From Alloalcanivorax xenomutans (GTDB lineage Bacteria > Pseudomonadota > Gammaproteobacteria > Pseudomonadales > Alcanivoracaceae), in the NCBI RefSeq assembly GCF_900217905.1, contig NZ_OBMO01000026.1, forward strand, positions 1 to 57,884: a DNA stretch of 57,884 bases, given 5' to 3'. Made by a program: the position numbers and the translations under genes. Under the pieces are notes generated by a model. It searched no databases. It saw only the letters and a program-made list of their open reading frames with translations, and was not told the DNA's origin. Below, piece after piece: positions 1 through 57,884 of this stretch (position 1 is the stretch's first letter; the number at the start of each line of letters is the position of its first letter).

Positions 1-96
1 GGGGTCAGAAGCTGCCTAGGTCCCGCCACCCCGACAAGTCTCTCTGCCTACTATCGACTTGCCACGCCAACATACAAGCTTGCCTGCAAGCGAATG
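1..96. repeat. Left copy of a 96-bp perfect terminal inverted repeat
   Basis: Bases 1-96 are the exact reverse complement of 57789-57884; identity stops at base 97 (a here, where the other copy would require g). The inner 20 bases are half of a REP-like palindrome (arm 77-95); the outer 76 bases are unlike anything else in the window. Because core genes fill the space between, this is best read as a dispersed repeat at which a short-read assembly broke, not as transposon ends. The identity of the outer 76 bases is unknown. Confidence 0.9.
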
Positions 97-136
97 AGCT
101 TCCGGCCCCAAGATTCGCTTGCAGGCAAGCTCCCAC
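77..136. repeat. REP-like palindromic pair
   Basis: Two 19-bp arms are perfect inverted copies: AGCTTGCCTGCAAGCGAAT at 77-95 and its complement at 113-131, followed by the GCTCCCAC tail seen in the other REP-like elements. The pair can fold as one long hairpin (BIME-like). It overlaps the inner end of the terminal repeat. Confidence 0.85.
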
Positions 137-183
137 GGTGGCTTCGTCCTCCCTTGGCGGGAGAGCGATTACGTATTACCGAT

Positions 184-726
184 TCAGAATGTCCAGGAAG
201 CGGACAGGGCGGGACCTTTCAGGGTGACGTTGTCCTTGTCACGATAGAACATGTATTCCACGTTGACGTCGAAGCGCTCACTGACACCGAAATCGATCCC
301 CAGACCGTAGGACGAGTCATACCATTTGTCCGAGACCTTGCCGCCGCCGTCCACGTCCATTTCTTCCTTGCCTTCGGTATAACCGCCAATCAGATACGGC
401 GTGGCCATGGTGGCATTGGGACCACTCAGCTTCACATAAGCGCCATAGAAATACTTCTGACGGTACTCGCCTTTCACGGAAGTTCCATTGAGACGGTCTT
501 CGTTGCTGTTCAGCGTGGAACCGCCGCGCATCTCCACCGCGAACCAGCGGTTGATACGGCCGCCCAGTTTGGCGATCAGGTCACCGGTCTCGAAGCGGTC
601 GTCGCCGAAAAAGCGGTCATCCTGTTCATGATATCCGTATCCCAGGGATACGTAGGCTTCGCCGTGCGCCACGGATACACCCATGCCCATGGCCACGGCG
701 GCCAATGCAGCCACGCAACGTTGCAT
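184..726 (-). CDS. Small outer-membrane beta-barrel protein
   Basis: A 180-residue protein with a clear Sec signal peptide (about residues 1-22, ending in an AHG motif) followed by alternating polar/hydrophobic segments rich in Tyr, Gly and Asp. It ends in S-W-T-F, and a C-terminal aromatic residue is the usual BAM recognition signal. Size and pattern fit the OMP_b-brl/OmpA-like eight-stranded barrel group. It has no periplasmic OmpA domain, so peptidoglycan anchoring is not expected. It is last on the minus strand, 37 bases after the neighbouring small secreted protein, and could share its transcript. The substrate or role cannot be told from sequence. Confidence 0.75.
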   Translation of the reverse strand: MQRCVAALAAVAMGMGVSVAHGEAYVSLGYGYHEQDDRFFGDDRFETGDLIAKLGGRINRWFAVEMRGGSTLNSNEDRLNGTSVKGEYRQKYFYGAYVKLSGPNATMATPYLIGGYTEGKEEMDVDGGGKVSDKWYDSSYGLGIDFGVSERFDVNVEYMFYRDKDNVTLKGPALSASWTF

Positions 727-763
727 AGCGGACTCCTCGAAAGATCAATCGGTAGCGGCGCGA

Positions 764-1114
764 TTATTGCGCCGCATTGGCTTCTCGTATTTTTTTCTCC
801 GCCTGTTTGCGCTCATGTTGCGTCGGCGTGCAACCCAGGCAACGCAAAAAAGTGGCGCGGGCGGGATTCTTCACCAGCACTTCGGCGGCTTCGCCTTCAT
901 TATCACCGAGCACGGAGAACGGCAACATTACCGTATATACGGCCAGACCGCCCACCGTGCCGACGGCCATGACCGGCCTGACGATCACGGCGTCCCCGAA
1001 CATGGCCAGCGCCGACGGCTGATCGGCGTCTTCGTCCATGGGACGGGCCTGTGTGGTTTGGGATACGGTGCAGATGATGGTGGCGGCCGCCAGCAGGCGC
1101 AGGGCTCGCTTCAT
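764..1114 (-). CDS. Small secreted protein of unknown function
   Basis: A 116-residue protein with an N-terminal signal peptide (basic start, hydrophobic stretch, cleavage probably after TTQA). The mature part has a hydrophobic central segment around residues 45-72 (V-R-P-V-M-A-V-G-T-V-G-G pattern), which may be a membrane segment, and a charged Lys/Glu tail. Short proteins with this F-G-D-A-V-I-V-R-P-V core occur in Pseudomonas-type genomes as hypothetical proteins; I know of no assigned function. It lies upstream of the barrel gene and downstream of a long structured leader (1157-1347). Confidence 0.6.
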   Translation of the reverse strand: MKRALRLLAAATIICTVSQTTQARPMDEDADQPSALAMFGDAVIVRPVMAVGTVGGLAVYTVMLPFSVLGDNEGEAAEVLVKNPARATFLRCLGCTPTQHERKQAEKKIREANAAQ

Positions 1115-1156
1115 TGTGAGTCCCTCTTCGACAGGTTCTCGTTGGATAGCAGGATT

Positions 1157-1347
1157 GGCCGGGCAGTCCCAACCGTCTTGACCCGGCCTTTTGAATAGGA
1201 GCCCCCGCGGCCGTCCCTCGACCGCGGGAGCGGCGACTCACCCCCCACAGGTTCAACCCCCACACACAAGAAGATGGTCCGGGCTCCCCCCTTTTGCTGA
1301 GTCGCCGGGGCATTGTTACCCCAATTCAGCAGTCGTGCTGACTACTG
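1157..1347 (-). ncRNA. Candidate structured leader RNA or small RNA
   Basis: On the minus strand, a run of stems follows a good promoter. They are a 6-bp hairpin (1326-1341), GGGG/CCCC (1307-1322), a 10-bp perfect stem (1231-1240 with 1298-1307) closing a 57-base interior, a 7-bp GC stem (1204-1210 with 1222-1228), and a further 7-bp stem (1157-1163 with 1182-1188). No good coding frame explains the region. It ends about 45 bases before the small secreted protein gene, so it may be its 5' leader or a separate RNA. I recognise no known RNA family. The exact 3' end is unknown, and no U-tract follows on this strand. Confidence 0.4.
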
Positions 1348-1353
1348 GTTCAC

Positions 1354-1382
1354 AATCTAAATCTTTATTCGTAGAGAAACAA
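1354..1382 (-). promoter_or_regulatory. Predicted sigma-70 promoter for the structured RNA/leader
   Basis: Reading the minus strand, TTGTTT (1377-1382) and TAGATT (1354-1359) are separated by exactly 17 bases in a locally AT-rich patch. The predicted start near 1347 falls 6 bases before the first hairpin. It lies downstream of the mutM stop codon. Confidence 0.5.
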
Positions 1383-1422
1383 TACGATAGCACACTGAGC
1401 CCAGAAAACGCTTGAGCCCGCC

Positions 1423-2232
1423 TCAACGCTGGCAGTGGGGACAATACACGGTACTGCGCTGACCGTGGCGCCCGCCCCGCAGCGGCGTTCCGCACTGCCG
1501 GCAAGGCTCCCCCGCTCGACCATAGACCCGTAATTCCTGGGCGAAGTAGCCGGGCTGACCGTCAACCCGGGTGAAGTCCCGCAACGTGGTGCCGCCAGCC
1601 TCGATGGCCCGCGCCAGAACTTCCCGGATGGCTTCCGCCAGAAGCTGATAGCGGCCCAGGCTGATGCGTCCCGCCGGCCGGGAGGGGTGAATGCCCGCCA
1701 AAAACAGGCTCTCTTGCGCGTAAATGTTGCCAACACCCACCACCGTGGCGTTATCCATGATGAACGTCTTCACCGAGGCCTTACGCCCACGGCTGCGCCG
1801 GTGCAGCCATTCTCCGGTGAAGGCCGCATCCAGCGGTTCGGGGCCGAGGCCGGTGAACAACGGGTGTTGCTCCAGGTCCGGCAGATAGAGCACCGCGCCG
1901 AACCGGCGGGGGTCGTTGAAGCGCAATAGCTGCCCGGAATCGAGCACCAGATCCACATGATCATGCTTGCGCAGCGGCGCCGCCTCCGGCACCACCCGCA
2001 GTGTTCCGGACATACCCAGATGCACCCCCAGATGCAGGCCATCCAGGTCCAGCAGCAAATACTTGGCACGCCGCCGCACCGCCAGCACCGGCCGATCCCG
2101 CAACGCCGCCACCCGCTCGTCCACGGGCCAGCGCAGCCGCGGCTCGCGCACGGTCACCGAGCGCAGACGGCGTCCGGTCAAATGCGGCTCGATCCCCCGC
2201 CGCGTGGTTTCCACTTCGGGTAATTCGGGCAT
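1423..2232 (-). CDS. mutM: Formamidopyrimidine-DNA glycosylase (MutM/Fpg)
   Basis: A bifunctional base-excision enzyme that removes 8-oxoguanine and formamidopyrimidines and nicks the abasic site. At 269 residues it has the normal length. After removal of Met1, the catalytic Pro2 and Glu3 are in place in the M-P-E-L-P-E-V-E-T start. A conserved Lys lies in R-R-A-K-Y-L, and the helix-two-turn-helix region includes G-V-G-N-I-Y-A. The C-terminus is a zinc finger with four cysteines (C-R-Q-C ... C-P-H-C). It appears monocistronic; a REP-like cluster lies upstream. Confidence 0.97.
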
Positions 2233-2262
2233 TAACGGCTCCTTGGAATATGGGTCAGGACA

Positions 2263-2363
2263 GGATTCGCCAGCAGGCTGGCTCCCACAGACTACGCCAC
2301 GAAGCCGCTGTGGGAGCTTGTAGCCCCCCTGTGGGAAGCGAGCTTGCTCGCGAATACAGCGGC
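2263..2363. repeat. REP-like element cluster
   Basis: Between mutM and the divergent hyuA-type gene, three REP-like units follow one another: GATTCGCCAGCAGGCTGGCT then CCCACAG; GCCGCTGTGGGAGCTTG; and TGTGGGAAGCGAGCTTGCTCGCGAATACAGCGG. The last closely resembles Pseudomonas REP sequences. Confidence 0.8.
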
Positions 2364-2452
2364 AATGGGCAGCCCGCGGCCAGGACGGTTATGATACCCG
2401 CGGCACCGTCCTTGCGCAGGCGGTAAAGGGGTTAAGCACAAGCGGGGCAACG

Positions 2453-4462
2453 ATGCAGTACTGGCTAGGCGTGGACACCGGCGGCACTTTCACCGATTTC
2501 GTTCTGCTGGGCGGCGAGCAACCGCGCATCCATAAAGTACTGTCCACGCCGGCGGCCCCGGAGCGGGCCATCCTGCGGGGCATCGAGGACATGGGACTCT
2601 CCGGGGCCTTGGCCCTGGGGGAGTTGGTCATCGTCCATGGCAGCACCGTGGCCACCAACGCGGCCCTTGAAAACAAAGGCGCCAAAACGGTAGTGATTAC
2701 TAACTCCGGCATAGAGGATCTGCTGCTCATTGGCCGCCAGAACCGGCCCGAGTTATACAACCTGCGGCCGCTGCCCACCCACACCGCCCTGCACGACACT
2801 CCAGTGATCGGCGTCGATACCCGCCTGGACGCCCAGGGAGACATCCTGATCCCGCTCACCGAAGAGACGATCCGGCAAACGGTGGAAGCGGTTCGCCGCC
2901 ATGACCCGGAATCCGTGGCCATAAACCTGTTGTTCAGCTACCTGGATCCCGCGGCGGAACAACGGCTCGGCAAGGCGCTCCGGCAGGCCGGCTATCCGGT
3001 CAGCCTCTCCAGCGACATCCTGCCCACCCGTGGCGAGTACGAGCGCGGCATGGCCACCTGGCTGAACGCCTGGCTCTCTCCCCGCATGGCGGATTATCTG
3101 GCGCGGCTGAAACAGCACACCACCCCGGCGCCACTGACCATCATGCAGTCCAACGGCGGCACCATCGCCGCTGACCAAGCCGCCGAAAGGGCGGTGAACC
3201 TGCTGCTGTCCGGGCCCGCCGGCGGTCTCAACGCTGCCCGCCGTCTGGGGCAGGCCCTGGGCCGCGATCATCTGATGACCTTCGATATGGGCGGTACCTC
3301 CACCGACGTGGCGCTGCTGGACGGCGACATCCGGCTGACCCGCCAGGGGCGCATCGGGCCTTATCCAGTGGCGGTTCCCATGGTTGACATGCACACCATT
3401 GGGGCCGGCGGCGGCTCCCTGGCCCAGGTGGATGACGCCGGCCTGCTGCACGTGGGACCGGAATCCGCCGGCGCCAGCCCCGGCCCCGCCTGCTACGGCC
3501 AGGGCGGCACCCAAGCCACGGTCACCGACGCCAATCTGGTGCTGGGCCGCCTGCAGCCGGAATTCGCCCTGGGCGGCAACCTGCGTCTGGACCCGGCCAA
3601 GGCCCACGACGCCGTTGCCCGCGTGGCGGAACGCCTCGGCATGCCTATTCCCCAGGCCGCGCAAGGCATCATCGATCTGGCCAATGAGCATATGAGCCAG
3701 GCGCTGCGGGTGATATCGATCCAGAAGGGCTTTGACCCGCGGGACTTCACGCTGGTGAGTTTTGGTGGCGCCGGCGGCCTGCATGTGTGCGCCCTGGCCG
3801 CCAACCTCGGCATGCACCAAGCGGTGGTGCCGGTACGTGCCGGCGTGCTGTCGGCGGAGGGGCTGGTCTACGCGCCGCGCCAGCGTGAACGCATCCAGGC
3901 GCTGCCGGCGGATGCCGAGGCCGCGCATATTCTGACTCTGGCTCGGGAACTGGAGCGCCAGGCCCGGGCGGAACTGGAAGCGGAAGGCATCGAAGCCGAC
4001 CGGATCCGCACCGAAACCGGCCTGGACCTGTGCTATCAGGGCCAGTCCTCCGTGCTGACCCTGCCCTGGCAGGGAGAAGATCCCGCTCAAAGCGAAGCTG
4101 CCTTCCACGATCTGCACGAACAGCGCTATGGTCACCGGCTGTCATTGCCGGTGCGGCGGGTGAACCTGCGGGTCCGGTGCCTGGCCGAGGCGCGGCCGCC
4201 CTCGCCGGGCCAGGCGCCTCGGGGCGAGGGGTCGCCAGCCTGGGAGGCTCCGGTTTACGGTTCCGTTGGTGATAAAAGCGCCGCGCCAAACGCAGAAGGA
4301 AACAAAACCAAAATTCCTGTATACCGACGGGACGAATTAGGAGCCGATCAGGTAATCTACGGCCCCGCATTGATCTTTGAACCGGTAGGCACCATCTATA
4401 TAGAAGCTGATTGGCAGGCCCGGGTGCATCCATCGGCCCATTTATTGCTTACCTCTTTATAA
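2453..4462 (+). CDS. Hydantoinase/oxoprolinase subunit A family protein (HyuA-type)
   Basis: A member of the ATP-dependent N-methylhydantoinase A / 5-oxoprolinase alpha family, 669 residues. The N-terminal Hydant_A_N nucleotide-binding motif (G-V-D-T-G-G-T-F-T-D-F) is at residues 6-16, and the central hydantoinase_A domain carries the second phosphate motif D-M-G-G-T-S-T-D and a G-A-G-G-G-S loop. Such proteins normally work with a HyuB subunit encoded next door, which is absent: the next gene is an unrelated desaturase. The substrate could be a hydantoin, 5-oxoproline or another cyclic amide, or acetone-type carboxylation. The family is certain, the reaction is not. Confidence 0.88.
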   Translation: MQYWLGVDTGGTFTDFVLLGGEQPRIHKVLSTPAAPERAILRGIEDMGLSGALALGELVIVHGSTVATNAALENKGAKTVVITNSGIEDLLLIGRQNRPELYNLRPLPTHTALHDTPVIGVDTRLDAQGDILIPLTEETIRQTVEAVRRHDPESVAINLLFSYLDPAAEQRLGKALRQAGYPVSLSSDILPTRGEYERGMATWLNAWLSPRMADYLARLKQHTTPAPLTIMQSNGGTIAADQAAERAVNLLLSGPAGGLNAARRLGQALGRDHLMTFDMGGTSTDVALLDGDIRLTRQGRIGPYPVAVPMVDMHTIGAGGGSLAQVDDAGLLHVGPESAGASPGPACYGQGGTQATVTDANLVLGRLQPEFALGGNLRLDPAKAHDAVARVAERLGMPIPQAAQGIIDLANEHMSQALRVISIQKGFDPRDFTLVSFGGAGGLHVCALAANLGMHQAVVPVRAGVLSAEGLVYAPRQRERIQALPADAEAAHILTLARELERQARAELEAEGIEADRIRTETGLDLCYQGQSSVLTLPWQGEDPAQSEAAFHDLHEQRYGHRLSLPVRRVNLRVRCLAEARPPSPGQAPRGEGSPAWEAPVYGSVGDKSAAPNAEGNKTKIPVYRRDELGADQVIYGPALIFEPVGTIYIEADWQARVHPSAHLLLTSL

Positions 4463-4534
4463 AGCCGTATATCAAGGAACGAATCGGCCACATTCGCTTT
4501 CTAACGGACTACTACCGCCGCAAGCCGGATTATT

Positions 4535-5737
4535 ATGCACACCATCCTGATGTTTCTGTCCGAGGGCCTGCTGGCCCTGGGCCCCTGGAGCCTGGTGCTG
4601 ATCACCCTGGCCCTGACCCATGTGACCATCGTCAGCGTCACCGTCTATCTGCACCGCTATTCCGCCCACCGCGCGCTGGAATTGAACCCGGTGCTGAAAC
4701 ACTTCTTCCGTTTCTGGCTGTGGTTGACCACGGGCATGAACACCCGCGCCTGGACCGCCATTCATCGCAAGCATCACGCCCACTGCGATAGCGAGGAAGA
4801 CCCGCACAGCCCGCAGGTACTTGGCATCCGCAAAGTACTGCGCGAAGGCGCGGAGCTCTACCAGGCCGAAGCGCTGAACCAGGAAACCCTGGACAAGTAC
4901 GGCGCCGGCTGCCCGGATGACTGGATCGAGCGCAACGTCTACAGCCGCTTCCCCATGCTCGGCATTGTGTTGATGGCACTGACCAACGTGGTTCTGTTCG
5001 GCTTCGCCGGTGTGACCATCTGGGCGGTGCAGATGATGTGGATTCCGCTGTTCGCCGCTGGCGTGATCAACGGCATCGGCCACTACTGGGGCTACCGCAA
5101 CTTCGAATGCAAGGACGCCTCACGCAACATTCTGCCGTGGGGTATTCTGATTGGCGGCGAAGAGCTGCATAACAATCACCACACCTACCCCAGCTCCGCC
5201 AAGCTGTCGGTACGCCGGTTCGAGTTCGATATGGGCTGGGCCTGGATCCGCCTGTTCGAAATGCTGGGCCTGGCCAAAGTGAAAAAGCTGGCGCCGAAAC
5301 CGGTGCTGGCCACCGCCCGCCCCAGCGTGGATCTGGATACCCTGCGCGCTTTGGTGCAACACCGTTTTCAGGTAATGGCCCATTACCGCCGCACGGTGAT
5401 CAAGCCGGTGTTCCAGCAGGAGCAAGCCCGCGCCTGCGAGGCCACCCGTGGTTTCTATCGTCGCGCCCGGGCCCTGCTGTACCGCGATCAGCGTTTCTTC
5501 AAGCCGCGTCATCAGCAACGCCTGGAGCGGCTGACCGAACACAACCACACGCTGGCCACCATCTACGAATACCGCCTGCGCCTGCAGGAAATCTGGGGCC
5601 AGACCAGCCGCAATTCCGCGGAAATGCTGGATGCCTTGAAACAATGGTGCCGCGAAGCCGAGGAGTCCGGCATTCACGCTCTGCAGGATTTTGTCACCGC
5701 CCTGAAAGGCTACCAGCCCCAACCGGCCCGGGCCTGA
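4535..5737 (+). CDS. Acyl-CoA/fatty-acid delta-9-type desaturase
   Basis: A membrane di-iron desaturase, 400 residues. All three histidine boxes are present: H-R-Y-S-A-H-R (about residue 41), H-R-K-H-H (about residue 75) and E-E-L-H-N-N-H-H (about residue 210), plus the G-H-Y-W-G-Y-R-N segment that supplies a further iron ligand. Hydrophobic segments flank the first two boxes. About 130 C-terminal residues form a charged, helical, cytosolic tail. It introduces a cis double bond into acyl chains, aerobically, for membrane fluidity. It begins 72 bases after the HyuA-type gene on the same strand, but the functions are unrelated and a shared operon is uncertain. Confidence 0.93.
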   Translation: MHTILMFLSEGLLALGPWSLVLITLALTHVTIVSVTVYLHRYSAHRALELNPVLKHFFRFWLWLTTGMNTRAWTAIHRKHHAHCDSEEDPHSPQVLGIRKVLREGAELYQAEALNQETLDKYGAGCPDDWIERNVYSRFPMLGIVLMALTNVVLFGFAGVTIWAVQMMWIPLFAAGVINGIGHYWGYRNFECKDASRNILPWGILIGGEELHNNHHTYPSSAKLSVRRFEFDMGWAWIRLFEMLGLAKVKKLAPKPVLATARPSVDLDTLRALVQHRFQVMAHYRRTVIKPVFQQEQARACEATRGFYRRARALLYRDQRFFKPRHQQRLERLTEHNHTLATIYEYRLRLQEIWGQTSRNSAEMLDALKQWCREAEESGIHALQDFVTALKGYQPQPARA

Positions 5738-5762
5738 TCATTTCCCACAGCCGGATCCTCGG

Positions 5763-5840
5763 AGCCGCTGTGGGAGCCAGCCTGCTGGCGAATTGGGTCT
5801 CAAATTCGCCTGCAAGCAAGCTCCCACAGCGGCCTTGTAG
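5763..5840. repeat. REP-like palindromic pair
   Basis: GCCGCTGTGGGAGCCAGCCTGCTGGCGAATT faces AAATTCGCCTGCAAGCAAGCTCCCACAGCGGC, making an imperfect inverted pair in the gap between the convergent desaturase and vapC ends. It may also serve as a transcript end for both. Confidence 0.85.
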
Positions 5841-5874
5841 AAAGAAAGCTCTAAGTTTCCGTTCGCGGTTCTGC

Positions 5875-6255
5875 CTAATGCATATGCGGCTGGTACGCCA
5901 CGTCGAACTCATCCGCCAATCCAGCCAAGCGTTTATCCAACGTCCAAAGCCTCCCTTCGGGAGTGATGACGGTTGAAGCGAGCAACATCATATCCACCAA
6001 ACCACAACCTCGCCCGTATAAGCGTTCTTGCTCAACGAACGTCATGACCTCCTTAAGGCTGGCCTGATTACTCAGCCGCAATAAACCAATGTAACCCAAA
6101 GTTCGTTGCCGAGGTTCAGGCGGAGTCCCGCAGGCAAGCTCGCCCAAGACCATGGGATGCACCATGGCGCGATCCATTTCTATCAGATTAATCAGCGCCT
6201 CATTTTTTTCTCTGAAGTGCGCCACCCATACCGAGGTATCCACCAAAACGTTCAT
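5875..6255 (-). CDS. vapC: PIN-domain toxin (VapC family)
   Basis: A probable Mg-dependent endoribonuclease toxin of a type II toxin-antitoxin pair, 126 residues. PIN acidic residues are visible: Asp6 in L-V-D-T-S-V-W, Glu in M-V-L-G-E-L-A-C-G, Asp in C-G-L-V-D-M-M-L-L-A, and Asp in L-W-T-L-D-K-R-L. The start overlaps the antitoxin stop by four bases, which implies translational coupling. The intact active-site set suggests a working toxin; VapC targets are usually tRNA or rRNA, but the target here is unknown. Confidence 0.93.
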   Translation of the reverse strand: MNVLVDTSVWVAHFREKNEALINLIEMDRAMVHPMVLGELACGTPPEPRQRTLGYIGLLRLSNQASLKEVMTFVEQERLYGRGCGLVDMMLLASTVITPEGRLWTLDKRLAGLADEFDVAYQPHMH

Positions 6256-6461
6256 TCCTGCAACGGCTCCTCACGCCGCCGCGGGATATCCGCCATATCA
6301 GGTGACGCTCCTCCCAAAGCGGCCAGGCGGCGCGCGGCTTGGACCCGAACATAGGTTTTGACGGCCTCCCGAAGAATATCCGCGGGTTTATCCAAGCCTG
6401 AGTCAGCCAGCTCCAATGCCTGCTCGTAGAGAGCATCGTCAATCGTAATTGTGGTACGCAT
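6252..6461 (-). CDS. vapB: VapB-type antitoxin
   Basis: A 69-residue partner of the PIN toxin. It begins M-R-T-T-I-T-I-D-D-A-L-Y, a ribbon-helix-helix-like DNA-binding start found in VapB/DUF2191 antitoxins, followed by a helix (K-P-A-D-I-L-R-E-A-V-K) and an acidic/basic C-terminal tail expected to cover the toxin active site. A perfect inverted repeat just upstream is the likely autoregulatory operator. Confidence 0.9.
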   Translation of the reverse strand: MRTTITIDDALYEQALELADSGLDKPADILREAVKTYVRVQAARRLAALGGASPDMADIPRRREEPLQE

Positions 6462-6482
6462 ACCGACCCTTCATCATCATTA

Positions 6483-6502
6483 TTGATGCCACAATGCATC
6501 AA
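6483..6502. promoter_or_regulatory. Putative vapBC operator palindrome
   Basis: TTGATGC at 6483-6489 and GCATCAA at 6496-6502 are perfect inverted repeats with a 6-base spacer, 22 bases before the vapB start. The position and symmetry fit binding by a dimeric ribbon-helix-helix antitoxin. Confidence 0.6.
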
Positions 6503-6535
6503 ATACAGCATCTCGTCAATATAGCGTCATCCCAA

Positions 6536-7843
6536 CTAGTACATCAGCGATGGCAACAGCAGGGACAACTGCGGGAACGCCATCAGCAGAATCAGCACCA
6601 CCGCTTCCGCGGCCAGGAACCACACCGTGCCTCGTACCACCTGACCAAACGGCACCTTGTCCCCCACACCGGCGCTGACCACGAACAGATTCAATCCAAT
6701 CGGCGGTGTCAGCAAACCGATCTCGATGAACTTCACCACCAGCACACCAAACCAGATCACGTCGATATCGAACGCGATGACGAAAGGCGCCAGCACCGGC
6801 AGGGTCACCAGCATCAGACCAATGGGATCCAGGAACATACCCAGAACGATATAGAACACCGTGACCGCCAGCAGGAACATCCACAGCGCCACCGCGTAAT
6901 CTTCCACCCAGACACCGATGTTCATGGGAATCTGGCTGAGTGTCAGCATACGACTGAACAACACCGCGCCGATGGCGATCAGAAAAATCGACGCCGTGCT
7001 GGTGACGGTTTCCGATACCGCCTGCTGCATCGCCGTCCAACTGAAGGAGCCCTGAATCAGCGCGGCCGCAATCGCCACGAAAGCACCAAAGGCGCCCGCT
7101 TCGGTGGCCGTTACCGTTCCGGTATACAACCCGCCGACAACACCGGCGACGATCACCGGCAATGGCCAGGACTTGAGCAGCAACAGCCACCGGTCCCGAT
7201 TGGAATAAGCCTGCGTAGTCCTCGGCGCCAGATCCGGATTCAGTTTTACCCGGGTGACGATCAGCACGGCATAAGCCAGCATGGTCAGCAGGCCGGGAAT
7301 AATCCCCGCCATCAACAGCTGCCCGACGGACGCCTCCATGAACACGGCATAAAGTACAAAAGGAATACTCGGAGGAATAAACGCCCCCAGCGTCCCGGAA
7401 GCCGCCACCACCCCGGTGGCCAGACCAGGATTGTACCTGGCCCTCAGCATTTCCGGCACGGCAAGACGGGACATGGCACCGGCCATCGCCACGCTGGAAC
7501 CGCTGGCGGCGGCAAAACCGGCACTGGAAACATTGGTGGCGATCGCCAACCCGCCCGGCAGAAAACCCAGCCAGGCCTTGCCCGCATCGAACAAGGTTCG
7601 CGTCAAACCGGTATGGAAGGCAATCGCGCCCATCAGGATAAACATGGGAATGGCGGTCAACGACCAATGGGCGATGAACTGAAAAGTGGTGGACCCCATC
7701 AGAGCGAACGCCGCATCCAGGCCACGGAGGGAGAGCAGCCCGGTAAAGGCACTCACCCCAAGTGACACCCCGATCGGCACGCGCAGTGCCAACAGCACCA
7801 GCAGTAAGGCGATACAAGCGAACCCGATCTGCACCGCGCTCAT
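6536..7843 (-). CDS. dctM: TRAP transporter large permease, DctM family (cluster 1)
   Basis: The 12-TM-type membrane subunit of a tripartite ATP-independent periplasmic transporter, 435 residues from the ATG at 7843, which overlaps the dctQ stop in an ATGA arrangement. Family motifs include G-A-I-A-F-H-T-G near TM3, A-A-S-G-S-S-V-A, L-G-A-F-I-P-P-S-I-P, P-T/E-A-G-A-F-G-A and T-P-P-I-G-L-N. It uses the sodium gradient to move an organic acid handed over by DctP. It lies downstream of dctQ, an MDR oxidoreductase and a CoA-transferase, which suggests that the imported acid is activated with CoA. Confidence 0.95.
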   Translation of the reverse strand: MSAVQIGFACIALLLVLLALRVPIGVSLGVSAFTGLLSLRGLDAAFALMGSTTFQFIAHWSLTAIPMFILMGAIAFHTGLTRTLFDAGKAWLGFLPGGLAIATNVSSAGFAAASGSSVAMAGAMSRLAVPEMLRARYNPGLATGVVAASGTLGAFIPPSIPFVLYAVFMEASVGQLLMAGIIPGLLTMLAYAVLIVTRVKLNPDLAPRTTQAYSNRDRWLLLLKSWPLPVIVAGVVGGLYTGTVTATEAGAFGAFVAIAAALIQGSFSWTAMQQAVSETVTSTASIFLIAIGAVLFSRMLTLSQIPMNIGVWVEDYAVALWMFLLAVTVFYIVLGMFLDPIGLMLVTLPVLAPFVIAFDIDVIWFGVLVVKFIEIGLLTPPIGLNLFVVSAGVGDKVPFGQVVRGTVWFLAAEAVVLILLMAFPQLSLLLPSLMY

Positions 7844-8340
7844 GACGAAACCTCCCGCCGGGACTTTCCGCGCAACAAACGGATCAGAAGATACACCGCC
7901 GCCAGGGCGGCCATGAAAACGCCCGCCCAGGCAATCCAACGGGACGGCCAGATCGACAGTTCAAAAAACACCGCGTCCACCCCTTCCCGGCGCCCCCAGC
8001 TTTTAACCGCCTGCAGGTACAAACCGTAGGAGAACAGAGCGAAGTACAGCGTCATTACCAGCAGCCCGAAGATGTCCGTGGCGGATCGCATACGCTTGCT
8101 GAAATGCTGAACCAGCACATCCACCCGGATGTGACTGTCCTCAACGACGCAGATGAAAATACCGATGAAGACCGCCGCCACCATGTAGTAGTAAGCAACG
8201 ACCTCCATGGTTCCGGGAATGTGCATGCCGAACAGCAGCCTCAGCAGCACTTCGGCGGTAACGTGCACCATCATCAAAACGATCATCGCGCCGACCACAT
8301 TGGTGGCCAGATTCTTTGTCTTTTTTATTAGCCGGTTCAT
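7840..8340 (-). CDS. dctQ: TRAP transporter small permease, DctQ family (cluster 1)
   Basis: A 166-residue protein with four hydrophobic segments, typical of the DctQ subunit. It carries the P-G-T-M-E-V-V-A-Y-Y-Y-M-V motif and the D-S-H-I-R-V-D-V-L-V segment that mark the family. Its stop codon overlaps the dctM start by four bases; it begins 9 bases after the oxidoreductase gene ends. It acts in the inner membrane as the obligatory partner of DctM. Confidence 0.93.
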   Translation of the reverse strand: MNRLIKKTKNLATNVVGAMIVLMMVHVTAEVLLRLLFGMHIPGTMEVVAYYYMVAAVFIGIFICVVEDSHIRVDVLVQHFSKRMRSATDIFGLLVMTLYFALFSYGLYLQAVKSWGRREGVDAVFFELSIWPSRWIAWAGVFMAALAAVYLLIRLLRGKSRREVSS

Positions 8341-8349
8341 AACCCAACC

Positions 8350-9348
8350 TCATCGAATACGTAACGCCACCTTGCCCACGGCACGGCGCTGAACCACCTG
8401 GTCGATGGCCTCCGTCACCTGCTCGAAACGGAACAGCTCGGGCGTGGCGAGCCTTATTTTTCCTTCCGCCGCGGACTGGAACAGCCAGCGCATCATCGAC
8501 TGGATTTCATCGGAAAATTGATGACGCCGGTCTTCTTTTCCCCAACCCACGTACTCGGAAAAATTCACTCCCAGTAAACCGATGTTCTTCACCAACAACA
8601 GATTCACCGGCGCGGCGGGTATCTTGCCGCTGGCAAAACCCAGGGACAAAATGGTGCCTTCCACCGCCGTGGCCCGAATCAGCGACGCGAACACCTCGCC
8701 ACCCACCGGATCGAACACCACATCGGCGCCCCGGCCTTCCGTCAGCGACTTGACCTTCTTCACCACATCCCCGGTGGAATAATCGATCCCTTCCGAGGCA
8801 CCCACCTTCAAAGCCGCGCCCAGTTTCTCCGGTGAACTGGCCATGGCGATCACCCGGGCACCAAGCAGGGACGCCACCTGCACGGCGGCCTGCCCAAGAG
8901 CCCCGCCCGCGCCAGTGACCAAAACGGTTTTATCGGCCAGTTCGCCGGCCCGCTTCAGCGCCGTGGTCGCGGTGCCGAACGACAAGGGCAAGGCCACCGC
9001 CTGTTCCAACGGCACCGACTCCGGGACCGGGTAAACAGTGGCCCGGTCGATCACCACTTCTTCGGAAAAGGCGCCGCAATCGACAATGGCCGCTACCCGA
9101 TCCCCTACTTTCAGATCGTTAACGCCGGGGCCGCATTCGGTAATAACACCGGAGACTTCCGTGCCGGGAACAAAAGGCGGCGTCATTTTGCGCTGATAGG
9201 TCCCCGCCACCATCAGGGAGATGGCGTAACTGACGCTGGCGAAGTGCACGGCGATACGCACGCTGCCCTCCGCCAACGCCGGACTCGGCACCTCGGATAA
9301 CACCAGGTCCTGATAAGACCCGAACCGGTCACAAAGCACTGCTCGCAT
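8350..9348 (-). CDS. MDR-family NAD(P)H:quinone oxidoreductase-like enzyme
   Basis: A zinc-free medium-chain dehydrogenase/reductase, 332 residues from the ATG at 9348, chosen because AAGGAG sits 6 bases upstream; a GTG at 9372 is the alternative. It has a GroES-like N-terminal domain (P-F-V-P-G-T-E-V-S-G), then a Rossmann fold with G-A-G-G-A-L-G-Q-A-A and the D-V-V-F-D-P-V-G-G motif of the quinone oxidoreductase/enoyl reductase group. Catalytic-zinc cysteines are lacking. Lying between the CoA-transferase and TRAP genes, it may reduce an enoyl-CoA or a related intermediate; the substrate is unknown. Confidence 0.85.
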   Translation of the reverse strand: MRAVLCDRFGSYQDLVLSEVPSPALAEGSVRIAVHFASVSYAISLMVAGTYQRKMTPPFVPGTEVSGVITECGPGVNDLKVGDRVAAIVDCGAFSEEVVIDRATVYPVPESVPLEQAVALPLSFGTATTALKRAGELADKTVLVTGAGGALGQAAVQVASLLGARVIAMASSPEKLGAALKVGASEGIDYSTGDVVKKVKSLTEGRGADVVFDPVGGEVFASLIRATAVEGTILSLGFASGKIPAAPVNLLLVKNIGLLGVNFSEYVGWGKEDRRHQFSDEIQSMMRWLFQSAAEGKIRLATPELFRFEQVTEAIDQVVQRRAVGKVALRIR

Positions 9349-9368
9349 CACCTGCTCCTTATTCTTTG

Positions 9369-10559
9369 TCACGCCTGCATGCAGGCACCGGATGACAGCA
9401 AGTTGTGGATCTCCGCCTCGGCGAAGCCCGCGCCTCGCAGGGCATCCACGGTGTGTTGCCCCAAAGCCGGCGCCGGCGGCAACTCGTCCGCCGCCCTCTG
9501 CGCCCCCGGAAACGCCGGGAAAGGAAAAGCGCCGAAGTCCGGATGATCCACATCCGCCAACAAACGCAGGGCCTCCACCTGGGCATCCTCACGCAACGAC
9601 GAGTAGCTGTTCACCGGCCCGCAAAGCACGCCCGCCTGATTGAGCCGGTTGATCCAGTATTCCCGGGATTGTGTCGGGAAGATGCCCGCCAGAAGATCAT
9701 GCAAGGTATCCACGTTACGCTGGCGCGCCTCGTTATCGGCAAAACGCGGGTCGGTTGTCCATTCTTCATGGCCGAGCGCCTTTGCCAGGGCGTGGAACAT
9801 CTCATTGCGTAAACACACCACCGAAAGCTGGCCATCGGCGGCGTCGAAGTTGCCCGAGGGCACCGTCACCGGTTTTCTTTTTTCACCACCCTGCAGAAAG
9901 GACTCCACCATGGGCATGGCCTGAAAAGCCATCGAGGCGCCAAGCAGTGACAGATCCAGATGCCGGCCGACACCGGAAGCACGTTGCTCATGGATCGCCG
10001 CGGACAACGCGTAGCCGGCGTACAAACCGGTGATCATGTCCACCGCCAGCATGCCGACCCGCCGGGGAGCACCTTCGTCAGTGCCGTTCATGGCCGCCAT
10101 ACCGGTGGCGGCCTGAAGAATACTGTCCGAGCCGGCCCGCAGCGCGTGGGGCCCGCTGCGCCCGAAACCGGAGATGGAACCGAGCACAATGCCTGGATTC
10201 AGGGATTTCAGCACGTCATACCCCAGCCCGAGCTTCTCCATGACACCGGGCCGGAAGCTTTCCATCACCAGGTCCGAACAACCGACCAGGCGCTTGATTA
10301 CCTCCCGGCCCTGTTCGTTGCGGGCATCCACGCAAATGCCTTTCTTGCCCCAGTTGGCGATCACACTCAACGCACTGTGCCCGTTACGCGCCAATCCCAT
10401 TACCCGGCCCCAATCGCCCTGGGGAGGCTCTACTTTCACTACCGTGGCACCCATCATCAGAAGCATCTGCGCCGCATAGGGCCCGGCCAGTCCCTGGCTC
10501 ATATCCAGGACCCGGACCCCCTCAAACGGCTTAAACTGCGCTGTCGCTGCGTTCATCAA
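9369..10559 (-). CDS. Family III CoA-transferase (CaiB/BaiF type, cluster 1)
   Basis: A 396-residue CoA-transferase that moves CoA between organic acids through an aspartyl-CoA intermediate. The N-terminal V-R-V-L-D-M-S-Q-G-L-A-G-P-Y and G-A-T-V-V-K-V-E-P-P motifs are typical. The catalytic Asp is in G-S-D-S-I-L-Q-A-A-T-G, aligned with Asp169 of formyl-CoA transferase. F-R-P-G-V-M-E-K-L-G-L-G-Y is also conserved. It is the promoter-proximal enzyme gene after the DctP gene, with a REP-like pair between them. The acid substrate cannot be read from sequence. Confidence 0.93.
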   Translation of the reverse strand: MMNAATAQFKPFEGVRVLDMSQGLAGPYAAQMLLMMGATVVKVEPPQGDWGRVMGLARNGHSALSVIANWGKKGICVDARNEQGREVIKRLVGCSDLVMESFRPGVMEKLGLGYDVLKSLNPGIVLGSISGFGRSGPHALRAGSDSILQAATGMAAMNGTDEGAPRRVGMLAVDMITGLYAGYALSAAIHEQRASGVGRHLDLSLLGASMAFQAMPMVESFLQGGEKRKPVTVPSGNFDAADGQLSVVCLRNEMFHALAKALGHEEWTTDPRFADNEARQRNVDTLHDLLAGIFPTQSREYWINRLNQAGVLCGPVNSYSSLREDAQVEALRLLADVDHPDFGAFPFPAFPGAQRAADELPPAPALGQHTVDALRGAGFAEAEIHNLLSSGACMQA

Positions 10560-10617
10560 TCAAATAACCTGTGAAGTGAAAAAAATCCGGTGCAGTTCTC
10601 ATGGAACAAGCTACCAA

Positions 10618-10700
10618 GCCGCTGTGGCGGCCAGCCTGCTGGCGAAAGACGCCCGACAGACCCAATTCGCTTGCAGGCAAGCTCCCACAGCGGCCTTGTA
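10618..10700. repeat. REP-like palindromic pair
   Basis: GCCGCTGTGGCGGCCAGCCTGCTGGCGAA faces AATTCGCTTGCAGGCAAGCTCCCACAGCGGC between the DctP and CoA-transferase genes. Its place inside a probable operon suggests it may set different transcript levels for the binding protein and the downstream genes. Confidence 0.85.
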
Positions 10701-10733
10701 GCAACCATTAGAGCCCTGAACCGGCACGGTCCA

Positions 10734-11855
10734 TCAAAACGCCTTGTCGTAGATTTCGGTTTTCAACAACTCGGCGTACTGTTGCTCGGTGAGTTGCTTG
10801 CCTTCGAGCAGCTTTTCCCACTTCTCCAGATTCCTGATGAAACTCTCGACAATCTTTTCCGGATTCTCGACACCACGCTCGGCGGCATTTTTAGCCGATT
10901 GCTCGATCTGGGACTGCATGAATGCCTCCCGACGCTGTTTGAGCGCATCGGACACTTCAACGAAGTTGATACCCTGTTCCCGCGCCAGCTTTCGTACATC
11001 CTGTTCTTCCTGCTGATACGCGTACAAAGTACGCGCGAGCCCTACCGGCGCCGCATCGATTAATGCCCGGCGCCCTTTCTCATCCAGATCCTCCCAGACG
11101 GATTCGCGCACGTTCAGCAATGAGCCGCCAAGAAAGGCGCCCATGGGCAGCTCGACGACGCTGTTGGCCACTTCCATCAACGACAGGGACTTCAACCAGC
11201 TGGTGGCGCCGATGACACAGTCCAGTTGGCTGCGTTCCATGGCCTCGTAGGATTCGCTGTTGGGAATGTTGACCGGAATGCCCTCGATGCCCGACACCCA
11301 GCGGCCGATCTCTTCACCAGCCACGCGCATGCGTTTGCCTTCGGCCTCGAAGCCATCATCGAACCGGTCCTTGCACATGGCCTGGTAAGGCGGCGTGGCG
11401 TAACTGGCAAGAAAACGCACGCCGTGCTCCTTGTACTCCTCAAGGCATTGCGGGCAGTCGTTGAGAATGGTGTCCACCGACGCGGCGGACGCAGCCAGCG
11501 AGTCCTGATCCCAGAACGACAAATCACTGATGATCATGTTCGCCGGCACGGAAGTAGGGAAATAAACGGTCACCAGGAAACCGCCATCGATCATGCCGTC
11601 GCTCACCGCCGACAGCATCTCCTTGCCCGAGGCCGCCGCCCCGGAAGGAAAGAATTTGAAGGCGACATCGCCACCGGACTGTTCCTTCGCCGCCTCCATG
11701 AAGGCATTAATCCCTTCACTGGTGGGATGATGCGGCGGCAGATAACTTGCATAGGTAAGATCTCGCGCGGATGCCAGCGCCGGCATCAGGGACGCCACGA
11801 CGGCCAGGCCGCCGAGTAACACGGATATCAATGGGTTGCTGTTGTTGTTAGCCAT
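10734..11855 (-). CDS. dctP: TRAP transporter solute-binding protein, DctP family (cluster 1)
   Basis: A periplasmic receptor of 373 residues with a long signal peptide (about residues 1-30, ending in A-L-A-S-A). The mature part starts R-D-L-T-Y-A-S-Y-L-P-P-H-H-P. The conserved TRAP receptor arginine is probably in G-K-R-M-R-V-A-G. It has an unusual C-P-Q-C pair (about residue 132) plus further single cysteines, a pattern shared with the second DctP in this window. The distal end is a charged helical tail rich in Lys and Glu. It is the first gene after the divergent promoter shared with the IclR regulator. Confidence 0.92.
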   Translation of the reverse strand: MANNNSNPLISVLLGGLAVVASLMPALASARDLTYASYLPPHHPTSEGINAFMEAAKEQSGGDVAFKFFPSGAAASGKEMLSAVSDGMIDGGFLVTVYFPTSVPANMIISDLSFWDQDSLAASAASVDTILNDCPQCLEEYKEHGVRFLASYATPPYQAMCKDRFDDGFEAEGKRMRVAGEEIGRWVSGIEGIPVNIPNSESYEAMERSQLDCVIGATSWLKSLSLMEVANSVVELPMGAFLGGSLLNVRESVWEDLDEKGRRALIDAAPVGLARTLYAYQQEEQDVRKLAREQGINFVEVSDALKQRREAFMQSQIEQSAKNAAERGVENPEKIVESFIRNLEKWEKLLEGKQLTEQQYAELLKTEIYDKAF

Positions 11856-11926
11856 GAAACTCTCTCCGGGCTCTCTCGGAGCCTTCTCCGAGTTTAGGGT
11901 TGTCTTCCAACCCTATTTTGATTATT

Positions 11927-11961
11927 GTTCGCTATGCGCACATTGTGTTCTCTAAAAGAAC
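11927..11961. promoter_or_regulatory. Putative PcaR/PobR-type operator in the dctP-iclR divergent gap
   Basis: GTTCGCTATGCGCACA (11927-11942) matches 13 of 16 positions of the PcaR site that I recall from Pseudomonas, GTTCGATAATCGCACA. A second palindrome, GTTC-N7-GAAC, follows at 11947-11961. A separate 7-bp inverted repeat (AGGGTTG/CAACCCT) lies around 11895-11913. All sit between the divergent binding-protein and regulator genes. Confidence 0.5.
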
Positions 11962-12022
11962 GCCAACACGATAAGACCAACCTTTCGTTAATGTCAAAAC
12001 GTCTTTGCACGGAGTGGTACGG

Positions 12023-12805
12023 ATGGCGGAACACGGAGAACGGGATGGCTCCCTGCTGGTCAGCGGATTCATGCGGGGTTTGAAGGTGATCACCACCTTC
12101 GGTGAAGGGGCCGCCAGGCAGTCCTTATCCGATGTCGCCCGGCGAGCCGACATCTCCCGGGCCAGCGCCAGACGCCTGCTGCACACCCTCACCGCCCTGG
12201 GCTACGCCAACACCGACGGCAAGCAGTTCTGGCTCACCCCCCGCATGCTGAACCTGGGTTTCTCCTATCTCTCCTCAATGGAGATCTGGTCCTTCGCCCA
12301 GAGTTACATGGAAGAACTGGTGCAAACCGTTCAGGAATCCTGCTCCATCGCGGTACTGGAAGGCTATGACATCTACTATGTGATGCGGGTCCCCACCCGC
12401 AAACTGCTCAAAAGCACCCTCAACGTGGGCAGCACACTGCCCGCGCACGTAGTCTCTCTGGGGCGGATCCAACTGGCCGACTTGCCCCCCGAAGAACTCG
12501 ACCACTACCTCAACAACCTGGAACTCACTCCCTACACCCGCTTCACCATCACCGACAAAGCAGAACTCAAGCGAGCGATCCAGGAAGACGGCGCCAAGGG
12601 CTGGTCCATCGTTGACCGGGAACTGGAGGAGGGTATGTTCGGCATCTCCGTGCCGATCAAGAACAGGGAAAACAAAACCATCGCCGCGATCAACCTCACT
12701 TTGGCGCCGAGTAAGGCCAATGAGGAGGGTATGATTGAGCGGTTACTGCCTGAGCTTCAGAAGACGGCGGAGAAGATTAATGGGGAGTTGCGGCACGGCG
12801 GTTGA
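12023..12805 (+). CDS. IclR-family transcriptional regulator (PcaR/PobR-type)
   Basis: A 260-residue regulator. The N-terminal winged helix (residues about 12-75) contains L-S-D-V-A-R-R-A-D-I-S-R-A-S-A-R-R, and the L-T-P-R-M-L-N-L-G-F-S-Y-L-S-S linker is typical of the PcaR/PcaU/PobR branch, which controls aromatic-acid catabolism. The C-terminal effector domain includes V-D-R-E-L-E-E-G and S-V-P-I. The ATG at 12023 has GGAG 8 bases upstream; a TTG at 12005 is less likely. It is divergent from the TRAP/CoA-transferase genes and is their likely regulator. Confidence 0.92.
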   Translation: MAEHGERDGSLLVSGFMRGLKVITTFGEGAARQSLSDVARRADISRASARRLLHTLTALGYANTDGKQFWLTPRMLNLGFSYLSSMEIWSFAQSYMEELVQTVQESCSIAVLEGYDIYYVMRVPTRKLLKSTLNVGSTLPAHVVSLGRIQLADLPPEELDHYLNNLELTPYTRFTITDKAELKRAIQEDGAKGWSIVDRELEEGMFGISVPIKNRENKTIAAINLTLAPSKANEEGMIERLLPELQKTAEKINGELRHGG

Positions 12806-12826
12806 CCAGTCCGCCGCGCCTCAGTT

Positions 12827-14716
12827 TCAACAGCCTTCCGGACCACAGTATTGCAGCAGTTTGACTGCGGGCTGTTCCGCGGCGATGACGTGCACCGTCG
12901 CGGTTCCCAGGTTGACACCCAACGCCTCCAGCAGTGGCCCCAGAAGATAGTCCGACAGCGGCACCAGTAAACCGTCCAGCACCGGTGTAATTACATCGAC
13001 AAGGCCATTCAGAAGCCCATCCAGAGGAATACAGGCAACACTGGCATGATCCACACTAATACCATCAAGCAGGTTGGTAACACTTTTTCTCAGTACCGAA
13101 CCTGTGTCGCCTGACACCTCTTCGGAGGTCGCCTCAAAAGCATCAAGTGGCAAGTCATCGAAATACAACATGCTTGTCGGCACCGCCTCGCCAGTAACCG
13201 GCGTCGAGCTTATGCGGACATCCACCAACCCTTTCCCGCATGCTTTAACTGGTGGGTAGCAGCAGTCCCCGTACTTAGTTCCCAGCAGCCCAGTGTACTT
13301 GTGTGTCCAGGTCACGCCTTCCCGATATACCGGACAAAAGGCCTTGGCAATAGCCGGGAAACAGACGCCCTCGGGCTCTTCGTCCGCCACCAGGACACCC
13401 ACTTCAATGCCGTCGTACTTACCATCGTGGATGGTTTCCAGGGACAGTACCGACCGCTCCACTTCGAAGTCGAAGTTTACCGTATTAACCGACCCGGCGG
13501 CACAATCCGCCCCAACCAATCGTGCCGTGGTGGCCCCCGTCCGAAGTTCCAGCGGAACAGAGAGCTTCAAGCCACTGAATTCCGCGGCGCCGATGTTCAT
13601 GTATAGCACCAGACGCAAAATAATATCCGCGCCCACCAGCGACCCTATCCATTCCGTGCCGTTGTCGCCCTGGACCATTCTTGCTGGCGCGATAATGGGC
13701 TTGGGGGTGTTCTCAAGCTCGATCTCAAGCTTTACTTCCAGGTTCTCATCCAAACCCAGAGGCCCCAGAAGCCCTTCCAGATCCACCTCGATCACACCAT
13801 TGAACGGAGGCCGGTTAGCCAGGTCCAGCACGATGCCGCTAAGCGCCTCAAGAAGGGGGATTTTTGCACCCGCATCCACGGCACCATTGCCAAGCACACC
13901 AACAACATCCTCTAATTTGATATTGGTATGGATACCCGGGGCGGCGATGATCTCATCCAACATGGCCAGAGTATCGGACGTAAGCCCATCAACACTTTTC
14001 AGCGCCCCAACAACAACATGGGCGGGAATATCCGATCCAAGAATCTCACCAAGCCCCAGATCACCAAGCACCGGCATTTCGGTGGTGAGATGGTGAAGCA
14101 AGCTCTCAAGATCAATGACGGTATGCGCCAGCTGTTCCAATGACAGCGCTTTCAGCGTCAACTGGCTATCACCAAGGACGTACCGGAATATCGGCTCCAG
14201 AAGCGGCGATTTGGCGGTGGAAAGTTCCGCGGTGAACGATTCCGTATAGAAAGTGGCGTACACTTCTTTCTGAGCTGCCGCTGAAGCGGTCAGAGTTACT
14301 GATCCGAGCACGGATTCAGGAAGAAGTCTGCTTATTGGCTCTACCCGTTTTATTTCAACCGCGACACCGTTCGTCATCAGAAAGTTATCGGCGGGTTCGA
14401 AGCTCAGAACTTTTCCATCCCGGGCGGTGATGATTCCCTCCTGAACAGAAATGCTCTGGGTTTTTCCATCAAGCCCTTGGGCATCAGCCTGTAACAGCAT
14501 CGCTGCTCGAGCCCGGCTGACCATCTCCTCTGCGGCATCGCCCCCACACGTGTTTGCCTTACCTACCGCGGCTGTGGCGGCGAGATTCGCCTGCGCCTGA
14601 AGGTCTTTCCTCAGAGAGAACAACCTTGCGCCGTCGAGAGCCAAGGTCGATAGAATCAGAATTACGATAACCAAAAGCGGGGTAACGACGCTCAAGGCGC
14701 CGGCCTGACGTTTCAT
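12827..14716 (-). CDS. Large TadG-like Tad pilus protein, copy 1
   Basis: A 629-residue protein with a TadG-like start: M-K-R-Q-A-G-A-L-S-V-V-T-P followed by one hydrophobic segment (residues about 10-30) and A-L-D-G-A-R-L. This is the Tad (PF13400-type) N-terminal anchor of a minor pilin-like or envelope protein. The rest is a long extracytoplasmic region with repeated hydrophobic L-L-x-G-L-L patterns, several cysteines and a C-terminal C-G-P-E-G-C. I see no von Willebrand A metal site (D-x-S-x-S), which many TadG proteins have. It is last in the Tad operon and a paralogue of the next gene upstream. It may act as a tip or cell-surface anchor. Confidence 0.75.
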   Translation of the reverse strand: MKRQAGALSVVTPLLVIVILILSTLALDGARLFSLRKDLQAQANLAATAAVGKANTCGGDAAEEMVSRARAAMLLQADAQGLDGKTQSISVQEGIITARDGKVLSFEPADNFLMTNGVAVEIKRVEPISRLLPESVLGSVTLTASAAAQKEVYATFYTESFTAELSTAKSPLLEPIFRYVLGDSQLTLKALSLEQLAHTVIDLESLLHHLTTEMPVLGDLGLGEILGSDIPAHVVVGALKSVDGLTSDTLAMLDEIIAAPGIHTNIKLEDVVGVLGNGAVDAGAKIPLLEALSGIVLDLANRPPFNGVIEVDLEGLLGPLGLDENLEVKLEIELENTPKPIIAPARMVQGDNGTEWIGSLVGADIILRLVLYMNIGAAEFSGLKLSVPLELRTGATTARLVGADCAAGSVNTVNFDFEVERSVLSLETIHDGKYDGIEVGVLVADEEPEGVCFPAIAKAFCPVYREGVTWTHKYTGLLGTKYGDCCYPPVKACGKGLVDVRISSTPVTGEAVPTSMLYFDDLPLDAFEATSEEVSGDTGSVLRKSVTNLLDGISVDHASVACIPLDGLLNGLVDVITPVLDGLLVPLSDYLLGPLLEALGVNLGTATVHVIAAEQPAVKLLQYCGPEGC

Positions 14717-14762
14717 ACTGCGAACTCACAACCCAAAGTAAATCAATCGATGACCAATGTGA

Positions 14763-16511
14763 TCACTGAATTAAATCGCACGCCCCAGTGCCACAATCCA
14801 ACAACGTCACGGCGCCCTGATCCGCGCTTGTTACGCTTACCGTCATGCCTCCGAGGTGAAGCCCCAGAGCATTCAGGAGCGGCTCAAGAATCATGGTCAG
14901 AATGTTACCTACCAGATCAATTACACCGGATTTAAGCAGCTCGTCCACTGCACCGGTTACGACACCAAGAATAGGCTCGAGGAGATCACTAAGAAGGCAA
15001 CCCAGGCCTAAAAGGCCACAGTCCTTGGGTGGCGGCACTGTAACCTTCAAAATATCGAAGTCCCCGCTACTGAGGTGCAAGTCCGTGCCTCCCCCCACTG
15101 TCACACTGTTTGCCTGCCTCTCATAAAGGTCATAATCAAGCGTTCTGATCGAGTTGACGGCGGAACCAACTTTCAGCTCCTCAATAGTCGCCTCAATAAC
15201 GATACTGGCCAAAATATCCTTCAAGGCGGGCAGCAACTCAGCGCTAATGCCTTTAACTTCCAAGCTGCCGGACGGTGTAATCACCCCTGTCGAGACGGTG
15301 GCCACTTTGGGCTGCATGTTCAACGTAAAAAGAACGTTATTACTTGCGCCGGATGCACAATCCGCATATTCAAGAAAACCAGATCCCCCTCCCGTCTCAA
15401 CCGCCAGGGGAACCTCCACTTTAGCAATACCAAGAAGATCTGCCTCAACCAGAAGAGCAAGCGTTATATCGGCAGCCTCAAACTCCACCAGTGGCATGCC
15501 TTGAGCATCCGTTCGCGCCGGCCCCACCACCACCGTTGGCGGCTTATCCACTACCAGCGACAAGTCGGCACTGGCTATACCAAGCACGTTGATATTGGCA
15601 TCAACAGGAATTGAAGTGACGCCATCAAGAAGATTCAGAGCCAGCGCCACAACGGTGTCATACACGGGAACAGGGGTCTGATCTGGATACTGCACATCCG
15701 TTATCAGCTTAATAACCTGATCCAGCCTCACATTGGTGTCCACGAGGCCCGCATCCGACAACATATCCTGAACGACGGCAGCCGCATCACTGGCAGGATC
15801 CAAACCTGCCAAAATCCCCTGAAGGATATCATCAGCACCGACAAGATCATCCACCGCCCTCAAACCACCGGCCACGCCGATGGACTCCAGGAAGCCACCA
15901 AGCGCAAATGTGGTTCCCGCCAGGCTCTCAATACTGGTGGCGTCCAGAGTAAAATCAGATACGCCCAGCAAGCCCCCCAGTACCGTGCCCAACAACCCGG
16001 CGTTACCGCCCGGACCACCGACAACCGCCGTTGACCCAGCGGCGCTCACCGTTGCGATAACTTCTTTCTTCGCCACCGCGACACGCTTCAGATCAACGTC
16101 ACCCAGCAACCCCGGAATCAGTCGGGATATGGGTGTATCCGGGAGAGAATACTCGACTCGCACGGCATTGCTCTCGCTGACGAGGCTGTCGACCTGGCGA
16201 AAGCCCAGCGTGTTATCGGCACCTCGTTCAACAACCCCCGGCTGAACCACAAGCACGCCGCCAAGCTCGCCCATACCGTGTTCATCAGCAACTGCCTTGG
16301 CCACCGCCTCGATACTGGTTGAGCTCACTTCTCCGCCGTAGCATGCCTGAGCAGCATCAGCGGCCGCCGTGGCAGCGACGTTGGCGATGCTCTGCATTTG
16401 CGAACGTACGGAATAAAGGCGTGCGCCGTCCAACGCCAACGCGGAAAACAGAACTATCAAGATGATAATCAACGGCGTGATAACCGTGAGTGCTCCACGC
16501 TGACGTTTCAT
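14763..16511 (-). CDS. Large TadG-like Tad pilus protein, copy 2
   Basis: 582 residues from the ATG at 16511 (GGAGAG 7 bases upstream). It has the same architecture as the downstream copy: M-K-R-Q-R-G-A-L-T-V-I-T-P, one membrane segment, A-L-D-G-A-R-L-Y, then a long secreted region. The two share landmarks such as A-D-C-A-x-G-x-x-N and a closing segment in which an L-L-x-A-L-G-x-x-L-G motif precedes a terminal pair of cysteines (C-G-T-G-A-C here). This points to tandem duplication followed by strong divergence. No vWA metal-binding motif is visible. It starts one base after the DUF3613-like gene ends. Confidence 0.75.
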   Translation of the reverse strand: MKRQRGALTVITPLIIILIVLFSALALDGARLYSVRSQMQSIANVAATAAADAAQACYGGEVSSTSIEAVAKAVADEHGMGELGGVLVVQPGVVERGADNTLGFRQVDSLVSESNAVRVEYSLPDTPISRLIPGLLGDVDLKRVAVAKKEVIATVSAAGSTAVVGGPGGNAGLLGTVLGGLLGVSDFTLDATSIESLAGTTFALGGFLESIGVAGGLRAVDDLVGADDILQGILAGLDPASDAAAVVQDMLSDAGLVDTNVRLDQVIKLITDVQYPDQTPVPVYDTVVALALNLLDGVTSIPVDANINVLGIASADLSLVVDKPPTVVVGPARTDAQGMPLVEFEAADITLALLVEADLLGIAKVEVPLAVETGGGSGFLEYADCASGASNNVLFTLNMQPKVATVSTGVITPSGSLEVKGISAELLPALKDILASIVIEATIEELKVGSAVNSIRTLDYDLYERQANSVTVGGGTDLHLSSGDFDILKVTVPPPKDCGLLGLGCLLSDLLEPILGVVTGAVDELLKSGVIDLVGNILTMILEPLLNALGLHLGGMTVSVTSADQGAVTLLDCGTGACDLIQ

Positions 16512-16512
16512 G

Positions 16513-16797
16513 TCAATTCTCTCCGCGAGTTTGCTCTCCAAAGCTGTCAGGGATGGGGTGCCGGAAAGACTCGGCCAACCGGCGTTGTGAATCCACATAG
16601 ACCGGGGCGGCTATTTCGCTACTTTCCGCACCACCGCTACGGGCCTGTTCGTTCAACATTGAGCGCGTATACGTCCTGGAGGATTGGCCCTGGAGATCAC
16701 CACTCATACCAGAAGGATAGTGTTTACCTTCAGGACTGACACCGTCCGCACCAGCTAGCGCGGGCACCAGGATCAGAGACGCCAAAATCAGTTTCAT
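16513..16797 (-). CDS. Small periplasmic Tad-locus protein (DUF3613-like)
   Basis: A 94-residue protein with a short signal peptide (M-K-L-I-L-A-S-L-I-L-V-P-A-L-A-G-A). The C-terminal P-V-Y-V-D-S-Q-R-R-L-A-E-S-F-R-H-P-I-P segment matches the DUF3613 proteins that accompany Pseudomonas-type Tad loci. It lies 4 bases after tadD and one base before the second TadG-like gene, so it is clearly within the operon. Its function is unknown; the family call is from memory of the motif. Confidence 0.65.
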   Translation of the reverse strand: MKLILASLILVPALAGADGVSPEGKHYPSGMSGDLQGQSSRTYTRSMLNEQARSGGAESSEIAAPVYVDSQRRLAESFRHPIPDSFGEQTRGEN

Positions 16798-16801
16798 ATC
16801 T

Positions 16802-17503
16802 TTACCTCACAAAGTGACCGGCCAGCTGTTTCGCATAGGCCAACTCGTCCGCATTGAAATCGTATTCCTTCTTCATCCAGCGCAGGCCGTCTTCGTCATC
16901 CGTCAACAGGAAAGCGACCGCCAGATTTTGCCGCACCGGGCCTTGCCCGTTCGCCAGTTCCATGGCGGTTCTCAACTCATAAGCCGCTTCTTTATAGTGC
17001 CCCACCAACATCAACACATATCCGTAATCATTACGGACCTGGGAGGATGCCGGGGCCCTCTCCCGCGCCACTTTCAGGTGATCGAGCGAAGCCAGAACAT
17101 CATCTTTCTTCAGAAGCACCATGCCGAGACCATGGTGACTCTCCCCTGTGCCGCACTTATCAACCAGCACTTCAAAGATGGCTTGAGCATCATCAAGCTG
17201 CCCGGTGGCCGCCTTGAGCTGACCGTACCGGAGCCAATGCTCCACGGTACTCAGAGGCTGATCCTCGATTTTCGCCAAGGCCGCGTGATCACGGTCCCGT
17301 GACATCAGAGAGTCGATCATCTCAATCTGAACCTGTTGCTCCGGCTGCACCACTTCGTTACAGCTGATCCGATCCAAATCAACCCGGTCCGACGCCGTGA
17401 CGGGTTTTGATACCGGCTTGCTGGCGCACCCCGCGGCAAGTAATGCTACCGCCGCGATCCCCACCGCTTTATGCATCCCTTCTTTCCATCTGCTGTTACA
17501 CAT
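16802..17503 (-). CDS. tadD: TadD-like tetratricopeptide lipoprotein
   Basis: A 233-residue pilotin-like component of the Tad secretion machine. There is a lipobox L-L-A-A-G-C near residue 26 after a hydrophobic signal. About three or four TPR-like helical pairs follow (for example L-R-Y-G-Q-L-K-A-A-T-G-Q-L-D-D-A and N-D-Y-G-Y-V-L-M-L-V-G-H-Y-K-E-A-A). A second ATG at 17476 could be the start. TadD proteins help localise or assemble the RcpA secretin. It lies 25 bases after tadC. Confidence 0.88.
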   Translation of the reverse strand: MCNSRWKEGMHKAVGIAAVALLAAGCASKPVSKPVTASDRVDLDRISCNEVVQPEQQVQIEMIDSLMSRDRDHAALAKIEDQPLSTVEHWLRYGQLKAATGQLDDAQAIFEVLVDKCGTGESHHGLGMVLLKKDDVLASLDHLKVARERAPASSQVRNDYGYVLMLVGHYKEAAYELRTAMELANGQGPVRQNLAVAFLLTDDEDGLRWMKKEYDFNADELAYAKQLAGHFVR

Positions 17504-17528
17504 TGCAGTTTCTCTCTTTATATTTCGG

Positions 17529-18401
17529 CTAGCGAGAAAGGGCGTCGGCGATGGAAATCACCGCCGGCCCGCCGATAATGATGAACAATGCTGGCAGCAT
17601 GAAAACCATCATGACCACCGTGATCTTAGCGCCAATTCGATTGGTTTCTTCCTTCAGCTTGGAGCGTTCGACGTCCCTTGCTTCCTGAATAATCTGCTCC
17701 AGACTGGAGGACACCCCTGCTCCCAACTGACTGCTTTGCTTCATGAGCAAAACATAGCTTCTCAGCACTGGAATCTTGCGGTTCTCGCCCAGCTCATCCA
17801 ACGCCTGGTTACGTTCCGCACCGGATTCCATCAAGCGATTAAAACGATCAATTCGGAGAATCAGCTTCGGCATTAATGGGCGGGCCTGAGCAGCTATCAT
17901 CCGCATCACACGCTCCAGGGAAAGCCCGGCCTCCATCAACATCCTTGTCATGTGGCACAGCTCAACAGCTTCCCGATTCTGTTGTTTTTCCGCTGATTGG
18001 CCGATACCGCGAATAATCCTTCTCGGCAAAATAAACGCCGCGGCAGCACAAAGCATTCCTCCAAGCAACCCGAGAAAAATGAAACCCAACAGGATAACGC
18101 CGGCGGGGATCAGCCAGCAGTACAGAAGGTACATCAACTGCGCGCTGGCATTGCTTCTTCCTGTCGCTGCCATTGCCTGCTGAATTTCTATGAAGTCGTC
18201 CCGTGTCAGAGAAGAATGTGCAAAACGCCATGCCAGCCGCTCCAGAGCACTGCGGGATACAGGTTCTTCCGCGCTATCCGGCGAGGATCGCATGCGATCA
18301 CTAATACGGGCTCGGCTTTCCCACTCCCGACTTTTCAGGATCACCCAACCACCGGCAACGATGGCAACCACGGCGGAAGATATAAGCCAACCGTTATACA
18401 C
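17529..18401 (-). CDS. tadC: Tad pilus inner-membrane platform protein TadC
   Basis: A 290-residue T2SSF/GspF-fold membrane protein with an N-terminal membrane helix, two central ones and a C-terminal one (V-V-M-M-V-F-M-L-P-A-L-F-I-I-I-G-G-P). It has the family segment L-C-H-M-T-R-M-L-M-E-A-G-L-S-L. It pairs with TadB to form the platform on which the TadA ATPase acts. Its start overlaps the tadB stop by 8 bases. Confidence 0.93.
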   Translation of the reverse strand: MYNGWLISSAVVAIVAGGWVILKSREWESRARISDRMRSSPDSAEEPVSRSALERLAWRFAHSSLTRDDFIEIQQAMAATGRSNASAQLMYLLYCWLIPAGVILLGFIFLGLLGGMLCAAAAFILPRRIIRGIGQSAEKQQNREAVELCHMTRMLMEAGLSLERVMRMIAAQARPLMPKLILRIDRFNRLMESGAERNQALDELGENRKIPVLRSYVLLMKQSSQLGAGVSSSLEQIIQEARDVERSKLKEETNRIGAKITVVMMVFMLPALFIIIGGPAVISIADALSR

Positions 18402-19314
18402 GCCCCACCCCCTGAATCATTTTCAGAATGACGAGAATTCCCAACCCCTGAAGGACGCCTGCTACCACCAGCATGGTATGGCCCGTACTTGTTTTTAACA
18501 GCACCTCCGAGTAGCTCTCATTCATCAGGATCATGTAAGCCGCCAGCCCCATTGGAATAATGGCGAAGGCACCTGCTGTAAATCGCGTTTCGGAAGTGGC
18601 GGCCATGAACTCACGACGCAATTCCTGCTGCGATCTTAGGGAGCCAGCCACCTGCTGCATGATCGGTCGGATCGACGAGCCGAATCGAGCTGAGGTCCTA
18701 AGCGCGATGGACACCAGGATCAGAGATGGGATTTTGTACAATGAAGAAAAATCTTCAAAGAGGGACGTGTAATCCCGTCCCGCCTCCACGGCACTACGAA
18801 GCCTGAACGCCAGGGGATCGAAAACCGGATGAGCCTCACGGAATGACTCCACCAGAGACTGCTCCAGAGACCGCCCCGCATCCATATACCTCAACGCCGT
18901 TTCCATAATTCCCGGTAACTCTTCATTGATACGACGCCGCTGTTGCTCAAAACGAAACTTCCAGTAAACGAGCAACGTCATCACAACCAAAGCCATCGCA
19001 ACCAGCGCTGCTACCGGCCCTTGGAGAAGGAATATTGCGACAACAAGCACGATCAGAAAGGCACCGACAACCATCACCTGGCTATCCGAGAGGCGAATGC
19101 CCGCAGGGACCAGAAGACGTTCTAACTTACCACTAAGCACTTGGTCCACAGGCGGTGCCGAACCATTTTCAGTACCAAGTGCCAGACGCCGCTCAACCGC
19201 GTCCTTGACCTGACGTTGCTGTCGAAGATTGAACCACAACCATTGCAACACCACCGTCGCGACGGCAAGGAATGCCAGGATTTGGGAGGCGACCAGCCAG
19301 TTAAGCGTATTCAT
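18394..19314 (-). CDS. tadB: Tad pilus inner-membrane platform protein TadB
   Basis: 306 residues from the ATG at 19314. The reading frame extends further upstream but would run far into tadA; this start overlaps tadA by only 14 bases. It has an N-terminal membrane helix, a paired hydrophobic region (F-L-I-V-L-V-V-A-I-F-L-L), the T2SSF core with M-E-T-A-L-R-Y-M-D-A-G-R-S-L-E-Q-S, and a C-terminal helix. It forms the TadB/TadC platform for Flp pilus extension. Confidence 0.93.
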   Translation of the reverse strand: MNTLNWLVASQILAFLAVATVVLQWLWFNLRQQRQVKDAVERRLALGTENGSAPPVDQVLSGKLERLLVPAGIRLSDSQVMVVGAFLIVLVVAIFLLQGPVAALVAMALVVMTLLVYWKFRFEQQRRRINEELPGIMETALRYMDAGRSLEQSLVESFREAHPVFDPLAFRLRSAVEAGRDYTSLFEDFSSLYKIPSLILVSIALRTSARFGSSIRPIMQQVAGSLRSQQELRREFMAATSETRFTAGAFAIIPMGLAAYMILMNESYSEVLLKTSTGHTMLVVAGVLQGLGILVILKMIQGVGRV

Positions 19315-20473
19315 GGTCTTCACTCCGATAGAGGTAGTCCATGTTGTATGGGTTGTCAGCGGTCGGCGCCAAAGCCACCACATCAGACACCCGGCGACGC
19401 CCGTCTGGCATCCGGACCAGTTGAATAATAATGTCCAGGGCGGAGCCAATCAGACGGCCAATGGCTTTCTCACTGGCATCGTAGCCATTGACCGCCAGCA
19501 AGGTTTCGATACGAACAAGGGCATCACGCGTGCTGTTGGCATGGATGGTGCTCATGGAACCTTCGTGGCCGGTGTTCATGGCCTGCAGCAGCTCGATAAT
19601 TTCCCCCGACCGGACCTCGCCCAGAATGATCCGATCCGGTCGCATCCGCAGCGCGTTGATGACCAGGTCCCTTGCAGTAATCCGGCCCTTGCCTTCGGTA
19701 TTGGCAGGACGGGTTTCGAGACGCACCACATGGGGATGGTGCAGAACCAGCTCGGCGGAGTCCTCAATGGTCAGCACTCGCTCCTCTCGCGGAATATACT
19801 GACTGATGAGATTGAGCATTGTGGTCTTCCCGGTACCCGTCCCTCCGCTGACAATGATATTGCGTCGGGATTCCACCGCGCGAACCAACACATCAAGACA
19901 CGCTTCCGTCATTGAGCCACGTGCAATAAGGTCCTTGGCGCTAAGATGATTTCCGGTAAATTTACGAATGCTGAGTGTGGCCCCTTCCAGGGCCAGCGGA
20001 GGAATCACCGCGTTAACACGTGAACCATCCGGAAGACGCGCATCCACCATCGGGCTGGCTTCATCCAGACGCCGGCCCAAAGGGGCCAACATGCGACGGA
20101 TGATCCGAAGTATATGCTCGTCGTTGATAAAACGGACTCGAGCGTGCTGCAAAACCCCTGCAATTTCGACGAAAACCTGATTGGGGCCGTTCACCAGAAT
20201 ATCGTTGATCCGCTCGTCCGCCAGAAGCGGCTCCAACGGCCCGAAGCCCGTCACTTCATCCAGTGTATCCCGGATCAGCTGATTCAGATCCTGAGTGGAA
20301 AGCGGCACGCGATTCTGAGAAATGTATTGAGAAACCTGCCCCCTGACGAAATCATTCAAGCGTTCTCTCGAGGCACGCCCAACCTCGATACCGGCCTCGT
20401 CAAGACGCTCCACCACCCACCGATGAGTGTGGTCCTTAAGCGTCTGATACTCCTGATCGATGCGCCCCGTCAC
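19301..20473 (-). CDS. tadA: Tad pilus assembly ATPase TadA (CpaF family)
   Basis: A cytoplasmic secretion ATPase that powers Flp pilus assembly (and possibly retraction), 390 residues. Walker A is G-G-T-G-T-G-K-T-T (about residue 215), followed by an Asp box and a Walker B-like [11 protein letters not shown], then [10 protein letters not shown] with the histidine of the secretion-ATPase family. The N-terminal helical domain contains G-F-G-P-L-E-P-L-L. It ends about 9 bases downstream of tadZ and overlaps tadB. Confidence 0.96.
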
Positions 20474-20482
20474 ACTCTACTC

Positions 20483-21682
20483 CTAACCCTTGGAGGCAAT
20501 CCGGCGAAACCATCCGGCGCCTTTGCTTTGTGTTGCACCGCGCTCCCCAAGCCTGGATAACAGGCCACCGATCTGGCGGCAATAGGGGGAACGAGGGGCC
20601 TGGTCCTGCATGGTCTGGCCGGAATTAATGGCCAGAACCCGGTACTTCCACTCCATTGGCAACACGCCTGCAAGTGCCGCGCCAGCGGTATCGGCAAGTT
20701 CCTCGGAAGACGGCGGCACGCCGTTCACATAGCCATCAACAACGATCTTCATCTGTCCCTGATTGCCAATATGCGAACGCCAGTCACCAACCAATTCACG
20801 TGCCGCATGCGCATGATCAACGAGTGGATGAATCGCCACGAGGAGATGTTGTGTGTGGACGCCAAGGGCACGCACCCAGTGTTCGCTATGCAAATTGCCA
20901 ATATTGACGACGATGCGGTCGAACATCTGCATCAGCCCGTTCAAGGCGATAAACAGATCCGCACTGCGATCTCCACCCAGATGGCTCTCGGCTTTACCGC
21001 CGGCCAGAAGACGCAGCCCCGGACGATACTCCTCCAATGCGGTATTGATCAGCGTCTCATCCAGGGTTTCCGGACTGGCCAACAGGTTTTCCAAGGTGTA
21101 TTGGCTATGGCTGTCCAGGTAAAAACAGCCACGTTCGGATTGAGTATCAATGGCAAGGGTGCGGCCCTGCGGGTTTTGCCGGCTTAATTCGATAGCCAGG
21201 TTCTGGGTCAGAAAGCGGGTATCGACCGACGCCTCCGCGCCGGTCACCAGAATCAGATTGCCGGTGGTGGACCGGTTTTCATCGTCATAATGCCCACTGC
21301 GCACTAACTGGTGACGTCTCAGTCTATCCCTTACCTCGGTGGCATCGTGACCGGCGACAAGACAGTCCCGGGCTCCGGCCCGCATGCTTTGCAGCAACAG
21401 CTCCTGATTGGAGCGCGCGCAAACGGTAATGACGGTCAGCCAGGGGCGTGCGCTGGTCAGCGCGGTTATGATGGCCAGCGATTGATTCAATTCCTCTTCG
21501 CTGACTTCCACCAGAACCACGTGGGCGGTGGTGGCCTCCAGTAAGCGCAGGACTCTGCCTACATCGGAGCGACCAACGAATTCCATACGAAAGGAGTTAT
21601 CCACCACCCGGTCCAGCCAGGTGCGCAGGCTGTCGTCATCAATAACCGAGAGAATGATTTCATTATCCGCCATAGCACTCAC
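20483..21682 (-). CDS. tadZ: Tad polar-localisation protein TadZ (CpaE-like, atypical ParA fold)
   Basis: A 399-residue protein with an N-terminal receiver-like domain (V-L-L-V-E-V-S pattern, residues about 10-125) and a C-terminal ParA/MinD-like domain. In place of a standard Walker A (GKGGxGKT) it has V-T-G-A-E-A-S-V-D-T, so ATP binding is probably weak or lost, as reported for several TadZ/CpaE proteins. It places the Tad machine in the cell. The GTG start at 21682 overlaps the rcpA stop by four bases and has GGAG upstream; the ATG at 21673 is an alternative. Confidence 0.88.
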   Translation of the reverse strand: MSAMADNEIILSVIDDDSLRTWLDRVVDNSFRMEFVGRSDVGRVLRLLEATTAHVVLVEVSEEELNQSLAIITALTSARPWLTVITVCARSNQELLLQSMRAGARDCLVAGHDATEVRDRLRRHQLVRSGHYDDENRSTTGNLILVTGAEASVDTRFLTQNLAIELSRQNPQGRTLAIDTQSERGCFYLDSHSQYTLENLLASPETLDETLINTALEEYRPGLRLLAGGKAESHLGGDRSADLFIALNGLMQMFDRIVVNIGNLHSEHWVRALGVHTQHLLVAIHPLVDHAHAARELVGDWRSHIGNQGQMKIVVDGYVNGVPPSSEELADTAGAALAGVLPMEWKYRVLAINSGQTMQDQAPRSPYCRQIGGLLSRLGERGATQSKGAGWFRRIASKG

Positions 21683-22851
21683 CAGCTCACTCCATGACGA
21701 ATGGGCCGGGAACCCCGGCGCGGTTCCGTGGCCATATCGAACCAGCCCGTACTGCTTTCACGATACCCGACCCCCGGCATCACCAAGGGAGGATCCGACG
21801 GCTTGCGCGGCGTCACCAGGTGCGGGGTCACCACCATCACCAGCTCTTTATCATCACGGGAAATACGGCTGGACCGGAAGAAAGCACCCAGTACCGGAAT
21901 GTTACCCAACCCGGGGATACGGTCACTGCTGTTGATGGTGCTGCGGCTGACCAGTCCGCTGATGATGAAAGTCTCCCCTGGTGCCAATGATACCGTGGTT
22001 TCGGAGCGACGGAGGCGCAAGCCCGGAACCTGAACGCCACCGGTTTGCACACCGACGGAATAATCCAGTTCACTCACTTCCGGCGCCACCTTGAGGATGA
22101 TCTGCTCACCGCTGATCACCGTCGGCGTCAACGTTACACCCACCCCGAATTCCTTATACTCAATCTGCACACCAGTATTATCACTGCGTGTGGGCACAGG
22201 AAATTCCCCACCAGCCAGGAAAGAGGCACTCTGACCGCTCAGACTGGTCAGCGACGGTTCGGCCAGCGTGTACGCGAAGCCACCGGACTCGAGGGCATTG
22301 ATAATGGTGAGGGAGTTGCTACCGATACGGAACAAACTGAAACCGTCGGAACTCAGCGCGTCCTGAGCGGATGATGCACTACCAAACCCTCGAAAACCCT
22401 GGCCGGGAGGCGCCACCCCAATGGCGGTATCTCCGCCATTGAACAGATTGGCGTAGTACACTCCCAGGCTGTTCAACTCAGACCGGTTCACTTCCAGAAC
22501 ACGGACATCGGTCTGTACCTGAGTACCGAAAGGCAGTGCCGCCCCCTGGGTGGTCGCGACCACCACCACACTGCGCAAAGGCTTGCTGTTTCCACGCAAC
22601 CAGACTGTGATCTCCGCCGATCCTTCCTGTTTGGCGGTGAGCAGCAATTCCTGGGGGCCGCTCACTGTCAGCGTTGCCACCTCGGGATCGGATGTCGCCA
22701 CCTTGGTAACCTGCTCCGGAAAAACCAGCACCTTCTGATCACCCGGCGCCAGCGAGGTGGATGCAGGGAGTTCTCCTTCCGCGTGTGCCAGAATAGTCAC
22801 CAGCATCATCAGCCCGCCCAGCAGCAGGCGCAGCCCGTATTTAACGTACAT
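21679..22851 (-). CDS. rcpA: Tad outer-membrane secretin RcpA (CpaC family)
   Basis: 390 residues from the ATG at 22851, chosen because AGGAG lies just upstream. It has a signal peptide (L-L-L-G-G-L-M-M-L-V-T-I-L-A-H-A), an N-terminal BON/pilus-type domain (V-F-P-E-Q-V-T-K-V-A-T-S-D-P-E), then the secretin core with V-P-V-P-T-R-S, G-V-T-L-T-P-T-V and the G-L-x-x-R motif S-R-x-D-K-E-L-V-M-V-V-T-P-H-L-V. It forms the channel through which the Flp pilus exits. It overlaps rcpC by 11 bases. Confidence 0.94.
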   Translation of the reverse strand: MYVKYGLRLLLGGLMMLVTILAHAEGELPASTSLAPGDQKVLVFPEQVTKVATSDPEVATLTVSGPQELLLTAKQEGSAEITVWLRGNSKPLRSVVVVATTQGAALPFGTQVQTDVRVLEVNRSELNSLGVYYANLFNGGDTAIGVAPPGQGFRGFGSASSAQDALSSDGFSLFRIGSNSLTIINALESGGFAYTLAEPSLTSLSGQSASFLAGGEFPVPTRSDNTGVQIEYKEFGVGVTLTPTVISGEQIILKVAPEVSELDYSVGVQTGGVQVPGLRLRRSETTVSLAPGETFIISGLVSRSTINSSDRIPGLGNIPVLGAFFRSSRISRDDKELVMVVTPHLVTPRKPSDPPLVMPGVGYRESSTGWFDMATEPRRGSRPIRHGVSW

Positions 22852-23752
22852 AGGTGCTCCTCGCTTCGGATCCTTCGAATACCTGCACCCGGTGTCCCGG
22901 GGAACGGCGCACAACCGGCGCGCTCACAGGCTTCTCTTCTTTGGGGAAAAAGTCTTCCAGGTAGAAAGGCTTGGCCGGTTCCGCCGCCTCCGCGAGCACC
23001 TGCCCCTCCTCTGTCGGTGTTTCCGGCTCTTCGACCACTTCCGATTCTTCAATCACGCGAACACCGGAACCATGAACGGACAAGCGCAGAGTGCTTTGAG
23101 TCGAGGCCAACAACAGACTGGGTATTTTCTCTTCCGGCACTGCCAGGACAACGGTGTTATTGGCATTTCGGCGCCGGTCCTCGTCATCGGCCGGCACTCT
23201 GCCAGCCAGATTGCCATGTACCGCCAATACCTCAAGATCTTTCTGGACCACCATGGCGGCCGGCCCTTTCTTTCCTTCCGTCCGGGTGAACGCGGAGATC
23301 ACGTCAACCCGGTCGCCCGGTTGCAGCAAACCACCAGCGCCAACGACGTTGTCCACTGGGAGAGCGATTGCCCGGAAGCCTTCCGGCACCGCATCAGGTA
23401 ACGGGCGACCACCACCTTCCAGGTGGCGCTTGGTCAGCAATTCTCCGGCACGCACATCCTGTACCAACGCCTGCCCCACCAATGACTGCTCCGCCGACAT
23501 ACCATCCGGCAACGGGGACTCCGAGGTGACTTCCGCCAACATGTCCTGAGTCAAAGGCTCACCGGCCGGCACGCCCCGGGTTACCACCCAATAGCGGTGT
23601 GCCGCTGCTTTTGTTCTTGCCTGGTCGCCTTGCTGCACGGTGACGGGCACCGGGGCTGGTTCCGGATCACGGCTCAACCCCACCACTGCGAGGATAAGCG
23701 CCAGAGCCGCCAGCAATAGCGCCGGCAGCGCGTATAACACTCGAGTTCCCAT
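22841..23752 (-). CDS. rcpC: Tad periplasmic assembly protein RcpC (CpaB family)
   Basis: A 303-residue protein with an N-terminal membrane anchor (L-Y-A-L-P-A-L-L-L-A-A-L-A-L-I-L-A-V-V-G) and an SAF/beta-clip domain. R-G-V-P-A-G-E-P-L-T-Q-D-M-L is the typical SAF entry, and G-L-L-Q-P-G-D-R-V-D-V follows later. A Pro/Glu-rich stretch around residues 245-265 is probably a flexible linker. It is thought to support the secretin. It is the third gene after flp and tadE. Confidence 0.92.
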   Translation of the reverse strand: MGTRVLYALPALLLAALALILAVVGLSRDPEPAPVPVTVQQGDQARTKAAAHRYWVVTRGVPAGEPLTQDMLAEVTSESPLPDGMSAEQSLVGQALVQDVRAGELLTKRHLEGGGRPLPDAVPEGFRAIALPVDNVVGAGGLLQPGDRVDVISAFTRTEGKKGPAAMVVQKDLEVLAVHGNLAGRVPADDEDRRRNANNTVVLAVPEEKIPSLLLASTQSTLRLSVHGSGVRVIEESEVVEEPETPTEEGQVLAEAAEPAKPFYLEDFFPKEEKPVSAPVVRRSPGHRVQVFEGSEARSTYVR

Positions 23753-23797
23753 ATCCCCCTCCGGGATAGTCCTTTATTCAGGGCTACTGGCTCGCGG

Positions 23798-24241
23798 TCA
23801 GAATGCAGCCCTGGCTTCTACACTCAACGCATCCGGTAAGGGCGGAAACGTTCCCAACCATCCAAAGCTCAAGCCTGGCGCGATCGGATTTGTCTTAAAA
23901 TTCGGATAGGTCAAAGAGCATCGAACAACCTCAATACCACTGATGCTTTCTGTAGCGCAGCCACCTTCGAGCCGTCCTCGCCAGCTTTCTGGCAAATTAT
24001 TTTTCAGGCCTTCAAGAGTGGCACTCGCCCTGGCCGCCACCGCCGCCGAAATATCGGCGGCGGCGAAGGCTGAGCGATCCACATATAAACCCGATGTAAC
24101 GGCTCGATCAGCTACGTCCTGAATCTGGTACTTGGCGAAAAACGTAACGCCATAGATTCCGGCCGCGTAGAGCATGGCTACAATCACGGGAAACAACATT
24201 ATGAACTCCAATGTTATCGCCCCGTCTTCACGAGATCTCAT
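23798..24241 (-). CDS. tadE: TadE-like minor pseudopilin
   Basis: A 147-residue protein with a prepilin-type start: E-D-G followed by A-I-T-L-E-F (Glu at +5) and a hydrophobic helix to about residue 28. This matches the TadE-like (PF07811) family, processed by the Flp prepilin peptidase. The C-terminal domain has two cysteines that may form a disulphide. It lies between flp (41-base gap) and rcpC. Confidence 0.88.
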   Translation of the reverse strand: MRSREDGAITLEFIMLFPVIVAMLYAAGIYGVTFFAKYQIQDVADRAVTSGLYVDRSAFAAADISAAVAARASATLEGLKNNLPESWRGRLEGGCATESISGIEVVRCSLTYPNFKTNPIAPGLSFGWLGTFPPLPDALSVEARAAF

Positions 24242-24282
24242 GACTCAGCCTCAAGCCCTGCAACAACGAATTTACCTGAAGA

Positions 24283-24525
24283 TCAACCTGCTGCAGGCCC
24301 GCTAACGCCAGCGGCGTCGTCAAAAAGACCCTCGAAGACCTCAATCAATTTATCTCCAGCACCACTGGCGGCTAACAAACCAACGATGATGATAATTGCG
24401 GCAGCGAGCACGATATATTCCAACGCACTAGCCCCACGCTGGCGGTTACTACGGGTTGGCATTTGGGAAAAGAGACGCGCCATCAGGAATTGAGTGGCGG
24501 TATTAATGGATTGGATCAGTTTCAT
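24283..24525 (-). CDS. flp: Flp/Fap-type major pilin
   Basis: The structural subunit of the Tad pilus, 80 residues. It has a long basic leader of about 31 residues ending in Gly, then A-S-A-L-E-Y with the diagnostic Glu5-Tyr6 pair, a hydrophobic helix (I-V-L-A-A-A-I-I-I-I-V-G-L-L) and a short, Gly-rich end. The ribosome-binding site is GGGAG about 9 bases before the ATG. It is the first gene of the operon; a Crp/Vfr-type site lies 75 bases upstream. No tadV prepilin peptidase gene is found in the window, so it must be processed by an enzyme encoded elsewhere. Confidence 0.92.
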   Translation of the reverse strand: MKLIQSINTATQFLMARLFSQMPTRSNRQRGASALEYIVLAAAIIIIVGLLAASGAGDKLIEVFEGLFDDAAGVSGPAAG

Positions 24526-25157
24526 TTTAAAGCGCTCCCTTGCGGCTTTTTAATTACCCCCCAGACAGGGGCACCTTTCAGTTTTAATCGTAGATGCGGT
24601 GTGACGTTCGTCACAAGTTCTACTTTGTGCATACTGCGTAAATACACGTAGCAATTTCAATCACTTACAGATCTGCTCTTAAGATAATCGGCCGGTGGCA
24701 TGCGATAAGTGGTTTTGCTTAGCCCCCGATTCCCTTGGCACCTCCCCGTTGGCATTTTACATTTCTCGAATACGCACTGAGTTGTTTTGAGTGTGCAAAA
24801 ACCTGATCCCGAAAGAAATAATGTCATTTTGGCATTATGAAAAAGTGCGCTCAGTCACATTTCCTATATCCAATATGTAAAATCATGCTGAGGCGCAGAT
24901 CACATGAGTGCAGGCATCGTACAAAGCGTTACATAAGATTGCATAAGGGCGAATTTTAAGGACGGAAAGGCGCCGGCCGGGTTTCAGTTTTATTCCCGGA
25001 CAATGAATATGCGGTGATATTTTGAGCTTCAACCTACTGATGGGAAGGTTGGGATGAGGCAGCTTGAATCGCGCCCGGCCGTGATCGGGGACTGGACATT
25101 TGATCAGGTGGAGGCCAGTTTCTCACCAGGTATTACTTATTGATACGAGGGTCCATC
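24526..25157. other. Long AT-richer intergenic region between flp and the parD-like gene
   Basis: 632 bases without a supportable gene. The flp-proximal part holds the Crp/Vfr-type palindrome and possible -10 elements (TACGAT at 24587-24592 or TAATTA at 24551-24556, both read on the minus strand). The remainder is clearly more AT-rich than the surroundings; I find no tRNA, hairpin-plus-U terminator or conserved frame in it. The last about 140 bases must contain the promoter of the toxin-antitoxin pair. Confidence 0.6.
24600..24615. promoter_or_regulatory. Perfect Crp/Vfr-type palindrome upstream of flp
   Basis: TGTGA-CGTTCG-TCACA matches the Crp/Vfr consensus half-sites exactly, with the correct 6-base spacer. 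It lies 75 bases before the flp start codon. If the TAATTA -10 is used, the site is centred about 63 bases upstream of the start point, near the class I position. Confidence 0.65.
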
Positions 25158-25430
25158 ATGGCAACGTCCCTGAAGATCGACGACGAACTGAAAAGCCGCG
25201 TCCAGCACCTTGCCAATCAACGGCGCCGTTCGGCCCACTGGCTCATGCTGGAGGCTATTCAGCAGTATGTTGAACGGGAGGAAGCACGCGAAAGCTTTCG
25301 GCAAGAAGCGCTGGCCTCCTGGCAAGCCTATCAGGAAACAGGACAGCATCTGACGGGGCAGGAAGTTCGTGACTGGTTGAAGACCTGGGGCACTGACAAT
25401 GAACAGGATACTCCCGAGTGCCACGAATAG
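25158..25430 (+). CDS. Ribbon-helix-helix (CopG/ParD-like) antitoxin
   Basis: A 90-residue protein. M-A-T-S-L-K-I-D-D-E-L-K-S-R-V and R-R-S-A-H-W-L-M-L-E-A-I form a ribbon-helix-helix DNA-binding domain, and the C-terminal half is acidic and helical, as in antitoxins that bind RelE/ParE toxins. The ATG at 25158 gives the canonical N-terminus; an in-frame upstream start at 25140 would add six residues. It overlaps the following, frameshifted toxin gene by 13 bases. Confidence 0.85.
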   Translation: MATSLKIDDELKSRVQHLANQRRRSAHWLMLEAIQQYVEREEARESFRQEALASWQAYQETGQHLTGQEVRDWLKTWGTDNEQDTPECHE

Positions 25431-25710
25431 TCGTTACTGCCCGAGCAACTCAAGGCCCGGCGAGGTGCCGCCGATCCTGTTTGACAAGGCTCCCGAGGCG
25501 GCCCGGCGCGCCGAACAGGTCATTGAGCAGCACTTTTTGCTACTGGAATCAACTCCCACCGTTGGCCGCCCGGACGAAGCGATTCCTGTATTGCGTGAGT
25601 TGGTGATTCCTTTCGGAGATTCTGGTTATATCGCGCTGTACCGCTTTGAACCCGCCGACGATACCGTCTATGTTTTGGTATTCCGGCATCAGAAGGAGGC
25701 GGGTTATTAA
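25418..25710 (+). pseudogene. ParE/RelE-like toxin, interrupted by a one-base frameshift
   Basis: The GTG at 25418 opens a frame beginning M-P-R-I-V-V-T-A-R-A-T-Q-G, a typical ParE/RelE start. After R-C-R-R the frame becomes nonsense near 25475. From there the next frame continues with typical toxin sequence (L-F-D-K-A-P-E-A-A-R-R-A-E-Q ... Y-I-A-L-Y-R-F-E-P ... V-L-V-F-R-H-Q) to the stop at 25710. Restoring one base in CGATCCTG, for example CGATTCCTG, would give R-R-F-L-F-D-K and an intact toxin of about 97 residues. It may be true inactivation, a sequencing error or, less likely, recoding. Confidence 0.8.
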
Positions 25711-25889
25711 GCCGCTGTGGGAAGCGGCCTTGGCCGCGAATGCCTCTGGGCCATTGGCCATTCGCTTGCAGCGGCCCGCCGCCCGGAAAAGCTCCCACAG
25801 CGGCTCTGTAGTAAAGCTGTGGGAGCCAGCCTGCTGGCGAATTCAGGCCTCTGGCGTTGCCCTATTCGCTTGCAGGCAAGCTCCCACAG
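25711..25889. repeat. Double REP-like element cluster
   Basis: Two REP-like pairs in tandem follow the broken toxin gene. The first runs from GCCGCTGTGGGAAGCGGCC to AGCTCCCACAGCGGC (25711-25805), and the second from GCTGTGGGAGCCAGCCTGC to CAGGCAAGCTCCCACAG (25819-25889). The first copy differs in its core, and its right arm is interrupted by CGGCCCGCCGCC. Confidence 0.85.
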
Positions 25890-25942
25890 AAATAACGGCT
25901 TGTCGTTGGTTTTGCGGGAAAGGGCGGATTGGCGGGCACAAC

Positions 25943-25985
25943 AAAAGGCCAGGCGGCTTGTGCCACCAGGCCTTTATTTGTTCGC
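25943..25985 (-). terminator. Rho-independent terminator of the rpmB-rpmG operon (bidirectional)
   Basis: AAAAGGCCAGGCGGC and GCCACCAGGCCTTT form a 14-bp stem with two mismatches around a TTGT loop. It has an A-run on the left and a T-rich stretch on the right, so it can act on both strands; on the minus strand it follows rpmG by about 25 bases. Confidence 0.75.
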
Positions 25986-26007
25986 CCCGTGCCAGGCTGG
26001 GGAAGCG

Positions 26008-26175
26008 TTACTTGATCTTCGCTTCCTTGTACATCACGTGCTTGCGTACCACCGGATCAAACTTTTTGGTTTCCATCTTTTCCGGATGGAGACGCTTGTT
26101 TTTGGTGGTGGTATAGAAGTGACCGGTGCCTTCAGAGGACACCAGACGAATCTTTTCACGAACCGGACCGGCCAT
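26008..26175 (-). CDS. rpmG: 50S ribosomal protein L33
   Basis: A 55-residue basic protein that starts [14 protein letters not shown] and ends Y-K-E-A-K-I-K. It contains F-Y-T-T-T-K-N-K and F-D-P-V-V-R-K-H, the L33 signatures. There are no zinc-ribbon cysteines, so this is the zinc-independent (C-minus) form. It lies 11 bases after rpmB, the normal bacterial rpmB-rpmG order, and is followed by a strong terminator. Confidence 0.97.
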
Positions 26176-26186
26176 GGGTCAGCTCC

Positions 26187-26423
26187 TTAAACTCGAATGC
26201 CGCGGGCACGGATATCGGTCAGTACTGAGTCGATACCCTTCTTATCGATGATGCGCATGCCTTTGGAGGATACGCGCAGACGCACAAAGCGCTTTTCACT
26301 TTCCACCCAGAAACGGTGGTAGTGCAAATTCGGTTCGAATCGACGCTTGGTCTTGATGTTCGAGTGGGACACGTTGTGGCCCGTTACCGGGCGCTTGCCG
26401 GTCACCTGGCAAACCTTGGACAT
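26187..26423 (-). CDS. rpmB: 50S ribosomal protein L28
   Basis: 78 residues from the ATG at 26423; longer in-frame extensions upstream lack similarity. It begins [12 protein letters not shown] and includes G-H-N-V-S-H-S-N and T-K-R-R-F-E-P-N-L, typical of L28. It is the first gene of the rpmB-rpmG pair. Confidence 0.97.
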
Positions 26424-26556
26424 GATCTTGCTCCCGTGATGATCACATAGGGGCGGGGCAGCCCCGGAATAAGGCCGCGTTTTATACCAGACGCCGCCCC
26501 TGGGATCAAGCGGAAAGCGTCGATGGCGGTGGACGGGGGAGGTCTGGCGGGACCGG

Positions 26557-26625
26557 TATTCGCCGCCAGGGCAGCTCCCACAGCGGCTTCGTAGCACATG
26601 TGGGAGCCAGCCTGCTGGGGCGAAT
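26557..26625. repeat. REP-like element pair
   Basis: TATTCGCCGCCAGGGCAGCTCCCACAGCGGC and TGTGGGAGCCAGCCTGCTGGGGCGAAT lie between rpmB and radC, in the opposite order (tail to tail) from most other pairs in the window. Confidence 0.8.
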
Positions 26626-26647
26626 CCTGACCCCCGGTTTCCCGCCG

Positions 26648-27322
26648 CTACAGCCAGCCGAGGCGGCCCAGGGATTCCCACTGGTTGTCGCCAATCACCA
26701 GGTGATCGAGTAAGCGGACATCCACCAGGTTCAGGGCGTCGCAGAGGCGGCGGGTGACATCGCGGTCCGCGCGGCTGGGTTCGGCGATGCCCGAGGGGTG
26801 ATTGTGCCCAACGATGATGCTGGACGCATTATGGTCCAGCGCCCGCCGCACCACTTCCCTCGGGTAGACGGCGGCGGCGTCCACGGTGCCGCGGAACAGC
26901 TTCTCGAAGCCCAGCATGCGGTTCTTGTTGTCCATGAACAGTACCGCGAACACCTCACTGGGCTCCCCGCGCAGCTCCGACATGAACATGCGCGCGGCCG
27001 GCTCCGGTTCGCTAAGGGTGATCGCCCTTTTCTTCTCGAGAGCCATATAGCGCTTGCTGATCTCCAACGCCGCCAGCAACTGGGTAAGGCGGGTGCCTCC
27101 CAGCCCCCGCATACGCCGCATGCGCTCCGGAGGCAGCTCCAGTAAGGCTCGCAGGTCGCCGGCCTCATTCAATAGATTCCGCCCCAGGTCCACCGCGGAA
27201 CAGCCCCGCACGCCGGTACGCAACAGCACCGCCAGCAGTTCCGCGTCACTCAGTGCCGCCGCCCCCCGCTGCAGCAGCTTTTCCCGCGGGCGTTCGTTTT
27301 CCGGCCAGTCCGTTATTGCCAT
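26648..27322 (-). CDS. radC: RadC-family JAB domain protein
   Basis: 224 residues from the ATG at 27322, with GGAGG 7 bases upstream. An N-terminal helix-hairpin-helix-like region ([15 protein letters not shown]) precedes a JAB/MPN domain with E-V-F-A-V-L-F-M-D and the metal motif H-N-H-P-S-G, then the distal Asp (R-A-D-R-D). Despite its name, a repair role for RadC is doubtful; it is a putative metalloprotease-fold protein. It is divergent from coaBC, with a LexA-type box between them. Confidence 0.95.
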
Positions 27323-27439
27323 TGGATATCCTCCGTGATGATGGTTTAGTGCCCTGCTAGCCGACGCCAATCGCCGCCCTCTGGCCCGTTTGTCACCGCC
27401 AGGCATTGGGCATACACTGCGAAAGCGTCCACCCCAAAC

Positions 27440-27459
27440 TACTGTACGGAAATACAGTA
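27440..27459. promoter_or_regulatory. LexA (SOS) box touching the coaBC start codon
   Basis: TACTGTACGGAAATACAGTA matches all 12 conserved positions of the gammaproteobacterial SOS box (TACTGT-N8-ACAGTA), with an AT-leaning spacer. The last A is the first base of the coaBC ATG. The radC start lies 118 bases away on the other side. Confidence 0.7.
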
Positions 27460-28658
27460 TGCAACGTTTGATTAGTAAGCGAATTCTTCTCGGCGTCACC
27501 GGCGGTATCGCCGCTTACAAGGCCGCGGATCTGGTCCGCCGCCTGCAGGACGCCGGCGCCGAGGTGCGCGTGGTGATGACCCAGGGTGCCTGTGAGTTCA
27601 TCACGCCGCTGACCATGCAGGCGCTGTCCGGGCAACCGGTGCACACCGATCTTCTCGACCCCCGCGCCGAGGCGGCGATGGGACATATCGAGCTGGCGCG
27701 CTGGGCCGACCTGATCCTGATCGCCCCGGCCTCCGCCAATTTCCTCGCCCGTCTGGCCCACGGCCATGGCAACGACCTGCTGAGCACGCTGTGCCTGGCC
27801 ACCGGCGCTCCGATCGCCATCGCCCCGGCCATGAACCAGCAGATGTGGGCGGATAGCGCCACGCAGAAGAATCAGCTGATCCTGCAGGAAAAGGGCATCC
27901 ACATTTTCGGCCCCGGCTCCGGCAACCAGGCCTGTGGTGAAGTGGGCCCGGGCCGCATGCTGGAGCCGGAGGAGATCATCCGGCAGGCCGCGGATATCTT
28001 TAATTACGATCTGCTCACCGGCAGGCATGTGGTGATCACCGCCGGCCCCACCCGCGAGCCGATCGACCCGGTGCGTTATCTGACCAACAAAAGCTCCGGC
28101 AAGATGGGCTTCGCCCTGGCGGAAGCGGCGGCGGAAGCGGGGGCCCGGGTCACGCTGATCGCCGGCCCGGTGGCCTTGCCGACCCCGGAGCGGGTGCATC
28201 GCATCGATGTGGTGCGTGCCCAGGACATGTACGAGACCAGCATGGACGTGGTGGAGCAGGGTTGCGATGTGTTCATCGCCACCGCCGCCGTGGCGGACTA
28301 CCGGCCGACGGTGACCGCGGACCACAAGATCAAGAAGTCCACCGAGGAGATTCACCTGACCCTGGTGAAGAACCCGGACATCATCGCCGCGGTGGCCAGC
28401 CACGACAAACGCCCCTTCACCGTGGGCTTCGCCGCGGAAACCCAGGATGTGATCAGCTACGCCCAGGGCAAGCTGACCAACAAGAAGCTGGATATGATCG
28501 CCACCAACGATGTGTCCGGCAGCAACGTGGGTTTCAACAGCGACAATAACGCCCTGACCGTGATCTGGCCCGGCGGCCACAAAGTGCTGCCGCTGGCGTC
28601 CAAGCGACAGATCGCCAAGCAATTGATCGAGCTGATCGCGATACGGTACAAGGACTGA
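27459..28658 (+). CDS. coaBC: Phosphopantothenoylcysteine decarboxylase / phosphopantothenate-cysteine ligase
   Basis: A bifunctional enzyme of coenzyme A synthesis: the CoaB domain couples cysteine to 4'-phosphopantothenate and the FMN-dependent CoaC domain decarboxylates the product. It has 399 residues from the ATG at 27459. The CoaC domain (1-185) includes [11 protein letters not shown], the P-A-M-N motif and the active-site Cys loop (Q-A-C-G-E). The CoaB domain follows, with [20 protein letters not shown] and the Lys motif K-I-K-K. An SOS-type box covers its translation start. Confidence 0.97.
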
Positions 28659-28686
28659 CAGTTTCGTCATCAACCCGGGATAACAC

Positions 28687-29139
28687 ATGAACCTGCAATA
28701 TCGAGTGCTCGACCCGCGTCTGGGCGACACCATCCCCTTGCCTCATTACGCCACCGAGGGCTCCGCCGGCCTGGATCTGCGCGCCATGCTGGACGAGGCC
28801 ATCACCCTGGCGCCGGGCGATTCCACTTTGCTGCCCACCGGTCTGTCGATTCATATCGCCGATCCCGGTTACGCCGGCCTGGTGCTGCCACGCTCCGGAC
28901 TGGGGCACAAGCACGGCATCGTGCTGGGTAATCTGGTGGGGCTGATCGACTCCGATTACCAGGGCGAATTGATGGTGTCCTGCTGGAACCGGGGGCAAAA
29001 CGCTTTCACCCTGGAGCCTGGTGAGCGAGTGGCGCAGTTGGTGATCGTGCCGGTGCAGCAGGTGGTCTGGCAGCAGGTGGAGCAGTTCACAGAAAGCCAA
29101 CGGGGTAGCGGCGGTTTCGGCCACAGTGGCCGACAATAA
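28687..29139 (+). CDS. dut: dUTP pyrophosphatase
   Basis: Hydrolyses dUTP to dUMP and keeps uracil out of DNA. It has 150 residues with all five trimeric dUTPase motifs: [29 protein letters not shown], and the C-terminal [10 protein letters not shown]. It follows coaBC by 28 bases, the conserved coaBC-dut order of gammaproteobacteria. Confidence 0.98.
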
Positions 29140-29267
29140 GACCCGCACCTGCCCGTCCCGCGCATGACATCATTCCAATGCGGGCCGGGCGCGAACGCCG
29201 GCGGTGGGGGCCGCCGGCGTTGTTGCTTGAACATCGTCGTTCAAGTGTACAAAAAAGGGGGGACACC

Positions 29268-32353
<3,086 letters not shown>

Positions 32354-32401
32354 TACGCCGGAACGGCGCTTTGTTATTGGCTCCAATTGGGGTGGAGCAC
32401 A

Positions 32402-32430
32402 CCGGCCCGGCGGCGGTATCGCCGGGCCGG
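32402..32430 (+). terminator. Strong 11-bp hairpin between argB and slmA
   Basis: CCGGCCCGGCG (32402-32412) and CGCCGGGCCGG (32420-32430) form a perfect GC-rich stem with a 7-base loop. There is no T-run after it, so it is not a standard intrinsic terminator; it may slow polymerase, protect the upstream mRNA end or regulate slmA, whose start is 25 bases downstream. Confidence 0.45.
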
Positions 32431-32455
32431 CTCACATAAAACGGGTAACCAGGAT

Positions 32456-33058
32456 ATGACCGACAAGAAGCCTTCTCGCAAGGAGCAAATCCTGCAAACA
32501 CTGGCCTACATGCTGGAAGCGGAGCCGGGGGGCCGGGTGACCACATCCGGGCTGGCCCGGGAAGTGGGGGTGTCCGAGTCCGCGCTGTATCGCCATTTTC
32601 CCAGCAAGGCACGCATGCTTGAGGCGCTGATCGAGTTCATCGAGGACTCGGTGTTCTCGCGCATTAACCGCATCATCTCCGAAGGGGACGCACTGCAACA
32701 GGTGGAGCAGATTCTGACGCTGATTCTGGCCTTCACCGAGCGCAATCCGGGCATTACCCGGCTGCTTACCGGCGACGCCCTGACCGGCGAGAATGAGCGG
32801 CTGCGTCAGCGTATTCAGCAATTCTACGACCGGGTGGAGAGCCAGCTGAAACAGGTGGTCCGTGACGCCGAATTCCGCGAAGGCAAGCGCACCCGCGCCA
32901 CTCCGGGCATCACCGCCAATCTGCTGCTGTCCGTGGTGGAGGGGCGTATCGCCCAGTTCGTGCGCTCCGGCTTCCGCGCCCGTCCCGCCGAGGACTGGCA
33001 TGAGCAATGGGCACTGATCGCGCCAATGATCTTTCGTGCGGACGGGGAAGCGCTTTAA
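32456..33058 (+). CDS. slmA: Nucleoid occlusion factor SlmA
   Basis: A TetR-fold DNA-binding protein that blocks FtsZ ring assembly over the chromosome. It has 200 residues from the ATG at 32456. The N-terminal helix-turn-helix carries V-T-T-S-G-L-A-R-E-V-G-V-S-E-S-A-L-Y-R-H, which is almost the family consensus, then F-P-S-K-A-R-M-L-E-A-L-I. The remaining helices carry R-N-P-G-I-T-R-L-L-T-G-D-A-L. It sits in the argB-slmA context usual for gammaproteobacteria. Confidence 0.96.
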   Translation: MTDKKPSRKEQILQTLAYMLEAEPGGRVTTSGLAREVGVSESALYRHFPSKARMLEALIEFIEDSVFSRINRIISEGDALQQVEQILTLILAFTERNPGITRLLTGDALTGENERLRQRIQQFYDRVESQLKQVVRDAEFREGKRTRATPGITANLLLSVVEGRIAQFVRSGFRARPAEDWHEQWALIAPMIFRADGEAL

Positions 33059-33113
33059 AAGGCAGTGAATAGTTAACAGTTAATAGCGGAAGGACTAAAA
33101 CAGCCTGATCTTT

Positions 33114-33191
33114 AGCCGCTGTGGGAACTTACCTGCAAGCGAATGGGCTCTGGCATCCAAAGATTCGCTTGCAGGCAAGTTCCCACAGTGG
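33114..33191. repeat. REP-like palindromic pair
   Basis: GCCGCTGTGGGAACTTACCTGCAAGCGAAT faces ATTCGCTTGCAGGCAAGTTCCCACAGTGGC between the convergent ends of slmA and the coiled-coil protein gene. This version has compensating changes (GAACTT/AAGTTC), which argues that the folded form is kept by selection. Confidence 0.85.
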
Positions 33192-33207
33192 CGAAAAACA
33201 GGCGTGA

Positions 33208-33828
33208 TTACTGCGCTTCCAGCTCGCGCAGGCGCTGGATGATGGGGGTGAATTCCTCCTTCACCCGCGCCATGTCCTCCTGGTATTCCTTGATTTTCTC
33301 GCGGTTCTCGCGAGCCTGGCGGCCGTAACGTTCAATGGCATCGCGCACGCTGTCGGGCACTTGCCGGCCTGCCCGTTCGGCCCGGGCCGCCTTGCGGATT
33401 TCCTCGTCCTGTTTGCCATTCAGTTGCTGGATAGCATTTTCAGCGTAGTCGATATTGAGCTGCAGCGCTTGCAGCTGCCGGTCGCGAGCCCGTTCGGCAT
33501 CCCCCGGGCCGGCGTAAAGGCGGCGTAATTCACCGTCACGCCGTGCCTGAGCCTTGGCCTGCTCCTGGCGGGCCAGTTCCCTGCGGCGACGGGCCTGCTC
33601 CTCCGGCGGTGCCGGCGCCACCGTCTCCAGCACCCGGCCATGTTGGTCGAGCACCTGATAACCGGCGTGAATGGCCGCTTCGGTGAGGGTGGCGCTAATC
33701 GCCATGGCCCCGTCCGCGGACTGGTAACGGTACAGCCGCTGTTCCACTTGCCCGGTCTTGTTCGCCGCCATACCGGCGGCGCTCAACACACTCAACAACA
33801 CACCCAGCAGCAGTACCGTTGCTCTCAC
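33208..33828 (-). CDS. Secreted coiled-coil protein with a DUF4124-like N-terminus
   Basis: A 206-residue protein with a signal peptide (residues 1-21, ending in G-M-A-A). A short domain follows ([18 protein letters not shown]) that resembles DUF4124 proteins, and then a long charged region, about residues 75-206, full of Glu, Arg, Gln and Ala with coiled-coil periodicity. It is probably a periplasmic helical protein. It overlaps the pyrE stop region by four bases, so it is co-transcribed with pyrE. Its role is unknown. Confidence 0.7.
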
Positions 33829-34499
33829 GACTCGCTCACCCCATAGCGTACCCGGTAGGCGTCCATGGCGGCCCGCTCCTCTTCCCGGTCCGGCTGCTGA
33901 TCAAGCCAGCCGATGATGTCTTCCATGGACACGATACTGCGCACCGGCACACCCAGGCTGTCCTGCACTTCCTGAATCGCGGATTTCGCTTTACCGTCCG
34001 CCGAGGGCTCTCCCTGCCCCCGCTCCTGGCGGTCCAGCGCCACGAACACCCCGGCGATGGAAGCATCGGTCTGGGCGAACAGCGCCGCCACTTCACGAAT
34101 CGCGGTGCCGGCGGTAATGACATCATCGATGACCAGCGCCCGGCCGTTGAGGGGGGCCCCCACCAGCCAGCCGCCTTCGCCGTGATCCTTGGCTTCCTTG
34201 CGGTTGAAGGCCCAGGGGTAATCCAGACCATGATGCTCGGCGAGCGCCACCGCCACCGAGGACACCAGCGGAATGCCCTTGTAGGCCGGGCCGAACAGCA
34301 TGTCGAATTCGATGCCCGACTCGACGATGGCGTCAGCGTAATGGCGCCCCAGACGCGCCAGCGCTTCTCCGGTGTGGAAAGTGCCGGCGTTAAAGAAGTA
34401 AGGACTTACGCGCCCGGATTTGAGCGTGAACTCGCCAAACTTGAGCGCCTGGCGCTGCTCGGCGAACCGCAGAAAATGCTTTTTGTAGTTTTTCATCAT
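33825..34499 (-). CDS. pyrE: Orotate phosphoribosyltransferase
   Basis: Converts orotate and PRPP to orotidine monophosphate in pyrimidine synthesis. It has 224 residues; the PRPP-binding motif is [12 protein letters not shown] (about residues 121-132), and [10 protein letters not shown] and [13 protein letters not shown] form the catalytic loop. It lies 12 bases after rph, the rph-pyrE arrangement known from gammaproteobacteria. Confidence 0.97.
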
Positions 34500-34511
34500 G
34501 TCACCAGGCGC

Positions 34512-35228
34512 TTACCAGCCCAGGGCCTCCTGCTGCTTGCGCACGATGTCCTGAATGCCTTTCTCCGCCAGGCCCAACAAGGTGTCGGACTGTTCACGGG
34601 TGAACGGCACCCCCTCCGCGGTCCCCTGAATCTCCACGAAGCCCCCATGCTGGGTCATCACCACGTTCATATCGGTATCGGCGTTGGAATCTTCCGGATA
34701 GTCCAGATCCAGCACCGGCTCATTGTTGTACATGCCCACGGAAACGGACGCAATCAACCCGTTCAAGGGATCTTCCTTTATGCGCTTCCTTTCCAGCAAA
34801 ACCGAGAAGGCGTCCACAAGCGCGACACAGGCCCCGGAAATGGAAGCGGTGCGGGTGCCGCCATCCGCCTGCAGCACATCGCAGTCCAGATAGACGGTGT
34901 TTTCGCCCAGCTTGCGCAGATCCACGGCGGCGCGCAGGGAGCGGCCGATCAGACGCTGGATTTCCAGAGTGCGCCCGCCCTGCTTGCCGCGGGCCGCTTC
35001 CCGGCCGGAACGGGTGTGGGTGGCGCGGGGCAACATGCCGTATTCGGCGGTGATCCAGCCCTGGCCCTTGCCTTTGAGGAAGCGCGGGACGCCGTCTTCC
35101 ACGGAGGCGGTGCAGAGCACCTGGGTATCACCGAACGCCACCAGGACGCTACCCTCGGCATGCTTGGTGTATTGGCGCGTAAAAGACACTTCACGCATTT
35201 GGTCGGGCGCGCGGCCGGAGGGACGCAT
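34512..35228 (-). CDS. rph: Ribonuclease PH
   Basis: A phosphorolytic 3'-to-5' exoribonuclease that trims tRNA 3' ends. It has 238 residues. M-R-P-S-G-R starts the protein, and the phosphate-binding and substrate regions [17 protein letters not shown] and [15 protein letters not shown] are intact. Unlike the truncated rph of some E. coli K-12 strains it appears full length. It is divergent from yicC. Confidence 0.97.
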
Positions 35229-35531
35229 GGTAGCTCCTTAGGTTCTGATCATGGTATGGGAGGCCCCCATTGTAACGAACCCGCCGGACCCATTGCGAGG
35301 CGCCTCTGAGCATCGGTCACAAGTTCAGGACCGGCAGCCGATTCACTTCCCACAGCCACTCCGCGGCGCTCTTGCCGTGGGAAGCTGCCTTGGCAGCGAA
35401 TACGAGCGGCAATTCGTGTCCCCCATAGCAACAGACTGGCCACGGGTTCAGCGACCAAGCGCCCGAGCATTCCGAATTCGTCGAACAGCAATGGTACACT
35501 GACCGCTCAAGCAACGGCCGGGGACACCCGT
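35229..35531. other. rph-yicC divergent intergenic region
   Basis: 303 bases holding the promoters of rph (minus) and yicC (plus), plus one degenerate REP-like element at 35347-35402. I could not identify clear -35/-10 pairs. Confidence 0.5.
35347..35402. repeat. Degenerate REP-like element
   Basis: CTTCCCACAG and GTGGGAAGCTGCCTTGGCAGCGAATACGAGCGG carry the REP-like core (GTGGGA-AGC-N-GCGAAT) with a CTGCC-TT-GGCAG stem. It differs from the AGCTTGCCTGCAAGC type seen elsewhere in the window. Confidence 0.65.
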
Positions 35532-36395
35532 ATGATTCGCAGCATGACCGCTTTCGCCCGCACCGACGGGCATCTCGACGGCGTCGACCTCGCCTGGGAA
35601 ATCCGCTCGGTGAACCACCGTTACCTGGAAATCTCCCCACGCCTGCCCGAAGCCGTACGGACACTGGAGGGCATCGTCCGTGAGCGCTGCCGCAGCCGCC
35701 TGGCCCGAGGCAAGCTGGATTTGACCCTGCGCTATCAGGAAGACGAAGCGGATCCCAATCTGGAGCTCAACGAAGCGCTGGTGAAACGGATCTCCGAAGC
35801 AGCTCGCCGGGTGGGCGATCTGGTGATGCACCCCGGGCAGATCGACCCCTTGGAAGTGCTGCGCTTCCCAGGTGTGCTGAAAACCACCCGGGTGGACCCG
35901 GAAGCCCTGCAAAACAAAGCCGTGGAGCTGCTCGACGAAGCACTGGACAGCCTGTTGGCCACGCGCGAACGGGAGGGGGAACAATTGGCCAAACTGGTGC
36001 TGGACCGCCTGACCCTGATCGGCGAGCAAGTCGTCATCGTCCGCGCCGCCCTGCCCCGCATTCGCGACCACCTGCGCGAACGGCTGCGGCAGCGGGTCGA
36101 GGACGTGCTGGAAACCGCTGACAACGACCGTCTGGAACAGGAAGTGGTGCTGGCCGCCCAGAAAATGGATGTGGACGAGGAACTGGATCGCCTGGAGGCC
36201 CATGTGAAGGAAGTCCGCCGGGTGGTGGAAAAGGGTGGCCAGGCGGGCCGCCGTCTGGATTTCCTGATGCAGGAACTTAATCGCGAAGCCAACACCCTGG
36301 CGTCAAAATCCATCGACGCCGAAACCACCGCCGCCGCCGTCGAACTCAAGGTCCTGATTGAGCAGATGCGGGAGCAGGTGCAGAATATCGAATAG
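35532..36395 (+). CDS. yicC: YicC-family endoribonuclease-type protein
   Basis: A 287-residue protein that begins M-I-R-S-M-T-A-F-A-R, the usual YicC start. It contains W-E-I-R-S-V-N-H-R-Y-L-E and the C-terminal DUF1732 region G-R-R-L-D-F-L-M-Q-E-L-N-R-E-A-N-T-L. YicC proteins have been linked to RNA decay and to stationary-phase DNA stability. In Pseudomonas yicC is next to gmk; here about 18 kb of accessory DNA separates them. Confidence 0.95.
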   Translation: MIRSMTAFARTDGHLDGVDLAWEIRSVNHRYLEISPRLPEAVRTLEGIVRERCRSRLARGKLDLTLRYQEDEADPNLELNEALVKRISEAARRVGDLVMHPGQIDPLEVLRFPGVLKTTRVDPEALQNKAVELLDEALDSLLATREREGEQLAKLVLDRLTLIGEQVVIVRAALPRIRDHLRERLRQRVEDVLETADNDRLEQEVVLAAQKMDVDEELDRLEAHVKEVRRVVEKGGQAGRRLDFLMQELNREANTLASKSIDAETTAAAVELKVLIEQMREQVQNIE

Positions 36396-36468
36396 CGTCC
36401 CCTGGCGTCGGGGAGCGGCTTGCTAGTATGCTCCTTGGTTCTTCTCCGCACCTCCCGGCTGGCAAAAC

Positions 36469-36822
36469 ATGAATTGCAGCAAGACAATACATTCGATCAC
36501 CGCCCTGCTGCTCAGCTTTTTGATGCTGAGCAGCATCGTGGCAGGTGCCATTGAGGTACCCTACTCGGTGAATGTTGATGCATCATGCCTGATCCATGTT
36601 TCCGCTGGTGAACAGCGTGCTGAAACGGTAGAAATCCACACCTCGGATTGTGAGCGTCACCAGTGCTGCCTGCCCCATGGCACAAGCGCCACCCTCACCC
36701 ATCCACCGTTGTCGGTCAGTCAGGGTTCCGCAGCTAAATGGCGTTTCCCTGCCCATGCACATGCTCCCTCCCTGGCCATTCGCCCTCCTGTGCCACCTCC
36801 CAACAGCAACGGTTTGATCTGA
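36469..36822 (+). CDS. Small secreted Cys/His-containing protein at the head of the czc operon
   Basis: A 117-residue protein with an N-terminal signal or anchor (I-T-A-L-L-L-S-F-L-M-L-S-S-I-V-A-G-A) and a mature part with C-x-x-x-x-x-C-C (D-C-E-R-H-Q-C-C-L-P-H-G) and several histidines. It lies 46 bases before the CzcC homologue, which fits a CzcI-like periplasmic metal-responsive or accessory protein, but similarity is weak and the assignment is from context. Confidence 0.5.
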   Translation: MNCSKTIHSITALLLSFLMLSSIVAGAIEVPYSVNVDASCLIHVSAGEQRAETVEIHTSDCERHQCCLPHGTSATLTHPPLSVSQGSAAKWRFPAHAHAPSLAIRPPVPPPNSNGLI

Positions 36823-36868
36823 TTTCAGCTCGGCGATCTTCGCCGTAATCCGTTTCTGGGAGATTGAA

Positions 36869-38167
36869 ATGAAAAGCCGAACCCCTGGCTGGCGCCTCGC
36901 CGTGTCGGCCATGTTGTGCCTGGCTGTGCCCGGCCTGCTCATCGCCGAAACCCCGGCCGTATCGCCAGGCACCGCCCTACCCCTGCAAGCCGTACTGACC
37001 CTTGCCCTGGAACAAAACCCTGGACTCACCGCCTATCCCTACCGGCTCAGGGCCGCCGATGCGGCGGTGCTGCAGTCGGGCCTCAGGCCCCAGCCCGAAT
37101 TGTCGTTGGAAGTGGAAAACATCGCCGGAAAGGCGCCTCTGAATGGCGTGGAAGGGGCCCAGATTACCGTTGCGCTCAGTCAGTTGATTGAGCTTGGCAA
37201 CAAGCGCGAGTCGCGCAATGACGTGGCCAGCCGCGCACTCGACACGGAACAGCAGGGCTATGCCATCGCCCGACTCGAGGTGCTGGGCGAAGCGGTGACG
37301 CGTTACATTGCCCTGGCACGACATGAAGAAGAGCTGGCACTGGCAAAACGCACGCTTGCCCTGGCCGAAAAGGCGGAAGGCGCCGCCCGCCGCCGCGTGC
37401 GCGCCGGCGCGGCCCCGGAGGCGGATCTGACCCGAATGACACTTGCTACCCGTCATGCGGATATTGCCTTCCGCCGTGCGCAGATGGAGCGCCGTCGTGC
37501 CAGTCAGCAACTGGCTGCGCTCTGGGGTCAGCAGGGCGCCGATCAACTGCACCCAGCCACGGCGTTGCGGCCGCTACCCACCCTGGCACCACTGGACGAG
37601 ATCATGAATCGGCTGGAGCACGCGCCGGACCTGCTCAGGCTGGCAAGCGAAACCCGTTTGCATGGGGCACAGAGCCGGCTCGCCAGCGCCCGGGGGAGCC
37701 GTGACGTCACCGTGTCCGTCGGTGCTCGCCACGACCGGGAGGGAGATAACAACACCCTGGTGCTGGGCGTCTCCGTTCCGCTGAATTTGAAAAACCCCAA
37801 TCGCGGTAATATTGCCCGTGCTGAATCCCAGCTTGCAGCCAGCGAAGCGCGGCTGCGGGCCCGCCGGATTGAACTGATGGCCACGCTGGAATCGCTTTAC
37901 CGCTCGCTGGAGCTGTTGCGTGAGGAACTTGCCCTTATCGAGGAAACCGCCCTCCCCTTGGCCAGACAGCTGTATGCCGGTATCGAAAGCGGCTACCGCA
38001 CCGGTAGATACAGCCTGCTTGAACTGATCAATGCCCAGCAGGAACAGCTGACACTCGAACACCGGGCCATTGATCTGGCCGCCCAGTTTCATCTGCAACG
38101 CAACGAACTGGAACGCCTCACCGGCCTGCCATTTTCCCGGGTCGGCAACCAGGAGGACACTCCATGA
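36869..38167 (+). CDS. czcC: Outer-membrane efflux protein, CzcC type
   Basis: A TolC-family channel of 432 residues with a signal peptide (A-M-L-C-L-A-V-P-G-L-L-I-A) and two OEP repeats made of long helices. It has N-P-G-L-T-A-Y-P-Y-R-L at the start of the first repeat and L-N-L-K-N-P-N-R-G-N in the second. It links the CzcB/CzcA inner-membrane pump to the outside. Its stop overlaps the czcB start by four bases. Confidence 0.92.
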   Translation: MKSRTPGWRLAVSAMLCLAVPGLLIAETPAVSPGTALPLQAVLTLALEQNPGLTAYPYRLRAADAAVLQSGLRPQPELSLEVENIAGKAPLNGVEGAQITVALSQLIELGNKRESRNDVASRALDTEQQGYAIARLEVLGEAVTRYIALARHEEELALAKRTLALAEKAEGAARRRVRAGAAPEADLTRMTLATRHADIAFRRAQMERRRASQQLAALWGQQGADQLHPATALRPLPTLAPLDEIMNRLEHAPDLLRLASETRLHGAQSRLASARGSRDVTVSVGARHDREGDNNTLVLGVSVPLNLKNPNRGNIARAESQLAASEARLRARRIELMATLESLYRSLELLREELALIEETALPLARQLYAGIESGYRTGRYSLLELINAQQEQLTLEHRAIDLAAQFHLQRNELERLTGLPFSRVGNQEDTP

Positions 38168-39393
38168 GAATGCTTGCCCCCTTGTCTCTTACCTGTCTTT
38201 TGACACTCTCCCTGCCAGCGCTTGCGGGCGGAAGCCATGGTCATGAAGAAGACCAACATAGCCCCCATGAAGAAACTATCACAGGCCCTCATGGTGGCCT
38301 GTTGCTGGAAGAAGACGAGATAACCGTCGAGATACTGAAATCCGAGCAGGGCGGCCTGGCCACCATGCAGGCATGGGTCACCCGCGCCGGGAAAGCGGTT
38401 AACGAGCTGGCACTGTCAGCCACACTGACACGACTGGGCGGAGACCAGGAGACGGTCAGGTTCCGCCACGAAGGCTCACACTGGCTTGGCCAGCAGAAAA
38501 TTCGACCTCCCCACTCCTTCGATATCAGCCTTGAGCTGATGCTCGGCGGGCAGCGCCATGAGTGGCAGTGGGAATCGTACGAGGGACGCGCCGAGATTTC
38601 AGAGGCCGCGGCAAAAAAAGCCGGCATCGTCAGCCAGGAAGCCAGCGGCGGCGCCATCGACACCGAGATTCAGGCCTACGGACGACTGACCATTCCACCC
38701 GAGCGGCGGGCCACTCTTCACGCGCGCTTCCCCGGCCTGGTCACCTCGGTGAAAACCTCGCTGGGCGACGCCGTCACCAAGGGCGATGTACTGGCCGTCG
38801 TCGAATCCAATGACAGCCTGCGTGCCTACAGCCTGCGCGCCCCTTTCGATGGCGTGATTCAACAGCGCCATGCCAATGCGGGCGAAGTTACCGGCCAAGA
38901 GGCATTGTTTACACTCATCAACACCGACACCCTGTGGGCGGAACTGACCCTGTTCCCGCAACAACGTGGCGCCGTACAAGCCGGCCAGCCCGTCACCCTG
39001 CAGTCTGGTGAGCGACAGTTTGAAAGCCGGATTACCAGCCTGACACCCTCCTCCCGCGATGCCCCGGTCGCCACCGTTATTGCCCGGGTGGCCGTGGACA
39101 ATGGGGATGACAGCCTGGTGCCTGGCGATCTTGTGGATGCCCGTATCGTCATCGCCAGCGAGCAGGTTCCGCTCCGTGTCGATAACCGTGCCCTGCAGGA
39201 AATGAACGGCAGTACCGTGGTCTTCCTTCACGCAGGGAATGCCTATGAAAGCCGTACAGTCACGCTTGGCCGGCGGGACAACCGGTTCAGCGAAGTGCTC
39301 GACGGACTCAAGCCGGGTGATCACTACGTCGTCGAGAACAGTTACCTGATCAAGGCCGACATTCTCAAAGCGGGCGCGGCCCACCACCACTAA
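38164..39393 (+). CDS. czcB: Periplasmic adaptor, CzcB type
   Basis: A membrane-fusion (HlyD-family) protein of 409 residues with a signal peptide. The N-terminus of the mature protein is His-rich (G-S-H-G-H-E-E-D-Q-H-S-P-H-E), and the very end is A-H-H-H; both could bind metal. The lipoyl-like half motif R-A-P-F-D-G-V-I-Q-Q-R and beta-barrel domain are present. It connects the CzcA pump and CzcC channel. Confidence 0.92.
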   Translation: MRMLAPLSLTCLLTLSLPALAGGSHGHEEDQHSPHEETITGPHGGLLLEEDEITVEILKSEQGGLATMQAWVTRAGKAVNELALSATLTRLGGDQETVRFRHEGSHWLGQQKIRPPHSFDISLELMLGGQRHEWQWESYEGRAEISEAAAKKAGIVSQEASGGAIDTEIQAYGRLTIPPERRATLHARFPGLVTSVKTSLGDAVTKGDVLAVVESNDSLRAYSLRAPFDGVIQQRHANAGEVTGQEALFTLINTDTLWAELTLFPQQRGAVQAGQPVTLQSGERQFESRITSLTPSSRDAPVATVIARVAVDNGDDSLVPGDLVDARIVIASEQVPLRVDNRALQEMNGSTVVFLHAGNAYESRTVTLGRRDNRFSEVLDGLKPGDHYVVENSYLIKADILKAGAAHHH

Positions 39394-42519
<3,126 letters not shown>

Positions 42520-42537
42520 ATTAAACGGCATACATGT

Positions 42538-42590
42538 GAACACAGGACAATACGCCCTGTGTTCGCCGGCTCTCCGGGGGTTTTCTTTTT
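42538..42590 (+). terminator. Terminator region after the czc operon
   Basis: A 9-bp perfect stem GAACACAGG/CCTGTGTTC (42538-42546 with 42556-42564) is followed by a short CCGG-CTCT-CCGG hairpin and a T-rich run (GGGTTTTCTTTTT). The hairpin-plus-T layout fits intrinsic termination of czcA transcripts, 18 bases after its stop. Confidence 0.7.
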
Positions 42591-42606
42591 CGAGACCAAC
42601 AGCGCC

Positions 42607-43890
42607 CTAACCGTCCATCCTGTTCTCTTCCCTCAACTCAGCAAGTTGGCGGGTAATCAATTCCCCAACACGACGGCTCACCCCGAAGTCTCCAGCAACC
42701 GAAGCGAAATCAGAAAGTACCTCCACGATTTCGGCAATATCCTGTCGTGCCTGCTCCCATTTGCCATAGCCCGCACGCTCCGCCAATGTCTGAATAGCTT
42801 TCAATGACGGACTTTTACCGAAGCCGGCATAGGCGGTAGCGTGCTCCTGGAACGGATGAGGGCTGAAGGTCACGTCATAGAAAGGCGCCGGCGCCCACTC
42901 GCCAGCATCATCCTGAAGAAAAGCCCAGTTCTTGCTGTGGTCATCCTGATTACAGGCGAACAGGTTGAACATGGCCCGGCGGAACTGAAGTTTACCCACC
43001 GCCGGCGACCGGCAAAGGTGACGGCTGGCCTTGATCAGGTCTTCGTAGTCCAGGCTCGGCGTCCGGAAATCCGCATCCAGCAGGCCGCAGGCACTGTGCA
43101 TGTGAAGGCGTCCGGCCTTTTGCGGGTGACTCACCCAGTCAAACCGCTTCACCCCAAGCCAGGCACGGGCCCCGCTTTGCTCCGGCGCATCGAACAGACG
43201 CCACTGCGGCGGCTGCAGTCCCAATTTTCCGGCCAGGTGCAGATAAGCGGCTTCACAAAGCCCCTCCTCATGGCCCAGTGGCAGATTCCGCGAGGTGAAC
43301 TTGACCAGCCAGGCCTCATCCCCGGGCCTTGCCATTGTGTGGCAGCGATTCGGCTCATCCGGGGAGATAAACAGCTGCGCCTTGGGCCTGGCACCGCCGG
43401 AACTTCCGGCAGCCACCAAATCCGCCAGCACATCCTCCGTCTGATCATCGAAAAAGGCCTGCGCCTCCATACCCAGAGTCGCCAGATCGATCTCCCCTGT
43501 CGATGCGACTTGATATTCAGAGGTGGGAGCAAATGACAAAGCGCCCATCCCAGAGGCACCAACAAATGCCAAACGATCCATGGCGCTGATCTGGGCAGGG
43601 AGAACCCCATGCTGGCGGAACACGCGATCCTGCAACAGAGCCCCCCAGCCGTCGGGCAGACTGTCCGCGAAAAGACCATGCAGACCCATGTGTGGTGTTC
43701 TGGGTGCCATCAGCAGTTCCGTGGTTGCCTTTAACCCAAACGGCGAAAGGTTGCCGAATCGCCCCAGATAGTCGGCATCGTACTGAAAGAACACACCCTG
43801 CCGGTTCTGCGCCAACGCCCCCACGGTTACCGCCTGTCCGGTTGCCAGCGTACGTGTCACCATCAGCTTGCGAACCGGTTTAAAGGTCAT
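42607..43890 (-). CDS. hipA: HipA-family serine/threonine kinase toxin
   Basis: A 427-residue toxin kinase; characterised HipA proteins phosphorylate glutamyl-tRNA synthetase and induce dormancy. It has an N-terminal HipA_N domain (G-L-H-G-L-F-A-D-S-L-P-D-G-W-G), then the kinase core with the Ser-containing P-loop-like G-S-S-G-G-A-R-P-K-A, catalytic region N-Q-D-D-H-S-K-N-W-A-F and the metal-binding Y-D-V-T-F-S-P. The conserved autophosphorylation loop is therefore intact. It overlaps hipB by 11 bases. Confidence 0.93.
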   Translation of the reverse strand: MTFKPVRKLMVTRTLATGQAVTVGALAQNRQGVFFQYDADYLGRFGNLSPFGLKATTELLMAPRTPHMGLHGLFADSLPDGWGALLQDRVFRQHGVLPAQISAMDRLAFVGASGMGALSFAPTSEYQVASTGEIDLATLGMEAQAFFDDQTEDVLADLVAAGSSGGARPKAQLFISPDEPNRCHTMARPGDEAWLVKFTSRNLPLGHEEGLCEAAYLHLAGKLGLQPPQWRLFDAPEQSGARAWLGVKRFDWVSHPQKAGRLHMHSACGLLDADFRTPSLDYEDLIKASRHLCRSPAVGKLQFRRAMFNLFACNQDDHSKNWAFLQDDAGEWAPAPFYDVTFSPHPFQEHATAYAGFGKSPSLKAIQTLAERAGYGKWEQARQDIAEIVEVLSDFASVAGDFGVSRRVGELITRQLAELREENRMDG

Positions 43891-44167
43891 CCTTCAATAC
43901 CTCATCGATACTGGAGGGCATCCCGGCTTCCCCAGGGGAATGACGGGTTAACGCATACAGGCGGCGCAGATCATCCAGGCTCTGCCAGAGAAACAGCAGC
44001 TGCCGGAACGAGATCTGCCCGGTGAGTTCGAATTTCTTGATGGTGGAGGCCGGCACTCCACTCCGCTCGGCCAGGGCATCGCGAGACAGCTTGGCCTGCT
44101 TGCGCAAACGCCGCAGGTGAGCAACAAAGGCTTGCTGTACATCGATGTCATCGAGCAAAGAGATCAT
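43880..44167 (-). CDS. hipB: HipB-like helix-turn-helix antitoxin
   Basis: A 95-residue XRE-type DNA-binding protein: L-R-R-L-R-K-Q-A-K-L-S-R-D-A-L-A-E-R-S-G-V-P-A-S-T-I-K-K-F-E is a textbook helix-turn-helix. It precedes hipA and would neutralise it and repress the operon. GGATA-N8-TCC at about 44182-44197 on the minus strand resembles a weak HipB operator. Confidence 0.9.
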   Translation of the reverse strand: MISLLDDIDVQQAFVAHLRRLRKQAKLSRDALAERSGVPASTIKKFELTGQISFRQLLFLWQSLDDLRRLYALTRHSPGEAGMPSSIDEVLKDDL

Positions 44168-44242
44168 CTTCCGCCAAAAATGGACATTACTGTATCCAAT
44201 GATGACACAATCAGAGAATAATAGATATTATGATAGCCAAAA

Positions 44243-44296
44243 GATTCGCCAGCAGGGCTGGCTCCCACAGCGGCTTAGGGTCGCCCTGCTGTGGAA
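44243..44296. repeat. REP-like element
   Basis: GATTCGCCAGCAGGGCTGGCTCCCACAGCGGC followed by a partial opposite arm (GCCCTGCTGTGGAAG) in the divergent hipB-marC gap. Confidence 0.75.
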
Positions 44297-44372
44297 GAGG
44301 TTTACTTGGCTTTGTCGCGCGGGTAACACCTACGCTACCAGAAATTTAGAATATCGAGTAACCGGAGCCGCT

Positions 44373-44987
44373 ATGGCCGAGCATGCCATCACCGTTTTCC
44401 TGGCCTTCTTCGCGATCATGAACCCGATCGCCAATACCGCGGTGTTCGCCGGTCTTGCCGGGGATAAGAGCAAGGCCGAGCAACGGCACATCGCCACCAA
44501 GGCGCTGATCATCACGTTCGTGATCATTCTGTTGTTCGCGGCGCTGGGCAAATCCATTTTCGATCTGTTCGGCATCACTCTGCCAGCGCTCAGGATCACC
44601 GGAGGAATATTGGTCTTCCTGGTTGGTTACCACATGCTTCAGGGCAGCAATTCCAAGCTCCATACGGAACCGGACGACGGCGACTCGGATATTGCCGTCT
44701 CCCCTCTGGCGGTCCCGCTGCTGGCGGGTCCAGGCACCATCGCCACGGCGATGAACTATTCCGCCTCCGGCGGCTGGGCGGCCATCATCATCACCTGCCT
44801 GGTCTTTTTGGCGCTTTGCCTGATCACCTTCATCTGTTTTTTGTTCAGCGCGCGAATCATCGCCGTCATCGGCCAGAACGGCCTGAGTATCGTGACGCGC
44901 CTGATGGGGCTGATCCTGGCGGTGATCGGCACACAAATGCTGATCGCCGGCATCCAGGGCGCGGTGCATTTCACCTCTTCCGGTTAA
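44373..44987 (+). CDS. MarC-family integral membrane protein
   Basis: 204 residues from the ATG at 44373, with GGAG 6 bases upstream; the frame runs further up but that part has no membrane or family features and contains a REP-like element. It has six hydrophobic segments typical of MarC/YchE-type proteins, with F-F-A-I-M-N-P-I-A-N, P-L-A-V-P-L-L-A-G-P-G-T-I-A and N-G-L-S-I-V-T-R-L-M-G-L-I-L. The family is often named a NAAT transporter, but the substrate is uncertain. Confidence 0.92.
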   Translation: MAEHAITVFLAFFAIMNPIANTAVFAGLAGDKSKAEQRHIATKALIITFVIILLFAALGKSIFDLFGITLPALRITGGILVFLVGYHMLQGSNSKLHTEPDDGDSDIAVSPLAVPLLAGPGTIATAMNYSASGGWAAIIITCLVFLALCLITFICFLFSARIIAVIGQNGLSIVTRLMGLILAVIGTQMLIAGIQGAVHFTSSG

Positions 44988-45014
44988 CTACCCAGGCCGC
45001 CGCGAGCGGCACGC

Positions 45015-46322
45015 TCAACCAAACCTTTCCGGCAGGAACAGAATCAGATCCGGCACACCCATCAACAGCAACAACACCACGGCGTCCATCATCAGGAACC
45101 AGAACACGCCCTTGAAGATGGCGCTGGTGGATACCAGGTCACCGACCACGCTCTTTATCACGAAGATGTTCATGCCCACCGGCGGCGTCACCATGCCCAC
45201 TTCCAACAGTTTGGTCAGCACCACGCCGAACCAGATCAGACTGAGGCCGGCGCTGTCGATGATCGGCAGGACGATGGGCAGGGTCAGCAGCATGGCGCCG
45301 ATAGGTTCCAGAAACATGCCCAGCAAAAGATAAACGCAGACAATAATCAGCAGAATCGCCACGGTGTCGGCGCCGGCATTCAGCACCAGCGAGGAAAGAT
45401 AGTCGCCGGCGCCGGATAAGGACAAGAAGCGGGTCAGCAGGCTGGCGCCCATGGCGATAATCAGCAGGGCGCCGGTGGTCAGCAGGGTTTCTTGTATCGC
45501 CGCGCGAAAGCGGCTCCAGGTCAGGGTACGTTTGCACAGCGCCACGATACAGGACAGCGCGGCGCCTACCGCACCGGCCTCCGTGGGCGTGAACAATCCG
45601 GCGAACATGCCACCGAAGATGCCCACCATGATCAGCAGGATCGGCCAGATATCCCACAGCGCCGCCACCTTTTCTTTCAGTGACACTCGCGAATCGGTAC
45701 GCGGCGCCAGCGACGGATCCAGCTTCACACGTAGCATCACCACCGCGATGTAACCCGCCACGGTAATCAGGCCGGCGGCGATCCCACCCAGAAACAATTT
45801 GCTGATCGACTGCTGAGCGATGATGCCGTAGAGGATCATGATGATCGATGGCGGTAGCAAAGCACCGACGGTGCCGGCGATGGAAACCGTGCTGGTCGCC
45901 AATCCCGAATTGTATTTCTGGTCAACCATCTCCGGCACGGCAACGCGCCCCATAGCGGCGGAGCAGGCCACGGAGGAACCGCATACCGCGGCAAAGCCGG
46001 TGGTTCCGAAAATGGAGGCCACCGCCAGGCCGCCCGGCACCGAGGACAGCCACAGCCGCGCGGCCCTGAATAATCCCTGAGTCAGTTGGGCGTGGAAACA
46101 GACGTAGCCGAGCAAAAGAAACATGGGTACCGAACTGAGCACCCAGTTGGCGGAGAACTGATAGGGGATCAGCCCCAACGATCCCCAGGCGATGCCCCAC
46201 CCCATCAGGTACCACAACCCACCGAAAGAGACGCCGATAAGCGCGATGCCCACCGGCATGCGCAAGGCGATCAGCGCGAACAACACCACCAGGCCACCAA
46301 GGCCAATCTGGGCTTCGGTCAT
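45015..46322 (-). CDS. dctM: TRAP transporter large permease, DctM family (cluster 2)
   Basis: A 435-residue membrane subunit with family motifs G-L-A-V-A-S-I-F-G-T-T-G-F-A-A-V-C-G-S-S, V-G-A-L-L-P-P-S-I-I, F-T-P-T-E-A-G-A-V-G-A-A and V-T-P-P-V-G-M-N-I-F-V. It has the same length as the DctM of cluster 1 and is clearly related to it. It is the last gene of the transporter/MaoC/CoA-transferase/HMG-CoA reductase cluster and overlaps dctQ by four bases. It probably imports the acid degraded by this cluster. Confidence 0.95.
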   Translation of the reverse strand: MTEAQIGLGGLVVLFALIALRMPVGIALIGVSFGGLWYLMGWGIAWGSLGLIPYQFSANWVLSSVPMFLLLGYVCFHAQLTQGLFRAARLWLSSVPGGLAVASIFGTTGFAAVCGSSVACSAAMGRVAVPEMVDQKYNSGLATSTVSIAGTVGALLPPSIIMILYGIIAQQSISKLFLGGIAAGLITVAGYIAVVMLRVKLDPSLAPRTDSRVSLKEKVAALWDIWPILLIMVGIFGGMFAGLFTPTEAGAVGAALSCIVALCKRTLTWSRFRAAIQETLLTTGALLIIAMGASLLTRFLSLSGAGDYLSSLVLNAGADTVAILLIIVCVYLLLGMFLEPIGAMLLTLPIVLPIIDSAGLSLIWFGVVLTKLLEVGMVTPPVGMNIFVIKSVVGDLVSTSAIFKGVFWFLMMDAVVLLLLMGVPDLILFLPERFG

Positions 46323-46897
46323 GCCGATTCCCCCGTGGCGCGGTGGGTACCATTCGGCCTCCGCGCGTCATCGGCGCTCCGCTGCTGCCCGGGTCCGTCG
46401 AACCCGGATTCGCCGCCGATGACATAGATCAGGAATTTGTAGAGCAGCGTCAGCACCATAAGCCCCAGCCCGATGGGCAGAACAAAATAGCCCGGCCAAA
46501 TGATGATGGAAGTGCCGCCTTCCACCAGGGCCGCTCCCATCTGATAACGGGACACCGCTTCTATTCCGGTTTTCACCGTCATGAAGCCGAGGATGATCGC
46601 CGACAGCAGGATCAGCCAATGGGCCAGATGGAACTGGAGCCGTTGTGGCAGCCGTTCGCTCACCACTTCCACGCTGATATGGGCGCCCAGCTTTTCCGCG
46701 TAAGCCAGGGGCAGAAAAGCGGCGACGATCATGTAGTAGTTGGACACATAGGTGATGGTGCCGGGAATCGGTGTTGAAAAAAGATAACGCAGCAATACGT
46801 CCAGGCTGATGTGGATCATCATCAAAGCAATGGCGAGCCCGCCCACCAGCGTCGTCATGTCCGTCACCCCGGAGAGATAACGCCCCAACCGATACAT
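46319..46897 (-). CDS. dctQ: TRAP transporter small permease, DctQ family (cluster 2)
   Basis: 192 residues from the ATG at 46897; longer upstream extensions overlap the MaoC gene and lack membrane character. It has four hydrophobic segments and the family segment P-G-T-I-T-Y-V-S-N-Y-Y-M-I-V. The C-terminal tail of about 30 residues is polar and unusually long. It partners with the overlapping DctM. Confidence 0.92.
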   Translation of the reverse strand: MYRLGRYLSGVTDMTTLVGGLAIALMMIHISLDVLLRYLFSTPIPGTITYVSNYYMIVAAFLPLAYAEKLGAHISVEVVSERLPQRLQFHLAHWLILLSAIILGFMTVKTGIEAVSRYQMGAALVEGGTSIIIWPGYFVLPIGLGLMVLTLLYKFLIYVIGGESGFDGPGQQRSADDARRPNGTHRATGESA

Positions 46898-46946
46898 AGT
46901 CTTTCCTCGAGAACCGGGAATACGAAGTGAAAGCCGGTGATACCTT

Positions 46947-47357
46947 TTAACGGCTGGGTTCGATGACCACGGTGGCGTTGCCCACGGTGGTGGCCTCCCC
47001 ACGTTGATTGGTGATCCTGAGATCCAGGGTAACGATGTCTCCATCAACGCCGGTCACTTCGCCGGTGGTGCTCAGCACGTCACCCACATAGGCGGCACGG
47101 CGATTGCTGTAAGCGAATGCTGTCAGGGTCCCGTTCCCGCCCAGCCACTCGTAGACCATTTGGGTCAGCCAGTCACCTTGCAGAGGACCATCGATCAACA
47201 GTTGCGGATGCCCTTCAGCTTCCTGGGTGTAGGGCAGATCATAGTGAATGCGGTGAGGGTTCCAGATGGCGGCGTTGTACAGAAAAAGCTGAACGGTATC
47301 CGCATGCCAGTTCCGCCCGGTTAATTTTTCGCCGGCCTCAATACGCTTTTTCATCAT
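46947..47357 (-). CDS. MaoC-like hydratase, C-terminal-type half
   Basis: 136 residues from the ATG at 47357 (GAGGTGA upstream); a GTG at 47366 overlaps the preceding stop by four bases and is the alternative. It is a hot-dog-fold enzyme with the motif Y-N-A-A-I-W-N-P-H-R-I-H-Y-D, close to the catalytic segment of mesaconyl-CoA hydratase/HTD2-type proteins (F-N-x-H-R-I-H-Y-D) as opposed to the classic D-x-N-P-x-H. It is followed by P-Q-L-L-I-D-G-P-L-Q. It probably pairs with the next gene to hydrate or dehydrate a branched dicarboxylyl-CoA. Confidence 0.8.
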   Translation of the reverse strand: MMKKRIEAGEKLTGRNWHADTVQLFLYNAAIWNPHRIHYDLPYTQEAEGHPQLLIDGPLQGDWLTQMVYEWLGGNGTLTAFAYSNRRAAYVGDVLSTTGEVTGVDGDIVTLDLRITNQRGEATTVGNATVVIEPSR

Positions 47358-47362
47358 CGTTG

Positions 47363-47818
47363 TCACCTCGCAATCCGGGTCAGACGTTCGGTAACCACCG
47401 GTTCGCCATCACGGGTTTCAAATCGGTTTTCGAATACCAGGAAAAGCAACGGCCCCTCGGCCCCGGTCTTCTCAAACACCTCAACGAATTTCTGCCGGCA
47501 AACCAGGGTATCCCCGGCGTAAACCTTGCGGTGTATCTGGTATTCACTACCGCCGGCCATGATGCGGTTAAGCGGCAATGGCGGCATCAGGCCGCTGTCC
47601 GGTTGGCGGCCGTCCGGCAACAGCCGGTCCAGCGGTACCACTGGCATCATTGCCGCGAACAGGTAAAGCAGTGGGGCCTCGTCACCACTGAGGTAACGCT
47701 CAAGCCGCTGGCCTGTGGCCACGGCGTACTTCTTCAGGTCACCACGGGAGATTTCAAACTCAAAAGGCGGAAGCTCGGCACCGACATGGTTCTTGAGTTC
47801 CTCGGTAAGCACAGTCAT
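47363..47818 (-). CDS. FAS1-type/MaoC N-terminal dehydratase half
   Basis: A 151-residue hot-dog-fold protein of the FAS1-like dehydratase region type. It has F-E-I-S-R-G-D-L-K-K-Y-A-V-A-T-G at the start, L-N-R-I-M-A-G-G-S-E-Y-Q-I-H-R-K-V-Y-A-G-D-T-L in the middle. It lacks the catalytic D/H motif of the partner gene, as expected for the non-catalytic half of a two-part hydratase. In mesaconyl-CoA hydratase these two halves are one polypeptide. Its stop overlaps the next gene. Confidence 0.8.
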   Translation of the reverse strand: MTVLTEELKNHVGAELPPFEFEISRGDLKKYAVATGQRLERYLSGDEAPLLYLFAAMMPVVPLDRLLPDGRQPDSGLMPPLPLNRIMAGGSEYQIHRKVYAGDTLVCRQKFVEVFEKTGAEGPLLFLVFENRFETRDGEPVVTERLTRIAR

Positions 47819-47872
47819 GACGCACCTCGGTCAGGTTGGTGTAAACCGGGCGGCCAGGCCGCCCGTATCGGA

Positions 47873-49012
47873 TCAGAGGCCGTGCTTGGAGACGTCCACT
47901 TTGGAGAAGATCTCATTCCAGTACAGGTCGACGAGCTGTTGCTCACTGTCCACGTCCTGGACCAGACCGGCCCACTTCTCCAATAGTTCGCGGAAATCCG
48001 CGATCATCTCCTGACCTCGACTGACGTTGTAACGTTTTTGATAGTCCGTGGCGATGAAATCCATGTCCTTCTCGATAAAAGCATTGGTCTTCGCCACCAG
48101 GTCCGGGTCGGCGTGATGAATCTTGACGCCGCGTTGTTCCGCTTCCGACAGGATACGGTCTTCATGCTGGTGGTAGATCCAGGGAATACCGGCGGTGAAC
48201 GCGCTGGCGGCACGCAGCATCCGCGTTCTCTGTTGCGGAGAAAGCGACTTCCAGGTGTCGGCGTTGATATTGGTACCGGCTACCGGCATCGGGCCACCGG
48301 GCACATCCATGTTGATGTCGGTCACCACATCCGCGAGCCCGAAATTATGAATCTCCGGTGAAGCCAATACGATGCAACCCACGACGCCTTGACTCAACGC
48401 CTCATACATTTCATTGGCGGACATGGTCACCGGAGAGGCACCCACCGCCTCGGTCCAGCGTGACCAGTTAGCGGCCCCGACTCTAAGACGCATGCCACTG
48501 AGGTCCGCCGCACTTTCCACTGGCCGGTTGCATACCAATCCGTAGGAAGAGCCGCCGGTGCTCCCGGTGTACACCTGATTCTGTTTGGCGAACTCCTGGT
48601 TGCATTCCGGACAGTGGAAAAAAGTAAACTCGGAGAGCGCGCCCATGAAGACCATGCCTTCCTTGCCGCGCACCTTGTCACCCAGCAGACCCAGCAACAT
48701 GGACGATTCCACCGCCACGTTGCTGTGCGGAAATTCGGCGGGGAAATAGGACGTCAGCACAAAGCCGATATCCGCCATGCCGTCCCGCAGACCACCGGAC
48801 GTCTCGGCGAAATTCAGCAAGGACATGGGAAAGACACGGACCTTCAAATCACCTTCGGTCAGTTCACTGACGGATTCCGCATACTGCTTTGCCACGTCCA
48901 CGACAAAAGAACTGGGAGGATGGCCAATGGCGTAACGCAGGGTTCTGGCCTCGACGGAGAGCGCGGCCACCCCACTGAGCATGGCCAGCGCCACAATCAC
49001 TAAGCGTTTCAT
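47873..49012 (-). CDS. dctP: TRAP transporter solute-binding protein, DctP family (cluster 2)
   Basis: A periplasmic receptor of 379 residues with a signal peptide (M-K-R-L-V-I-V-A-L-A-M-L-S-G-V-A-A-L-S-V, then E-A). The TRAP receptor arginine is probably in G-M-R-L-R-V-G-A. Like the cluster 1 receptor it has a C-P-E-C pair (about residue 134) and matching single cysteines in L-V-C-N-R and V-G-C-I-V. It lies between the CoA-transferase and the MaoC pair, which implies that transporter and enzymes are expressed together. Confidence 0.92.
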   Translation of the reverse strand: MKRLVIVALAMLSGVAALSVEARTLRYAIGHPPSSFVVDVAKQYAESVSELTEGDLKVRVFPMSLLNFAETSGGLRDGMADIGFVLTSYFPAEFPHSNVAVESSMLLGLLGDKVRGKEGMVFMGALSEFTFFHCPECNQEFAKQNQVYTGSTGGSSYGLVCNRPVESAADLSGMRLRVGAANWSRWTEAVGASPVTMSANEMYEALSQGVVGCIVLASPEIHNFGLADVVTDINMDVPGGPMPVAGTNINADTWKSLSPQQRTRMLRAASAFTAGIPWIYHQHEDRILSEAEQRGVKIHHADPDLVAKTNAFIEKDMDFIATDYQKRYNVSRGQEMIADFRELLEKWAGLVQDVDSEQQLVDLYWNEIFSKVDVSKHGL

Positions 49013-49054
49013 AGTGTGGTTTCCTTTGTTATTTAATAATTAATGGGAACGGCG

Positions 49055-50284
49055 TCAGATCACGCCGTTCCGTTTGAGGGATTCGAATTCGTCATCATCC
49101 TTGCCCAGCCAGTCCCGATAAATCCGCTCGTTGTGTTCACCTACTTCCGGTGCCGCCGCGTTCATTTCTCGGGTGCCGCCGGACAGCTTCACCGGATTGC
49201 CGAACACCTCGAAATCCACGCCCCGGTATTGCACCGGGATCACCATGTCGCGTAACCGCACATGAGGGTCCGCCACCACTTCGTCAATGCTCTTGATCGG
49301 TGACAACGGGAAACGGGCGCCGGTCATTTCTTCCAGTTCCGCCTTGGTATGACGGCCGCACCATTGTTCCACCAGCGGTTTCACCCGACGCTCATAGACG
49401 TCCTGATCAAAGCGCTTGGCCATGGTGTTGATTTCCGGGTCATCGAGGAGGTGCTCGTCACCGAAGACAATGCAGGCCTCGCGCCAGAATTTGTCGGTGT
49501 AGGCGCCAAAGAACACATAGCCGTCCTTACAGGCGTATCGGCCATAGGGCTTGACGAAAGGATGCCCATTACCTTCGGGCACCGTGATCTTGCCGGATGC
49601 GGTGTAGGTCACCAGCGCGTTCTCGGTGAGCGAGATAATGGAATCCTGCTGGGAAATATCCACGCGCTGACCGATGCCGGTTTGTTCCGCCTGACGCAGG
49701 GCCCCCAAAGTGCCGATGGCGCCGTACAGGGCCGCGCTCAGATCACCCAGCACGGTGCCCACCCGCATCGGTTCTTCCACCGTACCGTTCATGGACCACA
49801 GTCCGCCGGTGGCCTGGGCGCTGCTATCAAACGCCGGGCGCGGCGAGTTCGGACCGGTCTGCCCAAAGCCGCTGATGCAGGTGAGAATAATGGCGGGATT
49901 GGTCTCCGCCAGAACGTCGTAGCCCAATCCCAGTTTATCCAGTGTGCCGGGACGGAAGTTCTCGATGACGATGTGGGCCCTGGCCACCATTTGCAGAAAG
50001 GTCTCACGGCCTTCCGCTTTCTTCAGATCCAGACTCACCGCCATTTTGTTTCTGTTGTACTGAGCGAAGAAACCGCTGATCGCCGCGCCATCCTGATCCA
50101 TCAAAGGCGGAAATTCCCTCGTCAGGTCCGGGTCCTGGGGGTGCTCGATCTTGATCACCGTCGCCCCCATGTCAGCCAGTAACATGGCGCAATAGGGACC
50201 GGCCACGACCCGGGTCAGATCGAGGATGACAATGCCCTTGAGCGGACCTTCTGATGCAACGGGAATATCGGTTTGATGGGTCAT
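49055..50284 (-). CDS. Family III CoA-transferase (cluster 2; SUGCT-like role possible)
   Basis: 409 residues from the ATG at 50284 (GGAGG 6 bases upstream). It has V-I-L-D-L-T-R-V-V-A-G-P-Y-C and G-A-T-V-I-K-I-E-H-P at the N-terminus, the catalytic Asp in P-A-F-D-S-S-A-Q-A-T-G-G, and F-R-P-G-T-L-D-K-L-G-L-G-Y. Family III includes succinyl-CoA:hydroxymethylglutarate/glutarate CoA-transferase; with an HMG-CoA reductase next door, transfer of CoA to or from HMG or a methylglutaconate-like acid is a reasonable guess. Confidence 0.92.
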   Translation of the reverse strand: MTHQTDIPVASEGPLKGIVILDLTRVVAGPYCAMLLADMGATVIKIEHPQDPDLTREFPPLMDQDGAAISGFFAQYNRNKMAVSLDLKKAEGRETFLQMVARAHIVIENFRPGTLDKLGLGYDVLAETNPAIILTCISGFGQTGPNSPRPAFDSSAQATGGLWSMNGTVEEPMRVGTVLGDLSAALYGAIGTLGALRQAEQTGIGQRVDISQQDSIISLTENALVTYTASGKITVPEGNGHPFVKPYGRYACKDGYVFFGAYTDKFWREACIVFGDEHLLDDPEINTMAKRFDQDVYERRVKPLVEQWCGRHTKAELEEMTGARFPLSPIKSIDEVVADPHVRLRDMVIPVQYRGVDFEVFGNPVKLSGGTREMNAAAPEVGEHNERIYRDWLGKDDDEFESLKRNGVI

Positions 50285-50370
50285 GGGACCTCCTCGTCTT
50301 GTTGTCATTCTGATGCTCGCCGGCGGCGCCGCTCATCGGCGCCACCAGCGAGCTGATCATAGACGCTGCC

Positions 50371-51660
50371 TCACTCGCTTTGTCGCTTCTCTCTCAGCAA
50401 GGCTTCCGCGTGATCGGCGCCCACATCCCGGGCGATGACCATCCGCTCCACCACATAAGCAACCTCCTCGCCACGTGCGCCGGCCAACAGCGCTATATTG
50501 CGAGCGTGCAGAGCCATATGGCCGCGCTGAATGCCTTCCGTCGCCAGCGCGCGCAGCGCTCCCAGGTTCTGTGCCAGCCCCACCGCCACCGCCACTTCCG
50601 CCAACTCCTGGGCACTGGATACGCCCAGAATCTTCAACGCCAGCCGTGCCAGCGGGTGCGTTTTGGTGGCGCCGCCCACCAACCCCACTGGCATTGGCAT
50701 TTCAATGGTGCCCACCAGGGCGCCCTCGCGGTCTTTTTCCCAGGTGGTGAGGGAGCCGTAATGGCCATCGCGGCAGGCATAGGCATGGGCGCCCGCTTCC
50801 ACCGCGCGCCAGTCGTTACCGGTGGCGACGATCAAAGGGTCGATGCCATTCATGATGCCTTTGTTGTGGGTGGCCGCCCGGTACGGATCCACGGCGGCGA
50901 ACGCGTAGGCATCGATAATACGCTCGATTACGTCCTCACCTTTGTAGTCCGCGGTGTCCAGATGCTCCGGTGCAATGCGCACCTGGGCACGGGAGAGCCG
51001 CAGATCGGCGAGGTTGGAGAGAATCCGCAGCCGCACCGTGCCACCGGTGATCTCTTCCATCAGCGGCGCCACGGCCTCGGCCATGGTGTTCACGGTATTG
51101 GCTCCCATGGCGTCCCGCACATCGACCAACAGATGGGCCACCACCATCGGCCCGCGCGGACTGTCGGCGAAGGTATGGATGTCCAGATCACGGCAGCCGC
51201 CACCGAGCTGATTAAGGAGCTGATCCTTGCTGTTGGCCAGATCGAGGATGCGCTGCTTGTGACGCAGCAGGCTGAGACGGGCGTTGACCGGATCGGAAAC
51301 ACCGATGATCTGGATCTGTGCGCGCATCAATGGGGTACTGGAGGATGTCAGAAAGCCGCCCGCCGGACGTGCCAGCTTTGCCATGAAGGACGCCGCCGCC
51401 ACCACCGAGGGCTCTTCCACGGCCATGGGCACCAGCACCTCCTTGCCGTTAACGAGAAAGTTTCCGGCAATCGCCAAGGGCAGCTCGAACTTGGCGATGA
51501 CGTTCTCAATCATGCCATCGGCGATTTCCAACGGCAGAGCTCCGACGTTGCGCAGCAGATCCAGCTCATCATCGGATAGGGCCAACTGGGATTGCAGATG
51601 ATCCAATCGCTCGGCGGGGGAAAGATTACGAAAACCGGGAAGCAGGGAGCTGTAGCTCAC
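50371..51660 (-). CDS. mvaA: Degradative class II HMG-CoA reductase (NAD-dependent)
   Basis: 429 residues from a GTG at 51660 (AGAGG upstream). The four catalytic residues of the Pseudomonas mevalonii enzyme fall at the same numbers: Glu83 (V-E-E-P-S-V-V), Lys267 (T-H-N-K-G-I-M-N-G), Asp283 (A-T-G-N-D-W-R) and His381 (Q-R-G-H-M-A-L-H). Asp146 (S-K-D-Q-L-L-N), the residue that selects NAD over NADP in that enzyme, is also conserved. In P. mevalonii the enzyme oxidises mevalonate to HMG-CoA. No HMG-CoA lyase gene is in the window. It is divergent from a MocR-type regulator. Confidence 0.95.
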
Positions 51661-51750
51661 GGGTCACCTCTGTGACGTCGTTGTTGTTAGGTGGGCGGCG
51701 TTTGGTTGACGGAGTCGGATACGCCGGATTGACCGTTACGATAGCTTCAC

Positions 51751-51773
51751 CTGTACCCATCAAAAAGGTACAG
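51751..51773. promoter_or_regulatory. Putative MocR-regulator operator
   Basis: CTGTACC (51751-51757) and GGTACAG (51767-51773) are perfect inverted arms around a 9-base A-rich spacer. Two direct copies of GTTACG flank it (51735-51740 and 51773-51778). The site lies in the divergent gap, 91 bases before the HMG-CoA reductase start and 51 before the regulator start. Confidence 0.55.
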
Positions 51774-51823
51774 TTACGGCAAACAGTCTCCCCCAGCCCC
51801 GTACAACAACAACGGAATTTCCC

Positions 51824-53215
51824 GTGGCCCTTCCCCTGCACCGCCAAACGCTGGCCCAGCGGGTCGCCGCCAGCATCGCCGAGCAGATCGCCGAGGGCGC
51901 GCTGCGCCAGGGCGACAAGCTCCCCTCCCTGCGCGAGTACACTCGTCTGCATGGCCATTCCAAGAACACCGTGATCACCGCCTACGAGTACCTCGCCGCG
52001 GAAGGGCTTATCGAGGCCAGACATGGCAAGGGCTTTTTTGTCTGCGCGCCACCGGAGAACAGTGACGACACCGGCCCCGAACCACCGCCTTACGCACGCG
52101 CTCTGGACACCATCTGGATGATGCGTCAGCAGTTCGTGCGCGAGCCTGGACATTCCCATTTGGGCGAAGGGTTTCCGCCGGTGGAATGGCTGATGGATAT
52201 GCGCCTGGACAAGTTCAGCCGCCAAGTGGTGCGCAGCGGCGTGGCCACACTGTTCCGTTACGGCGACCGACTGGGCAATATCAATTTGCGACAGCAACTG
52301 GTCAGAAAACTGGCCGGCTACGGCATCAGCACCACCATAGCGCAGATCGCCACGACCTTCGGCGCCAACCACGGCATGGACTTGGTGATCCGGCGGTTCG
52401 TCAAACCCGGAGATGCGGTGCTGGTGGAAAGTCCGGGTTATTACCCGCTGTTCGGCAAGTTGCAGCTTCAGGGCGCGCGCATGCTGCCGGTTACCCGCCA
52501 GGTGGACGGGCCCGACACCGAACAGCTGGCCCGGCTGCTGGCCAGAGAGAAGCCGCGCTTGTTCTTCATGCAGTCCGCCGGCCATAACCCCACCGGCACC
52601 GATCTTTCCACCGCCAAGGCGGAACGGATTCTGGCGCTGGCCAGACGCCATAATCTGATCGTGGTGGAAAACGATGCCATGGCGGATTTCAAACTCAGTT
52701 CCTGCACAAAACTGGCGGCCTTGGATCAACTCAAACGCACCCTTTATATCGGCAGCTTCTCCAAACCGGTTTCAGCGGCACTGCGGGTCGGTTTCATCGC
52801 CGGCGAGGAAGGGCTGATCAGTGAACTGGCGGACGTGAAAATGCTGTTGCACACCAGCGGTGCCGAGTATTCGGAAAGGCTGGTCAATATTATCCTGCGC
52901 GAAGGTCACTACCTGAGACATCTGGCGCGTCTGCAGAAACGGCTCAGGGAAGCCACCGAGCTAGGTTTGGCGGTACTCGATGAGCTCGGCGCGGAAGTGT
53001 TCCACCGCCCGGATCAGAGTCTCTATGTCTGGGCCCGCTTCCCCGGTATCGACGATGCCAATGAACTGACCCGGCGCTGTCTGGACAAAGGGGTGATGCT
53101 GGCACCGGGCTCGATCTTTTCCGTCGACAGAACAAAAATCGTGCCCTGGACCCGCCTCAACGTGGCTTACCTGGACGACCCGGCGTTCCGGGCCGCCCTG
53201 CTCGACGGCCTGTAG
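51824..53215 (+). CDS. MocR-type (GntR-HTH plus aminotransferase-fold) regulator
   Basis: 463 residues from a GTG at 51824. The N-terminal winged helix (residues 5-70) has G-D-K-L-P-S-L-R-E-Y and S-K-N-T-V-I-T-A-Y. A linker leads to a fold-type I aminotransferase domain, with the PLP lysine in G-S-F-S-K-P-V-S and the R-V-G-F-I segment after it. Members such as EnuR, GabR and PdxR use PLP and an amino compound as effectors. It lies between HMG-CoA reductase (divergent) and a DoeB-like gene (convergent), so its target could be either. Confidence 0.9.
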   Translation: MALPLHRQTLAQRVAASIAEQIAEGALRQGDKLPSLREYTRLHGHSKNTVITAYEYLAAEGLIEARHGKGFFVCAPPENSDDTGPEPPPYARALDTIWMMRQQFVREPGHSHLGEGFPPVEWLMDMRLDKFSRQVVRSGVATLFRYGDRLGNINLRQQLVRKLAGYGISTTIAQIATTFGANHGMDLVIRRFVKPGDAVLVESPGYYPLFGKLQLQGARMLPVTRQVDGPDTEQLARLLAREKPRLFFMQSAGHNPTGTDLSTAKAERILALARRHNLIVVENDAMADFKLSSCTKLAALDQLKRTLYIGSFSKPVSAALRVGFIAGEEGLISELADVKMLLHTSGAEYSERLVNIILREGHYLRHLARLQKRLREATELGLAVLDELGAEVFHRPDQSLYVWARFPGIDDANELTRRCLDKGVMLAPGSIFSVDRTKIVPWTRLNVAYLDDPAFRAALLDGL

Positions 53216-53248
53216 TCGCTAAAACCGCACGACGTTCCTTCACGCCGG

Positions 53249-54265
53249 TCAATCGAAGTTCTTCAGCGCCACCGCCAGCACCGCGAAGGTATCCCCCATG
53301 GCAACTCTGGCGGGGTGGCGGCGGCCGATCAGAATGCCGCTCACTGGCGCCCGGTATTCCACCGGCGCGGCACCGGTGCGCTCCATACTGTAGATTCTGG
53401 CGATCAGGTCACCGGCGCGGATTTCGTCTCCGAGGCCGACGCAAAACTCCAGCAATCCGGCGTTTTCGCTTTGCAGATAGTGGTCGTTATCGGGGATCTC
53501 CAGCATTCTGCTGGCGGATACCGGCGGATGCGGTTCTCCAGCCAGGACACCGGCGTAGCGAAGGACGTTCTCGACACCCCGCTCCGCCAGCGCCACGCTC
53601 TCCGGCGTGGACGTGCCGCCACCGCGCAGTTCGGTGCTGATAAAGACCTTGCCCTGATTCTCGACCACGGTGTCGAACAGCGCCGCGCCCTCCAGTTCCG
53701 ACATCAACAGCGTGTTGGGCGCGCCAAAGGCAAGAGCGCCTTCCAGACAACGGCGGGCCAGATCCTGGTCCGGCAACCGGTGGGTGGCGGCGAACGGCAG
53801 CAAATCCAGGGTGCGGCCGCCGGAATGAATATCCAGCACCACGTCGCTCAAAGGCACCAGATAACGGGTGAAGTAATCGGCGATACGCTCGGTCAGCGTG
53901 CCGCACGGGTCACCGGGGAAGGCTCGATTGAGATTGCCTTTATCGATGGGTGAGGTCCGGGTGCCATTCAGCGCCGCCGGATGGTTCATCATCGGCACGA
54001 TGATGACACGGCCGGCGATGTCCCTGGCTCGCAGCCGGTTGGCCAGTTTGATCAGGGCGGTGATCCCCTCGTATTCGTCGCCGTGATTACCTCCGGTGAG
54101 CAGCACCGTCGGCCCAGCGCCATTGCGCACCACGGCGATGGGGATCATCAGGCAGCCCCAGGCGGAATCATCGTGGGAGTGCGGCAGCTTGAGAAATCCA
54201 TGCTGCACCCCATCGCGGTGATAGTCCACGGTAGTGCTGATCGGGCTGTCTGGCAGATGCGACAT
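53249..54265 (-). CDS. DoeB-like N-acetyl-diaminobutyrate deacetylase (AspA/AstE family)
   Basis: 338 residues from the ATG at 54265 (GGAG 6 bases upstream). It is a zinc-dependent aspartoacylase/succinylglutamate desuccinylase fold, with the zinc motif G-G-N-H-G-D-E-Y-E-G, the central R-T-S-P-I-D-K-G-N-L-N-R and the second zinc His in L-D-I-H-S-G-G. The N-terminal I-S-T-T-V-D-Y-H-R-D-G-V-Q-H-G-F-L-K-L-P closely resembles DoeB of ectoine degradation. The partner doeA is not in the window, so the true substrate is open. Confidence 0.85.
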   Translation of the reverse strand: MSHLPDSPISTTVDYHRDGVQHGFLKLPHSHDDSAWGCLMIPIAVVRNGAGPTVLLTGGNHGDEYEGITALIKLANRLRARDIAGRVIIVPMMNHPAALNGTRTSPIDKGNLNRAFPGDPCGTLTERIADYFTRYLVPLSDVVLDIHSGGRTLDLLPFAATHRLPDQDLARRCLEGALAFGAPNTLLMSELEGAALFDTVVENQGKVFISTELRGGGTSTPESVALAERGVENVLRYAGVLAGEPHPPVSASRMLEIPDNDHYLQSENAGLLEFCVGLGDEIRAGDLIARIYSMERTGAAPVEYRAPVSGILIGRRHPARVAMGDTFAVLAVALKNFD

Positions 54266-54318
54266 AGGTTCTCCTCGTCCCGGGCGCCCATGACGGGCCA
54301 CCGGCTTTGCTCCTATAA

Positions 54319-55032
<714 letters not shown>

Positions 55033-55082
55033 AATCCCCGCCCTTATGTCTGGTCGATTGAGACCAACCGGAGGAGAACACC

Positions 55083-55346
55083 GTGGCCCGTGTAACCGTA
55101 GAAGATTGCCTGGAAAAGCTGGACAACCGCTTTGAGCTGGTACTGGTATCCAGCCGGCGCGCCCGTCAGCTGCAGACCGGCGGCAAAGAGCCGCGGGTGG
55201 CCTGGGAGAACGACAAGCCCACCGTGGTGGCCCTGCGCGAAATCGCCGATGGTCACGTGACCGGCGAAAGCCTGGATGCCGCCGCCCTGGAACACGACAG
55301 CGAGGTCGATGACCTGGCGCTGCTGACCCGTTCCTTCGGCGAATAA
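55083..55346 (+). CDS. rpoZ: RNA polymerase omega subunit
   Basis: An 87-residue small RNA polymerase subunit that helps beta-prime folding and forms part of a ppGpp-binding site. It begins [10 protein letters not shown] and includes [16 protein letters not shown] and [10 protein letters not shown], the family consensus. It lies just upstream of spoT. Confidence 0.97.
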
Positions 55347-55357
55347 CGCCGCTGCTC

Positions 55358-55392
55358 CGGCCGGGCACAGCCCCGGCCGCGCCTTTCTCTTT
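55358..55392 (+). terminator. Intrinsic terminator after rpoZ
   Basis: CGGCCGGG and CCCGGCCG form an 8-bp stem around a 6-base loop, followed by CGCCTTTCTCTTT. This should end much of the gmk-rpoZ transcript, leaving spoT with its own promoter in the 200 bases that follow. Confidence 0.7.
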
Positions 55393-55598
55393 GCCCCCGG
55401 TCTTTGCCCGCTTTTTCATAGTCTCCGCCTATCAAGGCAAAAAGCTTTGCCTTTTCAATGACTCACGGCAATAACGTAGACAAATTGTCGCGGCAAACCT
55501 TAAGCTAGGACTGTATACCGCATACCGCGATGATCAGCGCGGATGCATGACGCGTCCTTTGCATACATGGATTCGCCCTGGCGGCGTGATGAGAGCCC

Positions 55599-57707
55599 TT
55601 GTCCACCATCCATAACCTGGAAAAACGTTTGCGCAGCTACCTGACGGACGAGCAGATCGCCCCGGTGGTGCGCGCCTACTATTTCGCCGAGACCGCCCAC
55701 GAGGGCCAGTATCGACGGACCGGGGACCCATACATCACGCATCCGCTGGCGGTGGCCAACATTCTCACCGATATGCACATGGACCACGCCTCTCTGATGG
55801 CGGCCATGCTGCACGATGTGATCGAGGATACCGGCGTCTCCAAGGAACAGCTGGCGACGGAATTCAGCGAGGAGGTGGCGGAACTGGTCGACGGCGTCTC
55901 GAAAATCGCCCAGATCAAGTTCGAGTCCAAAGCGGAGCAGCAGGCGGAAAATCTGCGCAAGATGATTCTGGCGATGACGCGGGACATCCGCGTGATCCTG
56001 GTGAAACTCGCCGACCGTCTGCACAACATGCGCACGCTGCATGTGATGAACCCCGACAAACGCCGCCGTATCGCCACCGAAACCCTGGAGATCTACGCGC
56101 CAATCGCCTTCCGCCTGGGCATGTACAACATGCGCGTGGAGTACGAGGACCTGGCCTTCCACGCCATCCATCCGATGCGGGCCCGGCTGATCGGTCAGGC
56201 GGTGCGCTCCGCCCGGGGCAACCGCAAGGAGATCCTCTCGTCGATCAAGACCAGCATCGAACACTGCCTGCAGCAGGAAGGCATCGAGGCCCGGGTGCTG
56301 GGGCGTGAGAAGCACCTTTACAGCATCTACAACAAGATGAAAGAGCAGCACAAACCGTTCTCGGAAATCATGGACGTGTTTGGCTTCCGCATCATCGTCG
56401 ACCGCGTGGACACCTGCTACCGGGTGCTCGGCGCGGTGCACAACTACTTCATTCCCATCCCGGGCCGGTTCAAGGACTACGTGGCCATTCCCAAGGCCAA
56501 CGGCTACCAGTCCCTGCATACCACTCTGAAGGCCCACTCCGGGATTCCGCTGGAAATCCAGATCCGCACCGAGGAAATGGAAGCGATGGCCAACAACGGC
56601 ATCGCCGCCCACTGGCTGTACAAGACCGAGGAGAAACCTGGCTCGCCGACCCACACCCGGGCACAATCCTGGATGCAGCGGCTGCTGGAGATGCAGCAGA
56701 AAGCCGGTAACTCGATGGAGTTCATCGAGAACGTCAAAGTGGACCTTTTCCCCGACGAAGCCTACGTGTTCACGCCCAAAGGCGACATCAAGGAGCTCCC
56801 CGCCGGCGCCACTCCGGTGGACTTCGCCTACGCCGTGCACACCAAGGTGGGCAACCGTTGCGTGGCGGCCCGGGTGGACGGCAAGCTGGCGGCGCTGTCC
56901 ACGCCGCTGGAGTCCGGGCAAACGGTGAAGATCATCACCGCCCCCAACGCCACCCCCAATCCGGCCTGGCTCAACTTCGTCGTCACCGGCAAGGCCCGCT
57001 CCAACATTCGCCACTTCCTCAAGCAGCAGCGGCGGGAAGACGCCCGGGAACTGGGACAACGCCTGTTGGACAAGGCCCTGGCGGGCTACGAGAGCAGCCT
57101 TGAGCATCTGCCGGAAACGGTGATCCGCGCCGAGCTGGACAGCAACGATCAGCACAGCCTGGACGAGCTGCTGGAAGACATCGGCATGGGCAACCGGCTG
57201 GCGCCGCTGGTGGCCCGCAAGATGATGGGCAACCATGGTGAGGCCCGGCAGGAAGAGGACGACCGGCGGCCGCTGGCGATCCGTGGCAGCGAAGGCCTGA
57301 TGGTGACCTACGCCAAGTGCTGCTACCCGCTACCCGGCGATACCATCCTCGGGCATCTCAGTGCCGGACGGGGCATCGTGGTGCATCGCGATACCTGCAA
57401 GAATCTGCTGGCGGAGATGCGCAACGCGCCGGAAAAATGCATCGCTCTGAGCTGGGAGCGGGAGGCGGAGCAAGAATTCACCGCTGGCCTGCGCATTGAA
57501 CTGGTCAACAAGCGCGGCGTCCTCGCCACTCTGGCCAACAGCGTCACCGAGCAGGGCTCCAACATCGATACCATCGACATGTCCGACAAGGACCCCACGC
57601 TATCCCTTCTCAATGTCACTCTCACGGTGAAGGACCGCATCCACCTGGCGCGCATTATTAAACGCCTGCGTGTGCTGGATAACATCGTTCGCATTCAGCG
57701 TCTGTAA
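55599..57707 (+). CDS. spoT: Bifunctional (p)ppGpp synthetase/hydrolase SpoT
   Basis: A stringent-response enzyme of 702 residues from a TTG at 55599; an in-frame stop just upstream leaves no ATG near the expected start, and the TTG gives a canonical N-terminus. The HD hydrolase domain is intact (H-E-G-Q-Y-R-R-T-G-D-P-Y; M-L-H-D-V-I-E-D-T). The synthetase domain has R-F-K-D-Y-V-A-I-P-K, the R-x-K-D form of bifunctional enzymes. A TGS domain (F-T-P-K-G-D-I-K-E-L-P) and a C-terminal ACT domain follow. It is the last gene before the terminal repeat. Confidence 0.96.
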   Translation: MSTIHNLEKRLRSYLTDEQIAPVVRAYYFAETAHEGQYRRTGDPYITHPLAVANILTDMHMDHASLMAAMLHDVIEDTGVSKEQLATEFSEEVAELVDGVSKIAQIKFESKAEQQAENLRKMILAMTRDIRVILVKLADRLHNMRTLHVMNPDKRRRIATETLEIYAPIAFRLGMYNMRVEYEDLAFHAIHPMRARLIGQAVRSARGNRKEILSSIKTSIEHCLQQEGIEARVLGREKHLYSIYNKMKEQHKPFSEIMDVFGFRIIVDRVDTCYRVLGAVHNYFIPIPGRFKDYVAIPKANGYQSLHTTLKAHSGIPLEIQIRTEEMEAMANNGIAAHWLYKTEEKPGSPTHTRAQSWMQRLLEMQQKAGNSMEFIENVKVDLFPDEAYVFTPKGDIKELPAGATPVDFAYAVHTKVGNRCVAARVDGKLAALSTPLESGQTVKIITAPNATPNPAWLNFVVTGKARSNIRHFLKQQRREDARELGQRLLDKALAGYESSLEHLPETVIRAELDSNDQHSLDELLEDIGMGNRLAPLVARKMMGNHGEARQEEDDRRPLAIRGSEGLMVTYAKCCYPLPGDTILGHLSAGRGIVVHRDTCKNLLAEMRNAPEKCIALSWEREAEQEFTAGLRIELVNKRGVLATLANSVTEQGSNIDTIDMSDKDPTLSLLNVTLTVKDRIHLARIIKRLRVLDNIVRIQRL

Positions 57708-57745
57708 GGCTTTTCCCGCAGGCCCAACTACGCAACCGCTGTAGG

Positions 57746-57808
57746 AGCTTGCCTGCAAGCGAATATTATAAACCGCCTGAGTGAGCCCCATTCGCTTGCA
57801 GGCAAGCT
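57746..57808. repeat. REP-like palindromic pair
   Basis: AGCTTGCCTGCAAGCGAAT (57746-57764) and its complement (57790-57808) are perfect 19-bp arms 25 bases apart, immediately after spoT. The right arm lies within the terminal repeat, mirroring the arrangement at the start of the window. Confidence 0.85.
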
Positions 57809-57884
57809 TGTATGTTGGCGTGGCAAGTCGATAGTAGGCAGAGAGACTTGTCGGGGTGGCGGGACCTAGGCAGCTTCTGACCCC
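57789..57884. repeat. Right copy of the 96-bp terminal inverted repeat
   Basis: The exact reverse complement of bases 1-96. The inner 20 bases belong to the REP-like pair; the outer 76 bases are an unidentified sequence found only at the two ends of the window. Confidence 0.9.

What the first reader, a model, noticed from the sequence alone, without database searches (positions are those of the whole stretch)
45015..54265. Possible undescribed catabolic system built around a degradative HMG-CoA reductase
One minus-strand cluster joins a TRAP importer, two MaoC-fold hydratase halves, a family III CoA-transferase and a class II HMG-CoA reductase, with a divergent MocR regulator. The reductase has Glu83, Lys267, Asp283, His381 and the NAD-selecting Asp146 at the same numbers as the mevalonate-oxidising P. 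mevalonii enzyme. Known mevalonate use there relies on mvaA and mvaB (HMG-CoA lyase). Here the lyase is absent, and hydratase plus CoA-transferase take its place. Inference: mevalonate is imported and oxidised to HMG-CoA, and the MaoC pair and CoA-transferase link HMG-CoA to 3-methylglutaconyl-CoA, free HMG or a related acid.
Basis: partly seen in the sequence, partly recalled or inferred. Interest (0 to 1): 0.85.

Follow-up and report, generated by a model that had tools for sequence, protein, structure and literature searches.

The report
Mevalonate-eating gene cluster with extra branch
A marine-type bacterium carries a gene set for feeding on mevalonate plus a two-step side branch that probably turns a related acid, quite possibly one found in fungal iron carriers, into mevalonate; the core is known but the branch appears undescribed.

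Summary
The genes are there as described, on a whole contig of an Alloalcanivorax-type genome. The reductase is MvaA-type. The idea that hydratase and CoA-transferase replace HMG-CoA lyase fails: the genome has a lyase elsewhere; sister species keep one in this cluster beside both enzymes; cluster lyase is as common with the module (17 of 31 loci) as without (19 of 38). What is new is a conserved CoA-transferase + hydratase module. Searched for on its own, the CoA-transferase ortholog was found in 11 genomes, within 2.4 kb of the reductase in 11 of 11, each time with a hydratase: the split MaoC pair (2) or an unrelated crotonase (9). Best reading: it activates and hydrates anhydromevalonate to mevalonate, fungal SidI/SidH logic reversed. 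Two of the 11 have siderophore uptake genes next door, one with an esterase resembling triacetylfusarinine C esterase; in the other nine, the window's among them, none was found. Substrate unproven. Main rival: 3-methylglutaconate to HMG-CoA.

The parts
50371..51660 (-). mvaA: class II degradative HMG-CoA reductase (GTG start)
   Evidence: PF00368 379 bits, TIGR00532 428 bits over cut-off 260; 1qax 724 bits; catalytic residues
49055..50308 (-). family III CoA-transferase (CaiB type), proposed anhydromevalonate CoA-transferase
   Evidence: PF02515 387 bits; Asp161 invariant in 8 orthologs; the seven NCBIfam models matched are all below cut-off
47873..49012 (-). TRAP solute-binding protein DctP
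   Evidence: PF03480 93 bits; no real similarity to the DctP of another HMGR cluster, L065
47363..47818 (-). MaoC-fold hydratase half A (FAS1-like dehydratase domain)
   Evidence: PF13452 67 bits; N half of itaconyl-CoA hydratase; fold match 8khg (model pLDDT 65)
46947..47366 (-). MaoC-fold hydratase half B (overlaps half A by 4 bases)
   Evidence: C half of itaconyl-CoA hydratase 8khg, E 6e-10; fold match ChsH1-ChsH2 (model pLDDT 78); no Pfam
46319..46897 (-). TRAP small permease DctQ (likely start 46897; ORF opens at 47047)
   Evidence: PF04290 72 bits; length as in sister species, start
45015..46322 (-). TRAP large permease DctM
   Evidence: PF06808 264 bits; TIGR00786 269 bits, cut-off 268
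51824..53215 (+). divergent MocR/GntR-aminotransferase regulator; SFSK motif with the PLP lysine kept (motif recalled)
   Evidence: PF00392 and PF00155, sequence; a relative was annotated in 52 of 63 HMGR loci (one search count on the annotation)

Best explanation
A mevalonate-catabolic cluster with a feeder branch. TRAP imports a C6 hydroxy acid. Mevalonate is oxidised by the HMGR (with CoA and 2 NAD+) to HMG-CoA, which is split by the chromosomal HMG-CoA lyase; the cluster's own lyase was lost in this clade. The family III CoA-transferase and the split MaoC hydratase act before the reductase: they convert anhydromevalonate (5-hydroxy-3-methyl-2-pentenoate, the acyl arm of fungal hydroxamate siderophores) to anhydromevalonyl-CoA, then mevalonyl-CoA; the CoA is passed on to the next anhydromevalonate, freeing mevalonate for the reductase, as in CaiB/CaiD carnitine chemistry. 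Shown: gene content, conservation, tie of CoA-transferase and hydratase to the reductase, hydratase exchange. Inferred: substrates, direction, CoA recycling, siderophore source.
For: CoA-transferase ortholog searched on its own: 11 distinct genomes (730-781 bits for whole genes, 441 for the split G1393 copy). In some searches, which listed hits down to E 1e-110, the next best score 371 bits (G690, G1093) and have no HMGR match in the stretch fetched. The reductase is within 2.4 kb in 11 of 11; a hydratase is in the same gene run in 11 of 11 (crotonase directly next to it in 9; MaoC pair in 2, with DctP between); a lyase is within 10 kb in only 6 of 11. In the 398-genome sample the 5 CoA-transferase genomes are all among the 15 HMGR genomes. 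The CoA-transferase tree needs one change between MaoC and crotonase partners; on the HMGR tree starred branches force at least 8 gains or losses of the module. Both hydratases fit making a tertiary 3-hydroxy-3-methylacyl-CoA: the MaoC pair matches itaconyl-CoA hydratase; the crotonases keep both catalytic Glu in 10 of 10 (positions recalled). G309: FhuB over its cut-off, FhuC-, FhuD-like, FoxA/FhuA-type receptor and an esterase matching TAFC esterase 6gud, EstB and bacterial siderophore esterases next to HMGR-CaiB-ECH-MvaB. G1378: siderophore-interacting protein, TonB receptor and AraC regulator beside the cluster. [quoted passage not shown]
Against: No biochemical evidence for any substrate. 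With the G309 siderophore genes as queries nothing matched the window, and a TonB receptor was found in 2 of the 30 module loci searched (G309 itself, G1378) against 0 of 38 without the module: not significant by itself, and the query would show only FhuA/FoxA-like receptors. In G309 the operons converge, so the neighbourhood could be chance. Family III models nearest by score act on dicarboxylates (mesaconate, glutarate), which fits the 3-methylglutaconate rival; SUGCT is fourth among solved chains. No hydroxamate hydrolase in the window cluster. The lactonase-fused permease of four module clusters also occurs, by similarity, in one cluster without the module (L073), and LivK_70-type proteins lie near 3 of 38 clusters without it.
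Confidence: 0.48

Rival explanations
1. Two branches meeting at HMG-CoA: mevalonate is oxidised to HMG-CoA, and free 3-methylglutaconate (or HMG) is activated by the CoA-transferase and, if unsaturated, hydrated by MaoC pair or crotonase to HMG-CoA; a lyase in or outside the cluster finishes both.
For: Closest models act on dicarboxylates: succinyl-CoA:mesaconate (296 bits, cut-off 700) and succinate-glutarate (250, cut-off 750); succinate-HMG CoA-transferase 9br6 is among the solved relatives (185 bits); a lyase is near in 17 of 31 module loci.
Against: The shared enzyme would be the lyase, yet the lyase is within 10 kb in only 6 of 11 CoA-transferase-first genomes while the reductase is within 2.4 kb in 11 of 11. 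It gives no reason for siderophore genes or lactonase-fused permeases.
Confidence: 0.25
2. One reading: hydratase and CoA-transferase replace the lyase as the outlet of HMG-CoA.
For: The window cluster and 13 other module loci have no lyase within 10 kb or to the end of the stretch held.
Against: Lyase and module coexist in 17 of 31 loci; a lyase is missing as often without the module (19 of 38); lyase over cut-off somewhere in 10 of 10 genomes checked. Turning HMG-CoA into a free acid would be a dead end (inference).
Confidence: 0.05
3. The module handles another mevalonate relative: the other enantiomer (by dehydration and rehydration), an ester or a lactone-derived acid.
For: Same gene logic; permease fused to an SMP-30/gluconolactonase-like domain in L136, L139, L141 and by similarity L076.
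Against: No known abundant natural source of the other enantiomer (recalled); lactonase-type fusion also present without the module (L073).
Confidence: 0.12
4. Itaconate/mesaconate (citramalyl-CoA) type pathway beside an unrelated reductase.
For: MaoC pair resembles itaconyl-CoA hydratase; CoA-transferase resembles mesaconate CoA-transferase.
Against: No citramalyl-CoA lyase among the cluster genes; CoA-transferase near HMGR in 11 of 11.
Confidence: 0.04

Closest known systems
Pseudomonas mevalonii mvaAB mevalonate catabolism
   Same: Same reductase family with the same residues at the catalytic positions; three Pseudomonas loci here have reductase then lyase without the module. P. mevalonii uses mevalonate as sole carbon source by oxidising it to HMG-CoA with NAD+ (PMC13412983, passages)
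   Different: Lyase not in the window cluster; added CoA-transferase, hydratase pair, TRAP importer and MocR regulator
Fungal SidI/SidH anhydromevalonyl-CoA branch (siderophore biosynthesis)
   Same: Mevalonate, mevalonyl-CoA and anhydromevalonyl-CoA joined by CoA activation and (de)hydration, if the best explanation holds
   Different: Opposite direction; CoA-transferase in place of a ligase; bacterial and catabolic
Carnitine CaiB/CaiD
   Same: Family III CoA-transferase with a hydratase that can recycle CoA between unsaturated and hydroxylated acid (recalled)
   Different: CoA-transferase scores 144 bits to the L-carnitine CoA-transferase model, cut-off 413
Itaconyl-CoA hydratase (Ich, 8khg)
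   Same: Its two halves match MaoC A and B
   Different: Split into two genes; no citramalyl-CoA lyase in the cluster
Succinate-hydroxymethylglutarate CoA-transferase (SUGCT, 9br6)
   Same: Family III; acts on HMG (by its name)
   Different: 184-185 bits, fourth and fifth among solved chains

Membership tests
Degradative class II HMG-CoA reductase (TIGR00532) | Score over the curated cut-off | tested here: met
   428 bits against 260
Degradative class II HMG-CoA reductase (TIGR00532) | Catalytic Glu83, Lys267, Asp283, His381 and coenzyme-selecting Asp146 (roles recalled) | tested here: met
   same numbering as 1qax
Degradative class II HMG-CoA reductase (TIGR00532) | NAD(H) use in the oxidative direction | not testable with these tools
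   enzyme assay needed; the R. pomeroyi enzyme mainly uses NADH (PMC12292504, abstract and passages)
mvaAB mevalonate-catabolic operon | HMG-CoA lyase gene next to the reductase | tested here: not met
   no lyase match in the window; present in six sister species
mvaAB mevalonate-catabolic operon | HMG-CoA lyase encoded in the genome | tested here: met
   G000:C34, 308 bits, cut-off 246
mvaAB mevalonate-catabolic operon | Growth on mevalonate | not testable with these tools
   -
Family III CoA-transferase | PF02515 over cut-off and conserved catalytic Asp | tested here: met
   387 bits; Asp161 invariant in A4 (role recalled)
Carnitine CaiB | Equivalog score | tested here: not met
   144 bits, cut-off 413
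Succinyl-CoA:mesaconate CoA-transferase | Equivalog score | tested here: not met
   296 bits, cut-off 700
Itaconate Ict-Ich-Ccl pathway | Citramalyl-CoA lyase in the cluster | tested here: not met
   no such family among cluster genes
Fungal-type SidI/SidH branch | Acyl-CoA ligase for mevalonate | tested here: not met
   no AMP-binding enzyme among the window cluster genes
Heteromeric MaoC hydratase | Two adjacent hotdog-fold chains | tested here: met
   (models of modest confidence); complex formation itself not tested

The most novel reading that the evidence does not exclude
A bacterial catabolic branch that feeds on the anhydromevalonyl arms of fungal hydroxamate siderophores (fusarinine, triacetylfusarinine C, coprogen type): released arms are taken up, converted through anhydromevalonyl-CoA and mevalonyl-CoA to mevalonate and burned through HMG-CoA, in some alphaproteobacteria next to a siderophore importer and esterase.
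Probability: 0.35. Interest if true: 0.78.

Novelty: new variant of a known kind. Interest (0 to 1): 0.6.

Why it matters
Bacterial mevalonate catabolism is described as reductase plus lyase (recalled). A CoA-transferase that lies near the reductase in every genome where I found it, with a hydratase that has been exchanged for an unrelated one, marks a real reaction pair for which I found no description. If the substrate is anhydromevalonate, it would be a route by which bacteria use the carbon of fungal siderophores, with a genetic marker for it; if it is 3-methylglutaconate, a bacterial entry for that acid. Either is directly testable with few enzymes.

Tried and rejected
Lyase replacement: rejected. 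Itaconate/mesaconate pathway: no citramalyl-CoA lyase, equivalog scores far below cut-off. Ligase + crotonase beside a Variovorax HMGR locus (L048; AMP-binding and ECH) as a SidI/SidH analogue: not used, the crotonase is only 36% like the module's and a hydroxycinnamate module is as likely (recalled). Nearest MaoC-pair paralogs: orthologs of half A (265-307 bits) in 4 of 283 genomes of the order, all four with HMGR; the next 17 score 106-136 bits; 10 of these 17 were fetched, none showed HMGR, and in the one annotated (L172) a thiolase, an acyl-CoA ligase and a Rieske-type oxygenase lie beside it. TRAP ligand from solved binding proteins: best match 72 bits to 4p56, too distant to name a ligand. 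No Rfam family in 44000-55500, no tRNA in the window.

Papers. One search (five phrases for mevalonate catabolism) gave 6 papers, none on a bacterial pathway by title or abstract start; passages of one, PMC13412983, only restate P. mevalonii. One search gave 25 papers with (anhydro)mevalonyl-CoA; by title and abstract start 24 are on fungi or fungal metabolites and one (PMC9854754) on precursor supply in bacteria, fungi and plants. One search gave none; the listings (20 of 54; 12 of 61; 5) showed no bacterial route for anhydromevalonate. Bacterial breakdown of other siderophores is known: PMC11800396 (passages) treats amphibactin proteolysis and mentions bacterial amidases on desferrioxamines; 'mevalon' does not occur in its text. 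The library lacks most subscription journals, so this is weak evidence of novelty.

Limits. CoA-transferase searches scored at most four candidates per genome; two listed only hits under E 1e-130; one search was aimed at relatives of G309. Lyase counts use one MvaB query (37% identity or more, within 10 kb); 13 of the 32 lyase-less stretches rechecked have a flank under 9 kb, and rows hold near-copies (L047/L133, L070/L138, sister Alloalcanivorax), so p values ignore relatedness. The HMGR tree warns of long branches that meet (L085 with L112 and others). Greedy ORF calling missed the lyase in G005 and G007 and one MaoC half in G005; the tblastn counts replace them.
Full report
Observation. The window is a whole 57,884-base contig (C15) of a 4.35 Mb genome. 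Its reductase is 98% identical to that of Alloalcanivorax balearicus, which has the same cluster and flanks. The minus-strand cluster is HMGR 50371-51660, family III CoA-transferase 49055-50308, DctP 47873-49012, MaoC half A 47363-47818, MaoC half B 46947-47366, DctQ (likely 46319-46897) and DctM 45015-46322, with a divergent MocR-type regulator at 51824-53215. Gaps are 42-62 bases between the first four genes, with 4-base overlaps between the MaoC halves and between DctQ and DctM, as in an operon. The reductase scores 428 bits to the degradative HMGR model (cut-off 260), aligns residue 1-426 to 1-426 of the P. mevalonii enzyme (73% identity over residues 1-206) and has all five named residues.

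MaoC halves. Half A matches the N half and half B the C half of itaconyl-CoA hydratase 8huc/8khg. Predicted models are modest (pLDDT 65 for A and 78 for B, from 4-row alignments), but fold search gives itaconyl-CoA hydratase for A and the heteromeric hydratase ChsH1-ChsH2 and R-hydratases for B. So this is a split, two-chain hotdog hydratase related to one that adds water to make the tertiary alcohol of citramalyl-CoA (that chemistry is recalled).

Lyase. The genome has five PF00682 hits, one of which is an HMG-CoA lyase (308 bits to NF004283, cut-off 246; its GGCPFAPGATGN stretch is recalled as the lyase signature). With it as query, 45 of 46 genomes of the family have a match at E 1e-30 or better. 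In the genus, 10 of 13 genomes have the reductase; all 10 have CoA-transferase and both MaoC halves; six (G003-G007, G010) also have an MvaB-like lyase directly after the reductase, four (G000, G001, G002, G012) do not. In Pseudomonas matsuisoli and P. nabeulensis the order is HMGR, lyase, CoA-transferase, MaoC A, MaoC B. Over 69 loci, a lyase lies within 10 kb of the reductase in 17 of 31 with the CoA-transferase and 19 of 38 without (Fisher p 0.81, near-copies included). Ten of ten CoA-transferase genomes checked have a lyase over cut-off somewhere. The window clade most simply lost a cluster lyase and can use the chromosomal one; nothing replaced it.

The module. The CoA-transferase has orthologs at 54-60% identity in more distant clusters (Peristeroidobacter, Tardiphaga, Roseovarius, Xanthobacter, Aquamicrobium), where the next gene is a crotonase instead of the MaoC pair. 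To avoid the bias of starting from the reductase I searched for the CoA-transferase itself: 398 genomes of the window's phylum gave 5; 369 of its class gave only the window genome at ortholog level; 385 of G333's class (Alphaproteobacteria, since its cluster equals that of Tardiphaga robiniae) gave 3; 49 relatives of G309 gave 5, G309 itself and a split copy included. Distinct genomes: 11. Scores are 730-781 bits (441 for the split copy); the next hits fall to 371 bits (G690, G1093; no HMGR in the stretches fetched). The reductase is within 2.4 kb in 11 of 11. A hydratase is in the same run in 11 of 11: a crotonase directly next to the CoA-transferase in 9, the MaoC pair with DctP between in 2. 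A lyase is within 10 kb in 6 of 11. In the 398-genome sample 15 have the reductase, and the 5 with the CoA-transferase are among them. A plasmid of the actinobacterium Rhodococcus pseudokoreensis has the same set, with hydantoinase/oxoprolinase genes; there the CoA-transferase is 6.7 kb from the reductase.

Evolution. The CoA-transferase tree separates MaoC partners as one clade, one change in all (outgroups too distant to root it). On the HMGR tree the module was gained or lost at least 8 times by the starred branches, 9 by parsimony, and it occurs with a deep PucR-regulated HMGR lineage (L112, L115, L137; a long branch) whose CoA-transferases group with those of ordinary alphaproteobacterial clusters. 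The crotonases keep both Glu positions of enoyl-CoA hydratases in 10 of 10 (positions recalled). So CoA-transferase plus hydratase is a unit tied to the reductase.

What it does. A CoA-transferase makes a CoA ester from an acid; a hydratase turns a 2-enoyl-CoA into a 3-hydroxyacyl-CoA. Two products fit the reductase: mevalonyl-CoA (from anhydromevalonate), or HMG-CoA (from 3-methylglutaconate). The first needs the reductase next; the second needs the lyase. The link is to the reductase (11 of 11) rather than the lyase (6 of 11), which favours anhydromevalonate. In fungi anhydromevalonyl-CoA is made from mevalonate by CoA ligation (SidI) and dehydration (SidH) (PMC3709128, passages); the bacterial module would run this backwards with a CoA-transferase that can pass CoA from mevalonyl-CoA to the next anhydromevalonate. 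Importers differ with the module. Of 38 loci without it, 19 have TctA, 7 another TRAP (DctM_F14 type), 5 a Liv-type binding protein F34, 3 a LivK_70-type protein and 1 the ribose-type permease with lactonase-like domain. Of 25 annotated loci with it, 12 have the window's DctM type, 7 LivK_70, 4 the lactonase-type fusion and 2 TctA (one locus can hold two kinds; Pfam for the fusion in L136, L139, L141).

Siderophore link. In G309 the genes after HMGR, CoA-transferase, crotonase and lyase, converging with them, are FhuB (728 bits, cut-off 554), FhuD-like (180, cut-off 252), FhuC-like (345, cut-off 433), an esterase whose solved relatives are BES, fungal siderophore esterases including triacetylfusarinine C esterase 6gud and EstB, and enterobactin esterases, and a receptor nearest CntO/FoxA and FhuA. 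In G1378 a siderophore-interacting FAD protein, a TonB receptor and an AraC regulator stand beside the cluster. Against this: with the G309 genes as queries, a TonB receptor was found in 2 of 30 module loci searched and 0 of 38 without the module, the esterase only in G309, and nothing in the window. I read it as suggestive, not as proof.

Verdict. The reductase cluster is a known kind (mevalonate catabolism). The conserved CoA-transferase/hydratase branch, with an exchange of the hydratase, was not found described in the papers I could search and is the real finding.

Noticed in passing
53249-54355 (-): DoeB, N-acetyl-diaminobutanoate deacetylase of ectoine breakdown (457 bits, cut-off 403), convergent with MocR; in four sister species it lies at the other end of the cluster (L128-L131), as if the cluster moved or flipped beside it.
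   Followed up: partly
51824-53215 (+) and relatives: A MocR regulator with the PLP lysine motif kept; a relative stands by the reductase in 52 of 63 annotated loci, with or without the module. Such regulators usually sense amino compounds (recalled), which neither mevalonate nor anhydromevalonate is. Unexplained.
   Followed up: partly
L136:13016-15133, L139:2423-4546, L141:14368-16491: ABC permease fused to a strictosidine-synthase-like/SMP-30 gluconolactonase domain beside HMGR-CaiB-ECH: perhaps uptake and opening of mevalonolactone or its anhydro form.
   Followed up: partly
L195 (NZ_CP070614.1 258963-269888): Rhodococcus plasmid cluster with hydantoinase/oxoprolinase A and B genes directly before CoA-transferase and crotonase; might open a cyclic amide such as a diketopiperazine.
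   Followed up: no
L193:13763-14416 (G1393; NZ_CP104990.1 about 543220-544436): CoA-transferase gene split and unannotated between reductase and crotonase in Rhizobium sp. CC-CFT758, with an ABC importer and amidase-family genes nearby and an iron ABC permease about 20 kb away.
   Followed up: no
54577-55419 and 55500-57236 (-): Two ORFs of 280 and 578 aa next to DoeB without Pfam or NCBIfam match, with relatives in sister species.
   Followed up: no
42607-43890 (-): HipA-like kinase gene (PF07804, PF13657).
   Followed up: no
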